Source of the DNA: Candidatus Eremiobacterota bacterium
GTDB lineage: Bacteria > Vulcanimicrobiota > Vulcanimicrobiia > Vulcanimicrobiales > Vulcanimicrobiaceae
Reading direction: 5' to 3'
Assembly (NCBI GenBank): GCA_019235885.1
Contig: JAFAKB010000049.1
Location: 62,001 to 126,000, forward strand
Length of the DNA: 64,000 bases
The position numbers were made by a program, and so were the translations under genes. This document shows positions 1 through 64,000 of this stretch, piece by piece. The notes beneath the pieces are model-generated. The model was given only the letters and a program-made list of their open reading frames with translations, was not told where the DNA came from and searched no databases. Position 1 is the stretch's first letter; each line of letters opens with the position of its first letter.

Positions 1-2245
1 CCTCGAGGTACATCTCCTGAGCCTTGACCTCGCGGATGACCTTCTCCAGCTCCAGCCCGACGATCTCGGCGATCTGCTCGCGGTTGAGCTGGTGGAAGAC
101 GATCACGTCGTCGACGCGGTTCAAGAACTCCGGCCGGAACGCGTGCTTGACCTCGTCGAGCACCTTGTTCTTCATCTTCTCGTACGCCTGATCGTCGGTT
201 CCCGCGTCCTTCTGCGTGCGGAACCCGATGTCGGTCGTCGTCTGCATCCCGGTCGCACCGACGTTCGAGGTCATGATGATGACGGTGTTCTTGAAGTCGA
301 CGACGCGACCCTGAGAGTCGGTCAGCCGCCCGTCTTCGAGCACCTGCAGCAGCAGGTTGAAGACGTCCGGATGCGCCTTCTCGATCTCGTCGAGGAGCAC
401 GACCGAGTACGGACGGCGGCGCACCGCTTCGGTGAGCTGTCCGCCCTCTTCGTAGCCGACGTATCCGGGCGGCGCGCCGACCAGCCGCGAGACCGAGTAC
501 TTCTCCATGTACTCCGACATGTCGATGCGGATCATCGACTCGGCGTCGTCGAACATGAACTCCGCGAGCGAGCGCGCGACCTCCGTCTTTCCGACGCCGG
601 TCGGGCCGAGGAAGATGAACGAGCCGATCGGGCGCTTCGGGTTCTTCAGCCCGGCGCGCGAACGCCTGATCGCGCGGGTGAGCGTCGAGATCGCCTGGTT
701 CTGCCCGATCACGCGCTTGTGGAGCTGATCCTCCATCCCGAGCAGCTTCGCGGTTTCGGCCTGCGCGAGCTTCGAGACCGGGATCTTCGTCCACGACGCG
801 ACGATGTGCGCGACGTCGTGCTCGGTGACTTTGATCGTCTTGTCTTGCTGCGCGCGCTTCTCGGCCCACTCCGTCTCAAGCCGCTGTTTCTCCAGGCGCA
901 GCTTTTCCTCGCGGTCGCGGATCGCGGCGGCCTTCTCGAACTCTTGCGACTTGACGACCGACTCTTTCTCCTGTTTGACCTGGCGGATCTGGTTCTCGAT
1001 GTCGCGGATCTCCGCCGGCGGAAGCGTCGCCTGCAGGCGCACGCGCGAGGCGGCTTCGTCGATGAGATCGACGGCCTTGTCGGGGAGGAAGCGGTCGGAG
1101 ATGTAGCGGTCGCCGAGCTTCGCCGCGGCGGCCAGCGCCTCGTCGGTGATCGTGACCTTGTGGTGCGCCTCGTAGCGGTCGCGGAGCCCTTTGAGGATAT
1201 CGATCGTCTCCTCGACCGTCGGCTCGCCGACCATCACCGGCTGGAAGCGGCGCTCGAGCGCGCTGTCCTTTTCGATGTGCTTGCGGAACTCGTTGAGCGT
1301 GGTCGCGCCGATGCACTGCAGCTCGCCGCGCGCCAGCGCCGGCTTGATGATGTTCGAGGCGTCGATCGCGCCCTCGGCCGCGCCCGCGCCGACCAGCGTG
1401 TGGAGCTCGTCGATGAACAGGATGATCTCGCCGGCGGCGCCGCGGATCTCGTCCATCACGCGCTTCATGCGCTCTTCGAACTCGCCGCGGTACTTCGTCC
1501 CGGCGACCAGCCCGGCCAGATCGAGCGTGATGACCCGTTTGTCGCGGAGCGGCTCGGGGACCTCGGACTTGATGACGCGCTGGGCCAGGCCCTCGGCGAT
1601 CGCGGTCTTGCCGACGCCGGGCTCGCCGATCAGCGCGGGGTTGTTCTTGGTCCTGCGGCTGAGGATCTGGATGACCCGCTCGATCTCGTTCGCTCGCCCG
1701 ATCACCGGGTCGAGCTTGTTCTCGCGGGCTAGGGTCGTCAGGTCGCGGCCGTAGGCGTCGAGCGTGGGGGTCTTCGACTTGCCCTTGGGCGCAGGCGGCT
1801 GCCCCTCGGCTCCGAGCAGCGAGGTGGTCTGGACGCGGACCTTGGCCGGGTCGACCCCGAGGTTCGTCAGGACGCGGGCGGCGACGCCCTCGCCCTCGCG
1901 GATGAGGCCGAGCAGCAGGTGCTCCGTGCCGATGTAGTTGTGATTGAGCTGGCGGGCCTCTTCGAAGGCCAGCTCGATGACCCGCTTGGCCCGCGGGGTG
2001 AAGACCATCTCCTGCTGAACCGTCTGCCCGCCGCGGCCCACGATCGCCTCGACCTCCTGGCGAACTTTCGCCAGGTTGACGCCGAGCGTCTCGAGCACTT
2101 TGGCCGCGAGGCTCTCGCCCTCGGAAATGATCCCGAGCAGAATGTGCTCGGTCCCGATGTAGTTGTTCCCGAGCCGCTGCGCCTCTTCCTGAGCGAGCAC
2201 GATGCTGCGCCGCGCGCGTTCGGTGAACGGTTCCCACATTGACAT
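1..2245 (-). CDS. clpC: ATP-dependent Clp protease ATPase subunit ClpC (C-terminus cut by window edge)
   Basis: AAA+ unfoldase that feeds substrates to ClpP in the cytoplasm. The reverse-strand frame is open from ATG at 2245 to base 1, so about 748 residues are visible and the C-terminal end lies outside. In order it shows two N-terminal Clp repeats (each with a NYIGTEH motif), a first ATPase module (Walker A GEPGVGKT), a central coiled segment with a UVR-like motif (around [17 protein letters not shown]), which marks ClpC rather than ClpA, and a second ATPase module (Walker A GPTGVGKT, Walker [13 protein letters not shown]). An AGGAGA ribosome-binding site precedes ATG 2245; a second in-frame ATG lies two codons later. 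It diverges from livH across about 176 bases. Confidence 0.96.
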
Positions 2246-2421
2246 GACTGTGCGATCTCTCCTGAGCGGCTGACCCGCTCCTGCCGGTCCTCTTATAACT
2301 TTCGGCGGGTTGGTTCAGTTTCACACCGGACCTTTGCCGAAACGTAGCATGGAAGCGGACCCCTGGGGGGCGAAACGGAGGTCTTCCGTCAACGGAGGTC
2401 GCCGCGATCCACTTCCTCGGC

Positions 2422-3300
2422 ATGCTCACGCCACAGCAAGTGGCGGACCAGTTCGTCAACGGCATCACGCTGGGGATGCTGTACATCCTGGTGGCCCTGG
2501 GCTTGAACATCATCCTCGGGCTGATGGGGGTGATCAACTTCTCCCACGGCGCGTTCTTCATGCTCGGCGCCTATCTGATGTTCCAGCTCAACGGGGCGAT
2601 CGGGTTCTGGCCGGCGATCCTGGCCGCCGCGGTCGTCGTGGGACTGCTTGGGATGGCGTTCGAGTCGACGCTCATCCGCCCGCTCTACAAACGAATACCG
2701 GAGTACACGCTGCTGCTCACGTTCGGGACGGCGCTGATCTTCGCCCAGGTCGTGCGCAAGGTGTGGGGAGACGACGCCGTGCGCGTCGACCAGCCCGCGT
2801 ACATCCCGCAGTCGATCTCGCTCGGCGGCTACCAGCTCCCGTTCTACAAGGACGTGCTGCTGGTGCTGCTCACGATCATCATCTTGGCCGCCGTCTGGCT
2901 GCTGCTGAACAAGACGAACATCGGGATCATCATCCGGGCCGGAACGCGCGACGCCGAGATGGTCAAGATCCTCGGGATCAACATGCCGGTGATGTTCACG
3001 CTGGTCTTCGGGATCGGCTCGTTCATGGCCGGGCTCGCCGGCGCCCTGGCGGCGCCGATCTACGCGGTGCAGCCGCAGCTCGCCTCGCAGTGGATCGTGC
3101 TGACCTTCGTCATCGTGATCGTCGGCGGAATCGGCTCCTTCTGGGGCGCGATCGTCGGGGGGCTGCTGATCGGCGTGATCTCGAGCTTGATGTCGCTCGT
3201 CTTTCCGCCTGCCGTCGATTTGAGCGGCTACGTGATCATGGGGATCATCCTGCTGGTGCGGCCGCGCGGGCTGTTCGGCGTGGAAGGCCTCTTCGAGTGA
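2422..3300 (+). CDS. livH: branched-chain amino acid ABC transporter permease LivH
   Basis: Inner-membrane permease of a high-affinity branched-chain amino acid importer. The 292 residues form about eight hydrophobic helices, with the family signature near residues 25-45 (ALGLNIILGLMGVINFSHGA) and the C-terminal LLVRPRGLFG. It opens livHMGF; livM starts on its stop codon. The start is uncertain: a GGAGG at about 2395 is too far from ATG 2422, but sits about eight bases before an in-frame ATC at 2407, which would add five residues. I keep ATG 2422 because LivH N-termini vary in length. Confidence 0.93.
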   Translation: MLTPQQVADQFVNGITLGMLYILVALGLNIILGLMGVINFSHGAFFMLGAYLMFQLNGAIGFWPAILAAAVVVGLLGMAFESTLIRPLYKRIPEYTLLLTFGTALIFAQVVRKVWGDDAVRVDQPAYIPQSISLGGYQLPFYKDVLLVLLTIIILAAVWLLLNKTNIGIIIRAGTRDAEMVKILGINMPVMFTLVFGIGSFMAGLAGALAAPIYAVQPQLASQWIVLTFVIVIVGGIGSFWGAIVGGLLIGVISSLMSLVFPPAVDLSGYVIMGIILLVRPRGLFGVEGLFE

Positions 3301-4433
3301 GCGTGCAGCAGGCTACGGGCGGGCGGCGAAACGTTCTGGAGCACCCGCTGCTGTGGACCGCGGTGATCATGGTGATCCTGCCGTTCGTCGCCGGCGCGAA
3401 CCCGTTCCAGCACCAGAGCGGGTTCGTCGACATCGCGACGACGATGCTGGTCTTCGGCCTGTTCGCCAGCGGGTTCAACCTGCTCTTCGGGCACGTCGGC
3501 GAGCTCTCGTTCGGGCACGCGATGTTCTTCGCGATCGGCGCGTACACGACGGCATTGTTCACCAAGGGGTTCCACGTCCAGCTCTTCGGGCGCACGATCC
3601 AGCACGCTACCGCCGACAACATGATCCTCGCGCTGGTGCTCTCACTGGTGATCGCGCTGCTGTGGGCGTGGTTTCTGGCCCGGCTGATCGTCCCGCGCTC
3701 GAGCGGGATCTACTTCTCGATGATCACGCTGGCCTCGGCGCAAGTGATCTACTTCATCGCCTTCAACTACAGCGAGCTGACCGGCGGCGAGGACGGCATC
3801 CAGGGGATCGTCCGGCCCTCGTTCGGGCCGTGGACGTCCGACTGGTTCCACGACTCGAACCACTTCTATGTCTTCACGGCGATCGTGGTGTTCATCGCGC
3901 TGGCCGTGCTGTACTGGATCATCGCCTCGCCGTTCGGCAGCGTGCTGCACGCGATCCGCGAGAACAAGCAGCGCGCGCGCTTCCTCGGCTACGACGTCGA
4001 CAAGTTCCGGGTGAACGCGTTCGTCCTCTCGGCGGCGTTCCCGGCGGTCGCGGGCTGGATATGGACGTTCTTCCAGCAGGCGATGAACCCCGACGCCGGC
4101 TCGGTCGAGTACTCCGGCAACGTCGTGATGATGTCGCTGCTCGGCGGGATGCAGACGTTCATGGGGCCGATCGTCGGCTCGATGATCTACTGGGAACTGC
4201 AGAACAACGTCTCGCAGCTGACCAAGTACTGGCCGGCCTGGATCGGGATCGTCTTCGTCGTGTTCGTGCTGCTCGGCCCACGCGGCATCATGGGGCTGAT
4301 CGACGACGTCCGCCACTACGGCTTCGCCAACGCGTTCCGGCGCGTCGTCTCGCGCCGCGTGCGCGTCGAGACGGAGATGGAGGAAGAGATCCCGCCGCTC
4401 GAGGAGCCGATTGCGCCGGAGACCGTCTCGTGA
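3297..4433 (+). CDS. livM: branched-chain amino acid ABC transporter permease LivM
   Basis: Second permease subunit of the Liv importer, about 378 residues. The GTG start at 3297 overlaps the livH stop (GTGA), giving four-base translational coupling; the frame stays open far upstream, but that part is only the shadow of livH. Family features include FNLLFGHVGELSFGHAMFF near residues 55-75, the EAA-like segment AIRENKQRARFLGYDV, and the C-terminal LLGPRGIMGLI. The last 25 residues form an acidic and proline-rich cytoplasmic tail. A second GTG at 3303 is possible. Confidence 0.93.
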   Translation: MSVQQATGGRRNVLEHPLLWTAVIMVILPFVAGANPFQHQSGFVDIATTMLVFGLFASGFNLLFGHVGELSFGHAMFFAIGAYTTALFTKGFHVQLFGRTIQHATADNMILALVLSLVIALLWAWFLARLIVPRSSGIYFSMITLASAQVIYFIAFNYSELTGGEDGIQGIVRPSFGPWTSDWFHDSNHFYVFTAIVVFIALAVLYWIIASPFGSVLHAIRENKQRARFLGYDVDKFRVNAFVLSAAFPAVAGWIWTFFQQAMNPDAGSVEYSGNVVMMSLLGGMQTFMGPIVGSMIYWELQNNVSQLTKYWPAWIGIVFVVFVLLGPRGIMGLIDDVRHYGFANAFRRVVSRRVRVETEMEEEIPPLEEPIAPETVS

Positions 4434-4445
4434 AAGCCGTTCCCG

Positions 4446-5198
4446 ATGGCGAGTGAGTACGTCTTCAAGACCGAGAGCCTGACGCGGCGCTTCTCGGGCT
4501 TCGTCGCGGTCAATTCGGTCTCGATCGAGATCCCGGAAGGCGGCGTGCGGACGATCATCGGGCCGAACGGCGCCGGCAAGACGACCTTCTTCAATCTGCT
4601 CAGCGGTTTGCTGCCCCCGAGCGAAGGCCGGATCTGGTTCCGCGACCGCGAGATCACCTCGCTGCTCGCCTACCAGCGCGCGCGGCTCGGGATCGCGCGC
4701 TCGTTCCAGATCACCAACATCTTCGGCCACCTGACCGTCTACGAGAACGTGCGGCTCGCCGTCCAAGCCGTCCACGACGGGAAGGCGAACTTCTTCCTGC
4801 CCACCGCGCGCATGGGAAACCTCGCCGAGAAGACGGAGCAGGTGCTGCACGACGTGGGCCTGCACGAAGCGCGCGACGCGCGCGCGGAGAACCTCTCGCA
4901 CGGCGACCAGCGGCGACTCGAGATCGGGCTCGTCCTCGCGACCGATCCGCCGGTGCTGCTGCTCGACGAGCCGCTGGCCGGGATGTCGCCGACCGAGACG
5001 CACGAGACGGTCGACCTGATCCAGCGCATCTCGCCCGGCCGCACGATCCTGCTGGTCGAGCACGACATCGACGTCGTGATGGCGATCTCCACCACGATCA
5101 CCGTCTTTCAAACCGGCTCGGTGCTGGCGGTCGGGACGCCGCAGGAGATCCGCGCCAACGAAGCCGTTCAGCGCGCCTACCTGGGAGAACTCGCCTGA
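4446..5198 (+). CDS. livG: branched-chain amino acid ABC transporter ATP-binding protein LivG
   Basis: Cytoplasmic ATPase of the Liv importer, 250 residues, matching the usual LivG length. Walker A is GPNGAGKT (about residue 39), the signature is LSHGDQRRLEIG (a common LivG variant of LSGGQ), Walker B is VLLLDEPLAGMSPTE, and the switch histidine lies in LLVEHDID. The C-terminus RAYLGE is typical of LivG. It follows livM after a 12-base gap and overlaps livF by one base (TGATG). Confidence 0.95.
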   Translation: MASEYVFKTESLTRRFSGFVAVNSVSIEIPEGGVRTIIGPNGAGKTTFFNLLSGLLPPSEGRIWFRDREITSLLAYQRARLGIARSFQITNIFGHLTVYENVRLAVQAVHDGKANFFLPTARMGNLAEKTEQVLHDVGLHEARDARAENLSHGDQRRLEIGLVLATDPPVLLLDEPLAGMSPTETHETVDLIQRISPGRTILLVEHDIDVVMAISTTITVFQTGSVLAVGTPQEIRANEAVQRAYLGELA

Positions 5199-5893
5199 TG
5201 CTGCTCGAGCTGGACGGCGTCAACGCCTACTACGACAAGTCGCACGTGCTGCAGAACGTCTCGCTCGGCGTCGATCAAGGCGAGGTCGTCGCGCTGCTCG
5301 GGCGCAACGGCTCGGGCCGCTCGACGACCTGCAAGACGATCATGGGGCTCGTTCCCGCGAAGACCGGCACCGTGCGCTTCAAAGGCAAGGACATCACCAA
5401 CAAGTCGCCGTTCGCGGTAGCGCAGAGCGGGATCGCGTTCGTCCCCGAGGACCGGCGCATCTTCCCGAACCTGACCGTCGGCGAGAACCTGCGGCTCGCG
5501 GCGCTCTCCGGGCGCAAAGGCGATTGGACCGAGAAGCGCATCTACGACTACTTCCCGGTCCTCGGCGAGAGGCGCGACAAGCCGGCGAAGCTCTCCGGGG
5601 GCGAGCAGCAGATGCTCGCGATCGCGCGCGCGCTGGTGGCGAACCCCGAGATCATCCTGCTCGACGAGCCGATGGAAGGCCTGGCGCCGCTGATCGCGCG
5701 CAGCGTCGAAGAGGTGGTGCGCAACATCCGCACCGAGGGGCACACCGTGCTGTTGGTCGAGCAGAACGCGCAGGTCGCGATGAGCTTGTCCGACCGCGGC
5801 TACGTCCTCGCGACCGGGCGCGTCGTCGGCTCGGGAACCATCGCCGAGCTGAAGGCGGACGAAGCGATGATGCACCGGTACCTGGCGGTGTAA
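5198..5893 (+). CDS. livF: branched-chain amino acid ABC transporter ATP-binding protein LivF
   Basis: Second ATPase of the Liv importer, 231 residues, the usual length. The signature LSGGEQQMLAIARAL, Walker B IILLDEPMEGLAP and switch LLVEQNAQ are intact. Walker A reads GRNGSGRST: the invariant lysine that contacts the ATP phosphates is arginine. I recall Arg variants in some LivF lineages, so this may be tolerated. It is the last liv gene; no periplasmic binding protein (LivJ) is encoded nearby. Confidence 0.94.
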   Translation: MLLELDGVNAYYDKSHVLQNVSLGVDQGEVVALLGRNGSGRSTTCKTIMGLVPAKTGTVRFKGKDITNKSPFAVAQSGIAFVPEDRRIFPNLTVGENLRLAALSGRKGDWTEKRIYDYFPVLGERRDKPAKLSGGEQQMLAIARALVANPEIILLDEPMEGLAPLIARSVEEVVRNIRTEGHTVLLVEQNAQVAMSLSDRGYVLATGRVVGSGTIAELKADEAMMHRYLAV

Positions 5894-5894
5894 C

Positions 5895-6548
5895 GTGACC
5901 GCAGCCGAGCACGATCCCGAAGCGCACGACCGCGAGCGGTTCACCCGCCGCCTCGAAGCGTTCAGCGACATCGTCTTCGGCTTCGCGCTCGCGCAGTGCG
6001 CGTTCGCGCTCGAGGTGCCGAAATCGCTCGCGCAGCTCGGTGCGGAATGGCACGGCCTGCTGTATTTCGCGGTGACGTTCGTGCTGATCGCGACCTTCTG
6101 GTTCATGCACTACCGCGTGTTCCACTACGCGTTCGCGGCGCGCCCGCTCGACGTCGTGCTGAACTTCGCCCTGCTCGCGACCGTCGCGCTGCTGCCGTAC
6201 GCGCTGCGGCTCTACATCACGTTCAACGACTCGGTCCCCGGCTCGGTCGCATACGCGGCGGCGCTGGGGAGCGGTTTTTCGCTGCTCGCGGCGCTTGAAT
6301 GGCGCGGGCTGCGCCTGCCGCCGCGCCCGATGACGCCGAAGGCCGAGCGGCTCATCCGGCGCGGGCTGTGGCGCCACGGGGCGGCCGGGATCATCTTCCT
6401 CCTATCGGTCCCGGTCATCGCGTACTTCGGCCTCTACGCGCGCTCGGTCTGGGCCTTGATCGGGCTCGCGATCGCGGTTCTCCGCATCGTGGAACGGCGC
6501 GCGCCCACGTCCGTCGTTGGAACCCCGGCGCCCGCCGCCGAATTGTAG
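5895..6548 (+). CDS. TMEM175/DUF1211 family membrane protein (potassium channel-like)
   Basis: Predicted integral membrane protein of 217 residues in the TMEM175 family, whose studied bacterial members conduct potassium. The first helix holds the family hallmark R-x3-FSD (RLEAFSDIVFGF, residues 19-30), and FWFMHYRVFHY follows in the third helix, matching the six-helix single-repeat bacterial form. The start is GTG one base after the livF stop, so it may be cotranscribed, but no functional link to amino acid import is evident. Confidence 0.85.
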   Translation: MTAAEHDPEAHDRERFTRRLEAFSDIVFGFALAQCAFALEVPKSLAQLGAEWHGLLYFAVTFVLIATFWFMHYRVFHYAFAARPLDVVLNFALLATVALLPYALRLYITFNDSVPGSVAYAAALGSGFSLLAALEWRGLRLPPRPMTPKAERLIRRGLWRHGAAGIIFLLSVPVIAYFGLYARSVWALIGLAIAVLRIVERRAPTSVVGTPAPAAEL

Positions 6549-6554
6549 GGACGT

Positions 6555-6866
6555 ATGGTGACAGCGGAACAGGTGCGCGAGGCGCTCAAGGACGTCGAGG
6601 ACCCCGAGCTCATGATGGGGATTCTGGACCTCGGGCTCGTCTACGACGTGGTCTGCGAAGGGCCGCAAGGCCAGGACGTGACGGTCACGATGACGCTGAC
6701 CTCGCCGATGTGTCCGGTCGGGCCGATGTTCAAGCAGTCGGTGCTGAGCAAAGTCGAGAGCATCGAGGGCGTGAAGAACGCCACGGTCGACATCACCTTC
6801 GATCCGCCCTGGGACCCGCGCACGATGGCCAGCGAAGATGTCAAGCTGGCCCTCGGCATCTGGTAG
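6555..6866 (+). CDS. DUF59 (MIP18-like) iron-sulfur assembly family protein
   Basis: Small cytoplasmic protein of 103 residues made almost entirely of one DUF59 domain, as in SufT and PaaD. The N-terminal DVEDPELMMGILDLGLVYD and the central LTSPMCPVGP, which contains the conserved cysteine, are diagnostic. These proteins act in Fe-S cluster maturation or delivery. It starts six bases after the TMEM175-like gene and ends just before the convergent anti-sigma gene. No suf genes are nearby, so the target is unknown. Confidence 0.88.
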   Translation: MVTAEQVREALKDVEDPELMMGILDLGLVYDVVCEGPQGQDVTVTMTLTSPMCPVGPMFKQSVLSKVESIEGVKNATVDITFDPPWDPRTMASEDVKLALGIW

Positions 6867-6878
6867 GCCGCCGGCGGC

Positions 6879-7532
6879 TCACCTCGGAGCGCGGGCGGCA
6901 CGAAGCGTCTCGCGGTGCACGCGCTCAGCAAATGCCCGCGATTTCGCGTCGTACGGCAGCATGATGAGCCGCGTCTTGCCGATTGTCCACAGGATCGCCG
7001 GACTCGATTTGATCATGCCGTTGCTGTCGATCTGGTATGCACCCCGGTCCCGCGAGACCCGTTGCGTATCGCTCTCCGCGAGCGACTCGTCGAGCGAGAT
7101 CTCGGAACGCTTGTCGTAGACCAGCACGAGGCCGACGAAGGTTGTTCCTCCGGGAGTGACCGTAAGCTGGGTGTGGCGAATCTGGACGTTCGCGGGAACG
7201 ATCACGGGGAAGTTTGCCTTTGCACGCGCCTCGTCAAGTGAGACGGTTCGCGCTTCGATGACGTGAGCGCCTTTCACGTGAATACCGACCTTGTCCAGCG
7301 CGGCAACGACTTTGTCCGAAAGATCGTGTGGTACGCCGGCGAACGCGGACGCGCCGGCTCCGACGACGGCGATCGACGCGATAACGGCGGCGAAGCGCGG
7401 GAGGAGGCGTGCTCGCGGTTCCTGCATCGCACGGCTTGCGAGCCGAGCGCGGACAGCGGGGCGCGGATACGGCGGCAGTGCGACGGCGTCGACCGCGTCG
7501 CGCATGCGTGCGGCGAGAGCTTCTTCAGTCAT
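6879..7532 (-). CDS. probable anti-sigma factor (single-pass membrane protein)
   Basis: 217 residues, starting inside the stop of the ECF sigma gene (ATGA), so the two are translationally coupled. A short N-terminal cytoplasmic part (about 45 residues) is followed by one hydrophobic helix (FAAVIASIAVVGAGASAFAG) and a roughly 150-residue extracytoplasmic domain. No zinc-binding HxxxCxxC motif is seen. The anti-sigma role is inferred from position and topology; the outer domain resembles DUF4367-type sensor regions. Confidence 0.72.
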   Translation of the reverse strand: MTEEALAARMRDAVDAVALPPYPRPAVRARLASRAMQEPRARLLPRFAAVIASIAVVGAGASAFAGVPHDLSDKVVAALDKVGIHVKGAHVIEARTVSLDEARAKANFPVIVPANVQIRHTQLTVTPGGTTFVGLVLVYDKRSEISLDESLAESDTQRVSRDRGAYQIDSNGMIKSSPAILWTIGKTRLIMLPYDAKSRAFAERVHRETLRAARAPR

Positions 7533-8071
7533 GCAAACTCCTCACGAAAGTCGGGGTCGCGGTCGGCTAGCGCGGCGGCGAGCCGCCGGCGTCCAAGCGC
7601 AAGACGGAAACGGATCGTCGCGGCCGGCGCGCCGAGCGCAGCGCCGATCTCGCGGCTGGTGAGGCCCTCAACGTGCCGCAAGACGAGCGGTACGCGCAGC
7701 CATGACGGAAGCGCCGCGAGCGCGGCGAGCATGTCGAGCCGTTCCAAGGTGAGCTCCTCGAACGAGGGCTGACTCTCGTGCAGACGGCCGCGCCGCTGGT
7801 GTTCGGTGGCACGGCGCCGGGCCGCGTCGCGCGCGGCGTTCACGACGATCCGGGTCGACCAGAGCGGAAACGACACGGGATCGCGCAGCCCGTCGAGACG
7901 CCGGGCGATCGAGACCAGCGCATCCTGCGCCGCGTCCTCGGCGGCGGTGCGCTCGCCGAGGATCGCCACGGCGAGCCGGAACGCCCGCGGCCAGAGCGCT
8001 TCGAGGAGACGGTCGTGGGCGGCGGGATCGCCGGCCTGAGCGGCTCGGACGTCCGCTTCGCTGGTGGTCAC
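7529..8071 (-). CDS. ECF-family RNA polymerase sigma factor
   Basis: 180-residue extracytoplasmic-function sigma factor. Region 2 lies at about residues 22-90 (AEDAAQDALVSIARRL and the DNA-melting segment), and region 4 at about 115-170 with a helix-turn-helix ([28 protein letters not shown]). It heads a two-gene operon with the membrane anti-sigma gene and diverges from the acyl-CoA carboxylase gene at 8125; the 53-base gap must hold both promoters. Confidence 0.9.
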   Translation of the reverse strand: MTTSEADVRAAQAGDPAAHDRLLEALWPRAFRLAVAILGERTAAEDAAQDALVSIARRLDGLRDPVSFPLWSTRIVVNAARDAARRRATEHQRRGRLHESQPSFEELTLERLDMLAALAALPSWLRVPLVLRHVEGLTSREIGAALGAPAATIRFRLALGRRRLAAALADRDPDFREEFA

Positions 8072-8124
8072 GGTGAGAGGACGTGCGCCGGGTGCCGGAG
8101 TGTTGGCGCAGAAGGCGGCTCACG

Positions 8125-9696
8125 ATGGCCACCACCGAGCCGGAATCGGCGCACGACCATGCGTACCACCGCCTCGAGGCGATGCGGGCCGAATCGCTCG
8201 CGCCAGCCGGCGAGGAGGCCAACGAGCGCCAGCGCGCCCGAGGGAAACGCCTTGCGCGGGAGCGGGTCGAGGCGCTCGTCGACGCGGGATCGTTCGTCGA
8301 GCTGGACCGCTTCGCCGTCCATCGCACGACCGCGTTCGGGCTGGAGGAGCGCCAGTTCCTCGGCGACGGCGTGATCACCGGGCACGCGACGATCGAGGGG
8401 CGGCAAGTTTTCCTGTTCTCGCAAGACTTCACGGTGCTCGGCGGCTCGCTGGGCGAAGTCTTCGCCGAGAAGATTTGCAAGGTGATGGACCTCGCCGTGC
8501 GCACCGGCTCCCCGATGATCGGCATCAACGACTCGGGCGGCGCGCGCATTCAGGAAGGCGTCGTGAGCCTGGGCGGGTACGCGGAGATCTTCTGGCGCAA
8601 CGTGCAGTCCTCGGGCGTGATCCCGCAGATCAGCTTGATCGCGGGACCGTGCGCCGGCGGTGCGGTGTACTCGCCGGCGATCACCGATTTCACGGTAATG
8701 GTCGAGGGCATCTCGCAGATGTTCATCACCGGGCCCGACGTGACGAAGGCGGTCACCAATGAGGACGTCAGCTTCGAGGAGCTCGGCGGCGCGCTCACGC
8801 ATGCGACGAAGAGCGGCGTCGCGCACCTGACCGCGGCCGACGAGGACGAGATGAACGAGCACTGCCGGCGGCTGCTCTCGTTCATCCCCTCGAACAACCT
8901 CGACGATCCGCCGCTCGTCCCGAGCGACGACGATCCGGCGCGGATCGCCACCGAGCTCGACGAGCTGATCCCCGACGCGCCGAACAAGCCGTACGACATT
9001 GTCGATGCGATCGTCCCCGTGCTGGACGACGCGGACTTCTTCGAGCTCCAGCCGCTCTGGGCGCAGAACATCGTGATCGGTTTCGGCCGCGTCGGCGGCC
9101 GCAGCGTCGGCGTGGTCGCGAACCAGCCCAAAGTGCTAGCAGGCGTGCTCGACATCAACGCCTCGATCAAGGCCGCGCGCTTCGTGCGCTTCTGCGACGC
9201 CTTCAACGTCCCGCTGCTCACGTTCGTCGACGTGCCGGGGTTCTTGCCCGGGACGAGCCAGGAATGGGGCGGGATCATCAAGCACGGCGCCAAGCTGCTG
9301 TACGCCTTCGCAGAGGCGACCGTTCCGAAGATCACGGTGATCACCCGCAAAGCCTACGGCGGCGCCTACGACGTCATGTCGTCCAAGCACATCCGCGCCG
9401 ACTTCAACTTCGCCTGGCCGACCGCCGAGATCGCCGTCATGGGCGCCAGCGGCGCCGTGAAAATCCTCAACCGCCGCGAGATCGCCGAAGCGTCCAACCC
9501 CGACGCCAAAGCCGCGGAGCTCGCCGCCGAGTACACCGATCACTTCGCGAACCCGTTCATCGCCGCCCAACGCGGCTACGTCGACGACGTCATCAACGCC
9601 GCCGAAACCCGCCGCGCCGTCTCCCGCGCGCTCGACGCGCTGGCGAACAAGCGCGTCGAACGCCCGAAGCGCAAGCACGGGAACATCCCGCTGTAA
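8125..9696 (+). CDS. acyl-CoA carboxylase carboxyltransferase (propionyl-CoA carboxylase beta-like)
   Basis: 523-residue carboxyltransferase of the PccB/AccD5 type, which moves CO2 from carboxybiotin to propionyl- or acetyl-CoA. The N-terminal half shows [30 protein letters not shown] and [13 protein letters not shown] (oxyanion hole); the C-terminal half shows [18 protein letters not shown] and [12 protein letters not shown] 8125 is preceded by AGAAGG; an upstream ATG at 8083 only extends the frame. The partner biotin carboxylase is at 13587, and mutase and epimerase downstream favour propionyl-CoA, though specificity cannot be proven here. Confidence 0.92.
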
Positions 9697-9709
9697 CACT
9701 GAGTCCGCC

Positions 9710-10564
9710 ATGCGCACTATCATCGCTGCCGTATACTACGCCGTTATCGCGGCCATTGGAGTGATTGCGGCCGGCATCGCGGCACGCCCAGCGGGACAGC
9801 GGCTCGAACCAGAGGACCTTCTCCGTGGAGCGGCGGTCCTCGCCGTTGCGGTCCTGGTCGCGACGCTAGGCGCCGCCGCGGTAGAACGCCGATCAGTTTC
9901 CACGTACGGGCTGACGCTACAGCCATCGTCACGGCCATTTCTGATAGGTGCGGTGGCCGCGTGCGTTATTCTCTCCGCATTCGCCCTGATCCTAGTCGCG
10001 GAGCATTTGTTCATCGTGCAAGGCCGCCTCTTGGATAACGGCAGCGCGTTGCGTTCCGGTACGATGTTGCTCGCGACGTTTGGGCTACGTGCGTTCGCTA
10101 TCGAAGTAGCCGTTCATGGATACGCGCTGTCCTTCGCTAGGCGCACCTTAAGCACGCCGGTCGCACTCGTTCTCACGGCAATCGCATTCGGCTTCGGAGC
10201 CGTCGTCGCACCCGAAGTCACGCCGAGCGCCGTGATCATTCTTTGCATGGCGGGATTTTGTCTCGGGACCATCGCGCTTTCGTCGGGAACGACTTGGTAC
10301 GGCATCGGGTTTTTGACCACATGGATGTGGGAAGAGCGCTTCGTCCTTGGCAGTCCACCGAACTATGCCGTTGCGCATGCGCGCTTCGTGAATTCTGTTC
10401 TTTCCAATAATGACTTCGCGACCGGAGGAACCCTAGGATTCGAGGCGAGCGCGTGGATGCTGCTTCCGGCGAGCGTCGGTGTCGTGGCGGCACTCGTCCA
10501 CCTTACACTTGCGCGCGAAGCGAAAGCGAAGGAGCGTGCGATCTCTCGCGCAAACTCCATGTAA
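9710..10564 (+). CDS. CPBP/ABI-like multi-pass membrane protein lacking catalytic residues
   Basis: 284-residue membrane protein with about eight hydrophobic helices. The layout of the third quarter (residues 125-205) resembles CPBP (type II CAAX/Rce1-like) proteases, but the expected EExxxR is replaced by IEVAVHGYAL and the FxxxH by FGFGAVV, so an active protease is unlikely. G+C is visibly lower than in its neighbours. It follows the carboxylase gene after 13 bases. The family assignment is tentative; it is safest called a conserved membrane protein. Confidence 0.5.
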   Translation: MRTIIAAVYYAVIAAIGVIAAGIAARPAGQRLEPEDLLRGAAVLAVAVLVATLGAAAVERRSVSTYGLTLQPSSRPFLIGAVAACVILSAFALILVAEHLFIVQGRLLDNGSALRSGTMLLATFGLRAFAIEVAVHGYALSFARRTLSTPVALVLTAIAFGFGAVVAPEVTPSAVIILCMAGFCLGTIALSSGTTWYGIGFLTTWMWEERFVLGSPPNYAVAHARFVNSVLSNNDFATGGTLGFEASAWMLLPASVGVVAALVHLTLAREAKAKERAISRANSM

Positions 10565-10801
10565 CCGGGCACAGCGCTGCGAACGCTCCCACGAGCGGGA
10601 TCCACCTCTGCGGATCTCGGCGTGGACTGCGTTGAACCGGTCCAGGCCCGTGGCCATAGTGCCGCGGGGCGAGTTTGGAGCGCGAGCACCAACGAGTCAA
10701 AAAGACGCGCGGGAAGAAGCGCAGCGACATTACCTGCTCGATCGCGTACACGTGCGCTGCTGAATCGACCCGCCATATCGTGGCGACCTATTCACCGCGG
10801 T

Positions 10802-11911
10802 CTAGCGCGAAACCCGGAACAGCGGGAGCATCGGGCGGACTCCTTGATCGGTGGCGGCGGCAAGACCGAGGTAGTCGCGGATGCCGAAGGCGTCCTCGAT
10901 CGTGCGCAGCAGGGAGTAGTGGTTGTAGGGCATCGGATCGACAGCGCCGTGCGGGCCGTGATTCGTCACGACGATTGCGGCGATGTGGCCGCCGCCGAAG
11001 TTGGACGGCGCGTTCGGCGTTACGCCGCAGCAGCCTTCGCGGGTGAGGCCGTCGTTCTCGTCCCAGGTGATGACGATCGCGACGTTGTCGTTGGACTTCC
11101 AAGCGGCCGAGCTCTGGATCATCTCGACGACCTTCGTCATCGCGGCGTCGCCGCGCCGGACCGTCGCGTCGAAGACGTGCGCGTACAAGCAGTCATCCGG
11201 GACGTTCGGACCGGCCATTCCATGCATGTCATTGCACAGGTTCGGGATGATGAGGCCGAAACTCGGCAGCGCGTTCGCCGCCAGGTCCCGGCGCAGCTGG
11301 TCGTAGCCGACGATCTTCTCGGCGCGGCGCGGGTCCTTCTGCACCGAGGCGAAGTTCATGAAGCCCGAATGCTTCACCGCGTAGTACGGCGGCGCGTTGG
11401 GACCATCTTCGACCGGATTCGATCCGGTCACCGCGAGCGAGCCGGGCGCCGGGATGCTCTCGTTGTAATTCTTCCAGGTCAACCCCGCCGCTTCGAGCTG
11501 TGTGCCGAGATTCGGCGCGTCGATCGTGTGCGGGACGTAGCCCGGAGTCTTCGCGCCGGGACAGTTCGCGTCGGTCGATCCTGCCGCGCAGTAGTACGCA
11601 TCATCGTCGTGGATGCCGTACGTCGAGCCGCCGACCAGCGCGACGTAGTTCGCCTGGCTCGGATGGACTTCGCCGAAGAAGTTCGACGCGTCGCCGTAGG
11701 TCTGCGCGAGCTGCGTCAACCGCGGCGCGTACTGAGAGCCGATGATCCGCTCGCGGTTCTTGTTCTCGCCCATGATGACGAAGACGTGACGATAGCGCGG
11801 AACCGCAAAATCCTCGGCGGTCGGCATGCCGGCCGCCCGAGCGGGCGTGAAGACGAACGCCGGGAGCACGAGAACAACGGCGGCGGCGGCGACGAAGGAA
11901 AGGAGGCGCAT
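10802..11911 (-). CDS. exported phosphoesterase-family protein (acid phosphatase/phospholipase C-like)
   Basis: 369 residues with a Sec signal peptide (cleavage likely after ARA near residue 26). The mature protein matches the alkaline-phosphatase-superfamily phosphoesterases (PF04185): IMGENKN near residue 47, the putative nucleophile region VHPSQANYVALVGG near 82-96, and the metal-site motif ITWDENDG near 283. Such enzymes hydrolyse phosphomonoesters or phospholipids outside the cytoplasm. It stands alone, facing away from the DUF4142 gene. Confidence 0.82.
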   Translation of the reverse strand: MRLLSFVAAAAVVLVLPAFVFTPARAAGMPTAEDFAVPRYRHVFVIMGENKNRERIIGSQYAPRLTQLAQTYGDASNFFGEVHPSQANYVALVGGSTYGIHDDDAYYCAAGSTDANCPGAKTPGYVPHTIDAPNLGTQLEAAGLTWKNYNESIPAPGSLAVTGSNPVEDGPNAPPYYAVKHSGFMNFASVQKDPRRAEKIVGYDQLRRDLAANALPSFGLIIPNLCNDMHGMAGPNVPDDCLYAHVFDATVRRGDAAMTKVVEMIQSSAAWKSNDNVAIVITWDENDGLTREGCCGVTPNAPSNFGGGHIAAIVVTNHGPHGAVDPMPYNHYSLLRTIEDAFGIRDYLGLAAATDQGVRPMLPLFRVSR

Positions 11912-12023
11912 TCGATCCTATGCGCCGCGGCTCGACGCGCGTCCGCCTGGCAGGGGTTGCGGGGCACTAACCGGAGACTCGCTCGCTCGCGGTCGGCGCG
12001 TGATTTTCGGGCAGATCAGCGAA

Positions 12024-12557
12024 ATGAACAAGACTCTTGCAGCCACCGCGCTGGTCCTGCTCCTCGCCGCGCCCGCGCTCGCGCGGACGATTGCCGCGCC
12101 GAAGACGTCGGTGAGCGACGGCGAAAAGGCGACGACGACGTACTTCGTCCAGGACTCTGTCGGTGACGTTCAGCTCGGCATGCTCGGCGAGCAAAAGGCG
12201 CAGAATGCCGCGGTGCGTGCGCTCGCGCGCACAATGGTACGAGACCATACGCGCACGGCGAACGCGGGGATGCAGGTCGCACAGCAGATCGGCGACGACG
12301 AAGCGCAGCTCAAGGCCGGCGACGACAACCAGATCCAGCTCAGTCACCTGGCCCGGTACAGCGGGGTGAAGTTCGACCAGGAATACACCAGCGCGCTCGT
12401 CGACGCGCACAAGAACGACATTTCGACGGCGCGCGACGCGCTCGAGTTCGCCACGACCCCCGCGCTGCGGGCCTACTTGCGGGACGCGATCGCGGTCGAC
12501 ACGCGGCACCTCGGGATGGCCGAAGCCGCGCAGCAGCAGGTCGGCAAGGGCGACTAG
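12024..12557 (+). CDS. DUF4142 family exported protein
   Basis: 177 residues with an N-terminal signal peptide (ALVLLLAAPALA, cleavage near residue 21) and one alpha-helical DUF4142 domain (DSVGDVQLGMLGEQKA, then LARTMVRDHTRTANAG). The fold is a ferritin-like four-helix bundle and is periplasmic; function is unknown, with members often stress-associated. I chose ATG 12024 because the frame upstream codes no signal sequence. It lies 57 bases before fabI, probably unrelated in function. Confidence 0.83.
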   Translation: MNKTLAATALVLLLAAPALARTIAAPKTSVSDGEKATTTYFVQDSVGDVQLGMLGEQKAQNAAVRALARTMVRDHTRTANAGMQVAQQIGDDEAQLKAGDDNQIQLSHLARYSGVKFDQEYTSALVDAHKNDISTARDALEFATTPALRAYLRDAIAVDTRHLGMAEAAQQQVGKGD

Positions 12558-12614
12558 CGATTCGGCCGCCCGCCGAAAGGGTTGCCCGACCGCCCTGGCC
12601 GATCACCGTCCCTC

Positions 12615-13391
12615 GTGGGATTGCTCGACGGAAAGACCATTCTGGTCACGGGGATCGCGAACAGGTGGTCGATCGCCACCGGGATCGCGCGGCAGCTGCA
12701 CGCGCACGGCGCGAAGCTCGTCCTGACGTATCAGGGCGAGCGCGTCGAGGATGCCGTGCGCAAGCACGCCGAGGAGTTCGGCGGCGCGGCGGTCTTCGAA
12801 TGCGACGTCACCAGCGAGGAGTCGCTGCGCGCTCTCGCGGCGAGTGCCGGGCGGATCGACGGGCTCGTGCACTCGATCGCGTTCGTGAAGAAAGAGGATC
12901 TCTCGGGGAAGGTCTACGACACCTCGCGCGACGGGTTCGCGATGGCGATGGAGATCAGCACCTACTCCCTGATCGCGCTGGTCAACCACCTGCGGGAAAA
13001 CCTGAACGACGGCTCGTCGGTCATCGCGCTGACGTATCTCGGCGCGACGCAGATCGTCCCCAATTACAACATCGCGGGAATCGCGAAGGCAGCGCTCGAG
13101 GCGACCGTCCGATATCTCGCGTTCGACCTCGGCGGGCGCGGGATTCGGGTGAACGCGATCTCGGCCGGCCCGATCTCGACCGCCTCGTCGCGCCAGGTGG
13201 CGGGCTTCAGCAAGATGCCGGCGAAAGTCGCTGCGCTCTCGCCGCTCAAACGCAACATCACCCCCGACGACGTCGGCAACGTCGCCGTCTACCTTTGCTC
13301 CGATCTTTCCTCGCAGGTAACGGCGGACGTGCACTTCGTCGATGCGGGCTATCACGCGATGGGGCTGATCACGGAGACGGAGCAGGGCTGA
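12615..13391 (+). CDS. fabI: enoyl-[acyl-carrier-protein] reductase (NADH) FabI
   Basis: Final reductase of the fatty-acid elongation cycle. GTG 12615 gives a 258-residue protein starting GLLDGKTILVTG, the usual FabI beginning; ATG 12582 would add eleven unlikely residues. Catalytic residues are present: YLGA (first Tyr) and Y-N-I-A-G-I-A-K (second Tyr and Lys of YxxxxxxK). The nucleotide-binding GIANRWSIATGIA and C-terminal DAGYHAMG also match. Its stop overlaps the next small gene (TGATG), tying it to the carboxylase operon. Confidence 0.93.
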   Translation: MGLLDGKTILVTGIANRWSIATGIARQLHAHGAKLVLTYQGERVEDAVRKHAEEFGGAAVFECDVTSEESLRALAASAGRIDGLVHSIAFVKKEDLSGKVYDTSRDGFAMAMEISTYSLIALVNHLRENLNDGSSVIALTYLGATQIVPNYNIAGIAKAALEATVRYLAFDLGGRGIRVNAISAGPISTASSRQVAGFSKMPAKVAALSPLKRNITPDDVGNVAVYLCSDLSSQVTADVHFVDAGYHAMGLITETEQG

Positions 13392-13594
13392 TGCACGCCC
13401 CCAGCGCCGATGAGCTCGCCGCGATCGCCGTCGCGTACCTGGCCGTCACGGCGCGCAATGCACCGCCTCCGCGCGTGGAAGCATCACGCTGGGCGCTCGC
13501 GGGACGCATCGGTTTCGAGGAGCCCGCCGAGGCGCGATTCGTATCCGGCGGTTCGCGATCGCGCTGGAACGTTGCAGGACGGCTCGATGGCTGA
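13391..13594 (+). CDS. small acyl-CoA carboxylase-associated (epsilon-like) protein, 67 aa
   Basis: A 67-residue frame between fabI and the biotin carboxylase gene: it begins on the fabI stop (TGATG) and overlaps the next start by eight bases. An N-terminal helix (ADELAAIAVAYLAVTA) is followed by two similar motifs, SRWALAGRI and SRWNVAGRL. Short proteins with an N-terminal ELAAI-type helix and a W-x2-AGR end are known beside biotin-dependent carboxylases (actinobacterial epsilon subunits and related small ORFs). The role as a carboxylase accessory subunit is inferred from context and this resemblance. Confidence 0.62.
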   Translation: MHAPSADELAAIAVAYLAVTARNAPPPRVEASRWALAGRIGFEEPAEARFVSGGSRSRWNVAGRLDG

Positions 13595-15386
13595 CGCGCC
13601 GTTCCGCAAGATATTGATCGCGAACCGCGGGGAGATCGCAATCCGCGTCATGCGCAGCGCGAAGGAGCTGGCCTGCGCCACCGTCGCCGTCTACTCCGAC
13701 GCCGACCGCGACGCGCTGCACGTGCGCTACGCCGACGAAGCGTTCCGGCTCGGGCCGGCAGCGCCGTCGGAGTCGTACTTGAACGCCGACAGGCTCCTCG
13801 AGGTCGCTCAGCGTGCCGGCGCCGACGCCATCCATCCGGGATACGGTTTCTTCGCCGAGAACGCCGCGTTCGCGCGGCGGGTCAACGCAGCGGGCATAAC
13901 GTGGATCGGACCGCATCCGGACGCGATCGACGCGATGGGCGACAAGATTCGCGCGCGCCAAGCGATGGTCGCGGCGGGCGTCCCGGTCGTGCCGGGCGGA
14001 ACCGATTCGATCGCCGACGCGGATGCGGCGCGCGTCGCGGCCGAAAAGTACGGTCTCCCGCTGGCGCTCAAGGCGTCGGGCGGCGGCGGCGGCAAAGGCC
14101 TGAAGGTCGCGCGCAGCGTCGCGGAGCTCGAGTCGGCGTTCTCGACGGCGCAGCGCGAGGCGAGCGCGTACTTCGGTAACCCGACGATCTACGTCGAGCG
14201 CTATCTCGAAAACCCGAAACACGTCGAACTGCAGATTCTCGCCGACAAGCACGGCACGGTGCTGCACGTCGGCGAGCGCGACTGCTCGCTGCAGCGCCGG
14301 CACCAAAAGCTTTGGGAAGAGGCGCCGGCGCGCATCCCCGAGAGCGTGCGCGCCGGACTGCGCGCGGCCGGCGTGCAGGCGGCGAAGGCGATCGGTTACG
14401 ACTCGGTCGGCACGATCGAGTGCCTGGTCAGTGGTGATGCATTCTACTTCCTCGAGATGAACACGCGCATCCAAGTCGAGCACACGGTCTCCGAAGAGAT
14501 TTCGGAGATCGACCTCGTGCGCGAGCAGATTCTCGTCGCCGCGGGGCGGCCGCTGCCGTTCACGCAGGCGCAAATCGAAGCGGGCTTTCGCGGTCACGCG
14601 ATCGAGGTGCGCGTCAACGCCGAAGACCCGGCGCAGAACTTCCGCCCCGCGCCCGGGACGGTCGAGCGCTACCGGGAGCCGGGCGGTTTCGGGGTGCGCG
14701 TCGACTCGGCAGCGTATCCGGGCTTCACGATCACGCCGGACTACGACTCGATGATCGCCAAGCTCATCGTGCGCGCGCGCAACCGCGATGAGGCGCTGGC
14801 GCGGCTCGGCCGCGCGATCGACGAGTACATTATCACCGGCGTTTCGACGACGCTGCCGCTGCTCCGCGCGCTGGTCGACTTCGGACCCGTCCGCGACGCA
14901 TCGTACGGCACCGCGACGCTCGAACCGTTCGCCGCCTCGCTCGGCGCCGCCGCGTCGAACGGCCTCGCGCGCGAGGGCGCCGGCGCGCGAACCTCGGCTG
15001 CGACGACGGCGGCGCCGAGCGACGACGACGCGATCCGCGTCGAGGTGAACGACAAACTGTTCCGCGTGCGCTTCGTCGACTTGCCGGCACCGCGGGGCAC
15101 GCCGGCAGGCGGTGCGGCACCCGCCAAGCCGGCGCCGAAGAAGGGCGGCTCGACGCGCACCTCCGCCGCCGCCGGAAACGACGTCGTCGCACCGATGCAC
15201 GGCGTCGTGGTGGAGATTCCGGTTGCGCCGGGCGCGAGCGTGAACGAAGGCGACGTCGTTGCCGTGATCGAGGCGATGAAGATGATGAACGAGATCCGCG
15301 CACACAAGGCCGGGACGGTCGCGGCCGTGCACGTCGCCGCGGGCGCGACCGTCGAAGCGCGCACGCCGCTGGTGACGCTCGCATGA
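13587..15386 (+). CDS. acyl-CoA carboxylase alpha subunit: biotin carboxylase fused to biotin carrier domain
   Basis: 599 residues, AccA3/PccA-like. ATP-grasp biotin carboxylase at about 1-450 (KILIANRGEIAIRVMRSAKEL, glycine-rich ASGGGGGKGLK, FLEMNTRIQVEHTVSEE), an alanine/proline-rich linker at about 480-525, and a C-terminal biotinyl domain with the lysine in EAMKMM. It carboxylates biotin and hands CO2 to the carboxyltransferase at 8125-9696. ATG 13587 is chosen because homologues start near the KILIANRGE motif; the longer upstream frame is the shadow of the small gene. Confidence 0.94.
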   Translation: MADAPFRKILIANRGEIAIRVMRSAKELACATVAVYSDADRDALHVRYADEAFRLGPAAPSESYLNADRLLEVAQRAGADAIHPGYGFFAENAAFARRVNAAGITWIGPHPDAIDAMGDKIRARQAMVAAGVPVVPGGTDSIADADAARVAAEKYGLPLALKASGGGGGKGLKVARSVAELESAFSTAQREASAYFGNPTIYVERYLENPKHVELQILADKHGTVLHVGERDCSLQRRHQKLWEEAPARIPESVRAGLRAAGVQAAKAIGYDSVGTIECLVSGDAFYFLEMNTRIQVEHTVSEEISEIDLVREQILVAAGRPLPFTQAQIEAGFRGHAIEVRVNAEDPAQNFRPAPGTVERYREPGGFGVRVDSAAYPGFTITPDYDSMIAKLIVRARNRDEALARLGRAIDEYIITGVSTTLPLLRALVDFGPVRDASYGTATLEPFAASLGAAASNGLAREGAGARTSAATTAAPSDDDAIRVEVNDKLFRVRFVDLPAPRGTPAGGAAPAKPAPKKGGSTRTSAAAGNDVVAPMHGVVVEIPVAPGASVNEGDVVAVIEAMKMMNEIRAHKAGTVAAVHVAAGATVEARTPLVTLA

Positions 15387-15775
15387 GCTTGCTGGTTCTG
15401 CGCGCGGCCTTGGCGATCGGGTTTCTGATCGACTTCGTCGTCGGCGCGGTCTCGCTGCTCGCGCCGCAGCTGCTGCAGCCGCTCTTCGACGTTCCGATCA
15501 AGGACCTCATGACCGCGCAGATCGCCGGCGGAGAGCTCGTCGTCGCGGCGCTCGTCTACGCCCTAGCGTTTCGCGATCCGGCCCGCTTCCGCACGCTGCT
15601 GTGGATCTGCGCGCTCGATCAGCTCTTCGCGGTTGTGCTGCCTTCGCTCGGAATAGCGCGCGGCGATCTTCCGGGAACTTGGAAAGTCGTCGCGCCGATT
15701 CCGTTCCAAGCGCTGCTGGCGCTGCTCTTCGTGGTGTATGCGGTGCGGCGCACCCCGTCGCCGCAACCGACGTAA
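15383..15775 (+). CDS. hypothetical four-helix membrane protein
   Basis: 130 residues, starting in the carboxylase stop (ATGA). Four hydrophobic segments at about 4-30, 43-62, 68-86 and 102-122 suggest a small integral membrane protein; the pattern resembles DoxX-like proteins without decisive motifs. I do not recognise the family. Coupling to the carboxylase gene suggests cotranscription only. Confidence 0.7.
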   Translation: MSLLVLRAALAIGFLIDFVVGAVSLLAPQLLQPLFDVPIKDLMTAQIAGGELVVAALVYALAFRDPARFRTLLWICALDQLFAVVLPSLGIARGDLPGTWKVVAPIPFQALLALLFVVYAVRRTPSPQPT

Positions 15776-15784
15776 ACGACCCCG

Positions 15785-16291
15785 CTACGTTCCGTCGTAC
15801 GCTCGCTGCAGCTCGCCGACGTCGAGCTTCACCATGCCGAGCATCGCCTTCATCGCGCGGCTCGCTCCCTCTGCATCAGGTCCGCCGATGAGTTGCTGCA
15901 GCACGCTCGGAACGACTTGCCACGAGACGCCGAAGCGGTCTTTGAGCCAGCCGCACTGCACGGGCTCCCCGGCGCCTTCGAGCAGCTTCTCCCAATAGTA
16001 GTCGACTTCGGCTTGGTTCTCGCAGCGCACGAAGAACGAGATCGCCGGCGTGAACGTATACTCGGGCCCGCCGTTCAGCGCCAGAAAGCCTTGTCCGTCG
16101 AGCTGGAATGGGACGACCATGACCGAACCGGGCTCGGCCAGGCCTTCGTCGCCGTACCGGCTGACGTCGCCGTCGATCTTCGAGTTCGGAAAGATCGAGA
16201 CGTAGAACCGCGCAGCCTCTTCTGCATTGTCGTCGAACCACAGAAACGGAACGATGCGCTGCGTGGCTGTGCTTTCTTGCGCGATCGTCAT
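15785..16291 (-). CDS. VOC-family (PhnB/glyoxalase-like) protein
   Basis: 168 residues of the 3-demethylubiquinone-methyltransferase-like VOC group: IVPFLWFDDNAEEAARFYVSIF at the N-terminus and CGWLKDRFGVSWQVVP near the middle. It starts at ATG 16291, overlapping the upstream VOC gene by four bases (ATGA), so the two form an operon. Metal-binding residues cannot be assigned confidently and the substrate is unknown. Confidence 0.85.
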   Translation of the reverse strand: MTIAQESTATQRIVPFLWFDDNAEEAARFYVSIFPNSKIDGDVSRYGDEGLAEPGSVMVVPFQLDGQGFLALNGGPEYTFTPAISFFVRCENQAEVDYYWEKLLEGAGEPVQCGWLKDRFGVSWQVVPSVLQQLIGGPDAEGASRAMKAMLGMVKLDVGELQRAYDGT

Positions 16292-16692
16292 GGCGCGGTG
16301 ATCAGCCATTCGTTGCCGAAGCGGTCGACGACCATCGCGAACCGACCACCCCAGAACGCGGGCTCGAGCGGCATTACGAGCTTGCCGCCGTCCGCGAGCG
16401 CCGTGACGATGCGCTCGGCGTCCGCGCCGTCCACTTCGTTGAGCGCGAGGGAGATGTTGCCCGCGTCCGGGTCGACTGTCTTCACTTCACGCCCGTCGGA
16501 GGCGAAGAACTTGACGCCCGGGGCGGTGAACGACGCGTGCATGATGTTGTTGGCCGCTTCGGGCGGAGACTGATCCTTCATCGGCGAGTCTGCGACGCGC
16601 ATCGCCTGGTAGCTGCCGCCGAAGACGGACTTGTAGAAGTCGAGCGCCTCTTGGCAGCGCCCGTAGAAAAAGACGTACGGTACCAATTCCAT
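16288..16692 (-). CDS. VOC-family (PhnB-like) protein
   Basis: 134 residues, PhnB-like: N-terminal LVPYVFFYGRCQEALDFYKSVFGG and C-terminal FAMVVDRFGNEWLIT. First gene of a two-gene VOC operon. In this family the paired beta-alpha-beta modules bind a metal or a small ligand such as an antibiotic or glutathione adduct; nothing here identifies the ligand. Confidence 0.86.
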   Translation of the reverse strand: MELVPYVFFYGRCQEALDFYKSVFGGSYQAMRVADSPMKDQSPPEAANNIMHASFTAPGVKFFASDGREVKTVDPDAGNISLALNEVDGADAERIVTALADGGKLVMPLEPAFWGGRFAMVVDRFGNEWLITAP

Positions 16693-16844
16693 GTCAGAAT
16701 CCTTTTCGCAGTGAAGCTAACGGTTAAGCGGCGACGCGAAGCGGCCGGTTCGCACCAGCGTCGGAAATCGACGCACGGGCGGGCTGGTCCTTCGCAACCG
16801 GCAGGGACGGGAACCTTGCACTGAAGCTTCGCCTCTCTTCGGCC

Positions 16845-16877
16845 GAAAAAAGACGGCCCCCGCGCGCCGCGAGAGCC
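16845..16877 (-). terminator. Rho-independent terminator of the TonB-dependent receptor gene
   Basis: On the minus strand, about 22 bases after the receptor stop, ten pairs (two of them G-U) form around a GCG loop at 16855-16877, followed within three bases by a run of six T (16846-16851). Confidence 0.7.
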
Positions 16878-16898
16878 GCCCCTTTCGCTCACCGAGGG

Positions 16899-19800
16899 TT
16901 AGATCTTGATGCGCGCCTCGATGTACATGTTGAATGGGAAGGCGGGGAAGAGCGGGTCGTACGGCGTCGCCAGGAACGGCTGCAGAGTGTTCCCGGGATT
17001 GTACTGGTTCCCGATGGGCTGCGGGCCTGAGCCTGCCCCGTACGTCGCGACGTAGTTACACGCGTGGTTGATGCTGAACGGCAGCCTGGTGCCGCCGAAG
17101 CAGCGGTTGATGATGTTCGCGAAGTTGCCCACCAGCGTGACACGCTTGTTCAGATCGTAGGTGATCTGCGTGTGCAGCAGCAGCTCGCCCGGAGCGACGA
17201 ACGCGCCAACGTTGTCAAAACGCCGCGTGTACAGGTCGGGAATCGCAAAGTTGCTCCCGCAGGCTATCTGGTTGTACGGAGACCCGGCTCCGCCATACGG
17301 GTACCGCGGGTCGTTCGCGGTCGTGCCCGGCAGGATCGCCGAGCTCGTCGGCGATGTCGTACACGCGCTCGGGTCGATCCCAGGGGTCGAGAGCGGCACG
17401 CCGAAGCGGATTCCGCCTTCGTATTGCAGTGCGGGAGTGATGGCGAGCGGACCGTGCTTGTACTGAAGCAAGAACGTCGCCACGTACGGAGCGTCGAGCG
17501 CTGAGTAGCCGCCTGCGGTGACCCCGCCGGGGAACGTGCTATAGGTTGCGTAGTTGCCGTTGACGTCCATCAGCGGCTGGAGCGGTGCGTTGTAGTAGGG
17601 ATTCGCGGGAGAGCCGGCAGAGCACGCCGGGTCCGGCTTTCCGGCGGTCGCCGGATTGAGCACGGTTCCGGCCGCGTTCGTGATCGTCGGGAAGTAGCAC
17701 GGCGCACCACCGCCCGCTTTGGTGAAGCTGTTGTACTGGGCGATGTTGGCGTTGAAGCCGTCGATGATCGTTCCACCGTTGCCCAGCTTGGTGTAGTTGA
17801 TATAGCTGTTCGTGTACGTGAACGCGAGCCGAGCCGCTAAACCGTTTCGCGAGAAGTCGCCCTTGTCGACCTCGAGCTCGATCCCTTCCGAAGTTTGGCG
17901 GCCGACGTTCAAGCCCGAGATAAAGCTCGTCTTTTGGTCCAGGTAGAAGTTCTGAATCTGGTCCTGCGTCTTGCGCAGGAACGGCGTGAACTTCACGGAC
18001 GTGTTTCCATGGAATTCATGCTCGAACGAGAAGTCATAGTTGTTCGAGATTTCCGGGCGCACCGCGTGCATCGGCGTAGTCGGCAGCCCGAAGCGGCCGA
18101 AGCGCGCCAGCGAGGCGACGTCGTTCTGCTGCAGGAAGTTGTACTGCTCGAACGCGCCGTTGGGTGCCTGAACGTACCGCCCGTAGCTACCCCGAACCAC
18201 GGTGTTCGGGCTGACGGTGTACGTGAAGCCGAGCCGCGGCTGCAGCTCACCGTACGACTCCATCTGACCCGGGCCCGGATTCACCAGCTGCGCGGTCGGA
18301 TGGAGCACGTTGTACGCGTTGTACCACATCGTGCGCGCCGGCGAGCCCGTGGTGTCTGCGCCGATGAATTGGAACCCGTCGTACCGCAAGCCTAGGTTGA
18401 GGCTGAGCCGGTCGATTGGTTTCCACTGGTCGGTAAGCGAGAACGCGGTGAAGCGCGGCTGGACCGTGTTGTACGTTGCGGCTTGCCCGTTCTCGCCAAG
18501 GATATACTGGCACTGTCCGGCGCCGCACATGCCACCGTTGATGGTATTCGCGGGAACGACGGTGCCATTGAATCCCTGCCGCAACGTGAACGTCTGCGAG
18601 CCCGCGCCGCATCCCACGACCGGTGCGCCAAGGTTCGTGTAGCAGACGCCGCTCAGCGGTGCCGCCGACGAAACGAGCCAGCCGACCGCGCCCGTCCGGC
18701 CGAACCCGGCGTTGTTGTCGCGCAACGTGCTCGAGGTCGTGTAGGAGCCCTGGATGGAGATGAGGTGCTGGGCGTTGAGCTGGTCGGAGAACATCGCACT
18801 TACGCCACGGGTATGGCTATTGAGCTCGTAGTCGGTCGCGGCGTAACCGAGGTAGTTCATGTTGGCCGACTCCGGCCCGTACTGGAACCAATTGGAGTAG
18901 TACGTGTAGCCGTACACCCGGAGAAAAGCCTGCGTTCCGAAGTTTCGCTGGTACTGCAGCTTTACGATCGACTGATTGTTCGTATTTGCGTCGCGAAGGT
19001 CGGGTGCAATGTTCGCCCCGGCTGGACGACCTCCCGGCGATGCGGGGAATAAGTAATTTGACACCCCTCCGCCGCTGTAGCCGGGCGGCAGCAGCGAGCC
19101 GACGGGCTGTCCGGTGAAGGTAAAGCCGTCGATGTAGGCATGGCTGACGCCGATGCTATCGAGAAAGGCGGCGCCGCCTTGATCGTTCGCCGATGAATAT
19201 CCCAGATTGGCGAGGAAGTCGTTTTCGTACAACAGCTGCACGTCGTCCCGGTTTCCGTCCTTGCGCGGGATCCCGAAGTGGAAATTGCCAACCGTGTTGC
19301 GCACGCGCACTTCGGCTATCCCTGTATTTGATCCACTGTTGATGTCATACGGTCCCAGCACATAGGACTGCGTCGTGCCGCCGTTCGTATAATCTTCGCC
19401 GTTCGGGCCGTGGCAGCCGATCGGGGCGGCACTCGGACAGGCATTGAGCGGCCCACCCCACACGGACTGCAGGCTTGCGCCGTTGTAGTTATCGTAGTAG
19501 CGGAAACCCTGGTTGTATGCGCCTGCTCCCACATAGTACGAGAACGTGCGCGCTGGGTTGGCCCCGCCCGCTTCAAATGAACCTTTGTTGTAGAAGGTCG
19601 GCGTGCCCAGCGCCAACGTGAGGTTGCGCGAGGCCGGCAACGTTCCAGTGCGGATCACCTGGTTGACGTAGCCGGAGAGGCCCTCGGCCTCGGAGTTCGC
19701 CGGCGTCGCGCCGGTGTAGACTTGCAGCTCCTGCTGCCCGAGCGACGAGACCGCGCCGGACGGATAGTTATCGAATGCGCGGTTCACGGGCACGCCGTCG

Positions 19801-20426
19801 ATCTCGTAGCCGATCTGATCGTAGTCGCCACCGCGAATCGACACCGTGGCACCATTGCTCGAACCGGCGCCGATGTATCCGGCCTGGCCCGCGCCCACGA
19901 ACACTCCGGGCACTGCCGAGATTGCCGACCAGGCGCTGTTGAGCGAGCCTCCCCCGCCGACTACGGACGCCTTGTCCTGGACGAGAGCGTTCACCGAATA
20001 GACATCGGTAGTAGTGCCTGGTTTGACCAAAGCAGACGCGGCACGCGAGGTGACCGCCCCGATCACCTTGAGTTTCGGCGTCTGCTGCAGCGTCAGGCTG
20101 AGCGTCTGGTCCGCCTGGACGGTGACGCCGTTGATGACCGCCGCATCGTACCCCGCCGACGGCGCGACGGAGATCGAATACGTGTCGGGCGCGAGCGAGA
20201 TGAACGAGAAGCGGCCCGACGCATCGGACGTCGTGCGGGTCGTCTGCGAAGGGCTTTGCGCGGTCACGGCCGCGCCTGCGAGGGGCTTGTTCGATTGAGC
20301 GTCGACCACGGTACCGTTGACCGTTCCGGTCGTGCCGGCCAGGGCCGAAACCGGCCCTGCGACGACAAACGTTAACAGCAGCAATACAGCAGTGAAGCCC
20401 TGCCGAATCCATTTCGTGGCTCTCAT
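16899..20426 (-). CDS. TonB-dependent outer-membrane receptor with N-terminal carboxypeptidase-regulatory-like domain
   Basis: About 1175 residues. A signal peptide (residues 1-31, GPVSALAG) precedes a CarboxypepD_reg-like beta-sandwich (about 32-115: GTVNGTVVDAQSNKPLAGA), a plug domain (VSIRGGDYDQIGYEIDGVPV) and a long beta-barrel ending in an aromatic-rich MYIEARIKI. It probably imports a TonB-coupled ligand or acts as an Oar-like outer-membrane protein. ATG 20426 has AAAGGA nine bases upstream; the ATG at 20444 overlaps that ribosome-binding site and is rejected. It diverges from an HxlR-type regulator with a palindrome between them, suggesting control by it. Confidence 0.9.
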   Translation of the reverse strand: MRATKWIRQGFTAVLLLLTFVVAGPVSALAGTTGTVNGTVVDAQSNKPLAGAAVTAQSPSQTTRTTSDASGRFSFISLAPDTYSISVAPSAGYDAAVINGVTVQADQTLSLTLQQTPKLKVIGAVTSRAASALVKPGTTTDVYSVNALVQDKASVVGGGGSLNSAWSAISAVPGVFVGAGQAGYIGAGSSNGATVSIRGGDYDQIGYEIDGVPVNRAFDNYPSGAVSSLGQQELQVYTGATPANSEAEGLSGYVNQVIRTGTLPASRNLTLALGTPTFYNKGSFEAGGANPARTFSYYVGAGAYNQGFRYYDNYNGASLQSVWGGPLNACPSAAPIGCHGPNGEDYTNGGTTQSYVLGPYDINSGSNTGIAEVRVRNTVGNFHFGIPRKDGNRDDVQLLYENDFLANLGYSSANDQGGAAFLDSIGVSHAYIDGFTFTGQPVGSLLPPGYSGGGVSNYLFPASPGGRPAGANIAPDLRDANTNNQSIVKLQYQRNFGTQAFLRVYGYTYYSNWFQYGPESANMNYLGYAATDYELNSHTRGVSAMFSDQLNAQHLISIQGSYTTSSTLRDNNAGFGRTGAVGWLVSSAAPLSGVCYTNLGAPVVGCGAGSQTFTLRQGFNGTVVPANTINGGMCGAGQCQYILGENGQAATYNTVQPRFTAFSLTDQWKPIDRLSLNLGLRYDGFQFIGADTTGSPARTMWYNAYNVLHPTAQLVNPGPGQMESYGELQPRLGFTYTVSPNTVVRGSYGRYVQAPNGAFEQYNFLQQNDVASLARFGRFGLPTTPMHAVRPEISNNYDFSFEHEFHGNTSVKFTPFLRKTQDQIQNFYLDQKTSFISGLNVGRQTSEGIELEVDKGDFSRNGLAARLAFTYTNSYINYTKLGNGGTIIDGFNANIAQYNSFTKAGGGAPCYFPTITNAAGTVLNPATAGKPDPACSAGSPANPYYNAPLQPLMDVNGNYATYSTFPGGVTAGGYSALDAPYVATFLLQYKHGPLAITPALQYEGGIRFGVPLSTPGIDPSACTTSPTSSAILPGTTANDPRYPYGGAGSPYNQIACGSNFAIPDLYTRRFDNVGAFVAPGELLLHTQITYDLNKRVTLVGNFANIINRCFGGTRLPFSINHACNYVATYGAGSGPQPIGNQYNPGNTLQPFLATPYDPLFPAFPFNMYIEARIKI

Positions 20427-20541
20427 GGGCACCGATCCTTTCAAATCGTACCTTGTCTGCCGTGGCCGGATCCGGGCTCGCGCCTACTCTGCGGTACCGG
20501 CGCAGCGAACGAACCGGCGGCGGTCGGGGACGAGTTGAGTA

Positions 20542-20559
20542 TAGCAAGCGAACTTGCTA
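20542..20559. promoter_or_regulatory. candidate HxlR operator palindrome
   Basis: Perfect inverted repeat TAGCAAG-CGAA-CTTGCTA in the divergent region between the TonB-dependent receptor and the HxlR-SCP2 gene; a second imperfect dyad (ACTTGC / GGAAGT) overlaps it immediately downstream. Winged-helix HxlR proteins bind such dyads as dimers. Confidence 0.5.
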
Positions 20560-20606
20560 AAAGGAAGTACTATGCAACAGAAAGTCTTTGTGCTACACCC
20601 CGAAGC

Positions 20607-21278
20607 GTGAGCAGCCGCGCTTACGGGCAGTACTGCGGTTTCGCCCGTGCCCTCGAGGTCGTCGGGGAGCGCTGGGCGTTTCTCGTGGTCCGCGATCTGC
20701 TGGTGGGGCCCAAGCGCTTCACCGACCTTCAGAACGGACTGGCCGGCATCCCGAGCAATGTCCTGACAGCTCGGCTCAAGGAGCTGGAGGCGGCAGGTGT
20801 CGTTGCCCGGCGGATCGTGCCTCGGCCGGCGCGCGCCGTCGTGTACGAGTTGACCCCGTACGGCGCCGAGCTGGAGGAGATCGTCGTCGGTCTCGGCCGC
20901 TGGGGCGCGAAGGCGATGGGCGACCCGCGCGCCCAGGAGATCGTGACGCTCGACTCCCTCATCATAGCGCTGCGCTCGACCTTTCGCTCCGAAGCGGCTC
21001 GCGGCGTCCGCGTCGGCTACGAGTTGCGGGCGGGCGAGATCATCCTCCACGCGCGAATCGACGACGGCCGCATCGAGGCCGCTGCCGGACCGCTCCCGCA
21101 CCCGGACCTCGTCATCGAAGCCGGGCCGGCCATCAAGCTGCTGATGGCGCGCGACATCACGCCCGCACAGGCGCTGGCGGACGGGCTCGTCCGCATCGAG
21201 GGCGACCCGCAGCTGTTGGACAGCTTCGTCGAGATGTTCCGGATCGATCCGCCCCCGGCGAGCGGCGCCGCGCGCTAG
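20607..21278 (+). CDS. HxlR-family transcriptional regulator with SCP2-like C-terminal domain
   Basis: 223 residues from GTG 20607. The N-terminal winged helix (residues 5-95) has the family motif YGQYCGFARALEVVGERWAF and FTDLQNGLAGIPSNVLTARL; residues 120-215 resemble an SCP2 (sterol carrier) domain that could bind a hydrophobic ligand. A TTG at 20535 would add 24 residues but runs through the operator palindrome, so I prefer GTG 20607. It diverges from the receptor gene and its stop overlaps that of msrB. Confidence 0.86.
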   Translation: MSSRAYGQYCGFARALEVVGERWAFLVVRDLLVGPKRFTDLQNGLAGIPSNVLTARLKELEAAGVVARRIVPRPARAVVYELTPYGAELEEIVVGLGRWGAKAMGDPRAQEIVTLDSLIIALRSTFRSEAARGVRVGYELRAGEIILHARIDDGRIEAAAGPLPHPDLVIEAGPAIKLLMARDITPAQALADGLVRIEGDPQLLDSFVEMFRIDPPPASGAAR

Positions 21279-21745
21279 GCCGCGCGGCCGGGGTGGAAGC
21301 GGAGCGCGACGCCGTTCATGCAGTAGCGCAGGCCCGTCGGCTTCGGCCCGTCGTCGAAGACGTGCCCGAGGTGGCCTTCGCAGCGCACGCAGTGCACCTC
21401 GGTGCGGTCCCAGCCGAACGTCGCGTCGTGCCGCGTCGCGACCGCGTTCGGCAGCGGCGCCCAGAAGCTCGGCCAGCCGGTGCCGCTGTCGAACTTCGTC
21501 TTCGAGGAGAACAGCGCCAGGTCGCAGCCGGCGCACGAGTACGTTCCTGCGCGCTTCTCTTCGTCGAGCGGGCTGCTGAACGCCCGTTCGGTCCCTTCGT
21601 GCCGCAGCACGTCGTACGCCTCGGGCGAGAGCAGCTTTTGCCATTCCGCGTCGCTGTGCGTGACGCGGACCCGCGCGGCGCGGGCGACCCCCATGCCGGC
21701 GAGGAGCAAACCGGCGATTCCGGTGAGGACGGTGCTTCGCTTCAT
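21275..21745 (-). CDS. msrB: exported peptide-methionine (R)-S-oxide reductase MsrB
   Basis: 156 residues. An N-terminal signal or anchor segment (VLTGIAGLLLAGMGVARAA) directs it to the periplasm, where it would repair oxidised methionine. Zinc cysteines CAGC and CVRC, the substrate motif TGWPSFW, and the catalytic cysteine in RYCMNG are all present. The coding frame overlaps the convergent regulator by four bases (CTAG). Confidence 0.93.
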   Translation of the reverse strand: MKRSTVLTGIAGLLLAGMGVARAARVRVTHSDAEWQKLLSPEAYDVLRHEGTERAFSSPLDEEKRAGTYSCAGCDLALFSSKTKFDSGTGWPSFWAPLPNAVATRHDATFGWDRTEVHCVRCEGHLGHVFDDGPKPTGLRYCMNGVALRFHPGRAA

Positions 21746-21851
21746 CTCACCGATAACGATACCGCACCCGCGCCCGGATGTCCGTAACGCGGCTTACGCG
21801 CGCGCAGCCGAGACGTAGGGCGGTCGCGCCCGCCCGGCGCACCCTCCGGGT

Positions 21852-23421
<1,570 letters not shown>

Positions 23422-23429
<8 letters not shown>

Positions 23430-23874
23430 AAAGCTCAAGTTTCCGCCGAACCTTGCTCTCATGAGTGACCGCTTTCGCCCCGATATCGTTATCAGCGACC
23501 GCAATAGCGATCCGATCGCGATCGTGGAAGTCAAGCGTGGGACGAGTTATAGTGTTCCGCACTCCGTCGCTCAGTTGGCGCGGTATATGGCGGCGCTCGG
23601 CGGGTCTAACACGTTCGCGATCCTCGCGGATCCCCAATATATTCGAGTTTTCCATGGCGACCCGGCGGGCGACAGCAACCCCATAACGATCTCAGCACCG
23701 GAAATTCTGCGTCATTATGACGCTGACTATGAATCACAGGAAGTATACGAGTCATACTTAACCAGCCTCGTCGAAGCGTGGCTCAACGATCTTTCGATTC
23801 ATTGGCAGTCGGAGCACCCGCCTGGCGAAAACCTGCTGCCCGAGGAGCTGGTAACGCGCTTACAGGCGGCGTAA
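23422..23874 (+). CDS. PD-(D/E)XK nuclease-like protein (first gene of a nuclease pair)
   Basis: 150 residues from TTG 23422, overlapping the mutase stop by eight bases; ATG 23461 (137 residues) is the alternative. RPDIVIS...IAIVEVK places Pro20-Asp21 and Glu36-x-Lys38 as in PD-(D/E)XK folds of the type I restriction HsdR-N kind. The second half (ARYMAALG, then [18 protein letters not shown]) looks like a conserved partner-specific region. Only one base separates it from a PIN-domain gene. Codon use is clearly more AT-rich than the mutase and epimerase around it. Activity and role are inferred. Confidence 0.68.
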
Positions 23875-23875
23875 G

Positions 23876-24490
23876 GTGGTACGTCGGCTCTATGTCGAGA
23901 CGAACTTCATCATTTCAGTTGCAAATGGTGAGCACGAAGCGAACGACAAGATACTTTCTTCAGCCGATGATGGTCTCATCGAGCTAGCACTTCCGCAAAT
24001 TTGCTTTGATGAAGCTCTCTCGGCGAGTATCAAGGATCGTGAACGGATGAAGAGCTATCTGTCACCGCTCAGACCCGAGGTCCGCGAGTACGGCCGCTCG
24101 CGGCAGTCAGCCACGATTCGTGCGGCCTCAAGCCGGCTGCAGAGTGCCATTCTAGCGATTGAGAAGGCTGACGGAGAGCGCCTGCAGCGCTTGAAGAAAA
24201 CGATCTCCGTTCTCACGAAGAACGCTCGGCTTCTGCCGGCGGTTCTCTCCAACCTCGATATTGAGGACGAGCTTCTGCGCGATCCATACGACGCAATCAT
24301 TGCGAAATCGATCGCGGACGAAAACAAGTCGTTGGGTCGCCGTTCGCTGTTTCTGACGGCGAACGACGATTTCGATTCGGACGATCTTCGTACGTTGCTC
24401 TTCGGCTCGGGCGTCGAACGCGTGCATCACCCACAGAAGTTCCTTGCAATTCTGCGGGCGCAGAAAACCGACCGGGCCAACTGGGAATGA
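23876..24490 (+). CDS. PIN-domain ribonuclease-like protein (second gene of a nuclease pair)
   Basis: 204 residues from GTG 23876. PIN landmarks: YVETNFIISVA at residues 6-16 (Glu in place of the first Asp), a central acidic region, DPYDAIIAKSI, and the C-terminal LTANDDF motif. PIN domains cleave RNA with Mg2+. Its end overlaps the epimerase start (ATGA). With the PD-(D/E)XK gene it forms an AT-richer two-gene unit that could be a toxin-antitoxin-like or defence module; no antitoxin-like DNA-binding domain is visible in the partner. Confidence 0.7.
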   Translation: MVRRLYVETNFIISVANGEHEANDKILSSADDGLIELALPQICFDEALSASIKDRERMKSYLSPLRPEVREYGRSRQSATIRAASSRLQSAILAIEKADGERLQRLKKTISVLTKNARLLPAVLSNLDIEDELLRDPYDAIIAKSIADENKSLGRRSLFLTANDDFDSDDLRTLLFGSGVERVHHPQKFLAILRAQKTDRANWE

Positions 24491-24897
24491 TCGACGCCCC
24501 GATCGACCATGTCGCGGTGGTGGTGAAGGATCTCGAGGCGGCGGTTCGGCTGTACACGCAGACGCTTGGCTTCAGCCTGGTTTACCGCGAGATCGTGGCC
24601 GATCAGGGCGTCGAGGCGGTCGGGGTGCGGACGGGGGACGCGGTGATCGAGCTGCTGCGGCCGCTGAGCGAGGAGTCGCCGATCGCGAAGTACCGCGGCG
24701 AGGCCGAGACGAAGCTGCACCACACCGCATATCGCGTCGTCGAGCTGCGCGGTGAGCTCGCCCGGCTCAAGGCTGCCGGGGTGCGGCTCATCGACGAGGA
24801 GCCGCGCAAAGGCGCGCACGGGAACACCATCGCGTTCCTGCATCCGAAATCCACTGGTGGCGTGCTCATCGAGCTCTGCCAGCGCGAAGACGTTTAG
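24487..24897 (+). CDS. mce: methylmalonyl-CoA epimerase
   Basis: 136-residue VOC enzyme that interconverts (S)- and (R)-methylmalonyl-CoA. IDHVAVVVKDLEAAVRLYTQTLGF, ETKLHHTAYRV (metal histidine) and IAFLHPKSTGGVLIELCQ are the family's hallmarks. It lies in the same direction as the mutase but is separated from it by the nuclease pair, whose last gene it overlaps by four bases. It links propionyl-CoA carboxylase to the mutase. Confidence 0.92.
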   Translation: MIDAPIDHVAVVVKDLEAAVRLYTQTLGFSLVYREIVADQGVEAVGVRTGDAVIELLRPLSEESPIAKYRGEAETKLHHTAYRVVELRGELARLKAAGVRLIDEEPRKGAHGNTIAFLHPKSTGGVLIELCQREDV

Positions 24898-24956
24898 ACC
24901 GGACATTCGACTCTCAAGCGGGGGAACCGTCGCTCGCATCGCGGCGTTACCCGGAT

Positions 24957-25841
24957 ATGCGCGCGGACGGGTTTCTTCGAATCGCAGCAGCGTTCTTGGC
25001 ACTGGCGTCCCTGGGCGCATCGCCGGAACCCGTTCCCGCCCCGAGCCCGCCCGACGCGAACGCGATCTTCGACAACGTCCGTAAGACGTGGGGCGCCGGC
25101 GCCTATCCGCGTTATGCGGAGTACGCCGCGGTCGTCTCGTTCCACAACGGCCCGAAGTTCGTGCGCCGATCCTGGGAAACGACTGAAGACTTGCGGACGG
25201 GCCTGATCTACTCGCACGCGTTCGCCCGCGAAGAGCAGGCGACCCCGAACGTGCCGCACGGGATCAACGTCTTCATTCCGTTCTTGGGGAACCTGAACAA
25301 AGAGCACGTTCCGGACCCGATCGGTCAAGTCGCGTTTGCGATCGATCAGGACTACGGGTTGGCCCCGACCGCGCGCAAGTTCACCGCGACGAGCTCGACG
25401 TCGGTGTTGGACGCGCAGCGCTCAGCGCTCCCGGTCATCGGCCGGACGGGAACCGTCGCGCGCGACTACGCGGTGACGCTGATCGAAACGGTCACCGACG
25501 AGCAAGGACCGGAGTACCATCTCGGGCTCAAAGCGCTGCGCGACCCGGCGCACCACCGGCTGCGCGAGCTGTGGGTCGACGGCACGACGTGGGCGCCGGA
25601 AGAGGCGCTCGTCGACGGGATCAGCGCGCGTGCGCCACTCAACAGGGTGCAGTGGCGGGTCGAGTACCGCCAGAACCAAGGCGCGACGTACATCGCGCGC
25701 GAGACCGCGCTCGCGCCGATCGACTACTTCGGCGTAGCGGTTCTGAAGGACGTGACGATCGCGTTCGACGAGGTGAAGCTCACGTCGCACCGGTCGTTCG
25801 GCCTCGGCTTCTCGAAGAACGTTCCGCTTAGCGAGCCGTGA
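24957..25841 (+). CDS. exported protein of unknown function, tandem paralogue A
   Basis: 294 residues with a signal peptide (FLRIAAAFLALASLGA). The mature part carries YPRYAEYAAVVSFHNGPKFVRRSWETTEDLR, NVPHGIN, DPIGQVAFAIDQDYG and LKALRDPAHHRLRELWVDG, all shared with the next gene. I do not recognise the family. GTGA overlap with paralogue B indicates coupled translation. Probably periplasmic or lipid-facing. Confidence 0.82.
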   Translation: MRADGFLRIAAAFLALASLGASPEPVPAPSPPDANAIFDNVRKTWGAGAYPRYAEYAAVVSFHNGPKFVRRSWETTEDLRTGLIYSHAFAREEQATPNVPHGINVFIPFLGNLNKEHVPDPIGQVAFAIDQDYGLAPTARKFTATSSTSVLDAQRSALPVIGRTGTVARDYAVTLIETVTDEQGPEYHLGLKALRDPAHHRLRELWVDGTTWAPEEALVDGISARAPLNRVQWRVEYRQNQGATYIARETALAPIDYFGVAVLKDVTIAFDEVKLTSHRSFGLGFSKNVPLSEP

Positions 25842-26725
25842 TCGCGCTCGCGCTCGCGCTCCTGTTCGACGTCACTCCCGCCGCGCCGACGGGCGCGGAC
25901 GCCTTGTTCACCGCAGCGCGCCGCGCGCGCTCGGAGAGCGCGTACCCGCACTACGCCGTGTATGCCACGGTCGTGCGGTTCCGCCACGGCAACCGTCCTG
26001 TCGTGAGTACCTGGGACACCATCGAAGACTTGCGCCGCAGGCTGGTGCGCGCCCGCGCGCTCCCGCGCGAGGAAGCAGCGCACCCGCACGTCCCGCACGG
26101 CATCAACGTTTCCGTAAACGCCGGACCGAGCGGATTGCTTCCGGTCGGCGTGTTGCCCAAGGTCGGAACGGTCCTCAACCACGAATGGGAAAGCGATCCG
26201 ATCGGCCAGCTGACGTTTGCCGTCGACCAGGACTTCGGCATCGCGCTCGACGCGCCGCCGATCACCGCGACCGCCGACATGAGCGCGGTCGCCGCGAGCG
26301 TCACGACACTGTCGCGCATCGGCCGCACCGGAACGATCGCGCGCATCTACGAAGTGACCGATCTCGGCGACGTCGACGAGAACGGCGTGCTCCTGCACCA
26401 TCTCGGGCTGCGCCCGCTGCGCGATCCGCGCCGGTACCGCTTGCGCGAGCTGTGGGTCGTCGCCGCGACCTCGCTCCCCGTCCGCGCGATCGTGGCCGGA
26501 ATCGGCAACCACGGGCCGCTCGACGGCGTTCGCTGGCGCATCGACTTCACGCAAATGCAGGGCGGGACGTATCTCGCCCGAGAGACTGCGCTCGAGCCGC
26601 TGAACACCCGCGACGGACGCCTCGACGACGTGACGATCAGCTTCGAAGAGCTCCGCCCGACGAACCGGCTCACGTCTCTGGAATCGCTCGGACTCTCGGG
26701 CCAGGTCGGAACGACGGACCCTTAG
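25838..26725 (+). CDS. exported protein of unknown function, tandem paralogue B
   Basis: 295 residues from GTG 25838 with a short hydrophobic leader (ALALALLFDVTPAAP). It shares with paralogue A the blocks YPHYAVYATVVRFRHG, HVPHGIN, DPIGQLTFAVDQDFG, IGRTGTIAR and RELWV, so the pair arose by tandem duplication and has diverged strongly. Its stop overlaps the convergent DUF4127 gene by four bases. Function unknown. Confidence 0.82.
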   Translation: MIALALALLFDVTPAAPTGADALFTAARRARSESAYPHYAVYATVVRFRHGNRPVVSTWDTIEDLRRRLVRARALPREEAAHPHVPHGINVSVNAGPSGLLPVGVLPKVGTVLNHEWESDPIGQLTFAVDQDFGIALDAPPITATADMSAVAASVTTLSRIGRTGTIARIYEVTDLGDVDENGVLLHHLGLRPLRDPRRYRLRELWVVAATSLPVRAIVAGIGNHGPLDGVRWRIDFTQMQGGTYLARETALEPLNTRDGRLDDVTISFEELRPTNRLTSLESLGLSGQVGTTDP

Positions 26726-28302
26726 CGCGACGCCGCCGGCGCGAGGCGCACGTCGAGCTCGGTTTCGAAGGTGCGATCCCAAGGCAGCGTGATGGTGAAG
26801 CCGGCGTCGCGGAACTGCGGCTCGATTCGTGCGAGCAGGTCGAGCCCCTCGCGCCAGAGCAGCGCGCGGTTCTCCGATGCGGCGTGCTGCGCGACGCCGG
26901 GCGGCAAGTAGGTGTGGTCTTCGATTCCCGCCGCGGACAGGTCCGTGTTGAGCTGCGGGCGCACGTCGGCGTGAAAGGCGACGTCGTCGACGTAGCGCAT
27001 GAACGTGAACGTCGCGTGCGCGTTCGCGTCGTACGTTCCGAGCCGGCGGCCGGCGAAGACGGCGATCGCCTCAGGGAGCGCGGTTCCGACGGTGTTGGCG
27101 ACCGTGTTCCACGAAGCGAACGACGTCACGTAGCCGGCGACGCGGCGCTCGATCAGGTCGTTCATGAGCTCCCGCTGCTGCGCGTAGTCGTTCGTCGCCA
27201 AAAACGAGAGGTCGGCGACGGCGGTGAGCGGCAGCGGCCGGACCGAAGGGGGCCTGGAGTGCGGCGCAACCTCGCCGTAGATGCGGTTGACGAACGTCTC
27301 TTCGTCGTCCGCGCTCGTGTTCGGGACGCGCAGGTAGAGATCGATGTCGGCGGGCTCGCCGGCGCCCGCGGGGACGGCGCCGCAGGTTCGGATCAAGTCG
27401 CCGATCGTCGTCGCGATCGGCGCGAACTCGAGCGGATCGTTCACGCTCGCGCCGTCGGCGCGCGAATAGATCGTTCGCACGCGCGGCGCGGCACCCGCCT
27501 CGCGCGCGAGCGCCGCCGAGACGAGCGTCATCGCCAGCTCGTCGGCGCCCGGCTCGATCGACGCGCGCGACGGCGGCAGCCACCTCGCCGCGAAGGCGCG
27601 CAGCGCGGCGAGGTCGCGCAAGTGCAGCCCGACCGGACCCGCGTCGTCCTGACCGAGCACGACGCGGTCGAACCCGCCTTCCGCGGCGATGCGCAACGCG
27701 AACAAATCGACGTCGCGGTTGCGTGCGCGCGTGTCGAGATATGCGTCGAGCGCCGGGCCGAGCTGCGCGCGCAGCGTCGCCGCGTACGCGCGCTGCTCGG
27801 CGGTTTGCGGCGGGTCGGGCAGCCCCGCATACTGTTGGATCGGTCCCCACACGTCGGGGCCGGCGAACGGAAACGAGGCCGCCGCGCCGAGTCGCGGCAA
27901 GCCGGTCGGCGCCAGCCGCATTACCGTGCCGAACACCGCGAACGACGCGTCCGGGCGCGACGCGCGAAACGCCGCCACCTCTTGCAAGCGCGTGTACGCG
28001 AGGGCGCGCGTCACGCCGGTCACACGCGAGGCGACCAGCCCGCCGTACACCATCATGTCGCTCGAGACGACGTACGCGCGCGCGTCGCGCGGCGCAACGT
28101 CGCGCAGCCAGCGCGCGATCGCGGCCGGATCGCCCGGCGTGAGATACCGCCCCAGCGCCGGGCGCGGCGGCTCCGCGACCCGCACGCCCGCGATCGTTCC
28201 GAGGAGCCGTGGAAGCTGCGCCGTGACGGGCCGGTCGTCGAGCGGGACGACGACGAACGTCAGGGCCAGAAACGACGAGAACAAGCCCGCGAGCGAATGC
28301 AC
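26722..28302 (-). CDS. DUF4127 family protein
   Basis: 526 residues. An N-terminal hydrophobic segment leads into VVPLDDRPVTAQLPRLL, the hallmark of DUF4127, followed by VSSDMMVYGGLVASR, LGQDDAGPVGLH and a C-terminal TLPWDRTFETE. The family is widespread, of unknown function, and probably exported here. It lies on the same strand as, and next to, the peptidoglycan-recycling cluster, so a role in cell-wall sugar metabolism is possible but unproven. Confidence 0.84.
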   Translation of the reverse strand: MHSLAGLFSSFLALTFVVVPLDDRPVTAQLPRLLGTIAGVRVAEPPRPALGRYLTPGDPAAIARWLRDVAPRDARAYVVSSDMMVYGGLVASRVTGVTRALAYTRLQEVAAFRASRPDASFAVFGTVMRLAPTGLPRLGAAASFPFAGPDVWGPIQQYAGLPDPPQTAEQRAYAATLRAQLGPALDAYLDTRARNRDVDLFALRIAAEGGFDRVVLGQDDAGPVGLHLRDLAALRAFAARWLPPSRASIEPGADELAMTLVSAALAREAGAAPRVRTIYSRADGASVNDPLEFAPIATTIGDLIRTCGAVPAGAGEPADIDLYLRVPNTSADDEETFVNRIYGEVAPHSRPPSVRPLPLTAVADLSFLATNDYAQQRELMNDLIERRVAGYVTSFASWNTVANTVGTALPEAIAVFAGRRLGTYDANAHATFTFMRYVDDVAFHADVRPQLNTDLSAAGIEDHTYLPPGVAQHAASENRALLWREGLDLLARIEPQFRDAGFTITLPWDRTFETELDVRLAPAASR

Positions 28303-28330
28303 CGCGGCGCTCGTTCGTCATCGAGCCGAA

Positions 28331-28723
28331 TTAACTCTTGAAGCCGTACAGGCCGCGGCCGCGCGGGTCGGCGACGTAGATCTTGTAGGCTTTGCGCACG
28401 CCCAGCGACTGGGTGAACTCGACGTGGACCGGCGTGTTCGGCTTGAGGTCCTTCGTCTGCACGCTCTTGCCGTTCTTGAGCAGCGTGGCGAAGTTCGGCG
28501 CGTAGAGGAACGAGAGGTCCGCCGGCACGCCGTCGATGCAGTGCACGCGGATGTTCGTGTCGGAGACGTGACGGACGTAGCCGTGGCAGTCGCGGATCTT
28601 GCCGCCCGGGACGGCGGCGCTTTGCCTCTGCGTGACCTGCGCCGAGGCGGCGACCGTCGCCGATGCCGCGAGCGCGAGCGCGGTCAGCGCGGGAAGCGAA
28701 CGGCGGAACGAGGCGAAGAGCAT
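28331..28723 (-). CDS. small exported hypothetical protein
   Basis: 130 residues with a signal peptide (LTALALAASATVAASAQ). The mature region has two cysteines (RDCHGYVR, RVHCIDG) that could form a disulfide, and a beta-rich pattern (VKTKDLKPNTPVHVEF-like) recalling small OB folds. GGAAGG precedes the ATG. No family recognised. Confidence 0.75.
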   Translation of the reverse strand: MLFASFRRSLPALTALALAASATVAASAQVTQRQSAAVPGGKIRDCHGYVRHVSDTNIRVHCIDGVPADLSFLYAPNFATLLKNGKSVQTKDLKPNTPVHVEFTQSLGVRKAYKIYVADPRGRGLYGFKS

Positions 28724-28740
28724 GGTGTGAGGTTCCTTCC

Positions 28741-29163
28741 GTGATCGAATGCCGCACGATGGCCGGCGCCGAGCGCTTCGACGCGTTCGCGCTGATGAAG
28801 CGCTTTCGCGAGGAGTCTGCGGTCGGCGACGCCCTGGCGCTGTTCGTCGACCGCCCGGACTACGGGTTCGTGTGGCTGGCGTACGACGACGGTATACCCG
28901 CGGGCTGCGTTTCGGTCTCCTTCGCGATCTCCAGCGAAACCGGCGGTCTGGCGGCGTGCCTGCGCGATCTCTGGGTCGTCCAGGACCGTCGCCGGCACGG
29001 CATCGGTTCAGCCTTGCTCGCGACGCTGCGTGGACGCCTCGACCAGCTCTCCGTCAGCCAGATCGAAGCCGTGATTCCGCCCGAGGCGGCGTTGCAAGCG
29101 TTCTTCGCGCGCTTGAACTACGCCGCATGCGAGGCGGCGCGCGTGACCTTCAGGCTCCGATGA
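28741..29163 (+). CDS. GNAT-family N-acetyltransferase
   Basis: 140 residues from GTG 28741 (ATG 28759 is an alternative). The acetyl-CoA loop is visible as LWVVQDRRRHGIGSALLATLRGRL, with a C-terminal AALQAFFARLNYAACE strand-helix typical of GNAT folds. Substrate unknown. It overlaps the convergent murQ end by 14 bases and diverges from the exported protein at 28723. Confidence 0.82.
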   Translation: MIECRTMAGAERFDAFALMKRFREESAVGDALALFVDRPDYGFVWLAYDDGIPAGCVSVSFAISSETGGLAACLRDLWVVQDRRRHGIGSALLATLRGRLDQLSVSQIEAVIPPEAALQAFFARLNYAACEAARVTFRLR

Positions 29164-30028
29164 CGCTCGACAGGCGACCGCGCGCCTGCTGCAGCAATCG
29201 CTCCGCTTCGGCGCGGTCGACGCCGCGCCGCGCCATGACGATCGCGGTCTTCACCGAGCCGCCTGCCGCTTCGAGCAGAGCGCGCGCGTCCGCCTCGCCG
29301 GCCAGGTCGCGCACCAGCCGCTCGCTGCGCGCGCGCAGCTTGGCGTTCGTCGCGACGACGTCCACCATGCGGTTGCCGTAGGTCTTTCCTAGCCGGATCA
29401 TCGCGCCGGTCGAGATCGTGTTCAGCACGATCTTCTGCGCCGTCCCGGCCCGCATCCGCGTCGAGCCTTGAATCGGTTCGGCGCCCGTCGCCGCAACGAT
29501 TCCGACGTCGGCCTCGCGCGCCAGCGCGCCGTTCGGCGCGTTGACGATCCCCACCGTTCGCGCCCCGCGCGCCCGCGCGGCCACCACGGCGGCCCGCACG
29601 AACGGCGCGCCGCCGCTCGCCGAGACGCCGATCACCAGATCGTCCGCGCCGACGTCCTCGACGCTGCGCGCGCCCGCGTCCGCGTCGTCTTCCGCGCCTT
29701 CGACCGCGCGCCGCAGCGCGCCGTCGCCGCCGGCGATGCGCGCCTGCACGAAGGCGGGGTCGACGCCGAACGTCGGCGGCAGTTCCGCCGCGTCGAGCAC
29801 GGCTAGGCGCCCGCTCGTTCCTGCGCCGATCAGCACGACGCGGCCGCCGCGCTCGAGCGTCTCGGCGAAATACGTCGTCGCCAGCGCGATCTGGTTGACG
29901 GCGGCGAGCGCGGCGTCGACCGCACCGCGATGGCTCTCGACCAGCACGCGCGCGAGCGCGACGTCGTCGAGGCGGTCGATCATGGCGGTCGCCGGATCGA
30001 GCGTTTCGGTGGCGGGAAGGTCGCTCAC
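29150..30028 (-). CDS. murQ: N-acetylmuramic acid 6-phosphate etherase MurQ
   Basis: 292 residues, SIS-domain lyase that splits the lactyl ether of MurNAc-6P to give GlcNAc-6P and lactate. Motifs: VVLIGAGTSGRLAVLDAAELPPTFG, VIGVSASGGAPFVRAA, and TRMRAGTAQKIVLNTIST. It is the last gene of the recycling cluster and starts inside the kinase stop (ATGA). Cytoplasmic. Confidence 0.95.
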   Translation of the reverse strand: MSDLPATETLDPATAMIDRLDDVALARVLVESHRGAVDAALAAVNQIALATTYFAETLERGGRVVLIGAGTSGRLAVLDAAELPPTFGVDPAFVQARIAGGDGALRRAVEGAEDDADAGARSVEDVGADDLVIGVSASGGAPFVRAAVVAARARGARTVGIVNAPNGALAREADVGIVAATGAEPIQGSTRMRAGTAQKIVLNTISTGAMIRLGKTYGNRMVDVVATNAKLRARSERLVRDLAGEADARALLEAAGGSVKTAIVMARRGVDRAEAERLLQQARGRLSSVIGA

Positions 30029-30924
30029 GCGGAGGCGAGCCGTTCGGCGAGCCGCAGCGCGCCGCGGACCGGCTCGTCGCCGCCTTTGACGATCGCGGCG
30101 CCCGGAACGTCGCCGATCAGCCGCGTCTCGAGCAGAAACGAGAGCAAGCTGTTCTCGCGAAACAAGCCGCCCGCGAACGCGATCGCGGGCGATTTGTCGA
30201 GCAGTTCGACCGCGCGCAGCGCCGACTTCACGAGATCGCCGAGGTCCTGCGCGGCTTGCTGCACGATCTTCGTCGCGGCACGGTTTCCCTTGTCGGCGAA
30301 CGCGATGATGCTAGGCGCCATCGCCGCGATCTTCGACGGCTGCACAGGCGCGTCGTACAGCGCTGCGACGAGGCGCTCCCGATCGGGCGCCTCCAGGACT
30401 CGCGCGACGAGGTCGGCCGTCTCGTCGCGCGTCGCGCGCCCGTCCAGTACTCGGCCGTACAGCTTCACCGCCTGCATTCCGATCCAGAACGCCGAGCCTT
30501 CGTCGCCGGCGAGATATCCGAGGCCGCCGACCCGCTGCGCGCGATCACCGTGTTCCGCGTACGCCGTCGAACCCGTGCCGGCGATCAGTACCGCGCCGTC
30601 ACCGTCGGGAACGGCCGCGCGCAACGCGATCGCGGCGTCGTCGCCGACGACGACGCGCGCACCATGAAACGCCGCTTCAATGAGCTCGCGCAAGCCGTTC
30701 GCCACGCGCGCACGTCCGGCGCCGGCTGCGCCGGCGTAGATTGCATTCGGAGTCTCACCGTGCAGCACGTCGCGAATCACCTTGACGATCACGTCGGCGG
30801 CGTCGTCGATGCCGATCGTCGTCGCGTTCGCAGCGGCACCGCGCGACTCGCGAACGAATGCGCCGTCTTTCGAGAGAGCGGCTACGGTCGAGGTTCCTCC
30901 GGCGTCTACGCCTACACAGATCAC
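30025..30924 (-). CDS. N-acetylglucosamine kinase (BadF/BadG family; NagK or MurK type)
   Basis: 299 residues of the BadF/BadG/BcrA ATPase superfamily: phosphate-1 motif GVDAGGTST at residues 4-12, VLIAGTGSTAYAE in the middle, and IAFAGGLFRE near the C-terminus. It would phosphorylate GlcNAc, and possibly MurNAc, released by NagZ. It is coupled to murQ by ATGA, and separated from anmK upstream by a 250-base palindromic region. Confidence 0.87.
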   Translation of the reverse strand: MICVGVDAGGTSTVAALSKDGAFVRESRGAAANATTIGIDDAADVIVKVIRDVLHGETPNAIYAGAAGAGRARVANGLRELIEAAFHGARVVVGDDAAIALRAAVPDGDGAVLIAGTGSTAYAEHGDRAQRVGGLGYLAGDEGSAFWIGMQAVKLYGRVLDGRATRDETADLVARVLEAPDRERLVAALYDAPVQPSKIAAMAPSIIAFADKGNRAATKIVQQAAQDLGDLVKSALRAVELLDKSPAIAFAGGLFRENSLLSFLLETRLIGDVPGAAIVKGGDEPVRGALRLAERLASA

Positions 30925-30977
30925 TTCGGCTCAGCTTCTCCGCTTGGCGGAACGCTCCGCCCAGGGGGATCGGGGTT

Positions 30978-31120
30978 GGGCGAGTGGGGGACATGCCGGC
31001 GGCGGGCACGCTCCCTCCGCGCTTCCTGCGCTGCGGTCGCTACCGCTCCGTTCGCTCCCGCCATCCTGGCTCCGCGAACTCCGCGAGTACCCGCCACCGG
31101 CATATCCCCCACCCGCCCCG
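30978..31120. repeat. large imperfect inverted repeat between nagK-like and anmK genes
   Basis: Two 32-base arms (about 30978-31009 and 31089-31120) pair at about 28 positions, both built around GTGGGGGA-x-ATGCCGG-x-GGCGGG. The loop of about 80 bases contains a further hairpin (GCGGT-CGCT-ACCGC near 31034). It fills the only sizeable gap (250 bases) in the recycling cluster and has no coding potential I trust. It could be a mobile palindromic element or an mRNA processing or attenuation site. Confidence 0.65.
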
Positions 31121-31176
31121 GCACGATCGGGCTTCGCTTCCTCGGCACGATTCCTGCTCGCGTGTTCGCGTTGCGA

Positions 31177-32295
31177 TCATTCTTCTTGAAACGTCTCGAG
31201 TAGCGCGTCGAGGTGGTGTGGCGCAATTGCGCCGAGAACGCGCGCTCCTCGCGCGCCCGTGACGTGCGGCAAGCCGGCTGCACGACCGCGCAACGTCGTG
31301 TAGCCGAGGACCGCGAAGGCCAACGCTTCTTTCGCGTCCGCGTCGATTCCGAATTCGTCGGAGATCGATACTTGCAGGCCTGGTAATTGCGTTCGCAAGC
31401 CTTCGACGAGAGCGTTATTGCGCGCGCCGCCGCCGCTGACGATCAGCAGGTTTGCATGCGGTGCCATCGCGCGGAATGCGTCCACGACGCTGCGGACGGT
31501 TAATGCGGTCAGCGTCGCGACGGCGTCGGCGAACGGCAGCGCGTCGAGCTCGGGGCGCCAGCGCGCGACGTACGGCGCGCCGAATTCTTCCCTCCCGGCC
31601 GTTTTCGGCAGAGCGCGGCGGAAGTACGGGTCGTCGAGCATGCGGGCGAGTATGGCTTCGTTCACGGCTCCGCTGCGAGCGAGCTTGCCGTCCTCGTCGT
31701 AGCGCTGCGCACCTTCCGTTCTCAGCGCTACGTAGGTGTCGATCGGGAGATTCGCGGGGCCGGAGTCGAACGCGATGCCCTCGGGGAGGACGGTCATGTT
31801 GGCGATGCCGCCGAGGTTCAAGGCGACGCACGGCGCGTGCTCGGCGAACAGGATCGCGTCGACGAAGGGGACCAGCGGCGCGCCGGTGCCGCCCGCCGCC
31901 GTGTCCGCGCTGCGAAAATCATAGATCACCGTCGCGTTCGTGCGCTCGCGAATGCGAAACGCGTCACCGAGCTGCAGCGTGTGGTGCGCCGCGCCGTCGT
32001 GCGCCAGCGTGACGCCGTGCGAGGCGACCGCGTCGAGGTGCGTGCCGGCGGCAACGCTGCGCACCGCGTCGCCGAACGCTTCGCCGATCGCGGCGTGCAG
32101 CGCGGAAAGCTCGAGCGCGCCGACCGGGGCCGGCGGATACGCCGCGATGATCCGCGCGCGCAGTGCTTCGTCGAACGGCACGGTGGCGAAGCGTTCGCTC
32201 TGCACGCGGACGCTCTCGCCGGCGGTGGTCACCTCGCAGACGGCGACGTCGATCCCGTCGAGCGACGTGCCGGAGAGAACGCCGGCGATCTTCAC
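31177..32295 (-). CDS. anmK: anhydro-N-acetylmuramic acid kinase AnmK
   Basis: 372 residues from GTG 32295, which overlaps the serine hydrolase stop (GTGA). Hexokinase-like fold: AGVLSGTSLDGIDVAVCE at the N-terminus, ASHGVTLAHDG, LNLGGIANMTVLP, FDSGPAN and IVSGGGARNNAL. It opens the 1,6-anhydro ring of anhMurNAc and phosphorylates it, making the MurQ substrate MurNAc-6P. The frame is open far upstream, but that is shadow of the preceding gene. Confidence 0.94.
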   Translation of the reverse strand: MKIAGVLSGTSLDGIDVAVCEVTTAGESVRVQSERFATVPFDEALRARIIAAYPPAPVGALELSALHAAIGEAFGDAVRSVAAGTHLDAVASHGVTLAHDGAAHHTLQLGDAFRIRERTNATVIYDFRSADTAAGGTGAPLVPFVDAILFAEHAPCVALNLGGIANMTVLPEGIAFDSGPANLPIDTYVALRTEGAQRYDEDGKLARSGAVNEAILARMLDDPYFRRALPKTAGREEFGAPYVARWRPELDALPFADAVATLTALTVRSVVDAFRAMAPHANLLIVSGGGARNNALVEGLRTQLPGLQVSISDEFGIDADAKEALAFAVLGYTTLRGRAAGLPHVTGARGARVLGAIAPHHLDALLETFQEE

Positions 32296-33359
32296 GACGC
32301 CGCGGCGCCCGCTTCGCGCAGCCCTGTTGCAGCATCGACGGCAGCGACCGCTGCGTCGGCGACGGCGGCGCGAATCGGGCGGAGGTCCGTGCGGCCGAAA
32401 TGCACGGCGTTCGTGAGCAAGACGACGTTCAGGTCGCGCTCGGGATCGATCCACATCGACGTGCCGGTGAAGCCAGTGTGGCCGAACGTGTTCGGCGACA
32501 TCAGCGGGCCGCACGAGTTGTCGTCGTTCGTCTTCAGCGCCCAGCCGAGGCCGCGCCGCAGCACCGGATCCCAGGCTTGCTCGCGCACCGCTTCGCGCGC
32601 CAAGCCGACGTCGAGCGGGGTCGGGCGGTTGCGAAGCGCGGCGAGATACCACTCGCCGAGCAGCGCGACGTCGTGCGCGGTTCCGAACAGGCCGGCGTGG
32701 CCGGCGACGCCGCCCATCAGGTGCGCTTTCTCGTCGTGAACGTCGGCTTGGACCCTGCCGCGCCAGGCGTCCGTCTCGGTGGCCGGGATCGTCGTGCGCT
32801 CGCGGCCGCGCGGCCGATAGGCGATCGACGTCGCGCCCCACGCGTGCAGCGTTTGCTCGACGGTGCGCGCGAGCGTGCGGCGCGCGGCGCGGGCGAGGAT
32901 CGCGCCGAGCGCGATGAAGCCGAGGTCGCTGTAGATCACCTTCTCGCCGGGCAGCGCGGCGAGCGGTTCGGTCAAGGCGAACCGTTCGACGTCTTTGTCG
33001 AGCAGCGTGCGGTAGTCGGCGCCGCTCTTGAAGCCGGCGTCGTGCGCGAGGATGCGGCGCAGCATGATCGCGGCGTGCGGCGTGCCGCGCCATTCCGGAA
33101 CGAGCGTTTCGAGCGATCCGTCGAGCGAGAGCTCGCCGCGCGCGACCAGGTTCAGCGCGATCGTCGACACGAAGACTTTGGTGATCGAGGCGAGGTCGAA
33201 GCGCGTGTCGTTGTAGACCGGAACGGCGGGCTCGTCCGCCCGCGTCCGGCCGAAGGCGCGTTCGTAGCGCAGGCGCCCGCCTTGCTCGATCCGGACGACC
33301 GCGGCGCTGAAGCGCGTGCCGAGCGCGGCGCGAACCGCCGCGCCGGCTTCAGCGAACAG
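32292..33359 (-). CDS. beta-lactamase/PBP-like serine hydrolase, probable CTG start
   Basis: 355 residues if started at CTG 33359. All three motifs of the class C/AmpH-like family are then present: S58-I-T-K61, YSD (about 123) and HTG (FGHTGFTG). The first canonical start, GTG 33170, lies after the SxxK motif and would remove the nucleophile. Upstream of CTG the frame hits TGA with no ATG, GTG or TTG between, while GAGGA sits five bases before CTG. It overlaps the nagZ end by 11 bases. Probably acts on muropeptides or D-amino-acid esters; location unclear, as no signal peptide is seen. Confidence 0.82.
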   Translation of the reverse strand: MFAEAGAAVRAALGTRFSAAVVRIEQGGRLRYERAFGRTRADEPAVPVYNDTRFDLASITKVFVSTIALNLVARGELSLDGSLETLVPEWRGTPHAAIMLRRILAHDAGFKSGADYRTLLDKDVERFALTEPLAALPGEKVIYSDLGFIALGAILARAARRTLARTVEQTLHAWGATSIAYRPRGRERTTIPATETDAWRGRVQADVHDEKAHLMGGVAGHAGLFGTAHDVALLGEWYLAALRNRPTPLDVGLAREAVREQAWDPVLRRGLGWALKTNDDNSCGPLMSPNTFGHTGFTGTSMWIDPERDLNVVLLTNAVHFGRTDLRPIRAAVADAAVAAVDAATGLREAGAAAS

Positions 33360-34917
33360 CGGCGTCCTCGGCGATGCGGACCGGCAGCTCGCCGCGCGGC
33401 TCCGCGCGGCCGGTCAGCACGTCGGCGCAGCCCTCGAGCGAGATGGCCTGCGTGCCGTAGATACACATGATCCGGCGTGCTTGCGGCCACAGCGCCGCGT
33501 CGTACGGTGAGCGCGCGGAGACGATCAGCGCGTCGGGTGCGAGCTCCAGAATGCGCGCGACCGCCGCGCTCTGCGCGGCGTGCAGGTGCGCGTCGCGAGT
33601 GACGATCGCGAACTCGCGGTCGCCGAGCGCCGGAACGTGTTCCAGGAGCAGGTCGACGTCGTCGCTTTCGGGCTCGAGCGGGACGCGCATCACCTCGCTT
33701 TTCACGCCGCGGCGCCGCAGCGCGGCGCTGAGCGAGGGTGTTTCTTCCACGCGCTTTCGGGCGCCGGAGAGCGCCGCGTTGTCGGTGGCGGTTCCTTCGA
33801 ACGAGATGACGGTGACCGCTTTGTGCGGGCGCAGTCGCGGCTCACCGCGCAGCACGGTGACGGCGCGGCGCGCGGCTTCGAGCGGCGCGTCCTCGTCGAC
33901 GGGGCCCTCGTATGCGGCGCGGTTTGCGAGGTGCTCGCGCAAGCGACGGATGCGCGCGTGCGCTTCCTGCAAGCGCGCCAGCGGAATCTCGCCGTCGTCG
34001 ACCGCCGTGGCGATCGCGGCGGCGGCTTGGTGCGCGAGCTCGAGCCGGTGGCTGATCCACAAGAGATCCGCGCCGGCGGCCAGCGCGAGGACGGCGCCGC
34101 GCACGGTGCCGACGCCGTGTGCGATCGCGTCCATCTCGAGGCAATCGGTCGCAATGACGCCATCGTACGCGAGCTCGCCGCGCAGCAAATTTGTCAGCAC
34201 GGCGGGCGAGAGCGTCGCGGGGCGTTCGGGGTCGAACGCTTCGACGACGACGTGTGCGGTGAGCACGAGGGATACCGCGCCGGCCGCGAGCACGCGCCGG
34301 AACGGAATCAGATCGCGCGCGCGCAGCGTCGCCGCGTGGGCGTCGATACGCGGCAGCGCGACGTGCGAGTCCTCGGCGGTCGAGCCGTGGCCGGGGAAAT
34401 GCTTCACGGCCGCGGCGACGCCGCCGCGTTCGAGACCGCGCGCGAACGCGCCGGCCAACGCGGCGACGCGCTCGGGATCGTCGCCGTACGCGCGCGTCGC
34501 GATGACCGTGCTGCGCGGCTGCAGCGCGAGATCCGCGACCGGCGCGAGGTCGGCGCTGATCCCGAGGCGCGCGAGATCGCGCCCGAGCAGCGTGCCGAGC
34601 CGTTCCGCCAGCGCGGCGTCGCCGGCCGCGCCGACCGCCATCGCGGACGGAAGCTGCGCGACGCCGTGCTGCAGCCGCTCGACGCGGCCGCCTTCTTGAT
34701 CGACCGCGATCAGCGGGGGCGGCGCACCGCTCGCGCGCAGCGCGGCGACGAGCGCGCGCAGCTCGTCCGTCGTGCCGACGTTGCGCGCGAACAGGATGAA
34801 CGCGCCCGGTGCGAAGTCGCGCAGCGCGCCGAGCGGGACGTCGGCCAGCGTGCTGCCGGGAAAACCGACTCCGATCACGCCGCGTGCGAGCGCCAGCGGA
34901 TCAGCGGGGAGCGTCAT
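33349..34917 (-). CDS. nagZ: beta-N-acetylhexosaminidase NagZ (glycoside hydrolase family 3)
   Basis: 522 residues. GH3 N-terminal barrel with FILFARNVGTTDELRALVA, LIAVDQEGGRVERL, the KHFPGHG catalytic loop (His general acid/base) with GSTAEDSHVALP, and the nucleophile in ATDCLEMDAI. A roughly 170-residue C-terminal GH3 domain follows, as in the longer NagZ forms. It removes GlcNAc from GlcNAc-anhMurNAc muropeptides and heads the recycling operon. No signal peptide, so cytoplasmic. Confidence 0.94.
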   Translation of the reverse strand: MTLPADPLALARGVIGVGFPGSTLADVPLGALRDFAPGAFILFARNVGTTDELRALVAALRASGAPPPLIAVDQEGGRVERLQHGVAQLPSAMAVGAAGDAALAERLGTLLGRDLARLGISADLAPVADLALQPRSTVIATRAYGDDPERVAALAGAFARGLERGGVAAAVKHFPGHGSTAEDSHVALPRIDAHAATLRARDLIPFRRVLAAGAVSLVLTAHVVVEAFDPERPATLSPAVLTNLLRGELAYDGVIATDCLEMDAIAHGVGTVRGAVLALAAGADLLWISHRLELAHQAAAAIATAVDDGEIPLARLQEAHARIRRLREHLANRAAYEGPVDEDAPLEAARRAVTVLRGEPRLRPHKAVTVISFEGTATDNAALSGARKRVEETPSLSAALRRRGVKSEVMRVPLEPESDDVDLLLEHVPALGDREFAIVTRDAHLHAAQSAAVARILELAPDALIVSARSPYDAALWPQARRIMCIYGTQAISLEGCADVLTGRAEPRGELPVRIAEDAAVR

Positions 34918-34956
34918 GCGTCGCGCTTCGACGCCTTCCGCGCGCGAACCCGGCGC

Positions 34957-35322
34957 TCAGTGCTTGATCAGGCGGATGATCTGCGCGACCAGCTTGCCGG
35001 CCGTTTTCGAGATGAAGATCTGCACCTTCGATCCCTTCGCGACGTCGGTGATCGAATGATAGCCGGGATCGTCGGACTGCACGCTCGTCGTCGGCATCGT
35101 GGAGACGTCGACGCGGCCCTGTCTCGTCGATTCGACCGTCACCACGCCGCGCGAATAGTCGACGTTCGTCACCTTGCCTTCGATCACGCCGCCGTCGCGC
35201 GCCGCAGCAGTCGCCGCCGCGGTAGGCGCCGGCGAAGGCGCCGCCTGCGCCGCGGCAGGGACGAGAAACAGGCCCAAAACTAGAACCACGACGAGGCGGG
35301 GCATCACCCTGTGATAACGCAT
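34957..35322 (-). CDS. small exported OB-like protein (DUF5666-like)
   Basis: 121 residues from ATG 35322, which has TAAGG five bases upstream; ATG 35304 is a second choice. Signal peptide LVVVLVLGLFLVPAAAQAAP, an alanine/proline linker, then IEGKVTNVDYSRGVVTVES, a beta pattern like DUF5666/OB domains. It resembles the exported protein at 28331 in size and plan. Function unknown. Confidence 0.75.
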   Translation of the reverse strand: MRYHRVMPRLVVVLVLGLFLVPAAAQAAPSPAPTAAATAAARDGGVIEGKVTNVDYSRGVVTVESTRQGRVDVSTMPTTSVQSDDPGYHSITDVAKGSKVQIFISKTAGKLVAQIIRLIKH

Positions 35323-35329
35323 GGAAGCC

Positions 35330-35650
35330 TTAGGTTCGTTTCGGCGGCGCAGGCCCGATCGTCCCCACCGAGCGGAAATATGCTTCGCGTGCGCCGGGCT
35401 CGCCCGCTTTCGCGCGCGCCCGCGCCGTCCGCGCTTCGACGATCGTGTCGTCTTGCGCAACTTTACCGCCGAGCACCAGCCGCAAAGCGAGCAGCGCCTC
35501 GTCGGCGGCCCGGGCGCCGACCGTCTCGAGCGCGCGGTAGAACGGCTGTGCGCGCGGATCGGCCGAGCGCTCTTGCAGCGCGGCGGCGATCGCGTCGGCC
35601 TTGCCGGGCCGGCCGTCGAGGAGGTAGCCGTCGAGAGGGTGCAGTTCCAC
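35330..35650 (-). CDS. hypothetical 106-residue protein
   Basis: GTG 35650 opens a frame beginning ELHPLDGYLLDGRPGKADAI, mostly alpha-helical, with LALRLVLGGKVAQDD and a basic C-terminus. It has no known family. It lies head to head with the protease-like gene at 35655, only four bases between start codons, so its own ribosome-binding site must lie within that gene. Codon pattern and helical periodicity support coding, but less firmly than for neighbours. Confidence 0.5.
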   Translation of the reverse strand: MELHPLDGYLLDGRPGKADAIAAALQERSADPRAQPFYRALETVGARAADEALLALRLVLGGKVAQDDTIVEARTARARAKAGEPGAREAYFRSVGTIGPAPPKRT

Positions 35651-35654
35651 CGGG

Positions 35655-37058
35655 ATGCGATTCGCGGTGCGGGCTGGTGCGCTTGCCGCGGCGTTCGCGA
35701 CCCTCGCCGCCGCGCCGCCGTCCGATCCGCTCGCGGCGATCGCTGAAGCGAGCGGCCACCCTGCCGTGCTGCACTTCCGCGCCACCGGCACGCACGTCGA
35801 GGAAGGCCGCACCGTCGTCACGACGTTCGACCAGCTCGGGACGGCGGCGCTGATCCGGCGCTGCGTCGCGGGCGTCTGCGGCGGCACTTGGTTTGACGGC
35901 TCGCGGCGCTGGACGTTCGGGCTCAACGACGTCCCGCTTCCCGAGGAGGTCGGTGCGGCGACGCTCACCGAGCGCACGCTCGCGGCGGTCGCCTCGTATG
36001 CATTCGCCGAGCCGGCTTTCCGCGCCGGCGGCGGGACAGCCGTGCGGGCGGCCGACGGGCGCTGGCGAGTGCGGGCGCCCGACGGCGCCGAGCTGCTGGT
36101 GACGCTCGACCCGGCGAGCCGCACCGTCCGCCGCGTCGAGCTTCCCGACGGCAGCCCGGTCGCGGTCTATGTCCGCGACACGCGCGCCGGCGGCGGCGTC
36201 TTCCCGCTCGACCGGGCCGGGCCGTTCGAGGCCGGACGGCTGGATCAGGTCACCGTGGTCCGCGAGCCGCTCGCGCCGCCGGCCGGCGTTCCCGTGACGC
36301 TCACCGGCGCGGGCACGTTGGAGCTTGGCTCCGAGCCGATCCCCATCGTTCCGTGCACGGTGGGCGGCAAGCGCGCGCGCTGTCTGCTCGACAGCGGCGC
36401 GACGCCCAGCGCGGTGACGCTGAGCGTCGCCGAGGCGCTCAACTTGGAGCCGCACGGCGAGCTGGAGATCTCCGGGCTGGCGCGGTTCGCGACCGGCTTC
36501 GTCGAGGCCGGGCCGCTGGCGCTCGGCCCGGCCCGGTTCGAGCGCGCGAAGTTCGCCGTGATCCCGCCCTCGAGCGCGGCCAGCTTCGACGTCGTCGTCG
36601 GAAGCGATCTCATGGCTCGGCTGCGACTCGTGTTCGACCGCAGCCGGGGAACCGTGCGCGTTCTGGCCGCCGGCTCGTCGGCCGCCTCGGCGTCCGCGGC
36701 GAAGCTGACGTTCCGGTCCGGCTCGCCGGTGCTCCGGACGACGGTGGGATCACGCGAGATGCCGGCGCTTCTCGATACGGGGGACCAGGCGGTCCTCTCG
36801 TTCGGCTACGCCGCGTACCGTGAGGGAACGCAGTGGCCGGTCGTGTCGCGCGGCGAGGTGCTCGGGGTGGGCAGCGCCGGCGAAGACGCGTTCTTCGTCG
36901 AGGTCCCGGACGTTCAGGTCGGGTCGCTGGCGCTGGGGAAGACGCGGGCCCTCGTCCGGCGCACGCAGACCCTCGCGCACGTCGGGATCGGGAGCTGGGA
37001 CCGCTACCTGGTCGATCTGGACGAAGCGGCCGAGCGGGTGGTGTTCAGCCCTCGCTGA
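35655..37058 (+). CDS. exported aspartyl-protease-like protein with two D-[ST]-G motifs
   Basis: 467 residues with a signal peptide (VRAGALAAAFATLAAA). After about 215 residues of unassigned beta-rich sequence come two retropepsin-like units: CLLDSGATPSAVT (about residue 246) ending in VVGSDLMARL, and ALLDTGDQAVLS (about 374) ending in GIGSWDRYLVD. The pair resembles the two lobes of a pepsin-type enzyme or tandem clan AA units in bacterial gag-polyprotein-like proteases. Probably periplasmic; substrate unknown. Confidence 0.78.
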   Translation: MRFAVRAGALAAAFATLAAAPPSDPLAAIAEASGHPAVLHFRATGTHVEEGRTVVTTFDQLGTAALIRRCVAGVCGGTWFDGSRRWTFGLNDVPLPEEVGAATLTERTLAAVASYAFAEPAFRAGGGTAVRAADGRWRVRAPDGAELLVTLDPASRTVRRVELPDGSPVAVYVRDTRAGGGVFPLDRAGPFEAGRLDQVTVVREPLAPPAGVPVTLTGAGTLELGSEPIPIVPCTVGGKRARCLLDSGATPSAVTLSVAEALNLEPHGELEISGLARFATGFVEAGPLALGPARFERAKFAVIPPSSAASFDVVVGSDLMARLRLVFDRSRGTVRVLAAGSSAASASAAKLTFRSGSPVLRTTVGSREMPALLDTGDQAVLSFGYAAYREGTQWPVVSRGEVLGVGSAGEDAFFVEVPDVQVGSLALGKTRALVRRTQTLAHVGIGSWDRYLVDLDEAAERVVFSPR

Positions 37059-37096
37059 TCGACGGGTACGCGGCGTCCGCAGGGTGTCGGTGGGCG

Positions 37097-37363
37097 CTAG
37101 TCCAGGTCGGCTTCGAGCGCTTCGGCAGTCCGCTGCATCACCTTCGCCAGCAGCGCGATCGCGCCGGCGCGGTTCGTGTTGAGCAGCATGTACTGCATGC
37201 GGTCGTTGGGGTGCAGCACGACGAAAACGCCCTTGCTGCCCTGCGTGATCGAGTGGAGGATGCGGTCGATGAACGCCTTGTCCTCGTCGTCGAGCTGGAC
37301 CGCACCGCCCTCTTCCTTGAGGAGGTCGCGGAGGAAAATATCGAGATTCTCTGGGCAATCCAT
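37097..37363 (-). CDS. hypothetical 88-residue protein
   Basis: Acidic small protein: MDCPENLDIFLRDLLKEEG, then a central FIDRILHSITQGSKGVFVVLHPNDRMQYMLL and a helical tail. No signal peptide or membrane segment. I do not recognise the family; it converges with the protease-like gene and lies apart from mscL. Confidence 0.65.
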   Translation of the reverse strand: MDCPENLDIFLRDLLKEEGGAVQLDDEDKAFIDRILHSITQGSKGVFVVLHPNDRMQYMLLNTNRAGAIALLAKVMQRTAEALEADLD

Positions 37364-37547
37364 AGCGCGAAAAACACCCTCGTTCGGTACGAGCGTTGTC
37401 TTGTTGTGGTATCGGCCGAACGGCGGGAAAGTGAAGGCCCCACGTCAAGACTGAGTAAGGACCCCGAGGGTTCGACCCTGCCGTCGGTGCGGCTCGCTTA
37501 GGAAAGAACGATCCGCGTCTGCGCCGCGGTTCCCGAAGGAGGCTGCT

Positions 37548-37967
37548 ACGTTCAAAGGATTCGGCGCGTTCATCGCGCGCGGCAACGTGATCGACCTTGC
37601 GGTCGCCGTGGTGGTCGGTGCGGCGTTCACCGCGGTCGTCAACGCGCTGGTGAAAGACCTGATCACGCCGCTGATCGCCGCCTTGGTCGGGAAGCCGGAC
37701 TTCTCACGGCTCGGCTTCACGCTCAACCACTCGCACTTCCCGCTCGGCGACTTCGTGAACGCGCTGCTGACGTTCGTCCTCGACGCGCTGGTGATCTACT
37801 ACCTCATCATCGTGCCGCTCCGGGCCGCCGCCGACCGATTCGAGCCGAGCACGCCGGTGATGGCGCAGAAGACGTGCCCCGAGTGCCTGAGCGAGATTCC
37901 ACAGGACGCGCGCCGCTGCAAGTACTGCACGGCGGTGGTCATACGCGGCGCCGACGCGCGCACTTGA
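37548..37967 (+). CDS. mscL: large-conductance mechanosensitive channel MscL with C-terminal zinc ribbon; probable ACG start
   Basis: 139 residues if started at ACG 37548. The conserved N-terminal helix and TM1 then read FKGFGAFIARGN-VIDLAVAVVVGAAF, as in known MscL. The first canonical codon, GTG 37587, falls inside this segment and would remove the S1 helix. No ATG, GTG or TTG exists in frame between an upstream TGA and 37587, and a strong GAAGGAGG sits five bases before ACG. TM2 is near residues 75-98. The C-terminus adds a zinc ribbon CPEC...CKYC. It releases osmolytes on hypo-osmotic shock. Confidence 0.88.
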   Translation, partial: TFKGFGAFIARGNVIDLAVAVVVGAAFTAVVNALVKDLITPLIAALVGKPDFSRLGFTLNHSHFPLGDFVNALLTFVLDALVIYYLIIVPLRAAADRFEPSTPVMAQKTCPECLSEIPQDARRCKYCTAVVIRGADART

Positions 37968-37971
37968 AGCA

Positions 37972-39273
37972 ATGACCGACGTCGTCGTGGTCGGCGCCGG
38001 CGCCGCGGGGCTCGCCGCGGCGCGCGTTCTCACGCAGCACGGCGCGTCGGTCGCGGTGCTCGAGGCGCGCGACCGCATCGGCGGGCGGCTGTTCACCCGC
38101 GAGGATCCGGCGCTGCCGGTTCCGGTCGATCTCGGCGGGGAGTTCATCCACGGCGCGGTCCCGGAGACGTTCGCGCTGCTGCGCGCCGCGGGCAGCGTGG
38201 CGATCGACACCGGCGGCACCTCGTACACCTACGAAGACGGCGCGCTGCGGCTGCGCGACGATCCGTTCGAGATCATCGCTCGGGTCGTGAGCGGCGCGCG
38301 CGAGCTGCGCGAGGACGTCAGCGTCGAAGCGTACTTGCAAAGCATCGGCGACGGTCCGGACGCCGAGCGGGAGCGGGGCTACACGCGGATGATGGTCGAA
38401 GGCTTCGACGCGGCGGATCCCGCGCTCGCCAGCATCTGCGCGATCGCGGCCGAATGGGGCGACGAGAGCGGGCAAACCTCGCGTCAGTTCCGGCCGCTCG
38501 GCGGCTACGCGCGCTTGATGCGCGCGCTGCACGGCGCGCTCGACCCCGCGCGCGCGCAGGTGTCGCTGTCCACCACCGTGCACTTGGTGCGGCGCGAGGC
38601 CGGCGCGGTTTGCGTCGACGCGACCCGCGCGACGGGAACGGAAGTTTCGATCGCCGCGCGCGCCGCGATCGTGACGCTGCCGGTCGGCGTGCTGAAGGCG
38701 AACGCGGTGCGCTTCGAGCCGCCGCTGCCGCCGCCGAAGCTCGACGCGCTCGCGAAGCTGTTGATGGGCCCGGTGGTCCGGCTCGTGCTGCGCTTCCGCA
38801 CCGCCTTCTGGGAGCGCGTGCGCGAGGGAACGTATCGCGACGGCTCCTTCTTCTTGCGACCCGAAGGCTCGTTTCCGGCGATCTGGACGCTCTTGCCGCT
38901 GCGCGTCCCGCTGATGAACGCGTGGGCCGGCGGGCCGAAAGCCGCGGCGCTCGCGCAGCACGACGAACGCGGCCTCGTCGCCGCCGCGCTGCACGACCTG
39001 CGCGTGCTCTTCGGTGAGGAGATCGATCCGGCCGGCGAGCTCGAAGCCGTCTACACGCACGACTGGCAGCGCGACCCGCGCTCGCGCGGCGCGTACAGCT
39101 ACGTCGCCGTCGGCGGAACCGGCGCTCGCGCCGCGCTCGCCGCGCCGGTCGACGACGTCCTCTTCTTCGCGGGCGAAGCGACCTCGCCGGTCGGCGAAGC
39201 CGGCACCGCCGGCGGCGCCCTCCAAACCGGCGAACGCGCCGCCCACGAAGCGCTGGCCATGCTGCGTCTCTAG
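37972..39273 (+). CDS. flavin monoamine oxidase family protein
   Basis: 433 residues. N-terminal FAD-binding VVVVGAGAAGLAAARVL and LEARDRIGGR, the substrate-channel LGGEFIHG, and the C-terminal FAD motif FFAGEATSPVGEAGTAGGAL place it in the amine oxidase/polyamine oxidase group. It would oxidise an amine to imine with H2O2 release. It starts four bases after mscL and converges with the acyl-CoA synthetase, sharing CTAG. The substrate cannot be told. Confidence 0.9.
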   Translation: MTDVVVVGAGAAGLAAARVLTQHGASVAVLEARDRIGGRLFTREDPALPVPVDLGGEFIHGAVPETFALLRAAGSVAIDTGGTSYTYEDGALRLRDDPFEIIARVVSGARELREDVSVEAYLQSIGDGPDAERERGYTRMMVEGFDAADPALASICAIAAEWGDESGQTSRQFRPLGGYARLMRALHGALDPARAQVSLSTTVHLVRREAGAVCVDATRATGTEVSIAARAAIVTLPVGVLKANAVRFEPPLPPPKLDALAKLLMGPVVRLVLRFRTAFWERVREGTYRDGSFFLRPEGSFPAIWTLLPLRVPLMNAWAGGPKAAALAQHDERGLVAAALHDLRVLFGEEIDPAGELEAVYTHDWQRDPRSRGAYSYVAVGGTGARAALAAPVDDVLFFAGEATSPVGEAGTAGGALQTGERAAHEALAMLRL

Positions 39274-40892
39274 TTCACGCGCTTTTCGTGGCTTTTCCAT
39301 TCGCGTTCGCGCAGGACGTATTTTTGGATCTTGCCGGTTGAGGTTTTCGGCAGCTCGCAGAACTCGAAGGTCTTCGGGACTTTGAAGGCGGCGATGCGGG
39401 CGCGCATGAAGTCGCGCAGCTCCTCGGCTTCCGCACTGCGGCCGGGCTTCAGCGTGACGAACGCTTTCGGGACCTCGCCCCACTTCTCGTCCGGCACGGC
39501 GACGACGGCGCACTCGAGGATGGCGTCGTGCTCGAGGAGCAGCTTCTCCACCTGCTGCGTCGAGATGTTCTCGCCGCCGCTGATGATCACGTCCTTCGCG
39601 CGGTCGACGATCTCGACGTAGCCGTCGGGGTGGCGCACCGCAACGTCGCCCGAGTGGAACCAGCCGCCGGCGAACGCGCGCGCGGTCGCGTCGGCATCGG
39701 CGTAGTAGCCCTTCATCACGTTGTTGCCGCGCATGACGATCTCGCCTTGCGTCTTCCCGTCGGCCGGAACGTCGTTCGATTCCGCATCGACGACGCGCAC
39801 GTCGCCGGCGCCGAGCGTCACCATCGGGACGCCCTGCCGGCTGCGCAGCCGCGCTCGCTCGGCGGCGGGGAGCGCGTCCCACTGCGGGCTGTGCCAGGCG
39901 CACTCCGTGATCGGGCCGTATGTCTCGGTCAAGCCGTAGACGTGGTGCAGCTCGGCGCCGAGCGCCTCGATCTGCGCGATCGTCGCCGGCGCGGGCGGCG
40001 CGCCGGCCGTCGTGACGACGACGCGGTGGGGGAACGGCACGGTGTCCGGATGGTTCACCAAACCGATCAGCACGGTGGGCGCGGCGCAGAAGTGCGTCAC
40101 GCCTTCGGCGTGCACGGCGTGGTTTATCCCCGCCGCGTCGACCTTGCGCAGGCAGACGTGTGTCGCGCCGGCCGCGGTAACGGCCCACGGAAAGCACCAG
40201 CCGTTGCAGTGGAACATCGGGAGCGTCCAGAGATAGACGCTCTCCGGCCGCAGGTTCGCGTGAAAGATCTCCGCGAGCGCGTTCAGGTACGCGCCGCGGA
40301 ACGTGTACATCACGCCTTTCGGCTTGCCGGTCGTCCCGCTGGTGTAGTTGATCGAGATCGTCTCGTCGCCCGCGCCGGCCTGCGCAGCGCCGGCGCGCGC
40401 GGCCAGGGCGGACGGGTCGGCTTCGGCGAGAAAGCGCTCGTACTCGAACGCTCCGTCCGGATTGGATTCGCCCGGCGCAGCGACGCGGACGCGCGGAATC
40501 TCGCTCTCCAGCTTGCCGACGAGCCCGTCGAGCTCGTGGTCGTGCAGCAGCAGCGCGGCGCCGCAGTGGCCGAGGATGTAGTCGATCTCGCCGGGTGCGA
40601 GGCGCGTGTTCAGCGCGCACAGCACGCCGCCGGCAAGCGGCACGGCAAACGTGGCCTCGAGCACCATCGAAGTGTTCGGAGCCAGCACGGCGACGCGCTC
40701 GCCGGCCTGGATCCCCGTCGCCTGCAGCGCCGCGGCGAGCCGCCGCACGCGGTCGAGAAACTCCGGATAGGTCCGCCGCGCCGGACCGTCGACGACGGCG
40801 AGCTTGTCGGGATAGACGAACGCCGCGCGCTCCAAGAAGTCGAACGGGTCGAGCACGCGCTGGTGGACGACGGCGGATGCAAGCGTGTCCAT
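39270..40892 (-). CDS. AMP-dependent acyl-CoA synthetase (medium/long-chain fatty-acid CoA ligase-like)
   Basis: 540 residues from ATG 40892. ANL-superfamily motifs: NYTSGTTGKPKGVMYT (P-loop), YGLTETYGPI, GWFHSGDVAV, and the C-terminal catalytic lysine in KTSTGKIQKY. ELPKTSTGK and overall layout match the DmdB/AlkK-like group that activates short to medium chain or methylmercapto-acids. The longer upstream frame (to 41000) lacks family similarity. It is cytoplasmic and faces away from the AT-rich island. Confidence 0.92.
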   Translation of the reverse strand: MDTLASAVVHQRVLDPFDFLERAAFVYPDKLAVVDGPARRTYPEFLDRVRRLAAALQATGIQAGERVAVLAPNTSMVLEATFAVPLAGGVLCALNTRLAPGEIDYILGHCGAALLLHDHELDGLVGKLESEIPRVRVAAPGESNPDGAFEYERFLAEADPSALAARAGAAQAGAGDETISINYTSGTTGKPKGVMYTFRGAYLNALAEIFHANLRPESVYLWTLPMFHCNGWCFPWAVTAAGATHVCLRKVDAAGINHAVHAEGVTHFCAAPTVLIGLVNHPDTVPFPHRVVVTTAGAPPAPATIAQIEALGAELHHVYGLTETYGPITECAWHSPQWDALPAAERARLRSRQGVPMVTLGAGDVRVVDAESNDVPADGKTQGEIVMRGNNVMKGYYADADATARAFAGGWFHSGDVAVRHPDGYVEIVDRAKDVIISGGENISTQQVEKLLLEHDAILECAVVAVPDEKWGEVPKAFVTLKPGRSAEAEELRDFMRARIAAFKVPKTFEFCELPKTSTGKIQKYVLREREWKSHEKRVN

Positions 40893-41102
40893 GGGAACAT
40901 GTTCGCAGTCTCGCTCTATGACCCTCGCGAGGCAAGATCCACTCTCCCGAATTACGAGACGCCTACCTTTCGCCGCCAATGAGGAGGGCGGCGCCGACAC
41001 CCGGCCAAAGGACCTTAGCTAGCCGACCAACTCTACCGCATCCCAGCACGTCGCTATCTCCTAGTCCGCGGACTCATACTGAAGAAATAGGAGAAACTCG
41101 GG

Positions 41103-42347
41103 GTGATGCATCCTCTTTCCGTCTTCGTCGCATATCAATTTGAGAGTCCTCACATTAAGAAAGACGACCGGGACAAAGCGATAGCCTCCGCCATTCGAAA
41201 GACTAACGAAAACCTCCGGCGGCGCCATCCGCACCACGAAATCACGTGGGCCGGATTCGGGCTTCGATCGGGCGAGCATATAGGCACGCAGTTGGTCGAA
41301 ACAATCGCGGATTGCGACATCTTCGTCGCGGATCTTTCTGAGTTCAACCTGAACGTCGTGTTTGAGCTCGGCGTCGCCTATGGACTACAACGGTCGACCG
41401 CTAAGAAATTCAGCATCACATATGGGCTCAAACAGCAGACCTTAAAAAAGCTTCTATGGCTCGCACACGAGTCCGTTGATTGGCGAACTTTCCCGGCCGA
41501 TCTAAGTGGTCTCTATTTTGTACCATATGGGAAGGAACCATTTGCAGACGTTCTTGCTACCAGAATCCCCGAACTCTGTTTAGCGTTGATTGAGGAACGC
41601 CAAGAGGCCGATGCCCTACGCACGCTGCGAAAGTTCTGGAACCTTTCCGCCGTCTCTTCGACCGACATTGTATGCTCGGAGATACCCGACGACGTGCGCT
41701 CTCCATTTGCCAGCGCGGATAACGCAAACTATATCCGTTACGCGGCGTTTGCCGACCTCGACAGCTTCATCAACCTCAAAACTCGGATCGCCGAAATTTC
41801 TCCTGGCGAAATCATACGAGAGTACCTGCCGCGAGAGTACCGCGTATCAAATCACGACAAGTTGATCGTGATCGGTGGACCAGTGTGGAATCCCGTTGCA
41901 AAGAATATGCAACGGAGGCTTCCCTTCTATTTCGAAAGCGCGCCAAATGATCAAGACTCTCCCCTGATCGTCGAAAACGCGAAGCGACGCCGTTTGCCAC
42001 CGGTCCGAAAGAACGACCGAAAGAGAACACTTCTTCGCGATATATCGGTCTTCGCACGTCTCGGAAGCACAAAGATGGTCAGTGGATGCCTAACTTTCGG
42101 CGGTTTAAGCGCATCGAAATGTTTCATCGATCGCGAAATTGGCGCAAGCAATGTCTCATATATCGAAGAACGAGTTGATGGTGCTGATTTTGTCGTAGTT
42201 TACGAGGCTCATTTGACGGGACTTACAGGTGACGTCTCTACGCCAAACTTTTCCGACCATGAGCCGCTCATACTCATGAAGCGCGATAAACGCAGCGACA
42301 ACTTTTCGATGGTACTTGACAATTCCGAAACGGCGGAATCTCGGTGA
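41103..42347 (+). CDS. TIR-like/nucleoside deoxyribosyltransferase-fold protein with unidentified C-terminal domain (candidate defence gene)
   Basis: 414 residues in markedly AT-richer DNA than its surroundings. Residues 1-135 have the pattern of TIR-like or nucleoside-2-deoxyribosyltransferase-fold domains: SVFVAYQF strand, then HIGTQLVETIADCDIFVADLSEFNLNVVFELGVAYGL, where the Glu of ELG would be catalytic. Residues 200-400 form a second domain with LIVIGGPVWNPVAKNM and SGCLTFGGLSASKC, resembling ligand-binding modules I have seen attached to conflict-system proteins. It has no close partner gene. A role in NAD or nucleotide depletion during phage attack is plausible but inferred. Confidence 0.62.
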   Translation: MMHPLSVFVAYQFESPHIKKDDRDKAIASAIRKTNENLRRRHPHHEITWAGFGLRSGEHIGTQLVETIADCDIFVADLSEFNLNVVFELGVAYGLQRSTAKKFSITYGLKQQTLKKLLWLAHESVDWRTFPADLSGLYFVPYGKEPFADVLATRIPELCLALIEERQEADALRTLRKFWNLSAVSSTDIVCSEIPDDVRSPFASADNANYIRYAAFADLDSFINLKTRIAEISPGEIIREYLPREYRVSNHDKLIVIGGPVWNPVAKNMQRRLPFYFESAPNDQDSPLIVENAKRRRLPPVRKNDRKRTLLRDISVFARLGSTKMVSGCLTFGGLSASKCFIDREIGASNVSYIEERVDGADFVVVYEAHLTGLTGDVSTPNFSDHEPLILMKRDKRSDNFSMVLDNSETAESR

Positions 42348-42361
42348 CCCTCAACGCACCG

Positions 42362-43594
42362 TCACGCGAAACGATCTGATTTCTCAAGCCACGATTCTAG
42401 CGCGGCATCCAAATGCTGACCGAGGATCTGCCAGTCACTTGGGTCGTGGCGGTCGCTTCCGTGAAACCAGCCGCGCGTGAAGATCTGCTGATCCGTGAGA
42501 TGCCCTACAATATGCATACGAACCGCGTCTGCCTTAAACGGCATGCCGATGCTCTGCACTGAAAAGAACCCATAGCGGTCAATGACCTCAATTGTCTGTG
42601 CGAGCCCTAGCCGCTCCAAAGTTGCCTGGACGCGTTGAATGACGTCTTGTACCTCGCGGCGCCAGGAAGGCCATTCTATCGCTTGGCAAAGCAAGTTCTC
42701 TCCAGTTATCAAAGCCGCCAGTGCCGTGGACTCGCTAGCGTAAGTCGCGCTGATATGTGCCAATGATGCGTACTGCATTAGGCGTTTGGGACCGACTAAA
42801 GCCGCCAACGGTAGGCCGTTCGCTAATCCCTTCGATATGCACAACAGATCGGGCCAAATATTCAGTGCTCCGGCCACGCCCGTGCGGCCATATTTATAAT
42901 GCGATGTAATCTCGTCGAAAATTAGCACCATGCCGCTTAAGTCACAATGAGCACGGAGCGCAGCAATGGCGTCGCCGGTCCAAACTTCGGGTCGTACAAT
43001 CACGGCCGCTACTCTGTCCGCGAAAGGTAGGAGCGCATCTCGGGCAGCGCCTATACCGGCATTGGGGTCTAGAAATCGAACCGCCTCCTTGACTTCGGGG
43101 AGGATGCCGAGCGTAAGTGGGGTTTCCGAGTACGCGCAAGCGGCACTCCAGTCGTGCCAACCGTGGTAGCCATCGACAGCAATGAGCTGTCTCCCGGTGG
43201 CGGCACGGCCGATGCGCACCGCAGCGCTGCATGCGTCCGCGCCGCCTTTGAAAAACCGAGCCTGCTCATAGCGTTCGAGCCGGTGCAAAAGACGCTGCGC
43301 CGCTTCGTGTTCCAGTACCGTGGGAACTGACGCCGCACCGCATTCGATCAGTGCCCGGCGAACAGAATCCGCAAATTCTTCTCGCCCGTGGCCCCAGATC
43401 ACACTGCCGAGCGCCATGTCGAAATCGAGCCAAGTGACATTGTGTTCATCTGTAAATCGGGCTCCCTGCGCAGAGACCGCCCGTCCAGGGGAGGTATGAC
43501 CTGTGACAATCAATGGGAGCTTACTGATTGTGCTACAGCCGCCCGCTATGGGCTCACGCTTCACCGTGTCTATCTGATCTTTTCGCCTGGCCAT
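42362..43594 (-). CDS. class III aminotransferase (glutamate-1-semialdehyde aminomutase-like)
   Basis: 410 residues. PLP-fold type I: DFDMALGSVIWGHG, RFFKGGADACSAAVRIGRA, GYHGWHDW, LIFDEITSHYKYG, and the PLP lysine in ISKGLANGLPLAALVG. The family amines sugar or keto substrates; lack of hem neighbours argues against HemL itself. It overlaps the upstream glycosyltransferase by 25 bases, so the two act together, perhaps in making an amino-modified surface sugar. AT-richer than the chromosome around it. Confidence 0.87.
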   Translation of the reverse strand: MARRKDQIDTVKREPIAGGCSTISKLPLIVTGHTSPGRAVSAQGARFTDEHNVTWLDFDMALGSVIWGHGREEFADSVRRALIECGAASVPTVLEHEAAQRLLHRLERYEQARFFKGGADACSAAVRIGRAATGRQLIAVDGYHGWHDWSAACAYSETPLTLGILPEVKEAVRFLDPNAGIGAARDALLPFADRVAAVIVRPEVWTGDAIAALRAHCDLSGMVLIFDEITSHYKYGRTGVAGALNIWPDLLCISKGLANGLPLAALVGPKRLMQYASLAHISATYASESTALAALITGENLLCQAIEWPSWRREVQDVIQRVQATLERLGLAQTIEVIDRYGFFSVQSIGMPFKADAVRMHIVGHLTDQQIFTRGWFHGSDRHDPSDWQILGQHLDAALESWLEKSDRFA

Positions 43595-44778
43595 ACTAGA
43601 TCCGCGAGATCCCGAAGCAAGAGGGCGTTTCCGTAGAGGTCGACTACGATATCGTCGTCTCGTACGCGCCTGCGATGTTCGAAGAAATAGGCGTTTCCGC
43701 GCAGGCGTATGAAGCTATCGCAGAGGAAGAGCATTCGACGTGGCTCTCGATGGCAATTTGGTCCCAGTACGAGCGGGAGTGGGATCGCCCCATCGCTGGC
43801 GCACCGATGCGAGACGAGGCGAACGTCCTCTGCGCGTTCGGCGGTGCGTTCAGGCAATTCGGTCCAAAACCGCTTCGCAGCGACGCGGTCGCCGCAAAGG
43901 TCGATTCCGACGCACGAGACATCGCGTCCGGCCGCAATCGCTTTTGAGCATCGCTCGATACCGGCCGCCAAGAATATCCAAAGGTCATCGACGATCTTCG
44001 CACCCCAACGATGCCAGAACAGGGCAATGTTTCGCTTACGGCTAGCGTCGCGATGTGGACCGGCGCTTCGTTCCCAATGAAATGCCCTTGCATTTGGCGC
44101 GACGAGTAAACGGCCGCCGGATTCTGCGATACGTAGCGCAAGATCGAGGTCGTCGTATCCACTATGATACGAAGGGTCGAATCCTCCGGCAGCTTCGATT
44201 AGATGACGGCGCGCTGCACTGAATCCTAACGGCATTGCTTGTACCGGATAAGGGTGGCTCGGCAAAGTGTCCCGCCGTGCATTCAAGTATGCGTGACGGC
44301 CAACGAACTGATAGAATGTCAGGCCCGCATGATTAATGCCCCCCGATTCAGGATAGAACAAGACGCCGCTCACGACGCCCAAATCTTCGCTGCCATCAAA
44401 TGGTGTGACGAGATCGCTCAGCCATGGCTTTCCAAGGACGAGGTCGCTATCGAGACGTACTACAATGTCTCCCTTGCAGTGTTCTAAACCGGTATTGAAT
44501 GCAAAACCGTCGCCGAAAGGAAGCGTGTGAGAAATCAGCATGACTTCCACTTTCGTACTCAATGCACGTCGCCATTGATTGAGCACCGCCTTGCTGTCAC
44601 CGCTGCAGCCATCGTCGACGAGAATCAGTTGTATACCCTCAGGAAGTGTCTCATTCAGGCCGCATAGGAAAAGCTCAAGAACATTCGGCTCCTCAAATAT
44701 GGGGACTACGACCGAAACGGAAAGCGTCCCGTCGGTCGGCCGCTTCGAATTTTTCGAATGCGCCGGCAGGTTCGACAC
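43570..44778 (-). CDS. family 2 glycosyltransferase with C-terminal extension
   Basis: 402 residues. GT-A domain at about 18-250: VSVVVPIFEEPNVLELFL, LILVDDGCSGDS, the DxD metal site in RLDSDLV, and FDPSYHSGYDDLDLALRI. The last 130 residues (from about 270) are an unassigned domain with FLCDSFIRLRGNAYFFEHR and DDDIVVDLYGNALLLRDLADL. First gene of a two-gene unit with the aminotransferase. Likely acts on a cell-surface or secreted glycan; acquired region by base composition. Confidence 0.88.
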   Translation of the reverse strand: MSNLPAHSKNSKRPTDGTLSVSVVVPIFEEPNVLELFLCGLNETLPEGIQLILVDDGCSGDSKAVLNQWRRALSTKVEVMLISHTLPFGDGFAFNTGLEHCKGDIVVRLDSDLVLGKPWLSDLVTPFDGSEDLGVVSGVLFYPESGGINHAGLTFYQFVGRHAYLNARRDTLPSHPYPVQAMPLGFSAARRHLIEAAGGFDPSYHSGYDDLDLALRIAESGGRLLVAPNARAFHWERSAGPHRDASRKRNIALFWHRWGAKIVDDLWIFLAAGIERCSKAIAAGRDVSCVGIDLCGDRVAAKRFWTELPERTAERAEDVRLVSHRCASDGAIPLPLVLGPNCHREPRRMLFLCDSFIRLRGNAYFFEHRRRVRDDDIVVDLYGNALLLRDLADLVWPGEKIR

Positions 44779-44916
44779 GTTTTAGGCCGCGTCGGCGCTT
44801 GCCGACGTGCAGCGTGTTCGGATGATGCTAAGGCCAAGCACGGCCAGTCGGGACGCGGTCATCATAGTACGGCGTGACACCTCCCAGGGACGGGGGTTCG
44901 GCAGTACGGCGTTCGG

Positions 44917-44940
44917 CGGCGGAACCCGCCGTGCATTTTT
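44917..44940 (+). terminator. terminator- or attenuator-like hairpin upstream of the peroxiredoxin gene
   Basis: CGGCGG-AAC-CCGCCG followed by TGCATTTTT on the plus strand. No plus-strand gene ends nearby, so it may attenuate transcription into the peroxiredoxin gene at 45009. The remainder of the 230-base gap (44779-45008) shows nothing else I can name. Confidence 0.45.
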
Positions 44941-45008
44941 CGCCTCCGCGGACCCGTCCGATATAGACTCTCGAAGTATCGTTGAAGGCTGCGTAGAAGA
45001 GCGGCCCC

Positions 45009-45509
45009 ATGGCAGTCGCAAAAGGGACCACCTCACGCGCCTCGGAGACGCCGACGCTGAAGGTCGGTGACCCCGCACCGGACTTCACCTTGAGCTCGCA
45101 CACCGGCGAGCAGTTCCATCTGGCGGACCAGCGCGGAAAGAACGTCGTCATCGCGTTCTATCCGTTCGCGTTCTCCGGCACTTGAAGCAGCCAGATGCCG
45201 TCGTACGAGCGCGAGCAAGAACGCCTTCGTACGTACGACGCCCAGGTCGTGGGCGTCTCGACCGACTCCCGGTTCGCCAACGCCGCCTGGGCGCAGCAGC
45301 TCGGCGGAATCTCCTATCCGCTGCTGAGCGACTTCCATCCGCACGGTGCCGTCGCCCAGCTCTACGGCGTGCTGCGTCCCGAGGGCATGGCCGAGCGCGC
45401 GATCTTCGTGATCGACAAGGCTGGGATCGTGCGCTACATCGACGTGCACGAACTGCGCGAGCACCCCGACGAGGCGGTCCTGTTCGAAGAGCTCGCCAAG
45501 CTAAACTAG
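45009..45509 (+). CDS. peroxiredoxin (AhpC/TSA, AhpE-like) with in-frame TGA at the peroxidatic position: probable selenoprotein
   Basis: Reading TGA 45183-45185 as selenocysteine gives a continuous 166-residue peroxiredoxin. Residues 1-58 hold [16 protein letters not shown] and [13 protein letters not shown]; Sec59 follows, and then [43 protein letters not shown] and the C-terminal [16 protein letters not shown]. The catalytic motif P-x3-[ST]-x2-C aligns as P52-x3-S56-x2-U59, so TGA replaces exactly the peroxidatic cysteine. No other cysteine is present, suggesting a 1-Sec enzyme needing an external thiol. An in-frame TAG at 44994 fixes the start at ATG 45009. Alternatives: a TGC/TGT-to-TGA mutation or sequencing error. 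Confidence 0.85.
45203..45232 (+). promoter_or_regulatory. candidate bacterial SECIS hairpin
   Basis: Starting 17 bases after the TGA, GTACGA pairs with TCGTAC and, inside it, GCG pairs with CGC across a two-base bulge, leaving a ten-base apical loop (45212-45221) whose second base is G. Loop size, UGA-to-loop spacing (about 26) and the early G all fit the published bacterial SECIS consensus as I recall it. An alternative register (CGTCGTACG with CGTACGACG, nine perfect pairs) also exists. Confidence 0.6.
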
Positions 45510-45604
45510 TTCTTTCGTAGCTCTTGACCCCGACCGCGGAGGCGTGCTAGGGTGGCTTAAACCGAATTCCTTCGGTTTCCACCTTGCACGTCCGAGGAGC
45601 TCCG

Positions 45605-45991
45605 ATGGCGCGCCGGCGTTCCGTTCCGCTGACCGAGGTCGAGCTGCGGCTCATGGAGATCGTCTGGGCCTCGGGGCCCTCGACCGTCGGACAGATCGTC
45701 GAGGCGATCCCGGCCGACGAGCGGCCGGCGTACAACACCGTCCAGACCATGATGAAGATCTTGGAGCGCAAGGGCTTCGTCACGCACCGCGCCGAGGGCC
45801 GCGCGTTCGTATACGAGGCGGTCGTCGACCGCGAGGCCGCCGCGCGCACGGCGCTCTCGCACGTGATGCAGCGCTTCTTCGGCGGCTCGCCGCGCGCGCT
45901 GGCGCTGAACTTGATCGAAGGCGACCACCTCACCGAGGACGAGCTCGACGAGCTCGAGCGCACCATCAAGCGAGCCAAGGAGGAAAGCTGA
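45605..45991 (+). CDS. BlaI/MecI-family transcriptional repressor
   Basis: 128 residues from ATG 45605, with GAGGAG six bases upstream. Winged-helix N-terminal domain: LTEVELRLMEIVWASGPSTV, YNTVQTMMKILERKGFV; C-terminal dimerisation helices end in LDELERTIKRAK. In the classic system BlaR1 triggers cleavage of this repressor. It overlaps the BlaR1-like gene by one base (TGATG), so the pair is a signalling unit. Confidence 0.93.
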   Translation: MARRRSVPLTEVELRLMEIVWASGPSTVGQIVEAIPADERPAYNTVQTMMKILERKGFVTHRAEGRAFVYEAVVDREAAARTALSHVMQRFFGGSPRALALNLIEGDHLTEDELDELERTIKRAKEES

Positions 45992-48195
45992 TGGACGCGC
46001 TGCTGCTCGCGCTGCTCAACGCGCTCTGGCAAGGCGCCGCGCTGATCGCGCTGGTCGAGCTCGCGCTGCGCTGGGGGCTGCGGCGCAACGCGACGACCGC
46101 GTGCGTCGTGTGGAGCGTCGCGTTTGCTGTGGTTGCGCTCTTGCCGGCGATCGATCTCGCGCTCGCACGGCCCACCGTTGTGCCGGCTGTCGTGCCTGCG
46201 AAAGACGCGGTGGCCGGTTTGCGCGGCGCCGAGCCGGCGACGCCGTTCGCTCCCGCGCACGTGCGCACCGCGGCTGCGACGTTCGCCCGCGCAGCGCATC
46301 GCACCGCTGGCGGCGCTGCCGTTGCCGCACCAGCTGCGGAGCTTGCATCTGAAAACGTGCGCGCCCGCATGACTTCGGCATTGATTGGCATCGGCGAAGC
46401 GGCGACGGCGTTCGCGCGGAGCTGGGGCCTGGTGATGACCGGCGTCTGGGCGCTCGTCGCCGGATTGCTGCTGCTGCGCTTGGCGCGCTCGTACGCTGCG
46501 ATCGGCGCGATGAAGCGCGGCGCGACGCCGCTCGACGAGCCGGCAGTACTGGCGCGTCTGCGCGCCGCCGGACACCGGCGCAGCGCGGACGTCGCCTGCT
46601 CTCCGCAGGTGAGGATCCCGTGCGCGGTCGGTTTCCGCCGGCCGATGATCTTGATCCCCAGCACGCTCGCAGCCTCGCTCGACGCCGACGACCTGGCCCG
46701 CGTGGTGCTGCACGAGTCGGCGCACTTGCAGCGCTACGACGACTGGGTGAACGCGCTCGAGCAAGCGGTGTGCGCGCTGCAGTTCTTTCAGCCTGCCTTA
46801 TACCTCGCGCGCCGACGCATCGACTTCGAGCGCGAGGTCGCCTGCGACGACCGCGTGCTCGAGGACGCCGGCGAGCCGATTCGATACGCAGAGTGTCTGG
46901 CGCGCATCGTGCAGCGCCAGGTCCGCGGTCAGCGCGCCGCCGTCGTCCCCGGTTTCGTCCTGCGCCGCGCGCAAGTCGTCGCGCGGGTCCGCCGCATCGT
47001 CGACCGCTCGCGCGACGCTTCCCCGCATCTGCGGCTCGGCGCGCTCGTGCTGGGCGGCGCCGTCCTCGTCGGCACGCTCGGCATCGCGCGGCTGCAAGTC
47101 CCGCTCGTCACGCCGGCGGTGGCGCTCCCGGCGCTGATCGCGGCGAACGCCGCGCCGGCGCCCGCTCGAGTCCCCGCGCTGAAAGCCGGGCATCCGCATC
47201 ACCACCGTGCGCACGCTGGGAGCCACACAGCTACGACGACGACGCCAGCGCTCGCGAAACCGTTGCCGTCGCCGTCCGCAACGCCCGTCGCACCGGCTGC
47301 GTCGTCCGCAGCAAAGCTTCGTGCACGCGCGCTCGTCGTGCGCGCTCGCCCGAACGCCGGCCGGACGCCCGCTGCGAAGGACGCGTACGGCCCGGTTTCC
47401 GCCGCACGTGCACCCGAAGCGGTGGCGGCGTATGCCGCTGCGCGCGCCGCGGCGATCGCACCGGTCGCTGCAGCCGACGCGGCCGACGCGGCGCGCACGG
47501 TGCGCGCTGCCGTGCGAGCCGAGGCCCGGGCGGACGCGACCGCGCACGTGCACGCGCACGTGCAAGCGCGTATCGCCGCGGAAGCGCCCGTCGCGATCGC
47601 AGCCGCGGAACAAGCCGTTGCGCAAGCTGCCGGCCCCGCGCCGGCGGTGCGTTTCGTTCACCCTGACGGCGACCTGCTGGACGCGATCGACGAAGCGAAG
47701 TACCCGCATCCCAGCATCGACGAGCTGATCGCGCTGCGCAACCAAGGCGTGACCGGCACGTACGTTCGCGAGATGGGCGCGCTCGGGCGCGCGCGGCCGT
47801 CGCTGCGCGACATCCTCGCGCTCGCGACGCAAGGCGTGACGCCGCGCTACGTCGCGGCGCTCGACCAGCGCCTCTCGTCGGCTCCGTCGCTCGGCGACGT
47901 CCTCGCGCTCGCGACGCAAGGCGTGAGCACGCGCTGGCTCGACGGGATGGCCGCGCTCGGCTATCCGAAGCTCAGCGTGAGCGACGCGCTCGCGCTCGCC
48001 GTCCAAGGCTGCGAACTGTCCTACGTGCGCGGGCTGCAGGAAGCCGGCCTGCGCAACCTGACCCCGCGCCAGATCGTCGCGCTGCGCGTGCAGGGCGTCG
48101 ACGGAACCTACGTGCGCCGGCTCGCCGCGCACGGCTACAAAAACCTCGACGTCGACACGCTCCTCCGTCTGAAAGTGAGTGGCTTGGAACCGTGA
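45991..48195 (+). CDS. BlaR1-like M56 metallopeptidase with C-terminal helical repeats instead of a penicillin-binding domain
   Basis: 734 residues. Membrane helices at the N-terminus and about residues 150-170 flank the M56 zinc peptidase with HESAH (His241) and the ERE segment. An alanine-rich, low-complexity region (about 385-550) leads to six or so 25-30-residue repeats (555-734) of type LxALRxQGVxxxYVxxMxxLGY. Where classical BlaR1 has a penicillin sensor, this protein has repeats shared with the secreted product of the next gene. It likely cleaves the BlaI partner on an unknown signal. Confidence 0.85.
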   Translation: MDALLLALLNALWQGAALIALVELALRWGLRRNATTACVVWSVAFAVVALLPAIDLALARPTVVPAVVPAKDAVAGLRGAEPATPFAPAHVRTAAATFARAAHRTAGGAAVAAPAAELASENVRARMTSALIGIGEAATAFARSWGLVMTGVWALVAGLLLLRLARSYAAIGAMKRGATPLDEPAVLARLRAAGHRRSADVACSPQVRIPCAVGFRRPMILIPSTLAASLDADDLARVVLHESAHLQRYDDWVNALEQAVCALQFFQPALYLARRRIDFEREVACDDRVLEDAGEPIRYAECLARIVQRQVRGQRAAVVPGFVLRRAQVVARVRRIVDRSRDASPHLRLGALVLGGAVLVGTLGIARLQVPLVTPAVALPALIAANAAPAPARVPALKAGHPHHHRAHAGSHTATTTTPALAKPLPSPSATPVAPAASSAAKLRARALVVRARPNAGRTPAAKDAYGPVSAARAPEAVAAYAAARAAAIAPVAAADAADAARTVRAAVRAEARADATAHVHAHVQARIAAEAPVAIAAAEQAVAQAAGPAPAVRFVHPDGDLLDAIDEAKYPHPSIDELIALRNQGVTGTYVREMGALGRARPSLRDILALATQGVTPRYVAALDQRLSSAPSLGDVLALATQGVSTRWLDGMAALGYPKLSVSDALALAVQGCELSYVRGLQEAGLRNLTPRQIVALRVQGVDGTYVRRLAAHGYKNLDVDTLLRLKVSGLEP

Positions 48196-49145
48196 GACCG
48201 GTCCTGATCGCGGCGTTCGCCGCACTCTTCGCCGCGAGCAGCGTTCCTACGAACGCCGCCGGCTCGCAGGCGGTCGGCCGCTGGTCGATCGTGCAGCGCA
48301 CCGACGACCAAAGCCGCGTGCAGCTGCGCTTCGAGTACAACGAGAGCAGCGACCGCGGCAACTGGAACTCGTCGTGGTCGTCGAGCGTCCCGCTCGCGGA
48401 GGCCGGCATTCCCGCTGAGCGTCTCCGCGGGCCGATCGCGCCGGTGACGTTCACGATCGCCCGCGAGCCCGGTGCGTTCGCGTGCACCGGCAGCGCGGGA
48501 GAAAACTCCGGCGCCGGACAGTTCACCTACGCGCCGAGCTCGCGCTTCGACGACGCGCTCGCCGCGCGCGGGCTCAGCCGCCCCGATGCGCGCCAATCGC
48601 TCCAGCTCGCGATCGCAGGCGTCACGCTGGCCTTCGTCGACCAACTACGGAGCTCGTCGCGCAGCGCGAAGCTGGACGACCTGCTGCGCGTCGTCCAGCA
48701 CGGCGTCGGCCCGCGCTACGTCAGCGACCTCGCCGCGCTCGGCTACAAGGTGAGCTCGCTCGACGAGCTGGTGCGGTTGCGCGATCACGGCGTGAGCGCC
48801 GACTACATCCGCGCCGTGCAGGGCGCGGGATTCCGCAATCTGTCGGCCGACGATCTCGTGCGATTGCGCGATCACGGCGTAAGCGAGCGCTTCATCACCG
48901 AAATGCGTGCGGCGGGCTATGCGAACGCAACGCCCGAGCAATACGTCAGCGCGCGGGACCACGGCGTCACACCGCGGTTCATCACCGATATGGCTGCCGC
49001 CGGCTACAAGAACCTCCCGCTCGACGAGCTGATCGCGCTGCGCGACCACGGCGTGAGCGTAGCCTTCGTCGACCGGCTGAAGGCTCACGGCTACACCAAC
49101 CTCTCCGTCCGCGACCTGATCCGCCTCCGCGACTCCGGTATCTGA
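48192..49145 (+). CDS. secreted helical-repeat protein coupled to BlaR1-like protease
   Basis: 317 residues from GTG 48192 (GTGA overlap with the protease gene). Signal peptide (LIAAFAALFAASSVPTNAA), an N-terminal beta-rich domain of about 110 residues (VGRWSIVQRTDDQSRVQLRF), then six tandem repeats from about 155: LDELVRLRDHGVSADYIRAV, followed by GF/GY-xN-LSxDDL units. The same repeats end the BlaR1-like protein, so the two may interact in the periplasm. Function otherwise unknown. Confidence 0.8.
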   Translation: MRPVLIAAFAALFAASSVPTNAAGSQAVGRWSIVQRTDDQSRVQLRFEYNESSDRGNWNSSWSSSVPLAEAGIPAERLRGPIAPVTFTIAREPGAFACTGSAGENSGAGQFTYAPSSRFDDALAARGLSRPDARQSLQLAIAGVTLAFVDQLRSSSRSAKLDDLLRVVQHGVGPRYVSDLAALGYKVSSLDELVRLRDHGVSADYIRAVQGAGFRNLSADDLVRLRDHGVSERFITEMRAAGYANATPEQYVSARDHGVTPRFITDMAAAGYKNLPLDELIALRDHGVSVAFVDRLKAHGYTNLSVRDLIRLRDSGI

Positions 49146-49226
49146 CGTAGCGACCGCCGGCGTCATCTGCGTCTTTTCTTGATGGCCTTCACACTTATTT
49201 CATTAATTACTGCTAGAGGTGCCCTG

Positions 49227-51326
49227 ATGCGTCGACCTACGATCCTGGTGCTCGGTGCGGCGATCGCGTTGTTGTGCTCGTCGCCCGCGTATGCGGTTTC
49301 GCAGCGCCCGCAACTGGCGATCCCGCACGTCGCGAAGGGCCCCGCGATCGACGGCACGCTGACCGACGAGGCCTGGAAGTCGGCGAAGCACGTGACGCTG
49401 GCGTACGATCTGCGCCACAAGACGCTGCCTTCGAGCAAGACCGACGTCTACGTCCTCAGCGACGACGCGGCGCTGTACGTGGCCTTCGACGCCGAGCAGA
49501 CCGGCGAGATCGTCGCCAACCAGCACACCGACGACGTCGGATTCGACACCGACGACGAGGTCCAGGTCGACCTGTGGCCGGGCGGGCCGAACGGGTTCCG
49601 CTACCTGTTCACCGCGACGCCGCTCGGGACGCACTACCAGCACTCCAGCGAGAACTCCGTGTACGCGCCGAAATGGCAGAGCGTCGGAAAGCTGCGCCCG
49701 GGCGGCTACACCGTCACGATGCGCATCCCGTTCAACGTCGTGCGCGGCGACGGCCGGCCGAACTGGCAGATCCAGTTCGTGCGCTTCGTGGTGAAGACCG
49801 ACGATTTGTTGGTGTGGGCCTACGAGAACGGCCAGTCGGACCACAACGACGTCGTCTACGCCGGGACGCTCAACGGCCTTTCGACCAGCGCGGCGAGCGC
49901 GCGGCCGAAGCCGCGGATCGGGCTGTTCGGCGTCGCCGAAGCGGCGGCCGCCCACGACGACGGCAACACGACGCGCTCGGGCGCCGACGTCTCGATCCCG
50001 CTGACGCGCACGACCTCGTTCGTCGGAACGTTTCACCCCGACTTCTCGAACGTCGAGCAGGACCAGCAGTCGATCTCGCCGACGGTTTACCGGCGTTTCG
50101 TGAACGAGGTCCGCCCGTTTTTCGCGCAGATGCAGCTCACCAACCCGTTCGACTGCGAGGTTTGCCCGAGCGTGAACGAGCTCTACACGCCGGGGATTCC
50201 GACGCCCAAGCGCGGCTACGCGCTCGAAGGCTCCCAAGGCCCGGTGACGTTCAACGCCTTCAACGCGATCGGCGACCGCCGCACCGACAACGCCTACACG
50301 GCGCAGTGGCGCAACGAACAGCGCACGCTCGGATTCGGGTTGCAAGCGGTCGACACGTTCGCGCCGGACTTCGCCGATCGCCTCACCACGCTCGGCGCCT
50401 TCGCCACCGACCGCAAGCACAAGATCGTCTACCTGAACTACGGCTGGGACCGCGGGACGAACGTGCTCGACAACGCGCAGGGGCAGCGGCTCGACGCCGG
50501 CGCGGCGTACTACGGGACCGACTACTACTTCGGCGGCGGCGTGCGGAAGATCGGCGGCTACTACAACCCCGTCGCAGGCTTCATCGCGACGCCCGACGTC
50601 GCCGGCTGGTCGTTCGACGGCGACCGCACCTTCCGGTTCAAGCCCGGCAGCTGGCTGAAAAGCGCCGAGATCAACGGGTTCATCGAGCGCTACCACGGCT
50701 CCGACGGCCGGCTCGACCGCACCAACAACGACCTCGCACTCACGCTGATCAACAAGAACCTGTGGCGGGTGCAGGTCGACACCGGCTCGACGTATCTGAA
50801 GCTGCAGGACGGTCGGATGACACCGGTCTCGCTGGCCGGGATCGCGCTGAGCTATCGCGGCGGGACCGCGACGCCGACGGCGTTCGTGTTCAACCACGGC
50901 CGCTACGGCGACGGCAACATCGCGACGTTCGACCGCAACACCGTCCTCAAACTGGGCCCCATCACGCAGCTCTCGCTGCAGGCCTTCGACACCGTGTGGT
51001 ACGCCGACGCCGGCTACCGCAACGTGCAGTGGCTGGAGCGCGTGGCGCTGACGCGCAACATCTCGCGCGAGGCGTCGTTCGCGATCGGCTGGCGCCGCAT
51101 CATCGGAACCCCGCCCGCGGTCGCCAACTACTACAGCTATGGCACGACGACGTTTCCGACGGGCCCCGCGAGCTTCTACTCCGCCTCGAACGTTTCGCTC
51201 GCGTACGCCTATCACCGCAAGCGCGACGAGCTCTTCCTCGTCTACGGGGACGCGAGCGCGCCGTCGACCAAGCCCGCGGTGATCCTCAAGTACGTCTACT
51301 ACCTCGGCGGCGAGAAGGGCACGTAG
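49227..51326 (+). CDS. DUF5916 protein with CBM9-like N-terminal domain, exported
   Basis: 699 residues from ATG 49227 (AGAGGTG upstream; ATGs at 49179 and 49182 are less likely). Signal peptide LVLGAAIALLCSSPAYA. Residues 30-210 resemble the CBM9-like domain (AIDGTLTDEAWKSA, YVAFDAEQTG, DEVQVDLWPGG); residues 240-699 resemble DUF5916, an outer-membrane barrel-like domain (VGTFHPDFSNVEQDQ, FVNEVRPFFAQM) ending in long alternating strands. Probably an outer-membrane or periplasmic protein of carbohydrate-linked but unknown function. Confidence 0.85.
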   Translation: MRRPTILVLGAAIALLCSSPAYAVSQRPQLAIPHVAKGPAIDGTLTDEAWKSAKHVTLAYDLRHKTLPSSKTDVYVLSDDAALYVAFDAEQTGEIVANQHTDDVGFDTDDEVQVDLWPGGPNGFRYLFTATPLGTHYQHSSENSVYAPKWQSVGKLRPGGYTVTMRIPFNVVRGDGRPNWQIQFVRFVVKTDDLLVWAYENGQSDHNDVVYAGTLNGLSTSAASARPKPRIGLFGVAEAAAAHDDGNTTRSGADVSIPLTRTTSFVGTFHPDFSNVEQDQQSISPTVYRRFVNEVRPFFAQMQLTNPFDCEVCPSVNELYTPGIPTPKRGYALEGSQGPVTFNAFNAIGDRRTDNAYTAQWRNEQRTLGFGLQAVDTFAPDFADRLTTLGAFATDRKHKIVYLNYGWDRGTNVLDNAQGQRLDAGAAYYGTDYYFGGGVRKIGGYYNPVAGFIATPDVAGWSFDGDRTFRFKPGSWLKSAEINGFIERYHGSDGRLDRTNNDLALTLINKNLWRVQVDTGSTYLKLQDGRMTPVSLAGIALSYRGGTATPTAFVFNHGRYGDGNIATFDRNTVLKLGPITQLSLQAFDTVWYADAGYRNVQWLERVALTRNISREASFAIGWRRIIGTPPAVANYYSYGTTTFPTGPASFYSASNVSLAYAYHRKRDELFLVYGDASAPSTKPAVILKYVYYLGGEKGT

Positions 51327-51342
51327 ACCGCAGCGGTTGCGA

Positions 51343-51699
51343 TTACGCGGGCGCGTTGGAGGGGCCGGCGCGCTCGACGAAGCCGCGGTAGATGCGGACG
51401 AGGGTCTCTTTCTGGTCCTCGCTCAGCCGGGCGTCGGCGCGGATCGCCTCTTCCACCGGGACGCCGGCGCGCTCCACCTGGCGGCCTTCGAGCAGCCCGG
51501 CCTGCGCGTACATCGTCTCAGCCGAGATCTTCAGCGCCGAGGCGAGGTTTTTCAGCACGTCGGCCGAGGGCTTGTGCAGGCCGCGCTCGATCTGGCTCAG
51601 ATACGGGTTCGAGATCTTCGCGATCTCGGCCAGCTGGCGCAGCGAAAGGTTCGCCATCTCGCGCTGCGCGCGGATGAACTCGCCGACCCCGGTCCACAT
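51343..51699 (-). CDS. XRE-family helix-turn-helix transcriptional regulator
   Basis: 118 residues from ATG 51699 (TTG 51723 possible). HTH at about residues 10-65: LSLRQLAEIAKISNPYLSQIERG, PSADVLKNLASALKIS. A helical C-terminal part (VPVEEAIRADARLSEDQKETLVRIY) may mediate oligomerisation. It follows the acetoacetyl-CoA-reductase-like gene on the same strand, so control of polyhydroxyalkanoate genes is a reasonable guess. Confidence 0.88.
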   Translation of the reverse strand: MWTGVGEFIRAQREMANLSLRQLAEIAKISNPYLSQIERGLHKPSADVLKNLASALKISAETMYAQAGLLEGRQVERAGVPVEEAIRADARLSEDQKETLVRIYRGFVERAGPSNAPA

Positions 51700-51725
51700 G
51701 TCGTCGCCGTCGTGCTTCGCCAACG

Positions 51726-52466
51726 CTACATGTCCAGGCCGCCGTTGATCGTGTAGACGGCTCCCGTGATGTAGCTGGACTCGGGCTCGAGCAAGAACTG
51801 CACGACGCGCGCGACCTCCTCCGGTTTGCCGAGCCGGCGCTGCGGGATCTTCTCGATCACCGCGTCGAGCGCGGTTTTCGGCATCGCTTCGACCATCTCG
51901 GTGCCGATGAATCCCGGCGCCACGACGTTGACCGTGATCCCGCGGCGCGCCGTCTCCAGCGCGAGGCTCTTGGTGAATCCGAAAAGGCCCGCCTTGGAGG
52001 CGGCGTAGTTGGCTTGGCCGACGTTGCCCGTCTCGCCGATCACCGAGCTGATGTTGACGATGCGGCCCGAGCCGCGCTCGATCATGTGCTCGAGGACCGC
52101 TTTGGTCATCGCGAACGCGCCGAACAAGTTCACGTTCAGCACGTTGTGCCAGTCGTCGGCGCTCATCTTGCGGACGGTCTTGTCGACGGTGATCCCGGCG
52201 TTGTTGACCAGGAAGTCGATCCGGCCGAAGCGGTCCATCACCTCGGCGACGACCCGCTGGCAATCTTCGATCGAGTCGACGCGTCCCTGGTGCACCGAGA
52301 CCTGCCCGCCGTCGGCTTCGATCTTCCGCTGCAGCGCTTCGGCCGGCTCTTTGCCGCGGCTGTAGCCGGCCGCGACGCGCGCCCCGCTCTTCGCCAGCGT
52401 CGTGGTGATCGCGGCGCCGATGCCGCGCGTCCCACCCGTTACCAGTGCCACCTGTCCGTCGAACAC
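51726..52466 (-). CDS. 3-oxoacyl/acetoacetyl-CoA reductase (FabG/PhaB-like SDR)
   Basis: 246 residues from GTG 52466, which has GGAGGA seven bases upstream; the frame runs on past it without SDR similarity. SDR motifs: VTGGTRGIGAAI, LVNNAGIT, the catalytic Ser in NISSVIGETGN and YAASKAG. QANYAASKAG and the C-terminal YTINGGLDM resemble PhaB, and the divergent neighbour is a PHB depolymerase, so acetoacetyl-CoA reduction for polyhydroxybutyrate is favoured over fatty-acid synthesis. Confidence 0.87.
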   Translation of the reverse strand: MFDGQVALVTGGTRGIGAAITTTLAKSGARVAAGYSRGKEPAEALQRKIEADGGQVSVHQGRVDSIEDCQRVVAEVMDRFGRIDFLVNNAGITVDKTVRKMSADDWHNVLNVNLFGAFAMTKAVLEHMIERGSGRIVNISSVIGETGNVGQANYAASKAGLFGFTKSLALETARRGITVNVVAPGFIGTEMVEAMPKTALDAVIEKIPQRRLGKPEEVARVVQFLLEPESSYITGAVYTINGGLDM

Positions 52467-52633
52467 GTGCCGATCCTCCGCCTTGTCGTATCGCCCGGCG
52501 GCCCGGCTTCCCCTTCCGCGGGCGGGCGAGGGCTTTTCGGGCCGGCGGCGGAAGCCCGCGCGCAAGACACGGGTGTTGCGGTCAACGGCTTTTCCCGATG
52601 GATGGGTAGAAGCGCGGGCTGGAGGCTCCTTCG

Positions 52634-53821
52634 ATCTACTACGAACAATACGACGCGGCGTATCTCGCGATGGCCCCGGCGCGCTGGTCGGCCGTCACCG
52701 CGCAAGCCATTTTCGGCAACCCGTACAACCCACTGGCATACACGCTGACCGGCCGCATGATCGCCGCATCGGCTGACGTCTTCACCGGCGTTGCCCGCCG
52801 CCGCGGAAAGCCCGCCTGGCACCTGCCCGCGCGGATCGAGACGGTCGACGAGCGGCCGTTCGGGCGGCTGATCCAGTTCGACACCGGCGCGGGTCCCGAG
52901 CGCCCGCGCGTCCTGCTCGTCGCGCCGATGTCCGGACATTACGCGACCTTGCTGCGCGGCACGGCGGAGGCGCTCATCGCGCAGCACGACGTCTATCTCA
53001 CCGACTGGTTGGACGCGCGCGACGTCCCGCTCGAAGCGGGACGTTTCGATTTGGACGACTACATCGGCTACGTGATCGACTACGTCCGCCGCTTGGGTCC
53101 GGACGTGCACGTGATCGCCGTCTGCCAGCCGGCGCCGGCGGTGCTGGCCGCAATCGCGCTGCTCGCGGCGGAGAACGATCCGGCCTCGCCGCGCACGATG
53201 ACGCTGATGGGCGGCCCGGTCGATCCGCGCCGCGCGCCGACCGCCCCGGTCGAATTGGCGATGACGCGCACGCTGGAGTGGTTCGAGCACGAGCTCACGA
53301 TGCGCGTCCCGCCGTGGTACCGCGGGGCGGGGCGATCGGTCTATCCAGGTTTCCTGCAGCTCGGCGCGTTCATGTCGATGCACCCGGAGCGCCACGCCGA
53401 AGCGCACTGGAAGATCTTCGAGGACCTCGTTCGCGGTGACGGCGAGTCGGCGGCGAAGCGCCGCGCGTTCTACGACGAGTACCTGAGCGTCATGGACATC
53501 ACTGCCGAGTTCTACCTGCAGACCGTCGACGAGGTCTTCAAGCGCGCGACGCTCGCGAGCGGAACGATGCGGTGGCGCGGCCGACCAGTCGACCCGTCGG
53601 CGATTCGTACCACCGCGCTGCTGACGATCGAGGGCGAGCTCGACGACATCTCGGCGCCCGGCCAGACGCTCGCCGCGCACGAGCTATGTTCCGGCATCCC
53701 GAGCGAGAAGCGCCGCAACGTCTTCGAGCGCGGGGTCGGCCACTACGGAATCTTCAGCGGCCGCACCTGGCGCACGCGCATCGCGCCTCAAATCGCCGCC
53801 TTCATCGAGGCGAACGCCTAG
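52634..53821 (+). CDS. phaZ: intracellular polyhydroxybutyrate depolymerase PhaZ; probable ATC start
   Basis: 395 residues if started at ATC 52634, 383 from ATG 52670. Alpha/beta-hydrolase of the PhaZ1 type: VAPMSGHYATLLRGT, YLTDWLDARDVP, the catalytic cysteine in VCQPAPAVLAA, MGGPVDPRRAPT, EGELDDISAPGQT and GHYGIFSGR. From memory of Cupriavidus PhaZ1, its N-terminal Met, Tyr3, Pro15, Phe27 and Asn29-Pro30 align without gaps when ours begins at ATC 52634, and GGAGG lies eight bases before that codon. The frame has no ATG, GTG or TTG between an upstream TAG and 52670. It degrades stored PHB in the cytoplasm. Confidence 0.9.
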   Translation: MYYEQYDAAYLAMAPARWSAVTAQAIFGNPYNPLAYTLTGRMIAASADVFTGVARRRGKPAWHLPARIETVDERPFGRLIQFDTGAGPERPRVLLVAPMSGHYATLLRGTAEALIAQHDVYLTDWLDARDVPLEAGRFDLDDYIGYVIDYVRRLGPDVHVIAVCQPAPAVLAAIALLAAENDPASPRTMTLMGGPVDPRRAPTAPVELAMTRTLEWFEHELTMRVPPWYRGAGRSVYPGFLQLGAFMSMHPERHAEAHWKIFEDLVRGDGESAAKRRAFYDEYLSVMDITAEFYLQTVDEVFKRATLASGTMRWRGRPVDPSAIRTTALLTIEGELDDISAPGQTLAAHELCSGIPSEKRRNVFERGVGHYGIFSGRTWRTRIAPQIAAFIEANA

Positions 53822-53889
53822 CGCGCGACGCAGGGCAAACGCCGGCTGGGCCACCGGCGTCGCCCTGGAGGCGGGGCGCGCGTCGCCGC

Positions 53890-55476
53890 CTACACGTTGG
53901 CGGTCTGCGCCGCGCGCCCGACCGCGGTCTCTGCCTTTTCGGAGACGAAGTCGCGGAGTGCTTCGGTCAGCAGCTCGGTGTGCTGCGCGGCGCGCCGTTC
54001 GTACGAGATCAGCTCGGCGAAGCCGTTGCGCAGCCCGCGCTCGACCGCGGCGCGGAGCGTCGTGCGATCCGCGTTGCGCAGCCGGCGTTCGGCGTGCATG
54101 GTGAGGATCTCGCGCACGACCCCGCCGAGCGCGAACTCGCGGTAGAGGTACAAGCCGCGCATCGGCGCCGGATCGCGCACGCCGTTCCGCTCGCCGATTG
54201 TCGGATCGAACAGCGGCTGCACGGTTTGCGGCAGGTGTATGCCGATCCATTCGGCGATGATGCACTGCGAGGCCGAGCGCCCGATCGCGTCGACCGCCGC
54301 GGCGCCGAGCTTGACGATCGGCACCTTCGGTCCCATCTCGTTCAGATGGGGTATCCACGGCAGCCCGGCGACGGCCGTATCGAACATCGCCTTGATCTTC
54401 GCGGCCGGCGCGAGCCACATCGCGACGTTGCGGTGATACTCTTTGATCTGCGCGAAGATCTTCTTGCCTTGCGGCGAGGCGTTGAAGCCGAGCGAATCGA
54501 TCGGTTCCGGCGTTCCGAAAGAGAGAGTCGGGCTCACTTCGCCGGTCAGGTTCACGTTGAACCAGTGGTGCCAGGTCGCGTCGGTCGCGACCCGGCCGAC
54601 CGACGCCGCGTGCCCGTCGTACGCCGCGATCACGCCGAACGTCTTCGGGTCGACGGCGCCGAACACCGGGTCGGTGTGCGCGTTCACGGTGGCATCGGCG
54701 ATGATCTCCGGCCGCACCGTTCCGGGCCATTGCACCGTCGTGTACGTGTCCGCCGTGTAGTTGCCGGAGAAGTCTTGCGGCAGCGCGCACTCGCCCTCGT
54801 GCATGTGGTCGGGCAGCACGCTGATCGGACCCTTCGAGCCGCACAGCAGCGCGTGCGGGAACGACTCTTCGACGAACGGGAACGCCGACCAGCCCCACTT
54901 CGGCCGGATCGAGATCGTCTGCGGGCGGTCGTCGGACTGATCGAAGAAGTCCGTGATCCCGTCAGGACCAGGGACCAGGGTGTCGTGACGGTGGTTGCCG
55001 CTCACCGGCGGCGGATCGCCGAGCGGGCCGCCATACTTCCATTTGCGCATCAGACCGGCGCGCAGCAACCCCGCGCCCATCCCCGCGCCGAGCTCGTCGT
55101 GATCGCCGGTCGCGAAGAGGCCGCCGCCGGCATCCATGAACTTGGCGATCGCCGCGTTCTCCTTCGGCGTCAAGTCGGCGCCGTCGTCGCCGAAAACCCA
55201 GATCTCGTCGTACGCCGACAGGTCGACGCCGGCGTTGGCGAAGCCGAAGTTCGGGATGTCGGGCGTGGAGAACATGTCGGTTCCGCGGTGCGCCTTCGTC
55301 ACGTTGAACTGAACCCACCACGGCGACTGGTTCAGCGTGTCGAGCAGGTCGCTTAGGCTGAAGTCCTGATTTTTCGCATACGTGATGCGCTCGCCGTCGG
55401 CGACCATCAAGATGTTCACCTCGACCGGCTGGACCCATGGGTAGGGCCACTGGGGATGGTTGGATCCGAGACCCAT
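53890..55476 (-). CDS. large conserved hypothetical protein (ThuA/GATase-like N-terminal region)
   Basis: 528 residues from ATG 55476 with GAGGAGG eight bases upstream; GTG 55485 would add three residues. No signal peptide. The N-terminal part reads VNILMVADGERITYAKN and, at about 92-130, YDEIWVFGDDGADLTPKENAAIAKFMDAGGGLFATGDHDELG, the pattern of class I GATase/ThuA-like folds. Residues 225-260 and 330-520 are unassigned, the last being helical. I cannot name a function. Confidence 0.72.
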   Translation of the reverse strand: MGLGSNHPQWPYPWVQPVEVNILMVADGERITYAKNQDFSLSDLLDTLNQSPWWVQFNVTKAHRGTDMFSTPDIPNFGFANAGVDLSAYDEIWVFGDDGADLTPKENAAIAKFMDAGGGLFATGDHDELGAGMGAGLLRAGLMRKWKYGGPLGDPPPVSGNHRHDTLVPGPDGITDFFDQSDDRPQTISIRPKWGWSAFPFVEESFPHALLCGSKGPISVLPDHMHEGECALPQDFSGNYTADTYTTVQWPGTVRPEIIADATVNAHTDPVFGAVDPKTFGVIAAYDGHAASVGRVATDATWHHWFNVNLTGEVSPTLSFGTPEPIDSLGFNASPQGKKIFAQIKEYHRNVAMWLAPAAKIKAMFDTAVAGLPWIPHLNEMGPKVPIVKLGAAAVDAIGRSASQCIIAEWIGIHLPQTVQPLFDPTIGERNGVRDPAPMRGLYLYREFALGGVVREILTMHAERRLRNADRTTLRAAVERGLRNGFAELISYERRAAQHTELLTEALRDFVSEKAETAVGRAAQTANV

Positions 55477-55498
55477 ACGAAACACCTCCTCGGGAGAG

Positions 55499-55676
55499 CA
55501 AGAAACCCGCGGAGGACACGGTACGCGCCGCGTCTTACCGGCGGCTTACCGAAATGGGCGCGTAAGCGTTTCGACAGCGTTACGCCGTACGATCGTCGCG
55601 CTCAAGGCGGCGTGCCTTGGTCAGGCGCGCCGGCGGCGCTCTCGCGCGCCAGCACGGCGTGGCAGCGATCGCGGAA
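55499..55676. repeat. diverged duplicate (copy A) of the 3' end and downstream flank of the TonB-like gene
   Basis: About 178 bases that align with 57379-57557 (copy B), including shared CGCGTAAGCGTTTCGACAG and CCCGCGGAG blocks; roughly four fifths of positions match by eye. Copy B spans the end and 3' flank of the TonB-like gene at 57483. The remaining bases up to 55814 show no gene. Confidence 0.75.
55602..55676 (-). pseudogene. C-terminal gene fragment duplicated from the TonB-like protein
   Basis: Within copy A the minus strand encodes FRDRCHAVLARESAAGAPDQ plus GTPP and a stop, matching the C-terminal 24 residues of the protein at 57483-58397 (FRDRCDAVLARERAAGAPDY plus GTPP). No upstream part of the gene is present, so this is a fragment left by duplication or recombination. 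Confidence 0.75.
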
Positions 55677-55814
55677 GCGCGGCGAGAAAGAGTCGTCGGA
55701 TCATCGAATCGCTCCCCATAGAGACGTCCTGAGCCTCGGACCCTTCCCCGCTGTGCCTTCCCTACTGACGCTGCGGTCCTGTTGTGCGCCGACGAACGAA
55801 CTGACGGCGGGGCA

Positions 55815-56933
55815 TCAGTTGATGCATGCGTGATCCACGTCCGAGTACTCGGACTGAACAGCATAGTTCGTTCCGTTGAGGTTCGCAGAATATAGGTAGC
55901 CCACGCAAAGATCGCTGATCTCTTGACCGTTCCTGTAGACGTACCAACTGGAGCCGTCCGGGTCGGTTATCGTCTCGAACATCTCGTGCGAGAGGGTCGA
56001 AGCTGTTGAGTCGATCAGGTCGTCCCCGTTTTGCGTATTCGGGCCGCCGATGACGCCGCATCCGGGTACATCCTGGAACGGCTCTACCGTGTACAAAAGG
56101 TGTACCCCTCCGCCGTAGTCGACGCTGCCATGGTAGGCGCAAAACCTAAACGTGCCCGGGTTGTCAGGCGAGTAGCATGACGACGAAAAGTCAATGCACG
56201 TGTCGAGGTTCGGAGGCAAGAACACGTGGAAAACGTGCCCATAGCCGCGACCCGCGATTTGTGAGGCTTCCCAGACCCACAGCAGGATATCGTCCTGTCC
56301 CATGACCGGGTTTCTGAAACCCGGATTCGACGACAGCAGCAACTGCGTAGCCGAATACGAATTGCCCATCGTGTAACGGTTCGGCGAGTTCAGCCCGACG
56401 TACTGATCGAGATGGCTTATGAACTGGCTTGCACCAAGATCTGTGAGGAATTGCCCGGGTCTTCCCCAGCATGTGCTTGCGCAGCTTTGATAGTTCGTCG
56501 AAATGTAAATGTTATGCGAGGCCGTGCCGCCAACGACCACACCGCCTTCATAGCTTACGTCGAACGGACTGTTGACGAACGTCGAGGGCCGCCTGGCGCG
56601 AACGGACGCCGTCACTCCCGGATGCACGGCAAAGACGTGGACGGGTCCGATCTGAGCGGGTGGAATGGCGGCGCCGGCAGGAAGCGCGAGCGCCGCCACG
56701 TGAGCGTCGCTCTGATCGACGCTGGAAGTAGGAGTGTACGCTGACACTTTGAGCGGCAAAGACGTCGGCGCCAAGCCGCTGCTGGGCGTTGGCGTCGCGG
56801 CGGGTGTGATCGGGGCGGTGGTCGCATTGGCACTCGCTGGATTTTGTGTGGCGGGTACCGCGGAAGAACCGCCTCCGCCACACGATGCCAAACCAAGACA
56901 GACTGCAAGGAGAACGCTGAGCCGATGTCTCAT
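55815..56933 (-). CDS. secreted lipoprotein, EXORDIUM/phosphate-induced-protein-like
   Basis: 372 residues with a lipobox (LASC near residue 18) after a hydrophobic leader, so probably a lipoprotein. A Ser/Thr/Pro/Ala-rich stretch to about 60 precedes the globular part. STLSHEMFETITDPDG near residue 320 and paired cysteines (SCASTCW, DTCIDFSSSCY, FRFCAYHG) match the bacterial relatives of plant EXORDIUM/PHI-1 proteins as I recall them; HExxE could bind metal. G+C is lower than average here. Function unknown. Confidence 0.72.
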   Translation of the reverse strand: MRHRLSVLLAVCLGLASCGGGGSSAVPATQNPASANATTAPITPAATPTPSSGLAPTSLPLKVSAYTPTSSVDQSDAHVAALALPAGAAIPPAQIGPVHVFAVHPGVTASVRARRPSTFVNSPFDVSYEGGVVVGGTASHNIYISTNYQSCASTCWGRPGQFLTDLGASQFISHLDQYVGLNSPNRYTMGNSYSATQLLLSSNPGFRNPVMGQDDILLWVWEASQIAGRGYGHVFHVFLPPNLDTCIDFSSSCYSPDNPGTFRFCAYHGSVDYGGGVHLLYTVEPFQDVPGCGVIGGPNTQNGDDLIDSTASTLSHEMFETITDPDGSSWYVYRNGQEISDLCVGYLYSANLNGTNYAVQSEYSDVDHACIN

Positions 56934-57253
56934 GGTCGTACCTCTAGCCTAAGCAAGTAGCAAGAAAAGGCGAGAGGCGTTAGCCGCTCGCGACCAATCG
57001 CCTTCTGCTGAAGCACCTCAGAAAACGCCTTGACGGATGCTTTACGCTAAAAGCTGTCGCTCTACAGATTCGGCAACGGCGTGCGAGGACCGACGAACCA
57101 GGACACGAGGTCGCGTACTGCCACCGAACGCGACGTTGCACCGCCACGCGGTAATCGGCTCGACACGCTGATCGGACACACCAAGAAGCGTTCTTGGTAG
57201 GCGTCGGAAGACAAAGGGCAGATCCTGCGCCTTCCGTTCCGCTCTCGAAAAGA
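56934..57253. other. intergenic region without recognised features
   Basis: About 320 bases between the EXORDIUM-like gene and the tRNA-Asn terminator. No reading frame, hairpin or repeat convinces me. The receding end may hold the promoter of the lipoprotein gene. Confidence 0.5.
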
Positions 57254-57276
57254 AAACCGCGCCGTAGGCGCGGTTT
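57254..57276 (-). terminator. Rho-independent terminator of tRNA-Asn (copy 1)
   Basis: Minus strand reads AAACCGCGCC-TAC-GGCGCGGTTT then TCT: a perfect ten-base-pair hairpin running into T residues, eight bases beyond the tRNA 3' end. Confidence 0.85.
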
Positions 57277-57283
57277 CTGAAAG

Positions 57284-57356
57284 CTCCCGGAGTTGGACTC
57301 GAACCAACGACCCGCTGATTAACAGTCAGCCGCTCTACCGGCTGAGCTATCCGGGA
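57284..57356 (-). tRNA. tRNA-Asn (anticodon GTT), copy 1
   Basis: 73 bases with seven-pair acceptor TCCCGGA/TCCGGGA and discriminator G, D-arm AGCTCAGCCGGTAGAGC, anticodon stem-loop CTGACTGTTAATCAG (GTT) and T-arm GTTCGAGTC. The 3' CCA is not encoded. It differs from copy 2 at one base (GAGCG versus GAGCA). Confidence 0.97.
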
Positions 57357-57378
57357 CCAACTTGCCACGGTGGGCAAG

Positions 57379-57557
57379 GAAAGAACCCGCGGAGTAGACG
57401 GTAGGCGCAGCGTCTTGCTGGCGGCTTACCGGCATCGGCGCGTAAGCGTTTCGACAGTGGCACCCCGCACGATGGTCGCGCCTTACGGCGGCGTGCCGTA
57501 GTCGGGCGCACCGGCCGCGCGCTCGCGCGCGAGCACGGCGTCGCAGCGGTCACGGAA
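57379..57557. repeat. repeat copy B overlapping the 3' end of the TonB-like gene
   Basis: Partner of the repeat at 55499-55676; it covers the last 25 codons of the TonB-like gene and its 3' flank up to the tRNA-Asn 5' side. Confidence 0.75.
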
Positions 57558-58397
57558 GTAATAACATACCTGGCGCGAGAGCGCGAAGACTTCTGCGAGA
57601 TGGAAGCCGGGCGGGGGCGGCTGCGCCGGGAAGTTCTCGTTCGGCCGCGGCGTGTGGCCGCGCGGGTACACGAACGGCCACGGAAACGCGACCGTCTCCG
57701 TGTAGCCGTCGTCGTAGCGCACGCGGCACTGCCAGTAGATGTACGTGTAGTTCCCGCGCGTTTGCTCGTCCAGGTTGTCGCACAAACCGCCGCCGCCGAG
57801 AACGTCGGCCGGATAGCCGGTCGTGAGCGCTTTATAGCGCTTCATCGTCGATGCGGTTCCGGTGCCGGTCCCGCCCGTCTGCGGCGGCCCCTCGGCGATG
57901 GCGCGCTGCGCCGAAGCGATGGCCCCGCGAAACTGCGCGTCGAGCGATGCGAGCTGACTCGCGGAGTACGCAACGTGCGCCGGGGCGGCGATCTGCCGCG
58001 GCTGGGGACTCGCATGCGGAACGGTGCGCGCAAGCTCGTGCGGCGCGATAGGGTGCGGCGGCGGTCGTCGCACGGCGACGCTGCGCGGTGCCGTCGCCAG
58101 CCGTGGCACTGCGGGCGCGGCGCTGGGACGCGGCAGCGGCGTCGGCGTGGGCAGTGGGGCCGGAGTCGGCGGTGCCGGCGTGGGCGTCGGGACCGGCGTC
58201 GGAACGACGTGCTCGACGGTGATCCGCTGCGCGCCGGCGACCTCTTCCCGTGCCGTCTCCAAGCGCGGAAGCCGCGCCAAGATGCTACCGCCGAACGCGT
58301 GTAGGAGAACCGAGGCCGCCAGGGCGGCGAGCAGCCCGCGCCGGCGGCGGCCGGTACGGGCGGGGAAAAGCTGCAATCGAGGGCGGGGATCGGTCAC
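57483..58397 (-). CDS. TonB-like proline-rich protein
   Basis: 304 residues. A basic N-terminus and one hydrophobic anchor (GLLAALAASVLLHAFG), then a long Pro/Thr/Ala stretch (about 65-150) as in energy-transducing TonB proteins. The C-terminal domain, from about 190, has YPADVLGGGGLCDNLDEQTRG and YIYWQCRVRYDDGYTETV with four cysteines, and does not look like a standard TonB C-domain. It may span the periplasm, with an unknown partner. Its 3' end is the source of a nearby duplicate fragment. Confidence 0.65.
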   Translation of the reverse strand: MTDPRPRLQLFPARTGRRRRGLLAALAASVLLHAFGGSILARLPRLETAREEVAGAQRITVEHVVPTPVPTPTPAPPTPAPLPTPTPLPRPSAAPAVPRLATAPRSVAVRRPPPHPIAPHELARTVPHASPQPRQIAAPAHVAYSASQLASLDAQFRGAIASAQRAIAEGPPQTGGTGTGTASTMKRYKALTTGYPADVLGGGGLCDNLDEQTRGNYTYIYWQCRVRYDDGYTETVAFPWPFVYPRGHTPRPNENFPAQPPPPGFHLAEVFALSRQVCYYFRDRCDAVLARERAAGAPDYGTPP

Positions 58398-58454
58398 GGA
58401 AACTCAGCCATCATCGGCGCCAACCCTCGGATGACCCGCAGAACGAGCGCAGCG

Positions 58455-59009
58455 TTACGGTTGGCTCTCGGTCCCGGCCGAGCCGGCATACCGGTAGACG
58501 AGCGTCCCCGGATCGTCCGCGTCAGCCGGCCACATCACGACGAAACCGCTCTTCTCGAGAATACGGCGCGACGCCGCGTTCGTGGCGCGCACCGTGGCGA
58601 CGATCTCCGGAACGCCGAGCGCCTTTGCGGTGCTGGTGAGAACCGCGGCCAGCTCGCTGCCGTAGCCGCTTCCCCAGCACTCGGGTCGCAGCGCATAGCC
58701 GATCGCGATCGCTCCCGGTCGAGCGGACGGAAAGAAGCCCGCGAATCCGATGAACTGACCCTCCGGCGTTCGCACGATGTAGTCGCCCGCACCGTGTTCA
58801 TCCCAGTACGCGACCCGGCGCCGCGCGCGAGCTTCCGTCTCTTCGCGCGTGTACGTCTTGCCGAACAGCCACCGCTGCACCGTTTCATCCCGGTCGATCA
58901 CCGCAAGCTCGTCCAAGTGCTCCATCGTGAAACGCTCGCACACGAGCCGCGCCGTCCGTAACACCGGCGGCGCAACGACGCGCACTACCTCGGTCGAGTC
59001 ACCGTTCAC
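58455..59009 (-). CDS. GNAT-family N-acetyltransferase (RimJ/RimL-like)
   Basis: 184 residues from GTG 59009, which has GGAGG five bases upstream. RimJ-type pattern: VLRTARLVCERFTMEHLDEL, IGYALRPECWGSGYGSELAAVL (acetyl-CoA loop), and ATNAASRRILEKSGF. The family acetylates protein N-termini or small amines; the substrate is not evident. An upstream ATG at 59141 would add sequence without GNAT similarity and run through the PadR operator. Confidence 0.86.
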   Translation of the reverse strand: MNGDSTEVVRVVAPPVLRTARLVCERFTMEHLDELAVIDRDETVQRWLFGKTYTREETEARARRRVAYWDEHGAGDYIVRTPEGQFIGFAGFFPSARPGAIAIGYALRPECWGSGYGSELAAVLTSTAKALGVPEIVATVRATNAASRRILEKSGFVVMWPADADDPGTLVYRYAGSAGTESQP

Positions 59010-59090
59010 AGCACCCTCCGTTCCGGCTGTTTCCTTCCAGCCCCTTGAGGCCGCCACGTGAAGCTTGACGACCGCGAGAATGCCGTGTAG

Positions 59091-59109
59091 TATATCGCTA
59101 GGCGATATA
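59091..59109. promoter_or_regulatory. candidate PadR operator palindrome
   Basis: Perfect inverted repeat TATATCGC-TAG-GCGATATA sixteen bases before the padR start, in the divergent region facing the GNAT gene. Dyads of this TATATCGC type are typical PadR-binding sites, so autoregulation is likely. Confidence 0.65.
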
Positions 59110-59124
59110 CCGTGAGACGATGTA

Positions 59125-59454
59125 ATGGCGAGTGATGACCCCATCCAGTTTCAGCCCGTGTTGTTGATCTTGATAAGCCTTGCGGACAAGCCGAAGCATG
59201 GCTATGCGATCATGCAAGACGTTCGATCGCTGACGGGATGGGAGATGCGTCCCGGGACGCTGTACGGTGCGCTGGGGCGGATGGATCGCTCCGGATGGAT
59301 CGAGGAAGCCCAGACGGCGGACTATCGCCGTCGTCCATACGCTTTGACGGCGGCCGGCCGTCAGGAGCTGCGCCACCAACTTGAGGTTCTCGAAACGCTG
59401 ACGCGTGAAGCGGCGAAGCGCGTCAAGTCCAGACCGCTGCGGAGGAGAGCATAA
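59125..59454 (+). CDS. PadR-family transcriptional regulator
   Basis: 109 residues. Winged helix: PVLLILISLADKPKHGYAIM, WEMRPGTLYGALGRMDRSGWIEE, YRRRPYALTAAGRQELRHQL, then a dimerisation helix. It overlaps the downstream VOC gene by one base (TAATG), so it probably controls that gene, and perhaps the divergent GNAT gene, from the palindrome just upstream. Confidence 0.92.
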   Translation: MASDDPIQFQPVLLILISLADKPKHGYAIMQDVRSLTGWEMRPGTLYGALGRMDRSGWIEEAQTADYRRRPYALTAAGRQELRHQLEVLETLTREAAKRVKSRPLRRRA

Positions 59455-59831
59455 TGCAACACATTGCGTCGAAGCAGACCAGGTTCAACCACGCTTTCGT
59501 GACGATTCACGTTGCCGACATGCAACAGTCAATCGAGTTCTACGCGGTGGGGCTCGGCCTCAAGGTCAAGTCGCGCTATGGCGACGAGTTCGCGGTGATC
59601 GAGGGGCCGGGAATCATGATCGGCTTGCATCCTGCGACCGATGCGGCGCCCGCGGGAGCGGTATCGATCGGCTTCAGCGTCGACGACGTGGAAGAAGGGC
59701 GCGAGCAACTGCGGAGCCGGGGAATTGCGACCGAAGGCGACATTGTGGTCGACGCGCCGATGCGCTTCGTGTTCCTGAAAGATCCGGACGGCACGCAGCT
59801 CTACCTGGCCGAGCAAAGCGAATTTACGTAA
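59454..59831 (+). CDS. VOC-family (glyoxalase/bleomycin-resistance-like) protein
   Basis: 125 residues: FNHAFVTIHVADMQQSIEFYAVGLG at the N-terminus (metal His), VIEGPGIMIGLHP, and FVFLKDPDGTQLYLAEQ (metal Glu) at the C-terminus. Cytoplasmic; substrate unknown. GGAGGAGAG precedes its start. Coupled to padR, so possibly an inducible detoxifying or resistance protein. Confidence 0.87.
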   Translation: MQHIASKQTRFNHAFVTIHVADMQQSIEFYAVGLGLKVKSRYGDEFAVIEGPGIMIGLHPATDAAPAGAVSIGFSVDDVEEGREQLRSRGIATEGDIVVDAPMRFVFLKDPDGTQLYLAEQSEFT

Positions 59832-59941
59832 AATGCGAGTCGCATAGCGCACTCGTCCGGAACGCGTAAGCTGTTTGCCCAGAACTCCGCCAATACACAC
59901 GAAGGGACCCAGCAGTTCGCTGAATCCCTTAGTAAAAGTGG

Positions 59942-60014
59942 CTCCCGGAGTTGGACTCGAACCAACGACCCGCTGATTAACAGTCAGCTGCTCTACCGGC
60001 TGAGCTATCCGGGA
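59942..60014 (-). tRNA. tRNA-Asn (anticodon GTT), copy 2
   Basis: 73 bases, same structure as copy 1 (acceptor TCCCGGA/TCCGGGA, anticodon loop TGTTAAT), with one substitution (A instead of G before the anticodon stem). Downstream (minus strand) a weak hairpin, AAGGGA/TCCCTT at 59902-59930, lacks a T tract. Confidence 0.97.
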
Positions 60015-60119
60015 CCGACTCGCCACGATTCGCGGGGCCCGAGAGATTTCCCGCCGCGGGACGAGGACTCAGGTGGCCGGTCGTCCAATCGAGCGGCTAC
60101 CATGCTTTCGTAGATTCCC

Positions 60120-60139
60120 CCGCGCCGGCTCCGGCGCGG
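60120..60139. repeat. perfect hairpin in the MFS 5' leader
   Basis: CCGCGCCGG-CT-CCGGCGCGG: nine perfect pairs with a two-base spacer, about 48 bases before the MFS start. With no T run after it, a regulatory dyad or leader hairpin is likelier than a terminator. Confidence 0.55.
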
Positions 60140-60187
60140 ACACGTGCAGCCTCCTCTCGCCCTCTCCGCACGCTTTGGGAATCCGTC

Positions 60188-61411
60188 ATGGCCACCGCAA
60201 CCGCTCGCCCGGCGAGCGTCTTCTCGTCCTCTGCATTCAGCCGCTTCTACGCGGGTCAAGCGCTCAGCTTTCTGGGCGACGGCCTCCGCACGCTCGCGAT
60301 CCCGCTGCTCGTGTTCCGGCTGACCGGCTCGGCGACGGCGATCGGCTGGACGTGGGCGCTCGAGCTCTTCCCGTACGCGTTCGTCAGCGTGATCGCCGGC
60401 TCGCTCGGCGACCGGGTCGACCGCCGCCGCCTCATGCTGGCGTGCGACGGCGTGCGCTTCGCCATCATGGCGCTTTTCGCGCTGCTCTTCGCGACCGGCC
60501 ATCTGACGGTCTCGATGATCTACGGCGGCACGTTTCTGCTCGCGGTCGCCGGCGCGATGTTCCTCGGCGCGCAGACGCCTTCGCTGCCGTATCTCCTCGG
60601 AAAGGATCGGGTGAAGGGAGCGGTCGCCGCGCTCAACGCGACCGAACAAGCCGTCGGGCTGGTCGCGCCGCCGGTCGGCGGCGTGCTGTTCGCGCTGGTC
60701 GGCCCGTTGCCCGCGCTCGCGATCAACGCGGCCACCTACCTCACCTCGCAGCTCGCCGTCGCGTCGGTTGAGACGTTCGGCCCGGACGTGCAGCGCGGGC
60801 TGCCCTCGCTGCGCGAGCTGGTGAGCGACATCGCGAGCGGCGCGCACTTTCTGTTCGCTGAGAAGGCGATGGCGATTCTCTCGTTCTCGAGCTGCTGGTT
60901 CAACTTCATCGGGTCGGTCGGTTTCGTCGCGCTGATCCCGTATTTCAAGCGTGAGTTCGCCGCGGGCGATCAGCTCGTCGGGATCGCGTTCGGCTGCTTG
61001 GCGGCCGGCGCGATGGTCGGCGCGTTCGTCGCCGGGCGCACGCACTGGCCGTTCGGCCCATCGGTGCTCGCGCTGTACTTCGTCGACGGGCTCACCTGGC
61101 TGCCGCTGCCGTATACGCACTCGCTGTGGACGGCGATCGCGCTGCTCACGTTCTCGAGCCTGTGCGCCGGGTACGTGGTCACCTCGATCATCGCGTGGCG
61201 GCTGCGCGTCATCCCGGAAGAGATGGTCGGCCGGGTGTTCGGCGTCGTGCGGCTCGTCGTGCTGGCCGGCATCGTGCCGGGTTCGATCCTCAGCGGCTGG
61301 ACCGCCGATCACCTCGGCGTGCGCACGACGATGCTGATCTCCGCGGTCGGCTTCATGGCGTACACGCTCGTCATCGCGTTCTCGCGCACCGTGCGAGCCG
61401 AGCGGCGGTGA
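60188..61411 (+). CDS. MFS transporter (EntS/Bcr-like exporter family)
   Basis: 407 residues, about twelve helices. FYAGQALSFLGDGLRTLAIPLLVFRLTGSATAIGW at the start, the conserved loop GSLGDRVDRRRLMLACDGVR between TM2 and TM3, and VGRVFGVVRLVVLAGIVPGS in the C-terminal half mark the MFS_3/EntS-like group, which exports siderophores, macrolides or other drugs. Substrate unknown. Convergent with mtnC. Confidence 0.88.
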   Translation: MATATARPASVFSSSAFSRFYAGQALSFLGDGLRTLAIPLLVFRLTGSATAIGWTWALELFPYAFVSVIAGSLGDRVDRRRLMLACDGVRFAIMALFALLFATGHLTVSMIYGGTFLLAVAGAMFLGAQTPSLPYLLGKDRVKGAVAALNATEQAVGLVAPPVGGVLFALVGPLPALAINAATYLTSQLAVASVETFGPDVQRGLPSLRELVSDIASGAHFLFAEKAMAILSFSSCWFNFIGSVGFVALIPYFKREFAAGDQLVGIAFGCLAAGAMVGAFVAGRTHWPFGPSVLALYFVDGLTWLPLPYTHSLWTAIALLTFSSLCAGYVVTSIIAWRLRVIPEEMVGRVFGVVRLVVLAGIVPGSILSGWTADHLGVRTTMLISAVGFMAYTLVIAFSRTVRAERR

Positions 61412-61433
61412 CCCTTCGACAAGCTCAGGGCGA
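61412..61433. repeat. dispersed palindromic repeat half-site (TTCGACAAGCTCAGGG type)
   Basis: TTCGACAAGCTCAGGG with flanking CCC/CGA, a short repeat I know from many bacterial genomes (it translates as RPELVEG or FDKLR peptides). It occupies the 13 bases between the MFS and mtnC genes and supplies the mtnC stop codon (TGA at 61425-61427). Confidence 0.6.
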
Positions 61434-62141
61434 CCCGAACGTGATGTCGATCTCGTCGAACGACGTTGCGCTCGGGTGGGTCGTCGTCCCGCCGGGCGGC
61501 GTGTCGGCGGGGCGCAGCAGACGAATCGTCGGCATCCCCGCCGCGCGCGCCGCATCCAGCTCCGCATCGACGTCGCTCAGGAAAAGAATGTCGCCCGGCT
61601 CGAGGCCGATCGCCCGCGCGATCGCTTCGTACGAGCGCGCCTCGCGCTTCGGGCCGGTCGTAGTGTCGAAGTAGCCGCTGAAGAGCGCGCTCAGATCGCC
61701 CTGGTCGCTGTGCGCGAACAGCTCGCGCTGCGCTTCGACGGAGCCGGACGAATAGACGTACAGCTTCAGCCTTGCCGCATGCCAGCGGCGCAGGCCCGCG
61801 GCCGCGTCGGGGTAGACATGTCCCCGCAGGCCGGTCTGCGCGTAGCCTTCGGCCCAGATCAGACCCTGCAGCGTCTTGAGCGGCGTCGCCTTGCGATCTT
61901 CGGCGATCCAGGCGTGCAGGTGCGCGAGGACCGTCGCGTCGCTTACGTCCGCTTCTTCGCCCGCGAGCCGCGCCGCCTCGCGCATCGCCTGGGCCACGTG
62001 CGGATCTTCTCGATGCGCGGCGACGTAGGCGTCGAGATGCTCGTCGGCATACGGAAAGAGGACGTCGTGCACGAACGCGATCGTGCTCGTCGTCCCCTCG
62101 ATGTCGACCAGCACCGCGCGGGCCGCGGCGCGCGCCGTCAA
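61425..62141 (-). CDS. mtnC: acireductone synthase (enolase-phosphatase E1) MtnC
   Basis: 238 residues, HAD-superfamily: motif I VLVDIEGTTSTIAFV (DIEGT is characteristic of MtnC), LYVYSSGSVEAQRELF (motif II), GPKREARSY (motif III Lys), and DILFLSDVDAELDAA (motif IV). It enolises and dephosphorylates 2,3-diketo-5-methylthiopentyl-1-P in methionine salvage. Third gene of mtnBDC, one base after mtnD. Its last codons lie in a dispersed repeat. Confidence 0.94.
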   Translation of the reverse strand: MTARAAARAVLVDIEGTTSTIAFVHDVLFPYADEHLDAYVAAHREDPHVAQAMREAARLAGEEADVSDATVLAHLHAWIAEDRKATPLKTLQGLIWAEGYAQTGLRGHVYPDAAAGLRRWHAARLKLYVYSSGSVEAQRELFAHSDQGDLSALFSGYFDTTTGPKREARSYEAIARAIGLEPGDILFLSDVDAELDAARAAGMPTIRLLRPADTPPGGTTTHPSATSFDEIDITFGSP

Positions 62142-62142
62142 G

Positions 62143-62700
62143 CTACTCGTACTTCGGGAAGCGCGAGGCGATGTCGTCGCCGGTGAAGTTCGCCACCCAA
62201 CCGGACGGGTCGACGAACAGCCGGATCGCCGCGAACTCCGGCGCCGGCCCCATGTCGAACCAGTGCGTCGTGTTCGCCGGCACGCTCAGCAGATCGCCGC
62301 GCGTGCAGATCATCTGGTGGACCTTACCGCCGGTGCGCAGGTAGAACGAGGCGCTGCCCTCGACGAAGAACCGCACCTCGTCCTCGGTGTGGGTGTGCTC
62401 GTTCAAGAACTTCGCCCGCAGCTCGGGGACGTTCGGCGTGCTCGGCCCGACGCGGATCACGTCGACCGTCGTGTAGCCGTACTCGCGCTTGAGGCGCGCG
62501 ACGTCGCCGGCGTACGCGGCCAGGATCGCGTCTTGGTCGGCGTCAGCGCTCAGCGGCACGTTCGCTTCCCACTGCTCGAAGAGGATGTCGTGCGCGCCGA
62601 GCAGCTTCGCGATCTCCGCGCGGTTCGTCGTATCGACGAGCGGCGTCGAGGGGTCGTTCTCGTCGTAGACGCGGAGCGTCGAGGTGAGCGTTGCGTTCAT
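62143..62700 (-). CDS. mtnD: acireductone dioxygenase MtnD
   Basis: 185 residues, cupin metalloenzyme. The metal-binding NEHTHTEDEVRFFVEG (HxH and Glu) and the second His in VPANTTHWFDMG are intact. With Fe2+ it makes the methionine precursor KMTB; with Ni2+, an off-pathway product. It overlaps mtnB by four bases (ATGA). Confidence 0.94.
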   Translation of the reverse strand: MNATLTSTLRVYDENDPSTPLVDTTNRAEIAKLLGAHDILFEQWEANVPLSADADQDAILAAYAGDVARLKREYGYTTVDVIRVGPSTPNVPELRAKFLNEHTHTEDEVRFFVEGSASFYLRTGGKVHQMICTRGDLLSVPANTTHWFDMGPAPEFAAIRLFVDPSGWVANFTGDDIASRFPKYE

Positions 62701-63314
62701 CGCAGTCTCCGTTCTTCGAGGTGGCAGGTGAGCAGGAACTCCAGGGCTTCGACGTGGCGGCGCGCGTCGGCTGCCGTCGCGCCCCAGGCATAGGTTCCGT
62801 GGCCTTCGATGAGATAGCCGGGAATCGCCGCGTCGCGGCCGATGCGCGCTTCGACGGCGGCGGCGAGCGCCTCCGTGTCCTGATCGTTGCGGAAGACCGG
62901 GATCTCCACGGCACTCTCGTGCGTGCGCAGCCCGATCGCCTTGTGCATCTCGTAACCGTCGGTCCGCAGCACGCCCTCGCCCGCGGCGAGCCGCGAGAGG
63001 ACGGTTCCGGCGACGGTGTGGACGTGGACGATCGCGCCGATTGAAGGATCGCCCCGATATCGCGCCAGGTGAAGCGGCGTCTCGGCCGAGAGGCCCGCCG
63101 GAACGGGTCCGGCGAGCGCGACCACGGCGACGTCGCCGGGGCCGATCGCGCCCTTGTCGAGCCCGCTACGGGTGACCGCGGCGTGCGCGGCGTCGATCCG
63201 GCACGAGAAGTTCCCCGACGTCGCGGGAACCCAGCCGCGCGCCGCCGCGAAGCGGCCGAGCGCGGCGATCTCTTCGACCACGCCGGGCGGCGCGGCAGAC
63301 AAAACGACCGTCAC
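62697..63314 (-). CDS. mtnB: methylthioribulose-1-phosphate dehydratase MtnB
   Basis: 205 residues from GTG 63314, the usual size. Class II aldolase-like fold: ATSGNFSCRI, VHVHTVAGTVLSRL (zinc His pair) and IEGHGTYAWG. It dehydrates MTRu-1-P in methionine salvage, the step before MtnC. An ATG at 63398 is also in frame but would overlap the divergent transporter start and adds proline-rich sequence without similarity. mtnA is not in the window. Confidence 0.91.
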   Translation of the reverse strand: MTVVLSAAPPGVVEEIAALGRFAAARGWVPATSGNFSCRIDAAHAAVTRSGLDKGAIGPGDVAVVALAGPVPAGLSAETPLHLARYRGDPSIGAIVHVHTVAGTVLSRLAAGEGVLRTDGYEMHKAIGLRTHESAVEIPVFRNDQDTEALAAAVEARIGRDAAIPGYLIEGHGTYAWGATAADARRHVEALEFLLTCHLEERRLR

Positions 63315-63380
63315 CTCATGCCGAACCAAAGGGCACGGCGGCCGGGTTGCAGGCTGGGTGAAGAACGGCGCCGGAGGCTG

Positions 63381-64000
63381 ATGCCCGACCTTGCGCACTT
63401 AGCGCTGTTCGTCGTCTTGGGCGCGCTGGTCGGCGCGCTCGGCGGCCTGTTCGGGATCGGCGGCGGGCTCATCGCAATCCCGCTGCTGGTCCTCTTCTTC
63501 GGCTTGGACGAGCAGCACGCGCAAGGGACCGCGCTGGTGATGGTCTCGCCGAACGTACTGATCGGGCTGCGGAACTACGCGCAGCGCGGGAGCGTCGACC
63601 GCCGCGTCGCGCTGCTGCTGGCCGCGTGCGCGGTGCCGTTCACCTGGCTCGGGGCGCTCTACGCGACGCACGCGGGGCCGGGATTGCGGCTCGGCTTCGG
63701 CGCGTTCACCGGCGCGCTCGCGATCTATTTCGCCTTTCGCGCGCTGCGCGTGAAACGGGCCACGGCGCACGAAAAGCCGCCACCGCGGCTCGCTTGGGGC
63801 TGGACCGCGGTGGTCGGCGTCTTGGGCGGAATGCTCTCCGGCTTGTTCTCGGTCGGCGGGGCGGTGTTCGCCGTGCCGCTACTGGCACTGTGCTTCGGCT
63901 ACGCGCAAACCGAAGCGCAGGGCCTTTCGCTCGCGCTCGTCGCGCCCGGAACGATCGTCGGCATCATCGCGTATTCGCTGGCCGGCGACGTCGACTGGGG
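63381..64000 (+). CDS. TSUP-family (TauE/SafE) sulfite/sulfonate exporter-like protein (cut by window edge)
   Basis: At least 206 residues, open to the window end. Two related halves begin LFVVLGALVGALGGLFGIGGGLIAIPLLV and WTAVVGVLGGMLSGLFSVGGAVFAVPLL, the GGLFGIGGG-type signature of TSUP transporters. Helices are visible throughout. GGAGG precedes ATG 63381. Divergent from mtnBDC: export of sulfur compounds could relate to methionine salvage, but this is speculation. Confidence 0.87.
   Translation, partial: MPDLAHLALFVVLGALVGALGGLFGIGGGLIAIPLLVLFFGLDEQHAQGTALVMVSPNVLIGLRNYAQRGSVDRRVALLLAACAVPFTWLGALYATHAGPGLRLGFGAFTGALAIYFAFRALRVKRATAHEKPPPRLAWGWTAVVGVLGGMLSGLFSVGGAVFAVPLLALCFGYAQTEAQGLSLALVAPGTIVGIIAYSLAGDVDW

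Follow-up and report, generated by a model that had tools for sequence, protein, structure and literature searches.

A horizontally acquired gene from a Candidatus Eremiobacterota bacterium pairs a predicted TIR-like domain with a C-terminal domain of an undescribed family

The question raised by this locus is what a single two-domain orphan protein, encoded by a low-GC gene within a 64,000-nucleotide stretch of Candidatus Eremiobacterota DNA (the window), might do. The initial annotation had likened the N-terminal region to NAD- or nucleotide-cleaving TIR-like effectors and the second half to a sensor domain, proposing that the gene could act as a one-gene abortive infection system. The motifs that it named are all present: DCDIFVADLSEFNLNVVFELGVAYGL is found at residues ~71-96, and both IGGP..N and SGCLTFGG are found in the second half of the protein. 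The gene is real and its TIR-like signal lies above chance: a leave-one-out profile, built from 35 other TIR-like/deoxyribosyltransferase-like domains with this protein excluded, picked out the gene alone (E 2.9e-13) when run against all 552 open frames in the window, whilst scores of 47.8 bits for the N-terminus and 104 bits for the C-terminus compare to best values of 5.6 and 6.2 bits, respectively, from 2000 shuffles each. The compositionally foreign character ascribed to the gene is borne out by a GC content of 51.4% versus 67% for the window, and by a GC3 of 56% versus ~91% in neighbouring native genes. The features of the locus, together with one group of related fusion proteins from elsewhere, are collected in Table 1.

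Table 1. Positions of the features discussed; coordinates refer to the window unless a contig is named.
Feature	Position	Strand	Basis or remark
Low-GC insertion, ~4.13 kb	40875..45007	.	Empty-site comparison with sister genomes
Probable ribosome-binding site AGGAG	41089..41093	+	Sequence; 9 nt before GTG, 12 nt before ATG
Two-domain TIR-like orphan gene	41103..42347	+	414 aa; start GTG 41103 or ATG 41106
N-terminal TIR-like/NDT-like flavodoxin-fold domain, residues 1-172	41103..41618	+	AlphaFold2, Foldseek, profile
Codon of Glu88 (VFELG), putative catalytic glutamate	41364..41366	+	A2/A3 alignments, model secondary structure
C-terminal domain of undescribed family, residues 174-414, putative sensor	41622..42344	+	Homology to WP_329020962.1
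Class-III aminotransferase, passenger	42362..43594	-	Pfam Aminotran_3 8e-26
Family-2 glycosyltransferase (GT2), passenger	43570..44778	-	Pfam Glycos_transf_2 1e-17
TIR-like/NTPase-like fusions	L044 1202-3559; L047 4383-6749; L048 4679-7054; L035 2429-4675		

Comparison with sister genomes reveals that the gene was acquired horizontally, as part of a low-GC insertion: in four of these genomes (G001, G004, G007 and G008) the genes for an acyl-CoA ligase and a peroxiredoxin lie back to back in a space of a few hundred bases, with the empty site intact, and G008 has ~90 bp in the place of the insertion. The gene is not fixed in a housekeeping operon, and its distribution is sporadic: searches with the protein and with a profile of its C-terminal domain did not find it in 148 other genomes of the phylum, ten of the same genus included, so that one in 149 carries it. 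It had also been described as single, which holds in that it is the only TIR-like gene copy in the genome, although two further genes are carried by the same insertion. These encode an aminotransferase, which is convergent with the TIR-like gene across a gap of 14 bp, and a GT2 glycosyltransferase, whose gene overlaps that of the aminotransferase by 25 bp. The same pair, in unchanged order, is found in Embleya sp. NBC_00888 (40% and 36% identity) without a TIR-like gene. The two genes thus probably form a passenger operon in its own right, which might encode a small pathway for a sugar or another small molecule; the Embleya pair adjoins an MDR dehydrogenase-like gene, an MFS transporter and a HAD phosphatase. 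The ends of the insertion show no convincing terminal repeats and no integrase was seen there, nor was a defence gene recognised upon scanning of the nearest native neighbours; PADLOC matches of the neighbouring amine oxidase and BlaI genes were judged to be spurious.

In order to characterise the N-terminal domain, relatives were gathered from plasmids and, using a degenerate motif, from viral contigs, and AlphaFold2 was run on residues 1-180 with an alignment of 35 of these. The resulting model (pLDDT 82.3, pTM 0.80) exhibits five strands alternating with helices, in other words a flavodoxin-like fold; a single-sequence model of the full-length protein reached a pLDDT of only 35 and was discarded. 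In a Foldseek search of the PDB, SPARTA TIR-APAZ chains rank first (E 1.4e-6), followed by RPPT-TIR, NDT, plant TIRs, BcmB, MyD88, DNPH1 and AbTir, with SARM1 just behind; the E values for the SPARTA, RPPT, RRS1, AbTir, SARM1 and MyD88 TIRs span 1e-6 to 1e-3. The confident model and these matches uphold the initial assignment to a TIR/deoxyribosyltransferase fold; with a flavodoxin-like fold present and no fixation in a housekeeping operon, neither of the two findings that the initial annotation named as refuting it has come about. Established family profiles respond less clearly: Pfam TIR, TIR_2 (PF01582 and PF13676) and DUF4062, to which the initial annotation had pointed, all gave no match at E <= 1, a separate domain scan likewise returned neither TIR nor TIR_2, and of the deoxyribosyltransferase assignment there remains a match to Nuc_deoxyrib_tr (PF05014; E 0.0015), the sole Pfam match of the domain, which at 19.1 bits falls below the cut-off of 28.8. 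In case of the family as a whole, the A3 profile finds DNPH1/Rcl (leading), the CBASS effector Cap12 and NDT amongst PDB sequences, and the PADLOC TIR "Effector" model matches 33 of the 36 rows of the N-domain alignment, although not the orphan protein itself. Since the fold also suits nucleotide N-glycosidases and deoxyribosyltransferases, NAD need not be the substrate.

The candidate for a catalytic residue is Glu88, which in the model sits near the start of helix C, after strand 3, and is preceded by Asp77 and Asn84. This is the position that the catalytic glutamate occupies both in NADases of the TIR family and in NDT/DNPH1 enzymes, and the alignments together with the predicted secondary structure suggest that Glu88 may serve the same role here. 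Asp77, Asn84, Glu88 and Gly90 are all kept in the aligned relatives of A3, an invariance that is in part circular, most rows having been picked with a pattern demanding these residues; the rows of A2, which were found by tblastn and are less biased, also keep Asp77, Asn84 and Glu88.

Relatives of the N-terminal domain occur in several different settings. Several are found in prophages beside a repressor and an integrase, for example in Pantoea; the gene concerned in a Pantoea phage-plasmid (L037 2315-3190) is flanked by a CI repressor and an integrase, an arrangement typical of prophage-borne defence cargo. A recurrent family of ~750-790 aa proteins, present on proviral contigs and an Ensifer plasmid, joins the same TIR-like N-terminal domain to a P-loop (GRKGSGKTA) NTPase-like region, which looks like an undescribed defence-type architecture. 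A search of genome contigs identified one distant TIR-like relative, in a Clostridiales MAG. This protein (L002 6819-8276) is a fusion in which a large, unrelated N-terminal region that appears DndB/DGQHR-like by eye precedes the C-terminal TIR-like domain; its gene comes immediately downstream of genes for type I restriction-modification.

It is the C-terminal domain and its pairing with a TIR-like domain, rather than the TIR-like domain itself, that are new. Searches of Pfam, NCBIfam, PHROGs, PADLOC and PDB sequences returned no family describing this domain: a weak match to Pfam S_layer_C (E 0.087) was not reproduced by the homologue described below and was rejected. The C-terminal domain of that homologue, too, has no match in PDB sequences, PHROGs or PADLOC. 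Four viral scans with the domain or the full protein also yielded no relative; a marine phage protein from a fifth viral scan, having only one short motif in common, was dismissed as pattern-selected. The sole homologue detected is WP_329020962.1, encoded on the conjugative plasmid NZ_CP109316.1 of Streptomyces sp. NBC_01601, which is 31% identical over 249 columns (E about 1e-22; tblastn E 3e-22) and has in common with the orphan the motifs RYA.FADLD, G.P..N, GCLT.G.L.A.KC, N and TP. Where the orphan exhibits a TIR-like domain, the N-terminus of the Streptomyces protein is HTH-like and not TIR (Sigma70_r4_2 E 0.051, subthreshold). The second domain postulated at the outset is thus a genuine separate module, present in two phyla that are far apart and with a different output domain in each, and comparison of the two proteins indicates that it has been shuffled, its partner being TIR-like in one and HTH-like in the other. 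Swapping between output partners is common for domains that sense ligands, CARF being one example, and a sensor or regulatory domain would be expected to turn up, as this one does, on different output modules: we infer such a role for the C-terminal domain. TIR-like enzymes with attached sensors recur in bacterial and eukaryotic immunity, where the input of the sensor is usually the question, and this well-bounded, small (240 aa) sensor candidate could offer a defined starting point for the discovery of a new trigger or messenger.

Comparison with known systems places the protein outside of each of those considered. Swarozyc is a single-protein system combining a TIR-like and an auxiliary domain, in which binding of the phage portal leads to NAD depletion and aborted infection (PMC13174449). 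The orphan resembles it in being one gene with an N-terminal NDT-related TIR-like domain and a C-terminal auxiliary domain, in its horizontal spread and in the conserved glutamate, but has no DUF4062 match (E <= 1), and while the auxiliary domain of Swarozyc is HTH/winged and portal-binding (PMC13174449), that of the orphan has no sequence relation to a known domain. In SPARTA, it is an Argonaute that drives assembly of the TIR domains, and the subunits are encoded next to it (PMC10474274). The orphan protein lacks a DUF4062 match and the genome an Argonaute, and by these two tests the protein is neither Swarozyc nor SPARTA. With regard to the TIR effectors of CBASS and Pycsar (Cap12-type, PF10137), the N-domain family profile finds Cap12 and the relatives match the PADLOC effector model, but the orphan itself matches neither Pfam CAP12 nor PADLOC models, its C-terminal domain is not recognised as STING or another known sensor, and no cyclase (CD-NTase) lies beside the gene, the insertion adding only the aminotransferase and the glycosyltransferase. 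By the tests run, the protein is therefore not a member of SPARTA, Swarozyc/DUF4062 or CBASS. With the NDT/DNPH1 superfamily it has in common the fold and the Asp...Asn...Glu arrangement, but it stays below the curated threshold, carries an extra C-terminal domain and has no salvage genes nearby.

Our preferred reading, to which we assign about an even chance, is that of a horizontally acquired modular effector that cleaves NAD(P) or a related nucleotide, is gated by its C-terminal domain and probably serves in abortive-infection defence. According to this model, the N-terminal domain would use Glu88 to hydrolyse NAD(P)+, or a nucleotide related to it, at the N-glycosidic bond, with the C-terminal domain holding it off until a trigger binds; entry of a phage or mobile element would cause a conformational change or oligomerisation of the C-terminal domain, upon which the TIR-like domains would come together, NAD levels would drop and cell growth would stop before the invader replicates. 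The TIR/N-glycosidase fold, the swapped C-terminal domain, the sporadic distribution, the low-GC insertion facing empty sites in sister genomes, the effector-model matches of most relatives, the occurrence of relatives in prophages or as NTPase-like fusions and the precedent of Swarozyc (PMC13174449) favour such an effector and make an abortive-infection role plausible, whilst the case is weakened by the lack of a PADLOC match, the subthreshold NDT match, the metabolic appearance of the co-inserted genes, the lack of a recognised defence gene among the nearest neighbours scanned and there being only one known relative of the C-terminal domain. A stronger version of this reading, in which an undescribed ligand- or phage-sensing module can be plugged onto either an HTH-like region or a TIR-like N-glycosidase and here forms a one-gene system of abortive infection that is new and answers to a trigger of its own, is tentative and somewhat doubtful.

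Because the two enzyme classes have both fold and glutamate in common, sequence and fold are also compatible with a nucleotide N-glycosidase, and the main rival, unlikely but to be taken seriously, is a nucleoside/nucleotide N-glycosidase or deoxyribosyltransferase (similar to NDT, DNPH1 or BcmB) with a substrate-recognition or regulatory C-terminus, acting in nucleotide salvage, sanitation or, with the aminotransferase and glycosyltransferase, small-molecule biosynthesis. Nuc_deoxyrib_tr being the only Pfam match, the leading position of DNPH1/Rcl amongst the PDB profile matches, the presence of NDT, DNPH1 and the CMP N-glycosidase BcmB in the Foldseek results and neighbours that look like glycan or small-molecule metabolism all speak for this, but TIR NADases head the fold matches, the sole relative of the C-terminal domain carries an HTH-like region in front of it, and co-function with the neighbours is not indicated given that they lie on the opposite strand and that their counterparts in Embleya lack the TIR-like gene. 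That same HTH-like partner in Streptomyces could instead point to a regulatory or signalling protein outside of defence, in which catalysis has been lost, the TIR-like domain is an oligomerisation or ligand-binding module and the C-terminal domain is the functional part. Many TIR domains are scaffolds, which also counts towards this reading, but we consider it improbable, as Asp77, Asn84 and Glu88 are all retained, consistent with retained catalysis, even if this conservation was partly forced by the manner of collection. By far the least probable is a SPARTA TIR-APAZ relative whose C-terminal half is the APAZ region for a short Argonaute encoded elsewhere: TIR-APAZ chains are the closest solved fold for the N-terminal domain and the length is similar (414 versus about 420-450 aa), but there is no Piwi-domain gene in the whole genome assembly (95% complete), no SPARTA PDB chain was found by sequence with either the C-domain profile or the full protein, PADLOC finds nothing and known SPARTA subunits sit beside their Argonaute (PMC10474274). 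We therefore rejected SPARTA membership, there being neither an Argonaute nor APAZ similarity by sequence.

A separate observation concerns the AhpC/TSA peroxiredoxin gene that adjoins the insertion (window 45009-45509, + strand), which contains an in-frame TGA (45183-45185) at the position of the peroxidatic cysteine. The same TGA is kept in G001, G004, G007 and G008, and the genome possesses a tRNA-Sec (75 bits): the product is thus very probably a selenocysteine peroxiredoxin, the gene for which a standard gene caller would truncate at the TGA. In the sister genome G008, three consecutive large genes with, by eye, dynamin-like P-loop starts (L029 5204-10139) adjoin this same peroxiredoxin.
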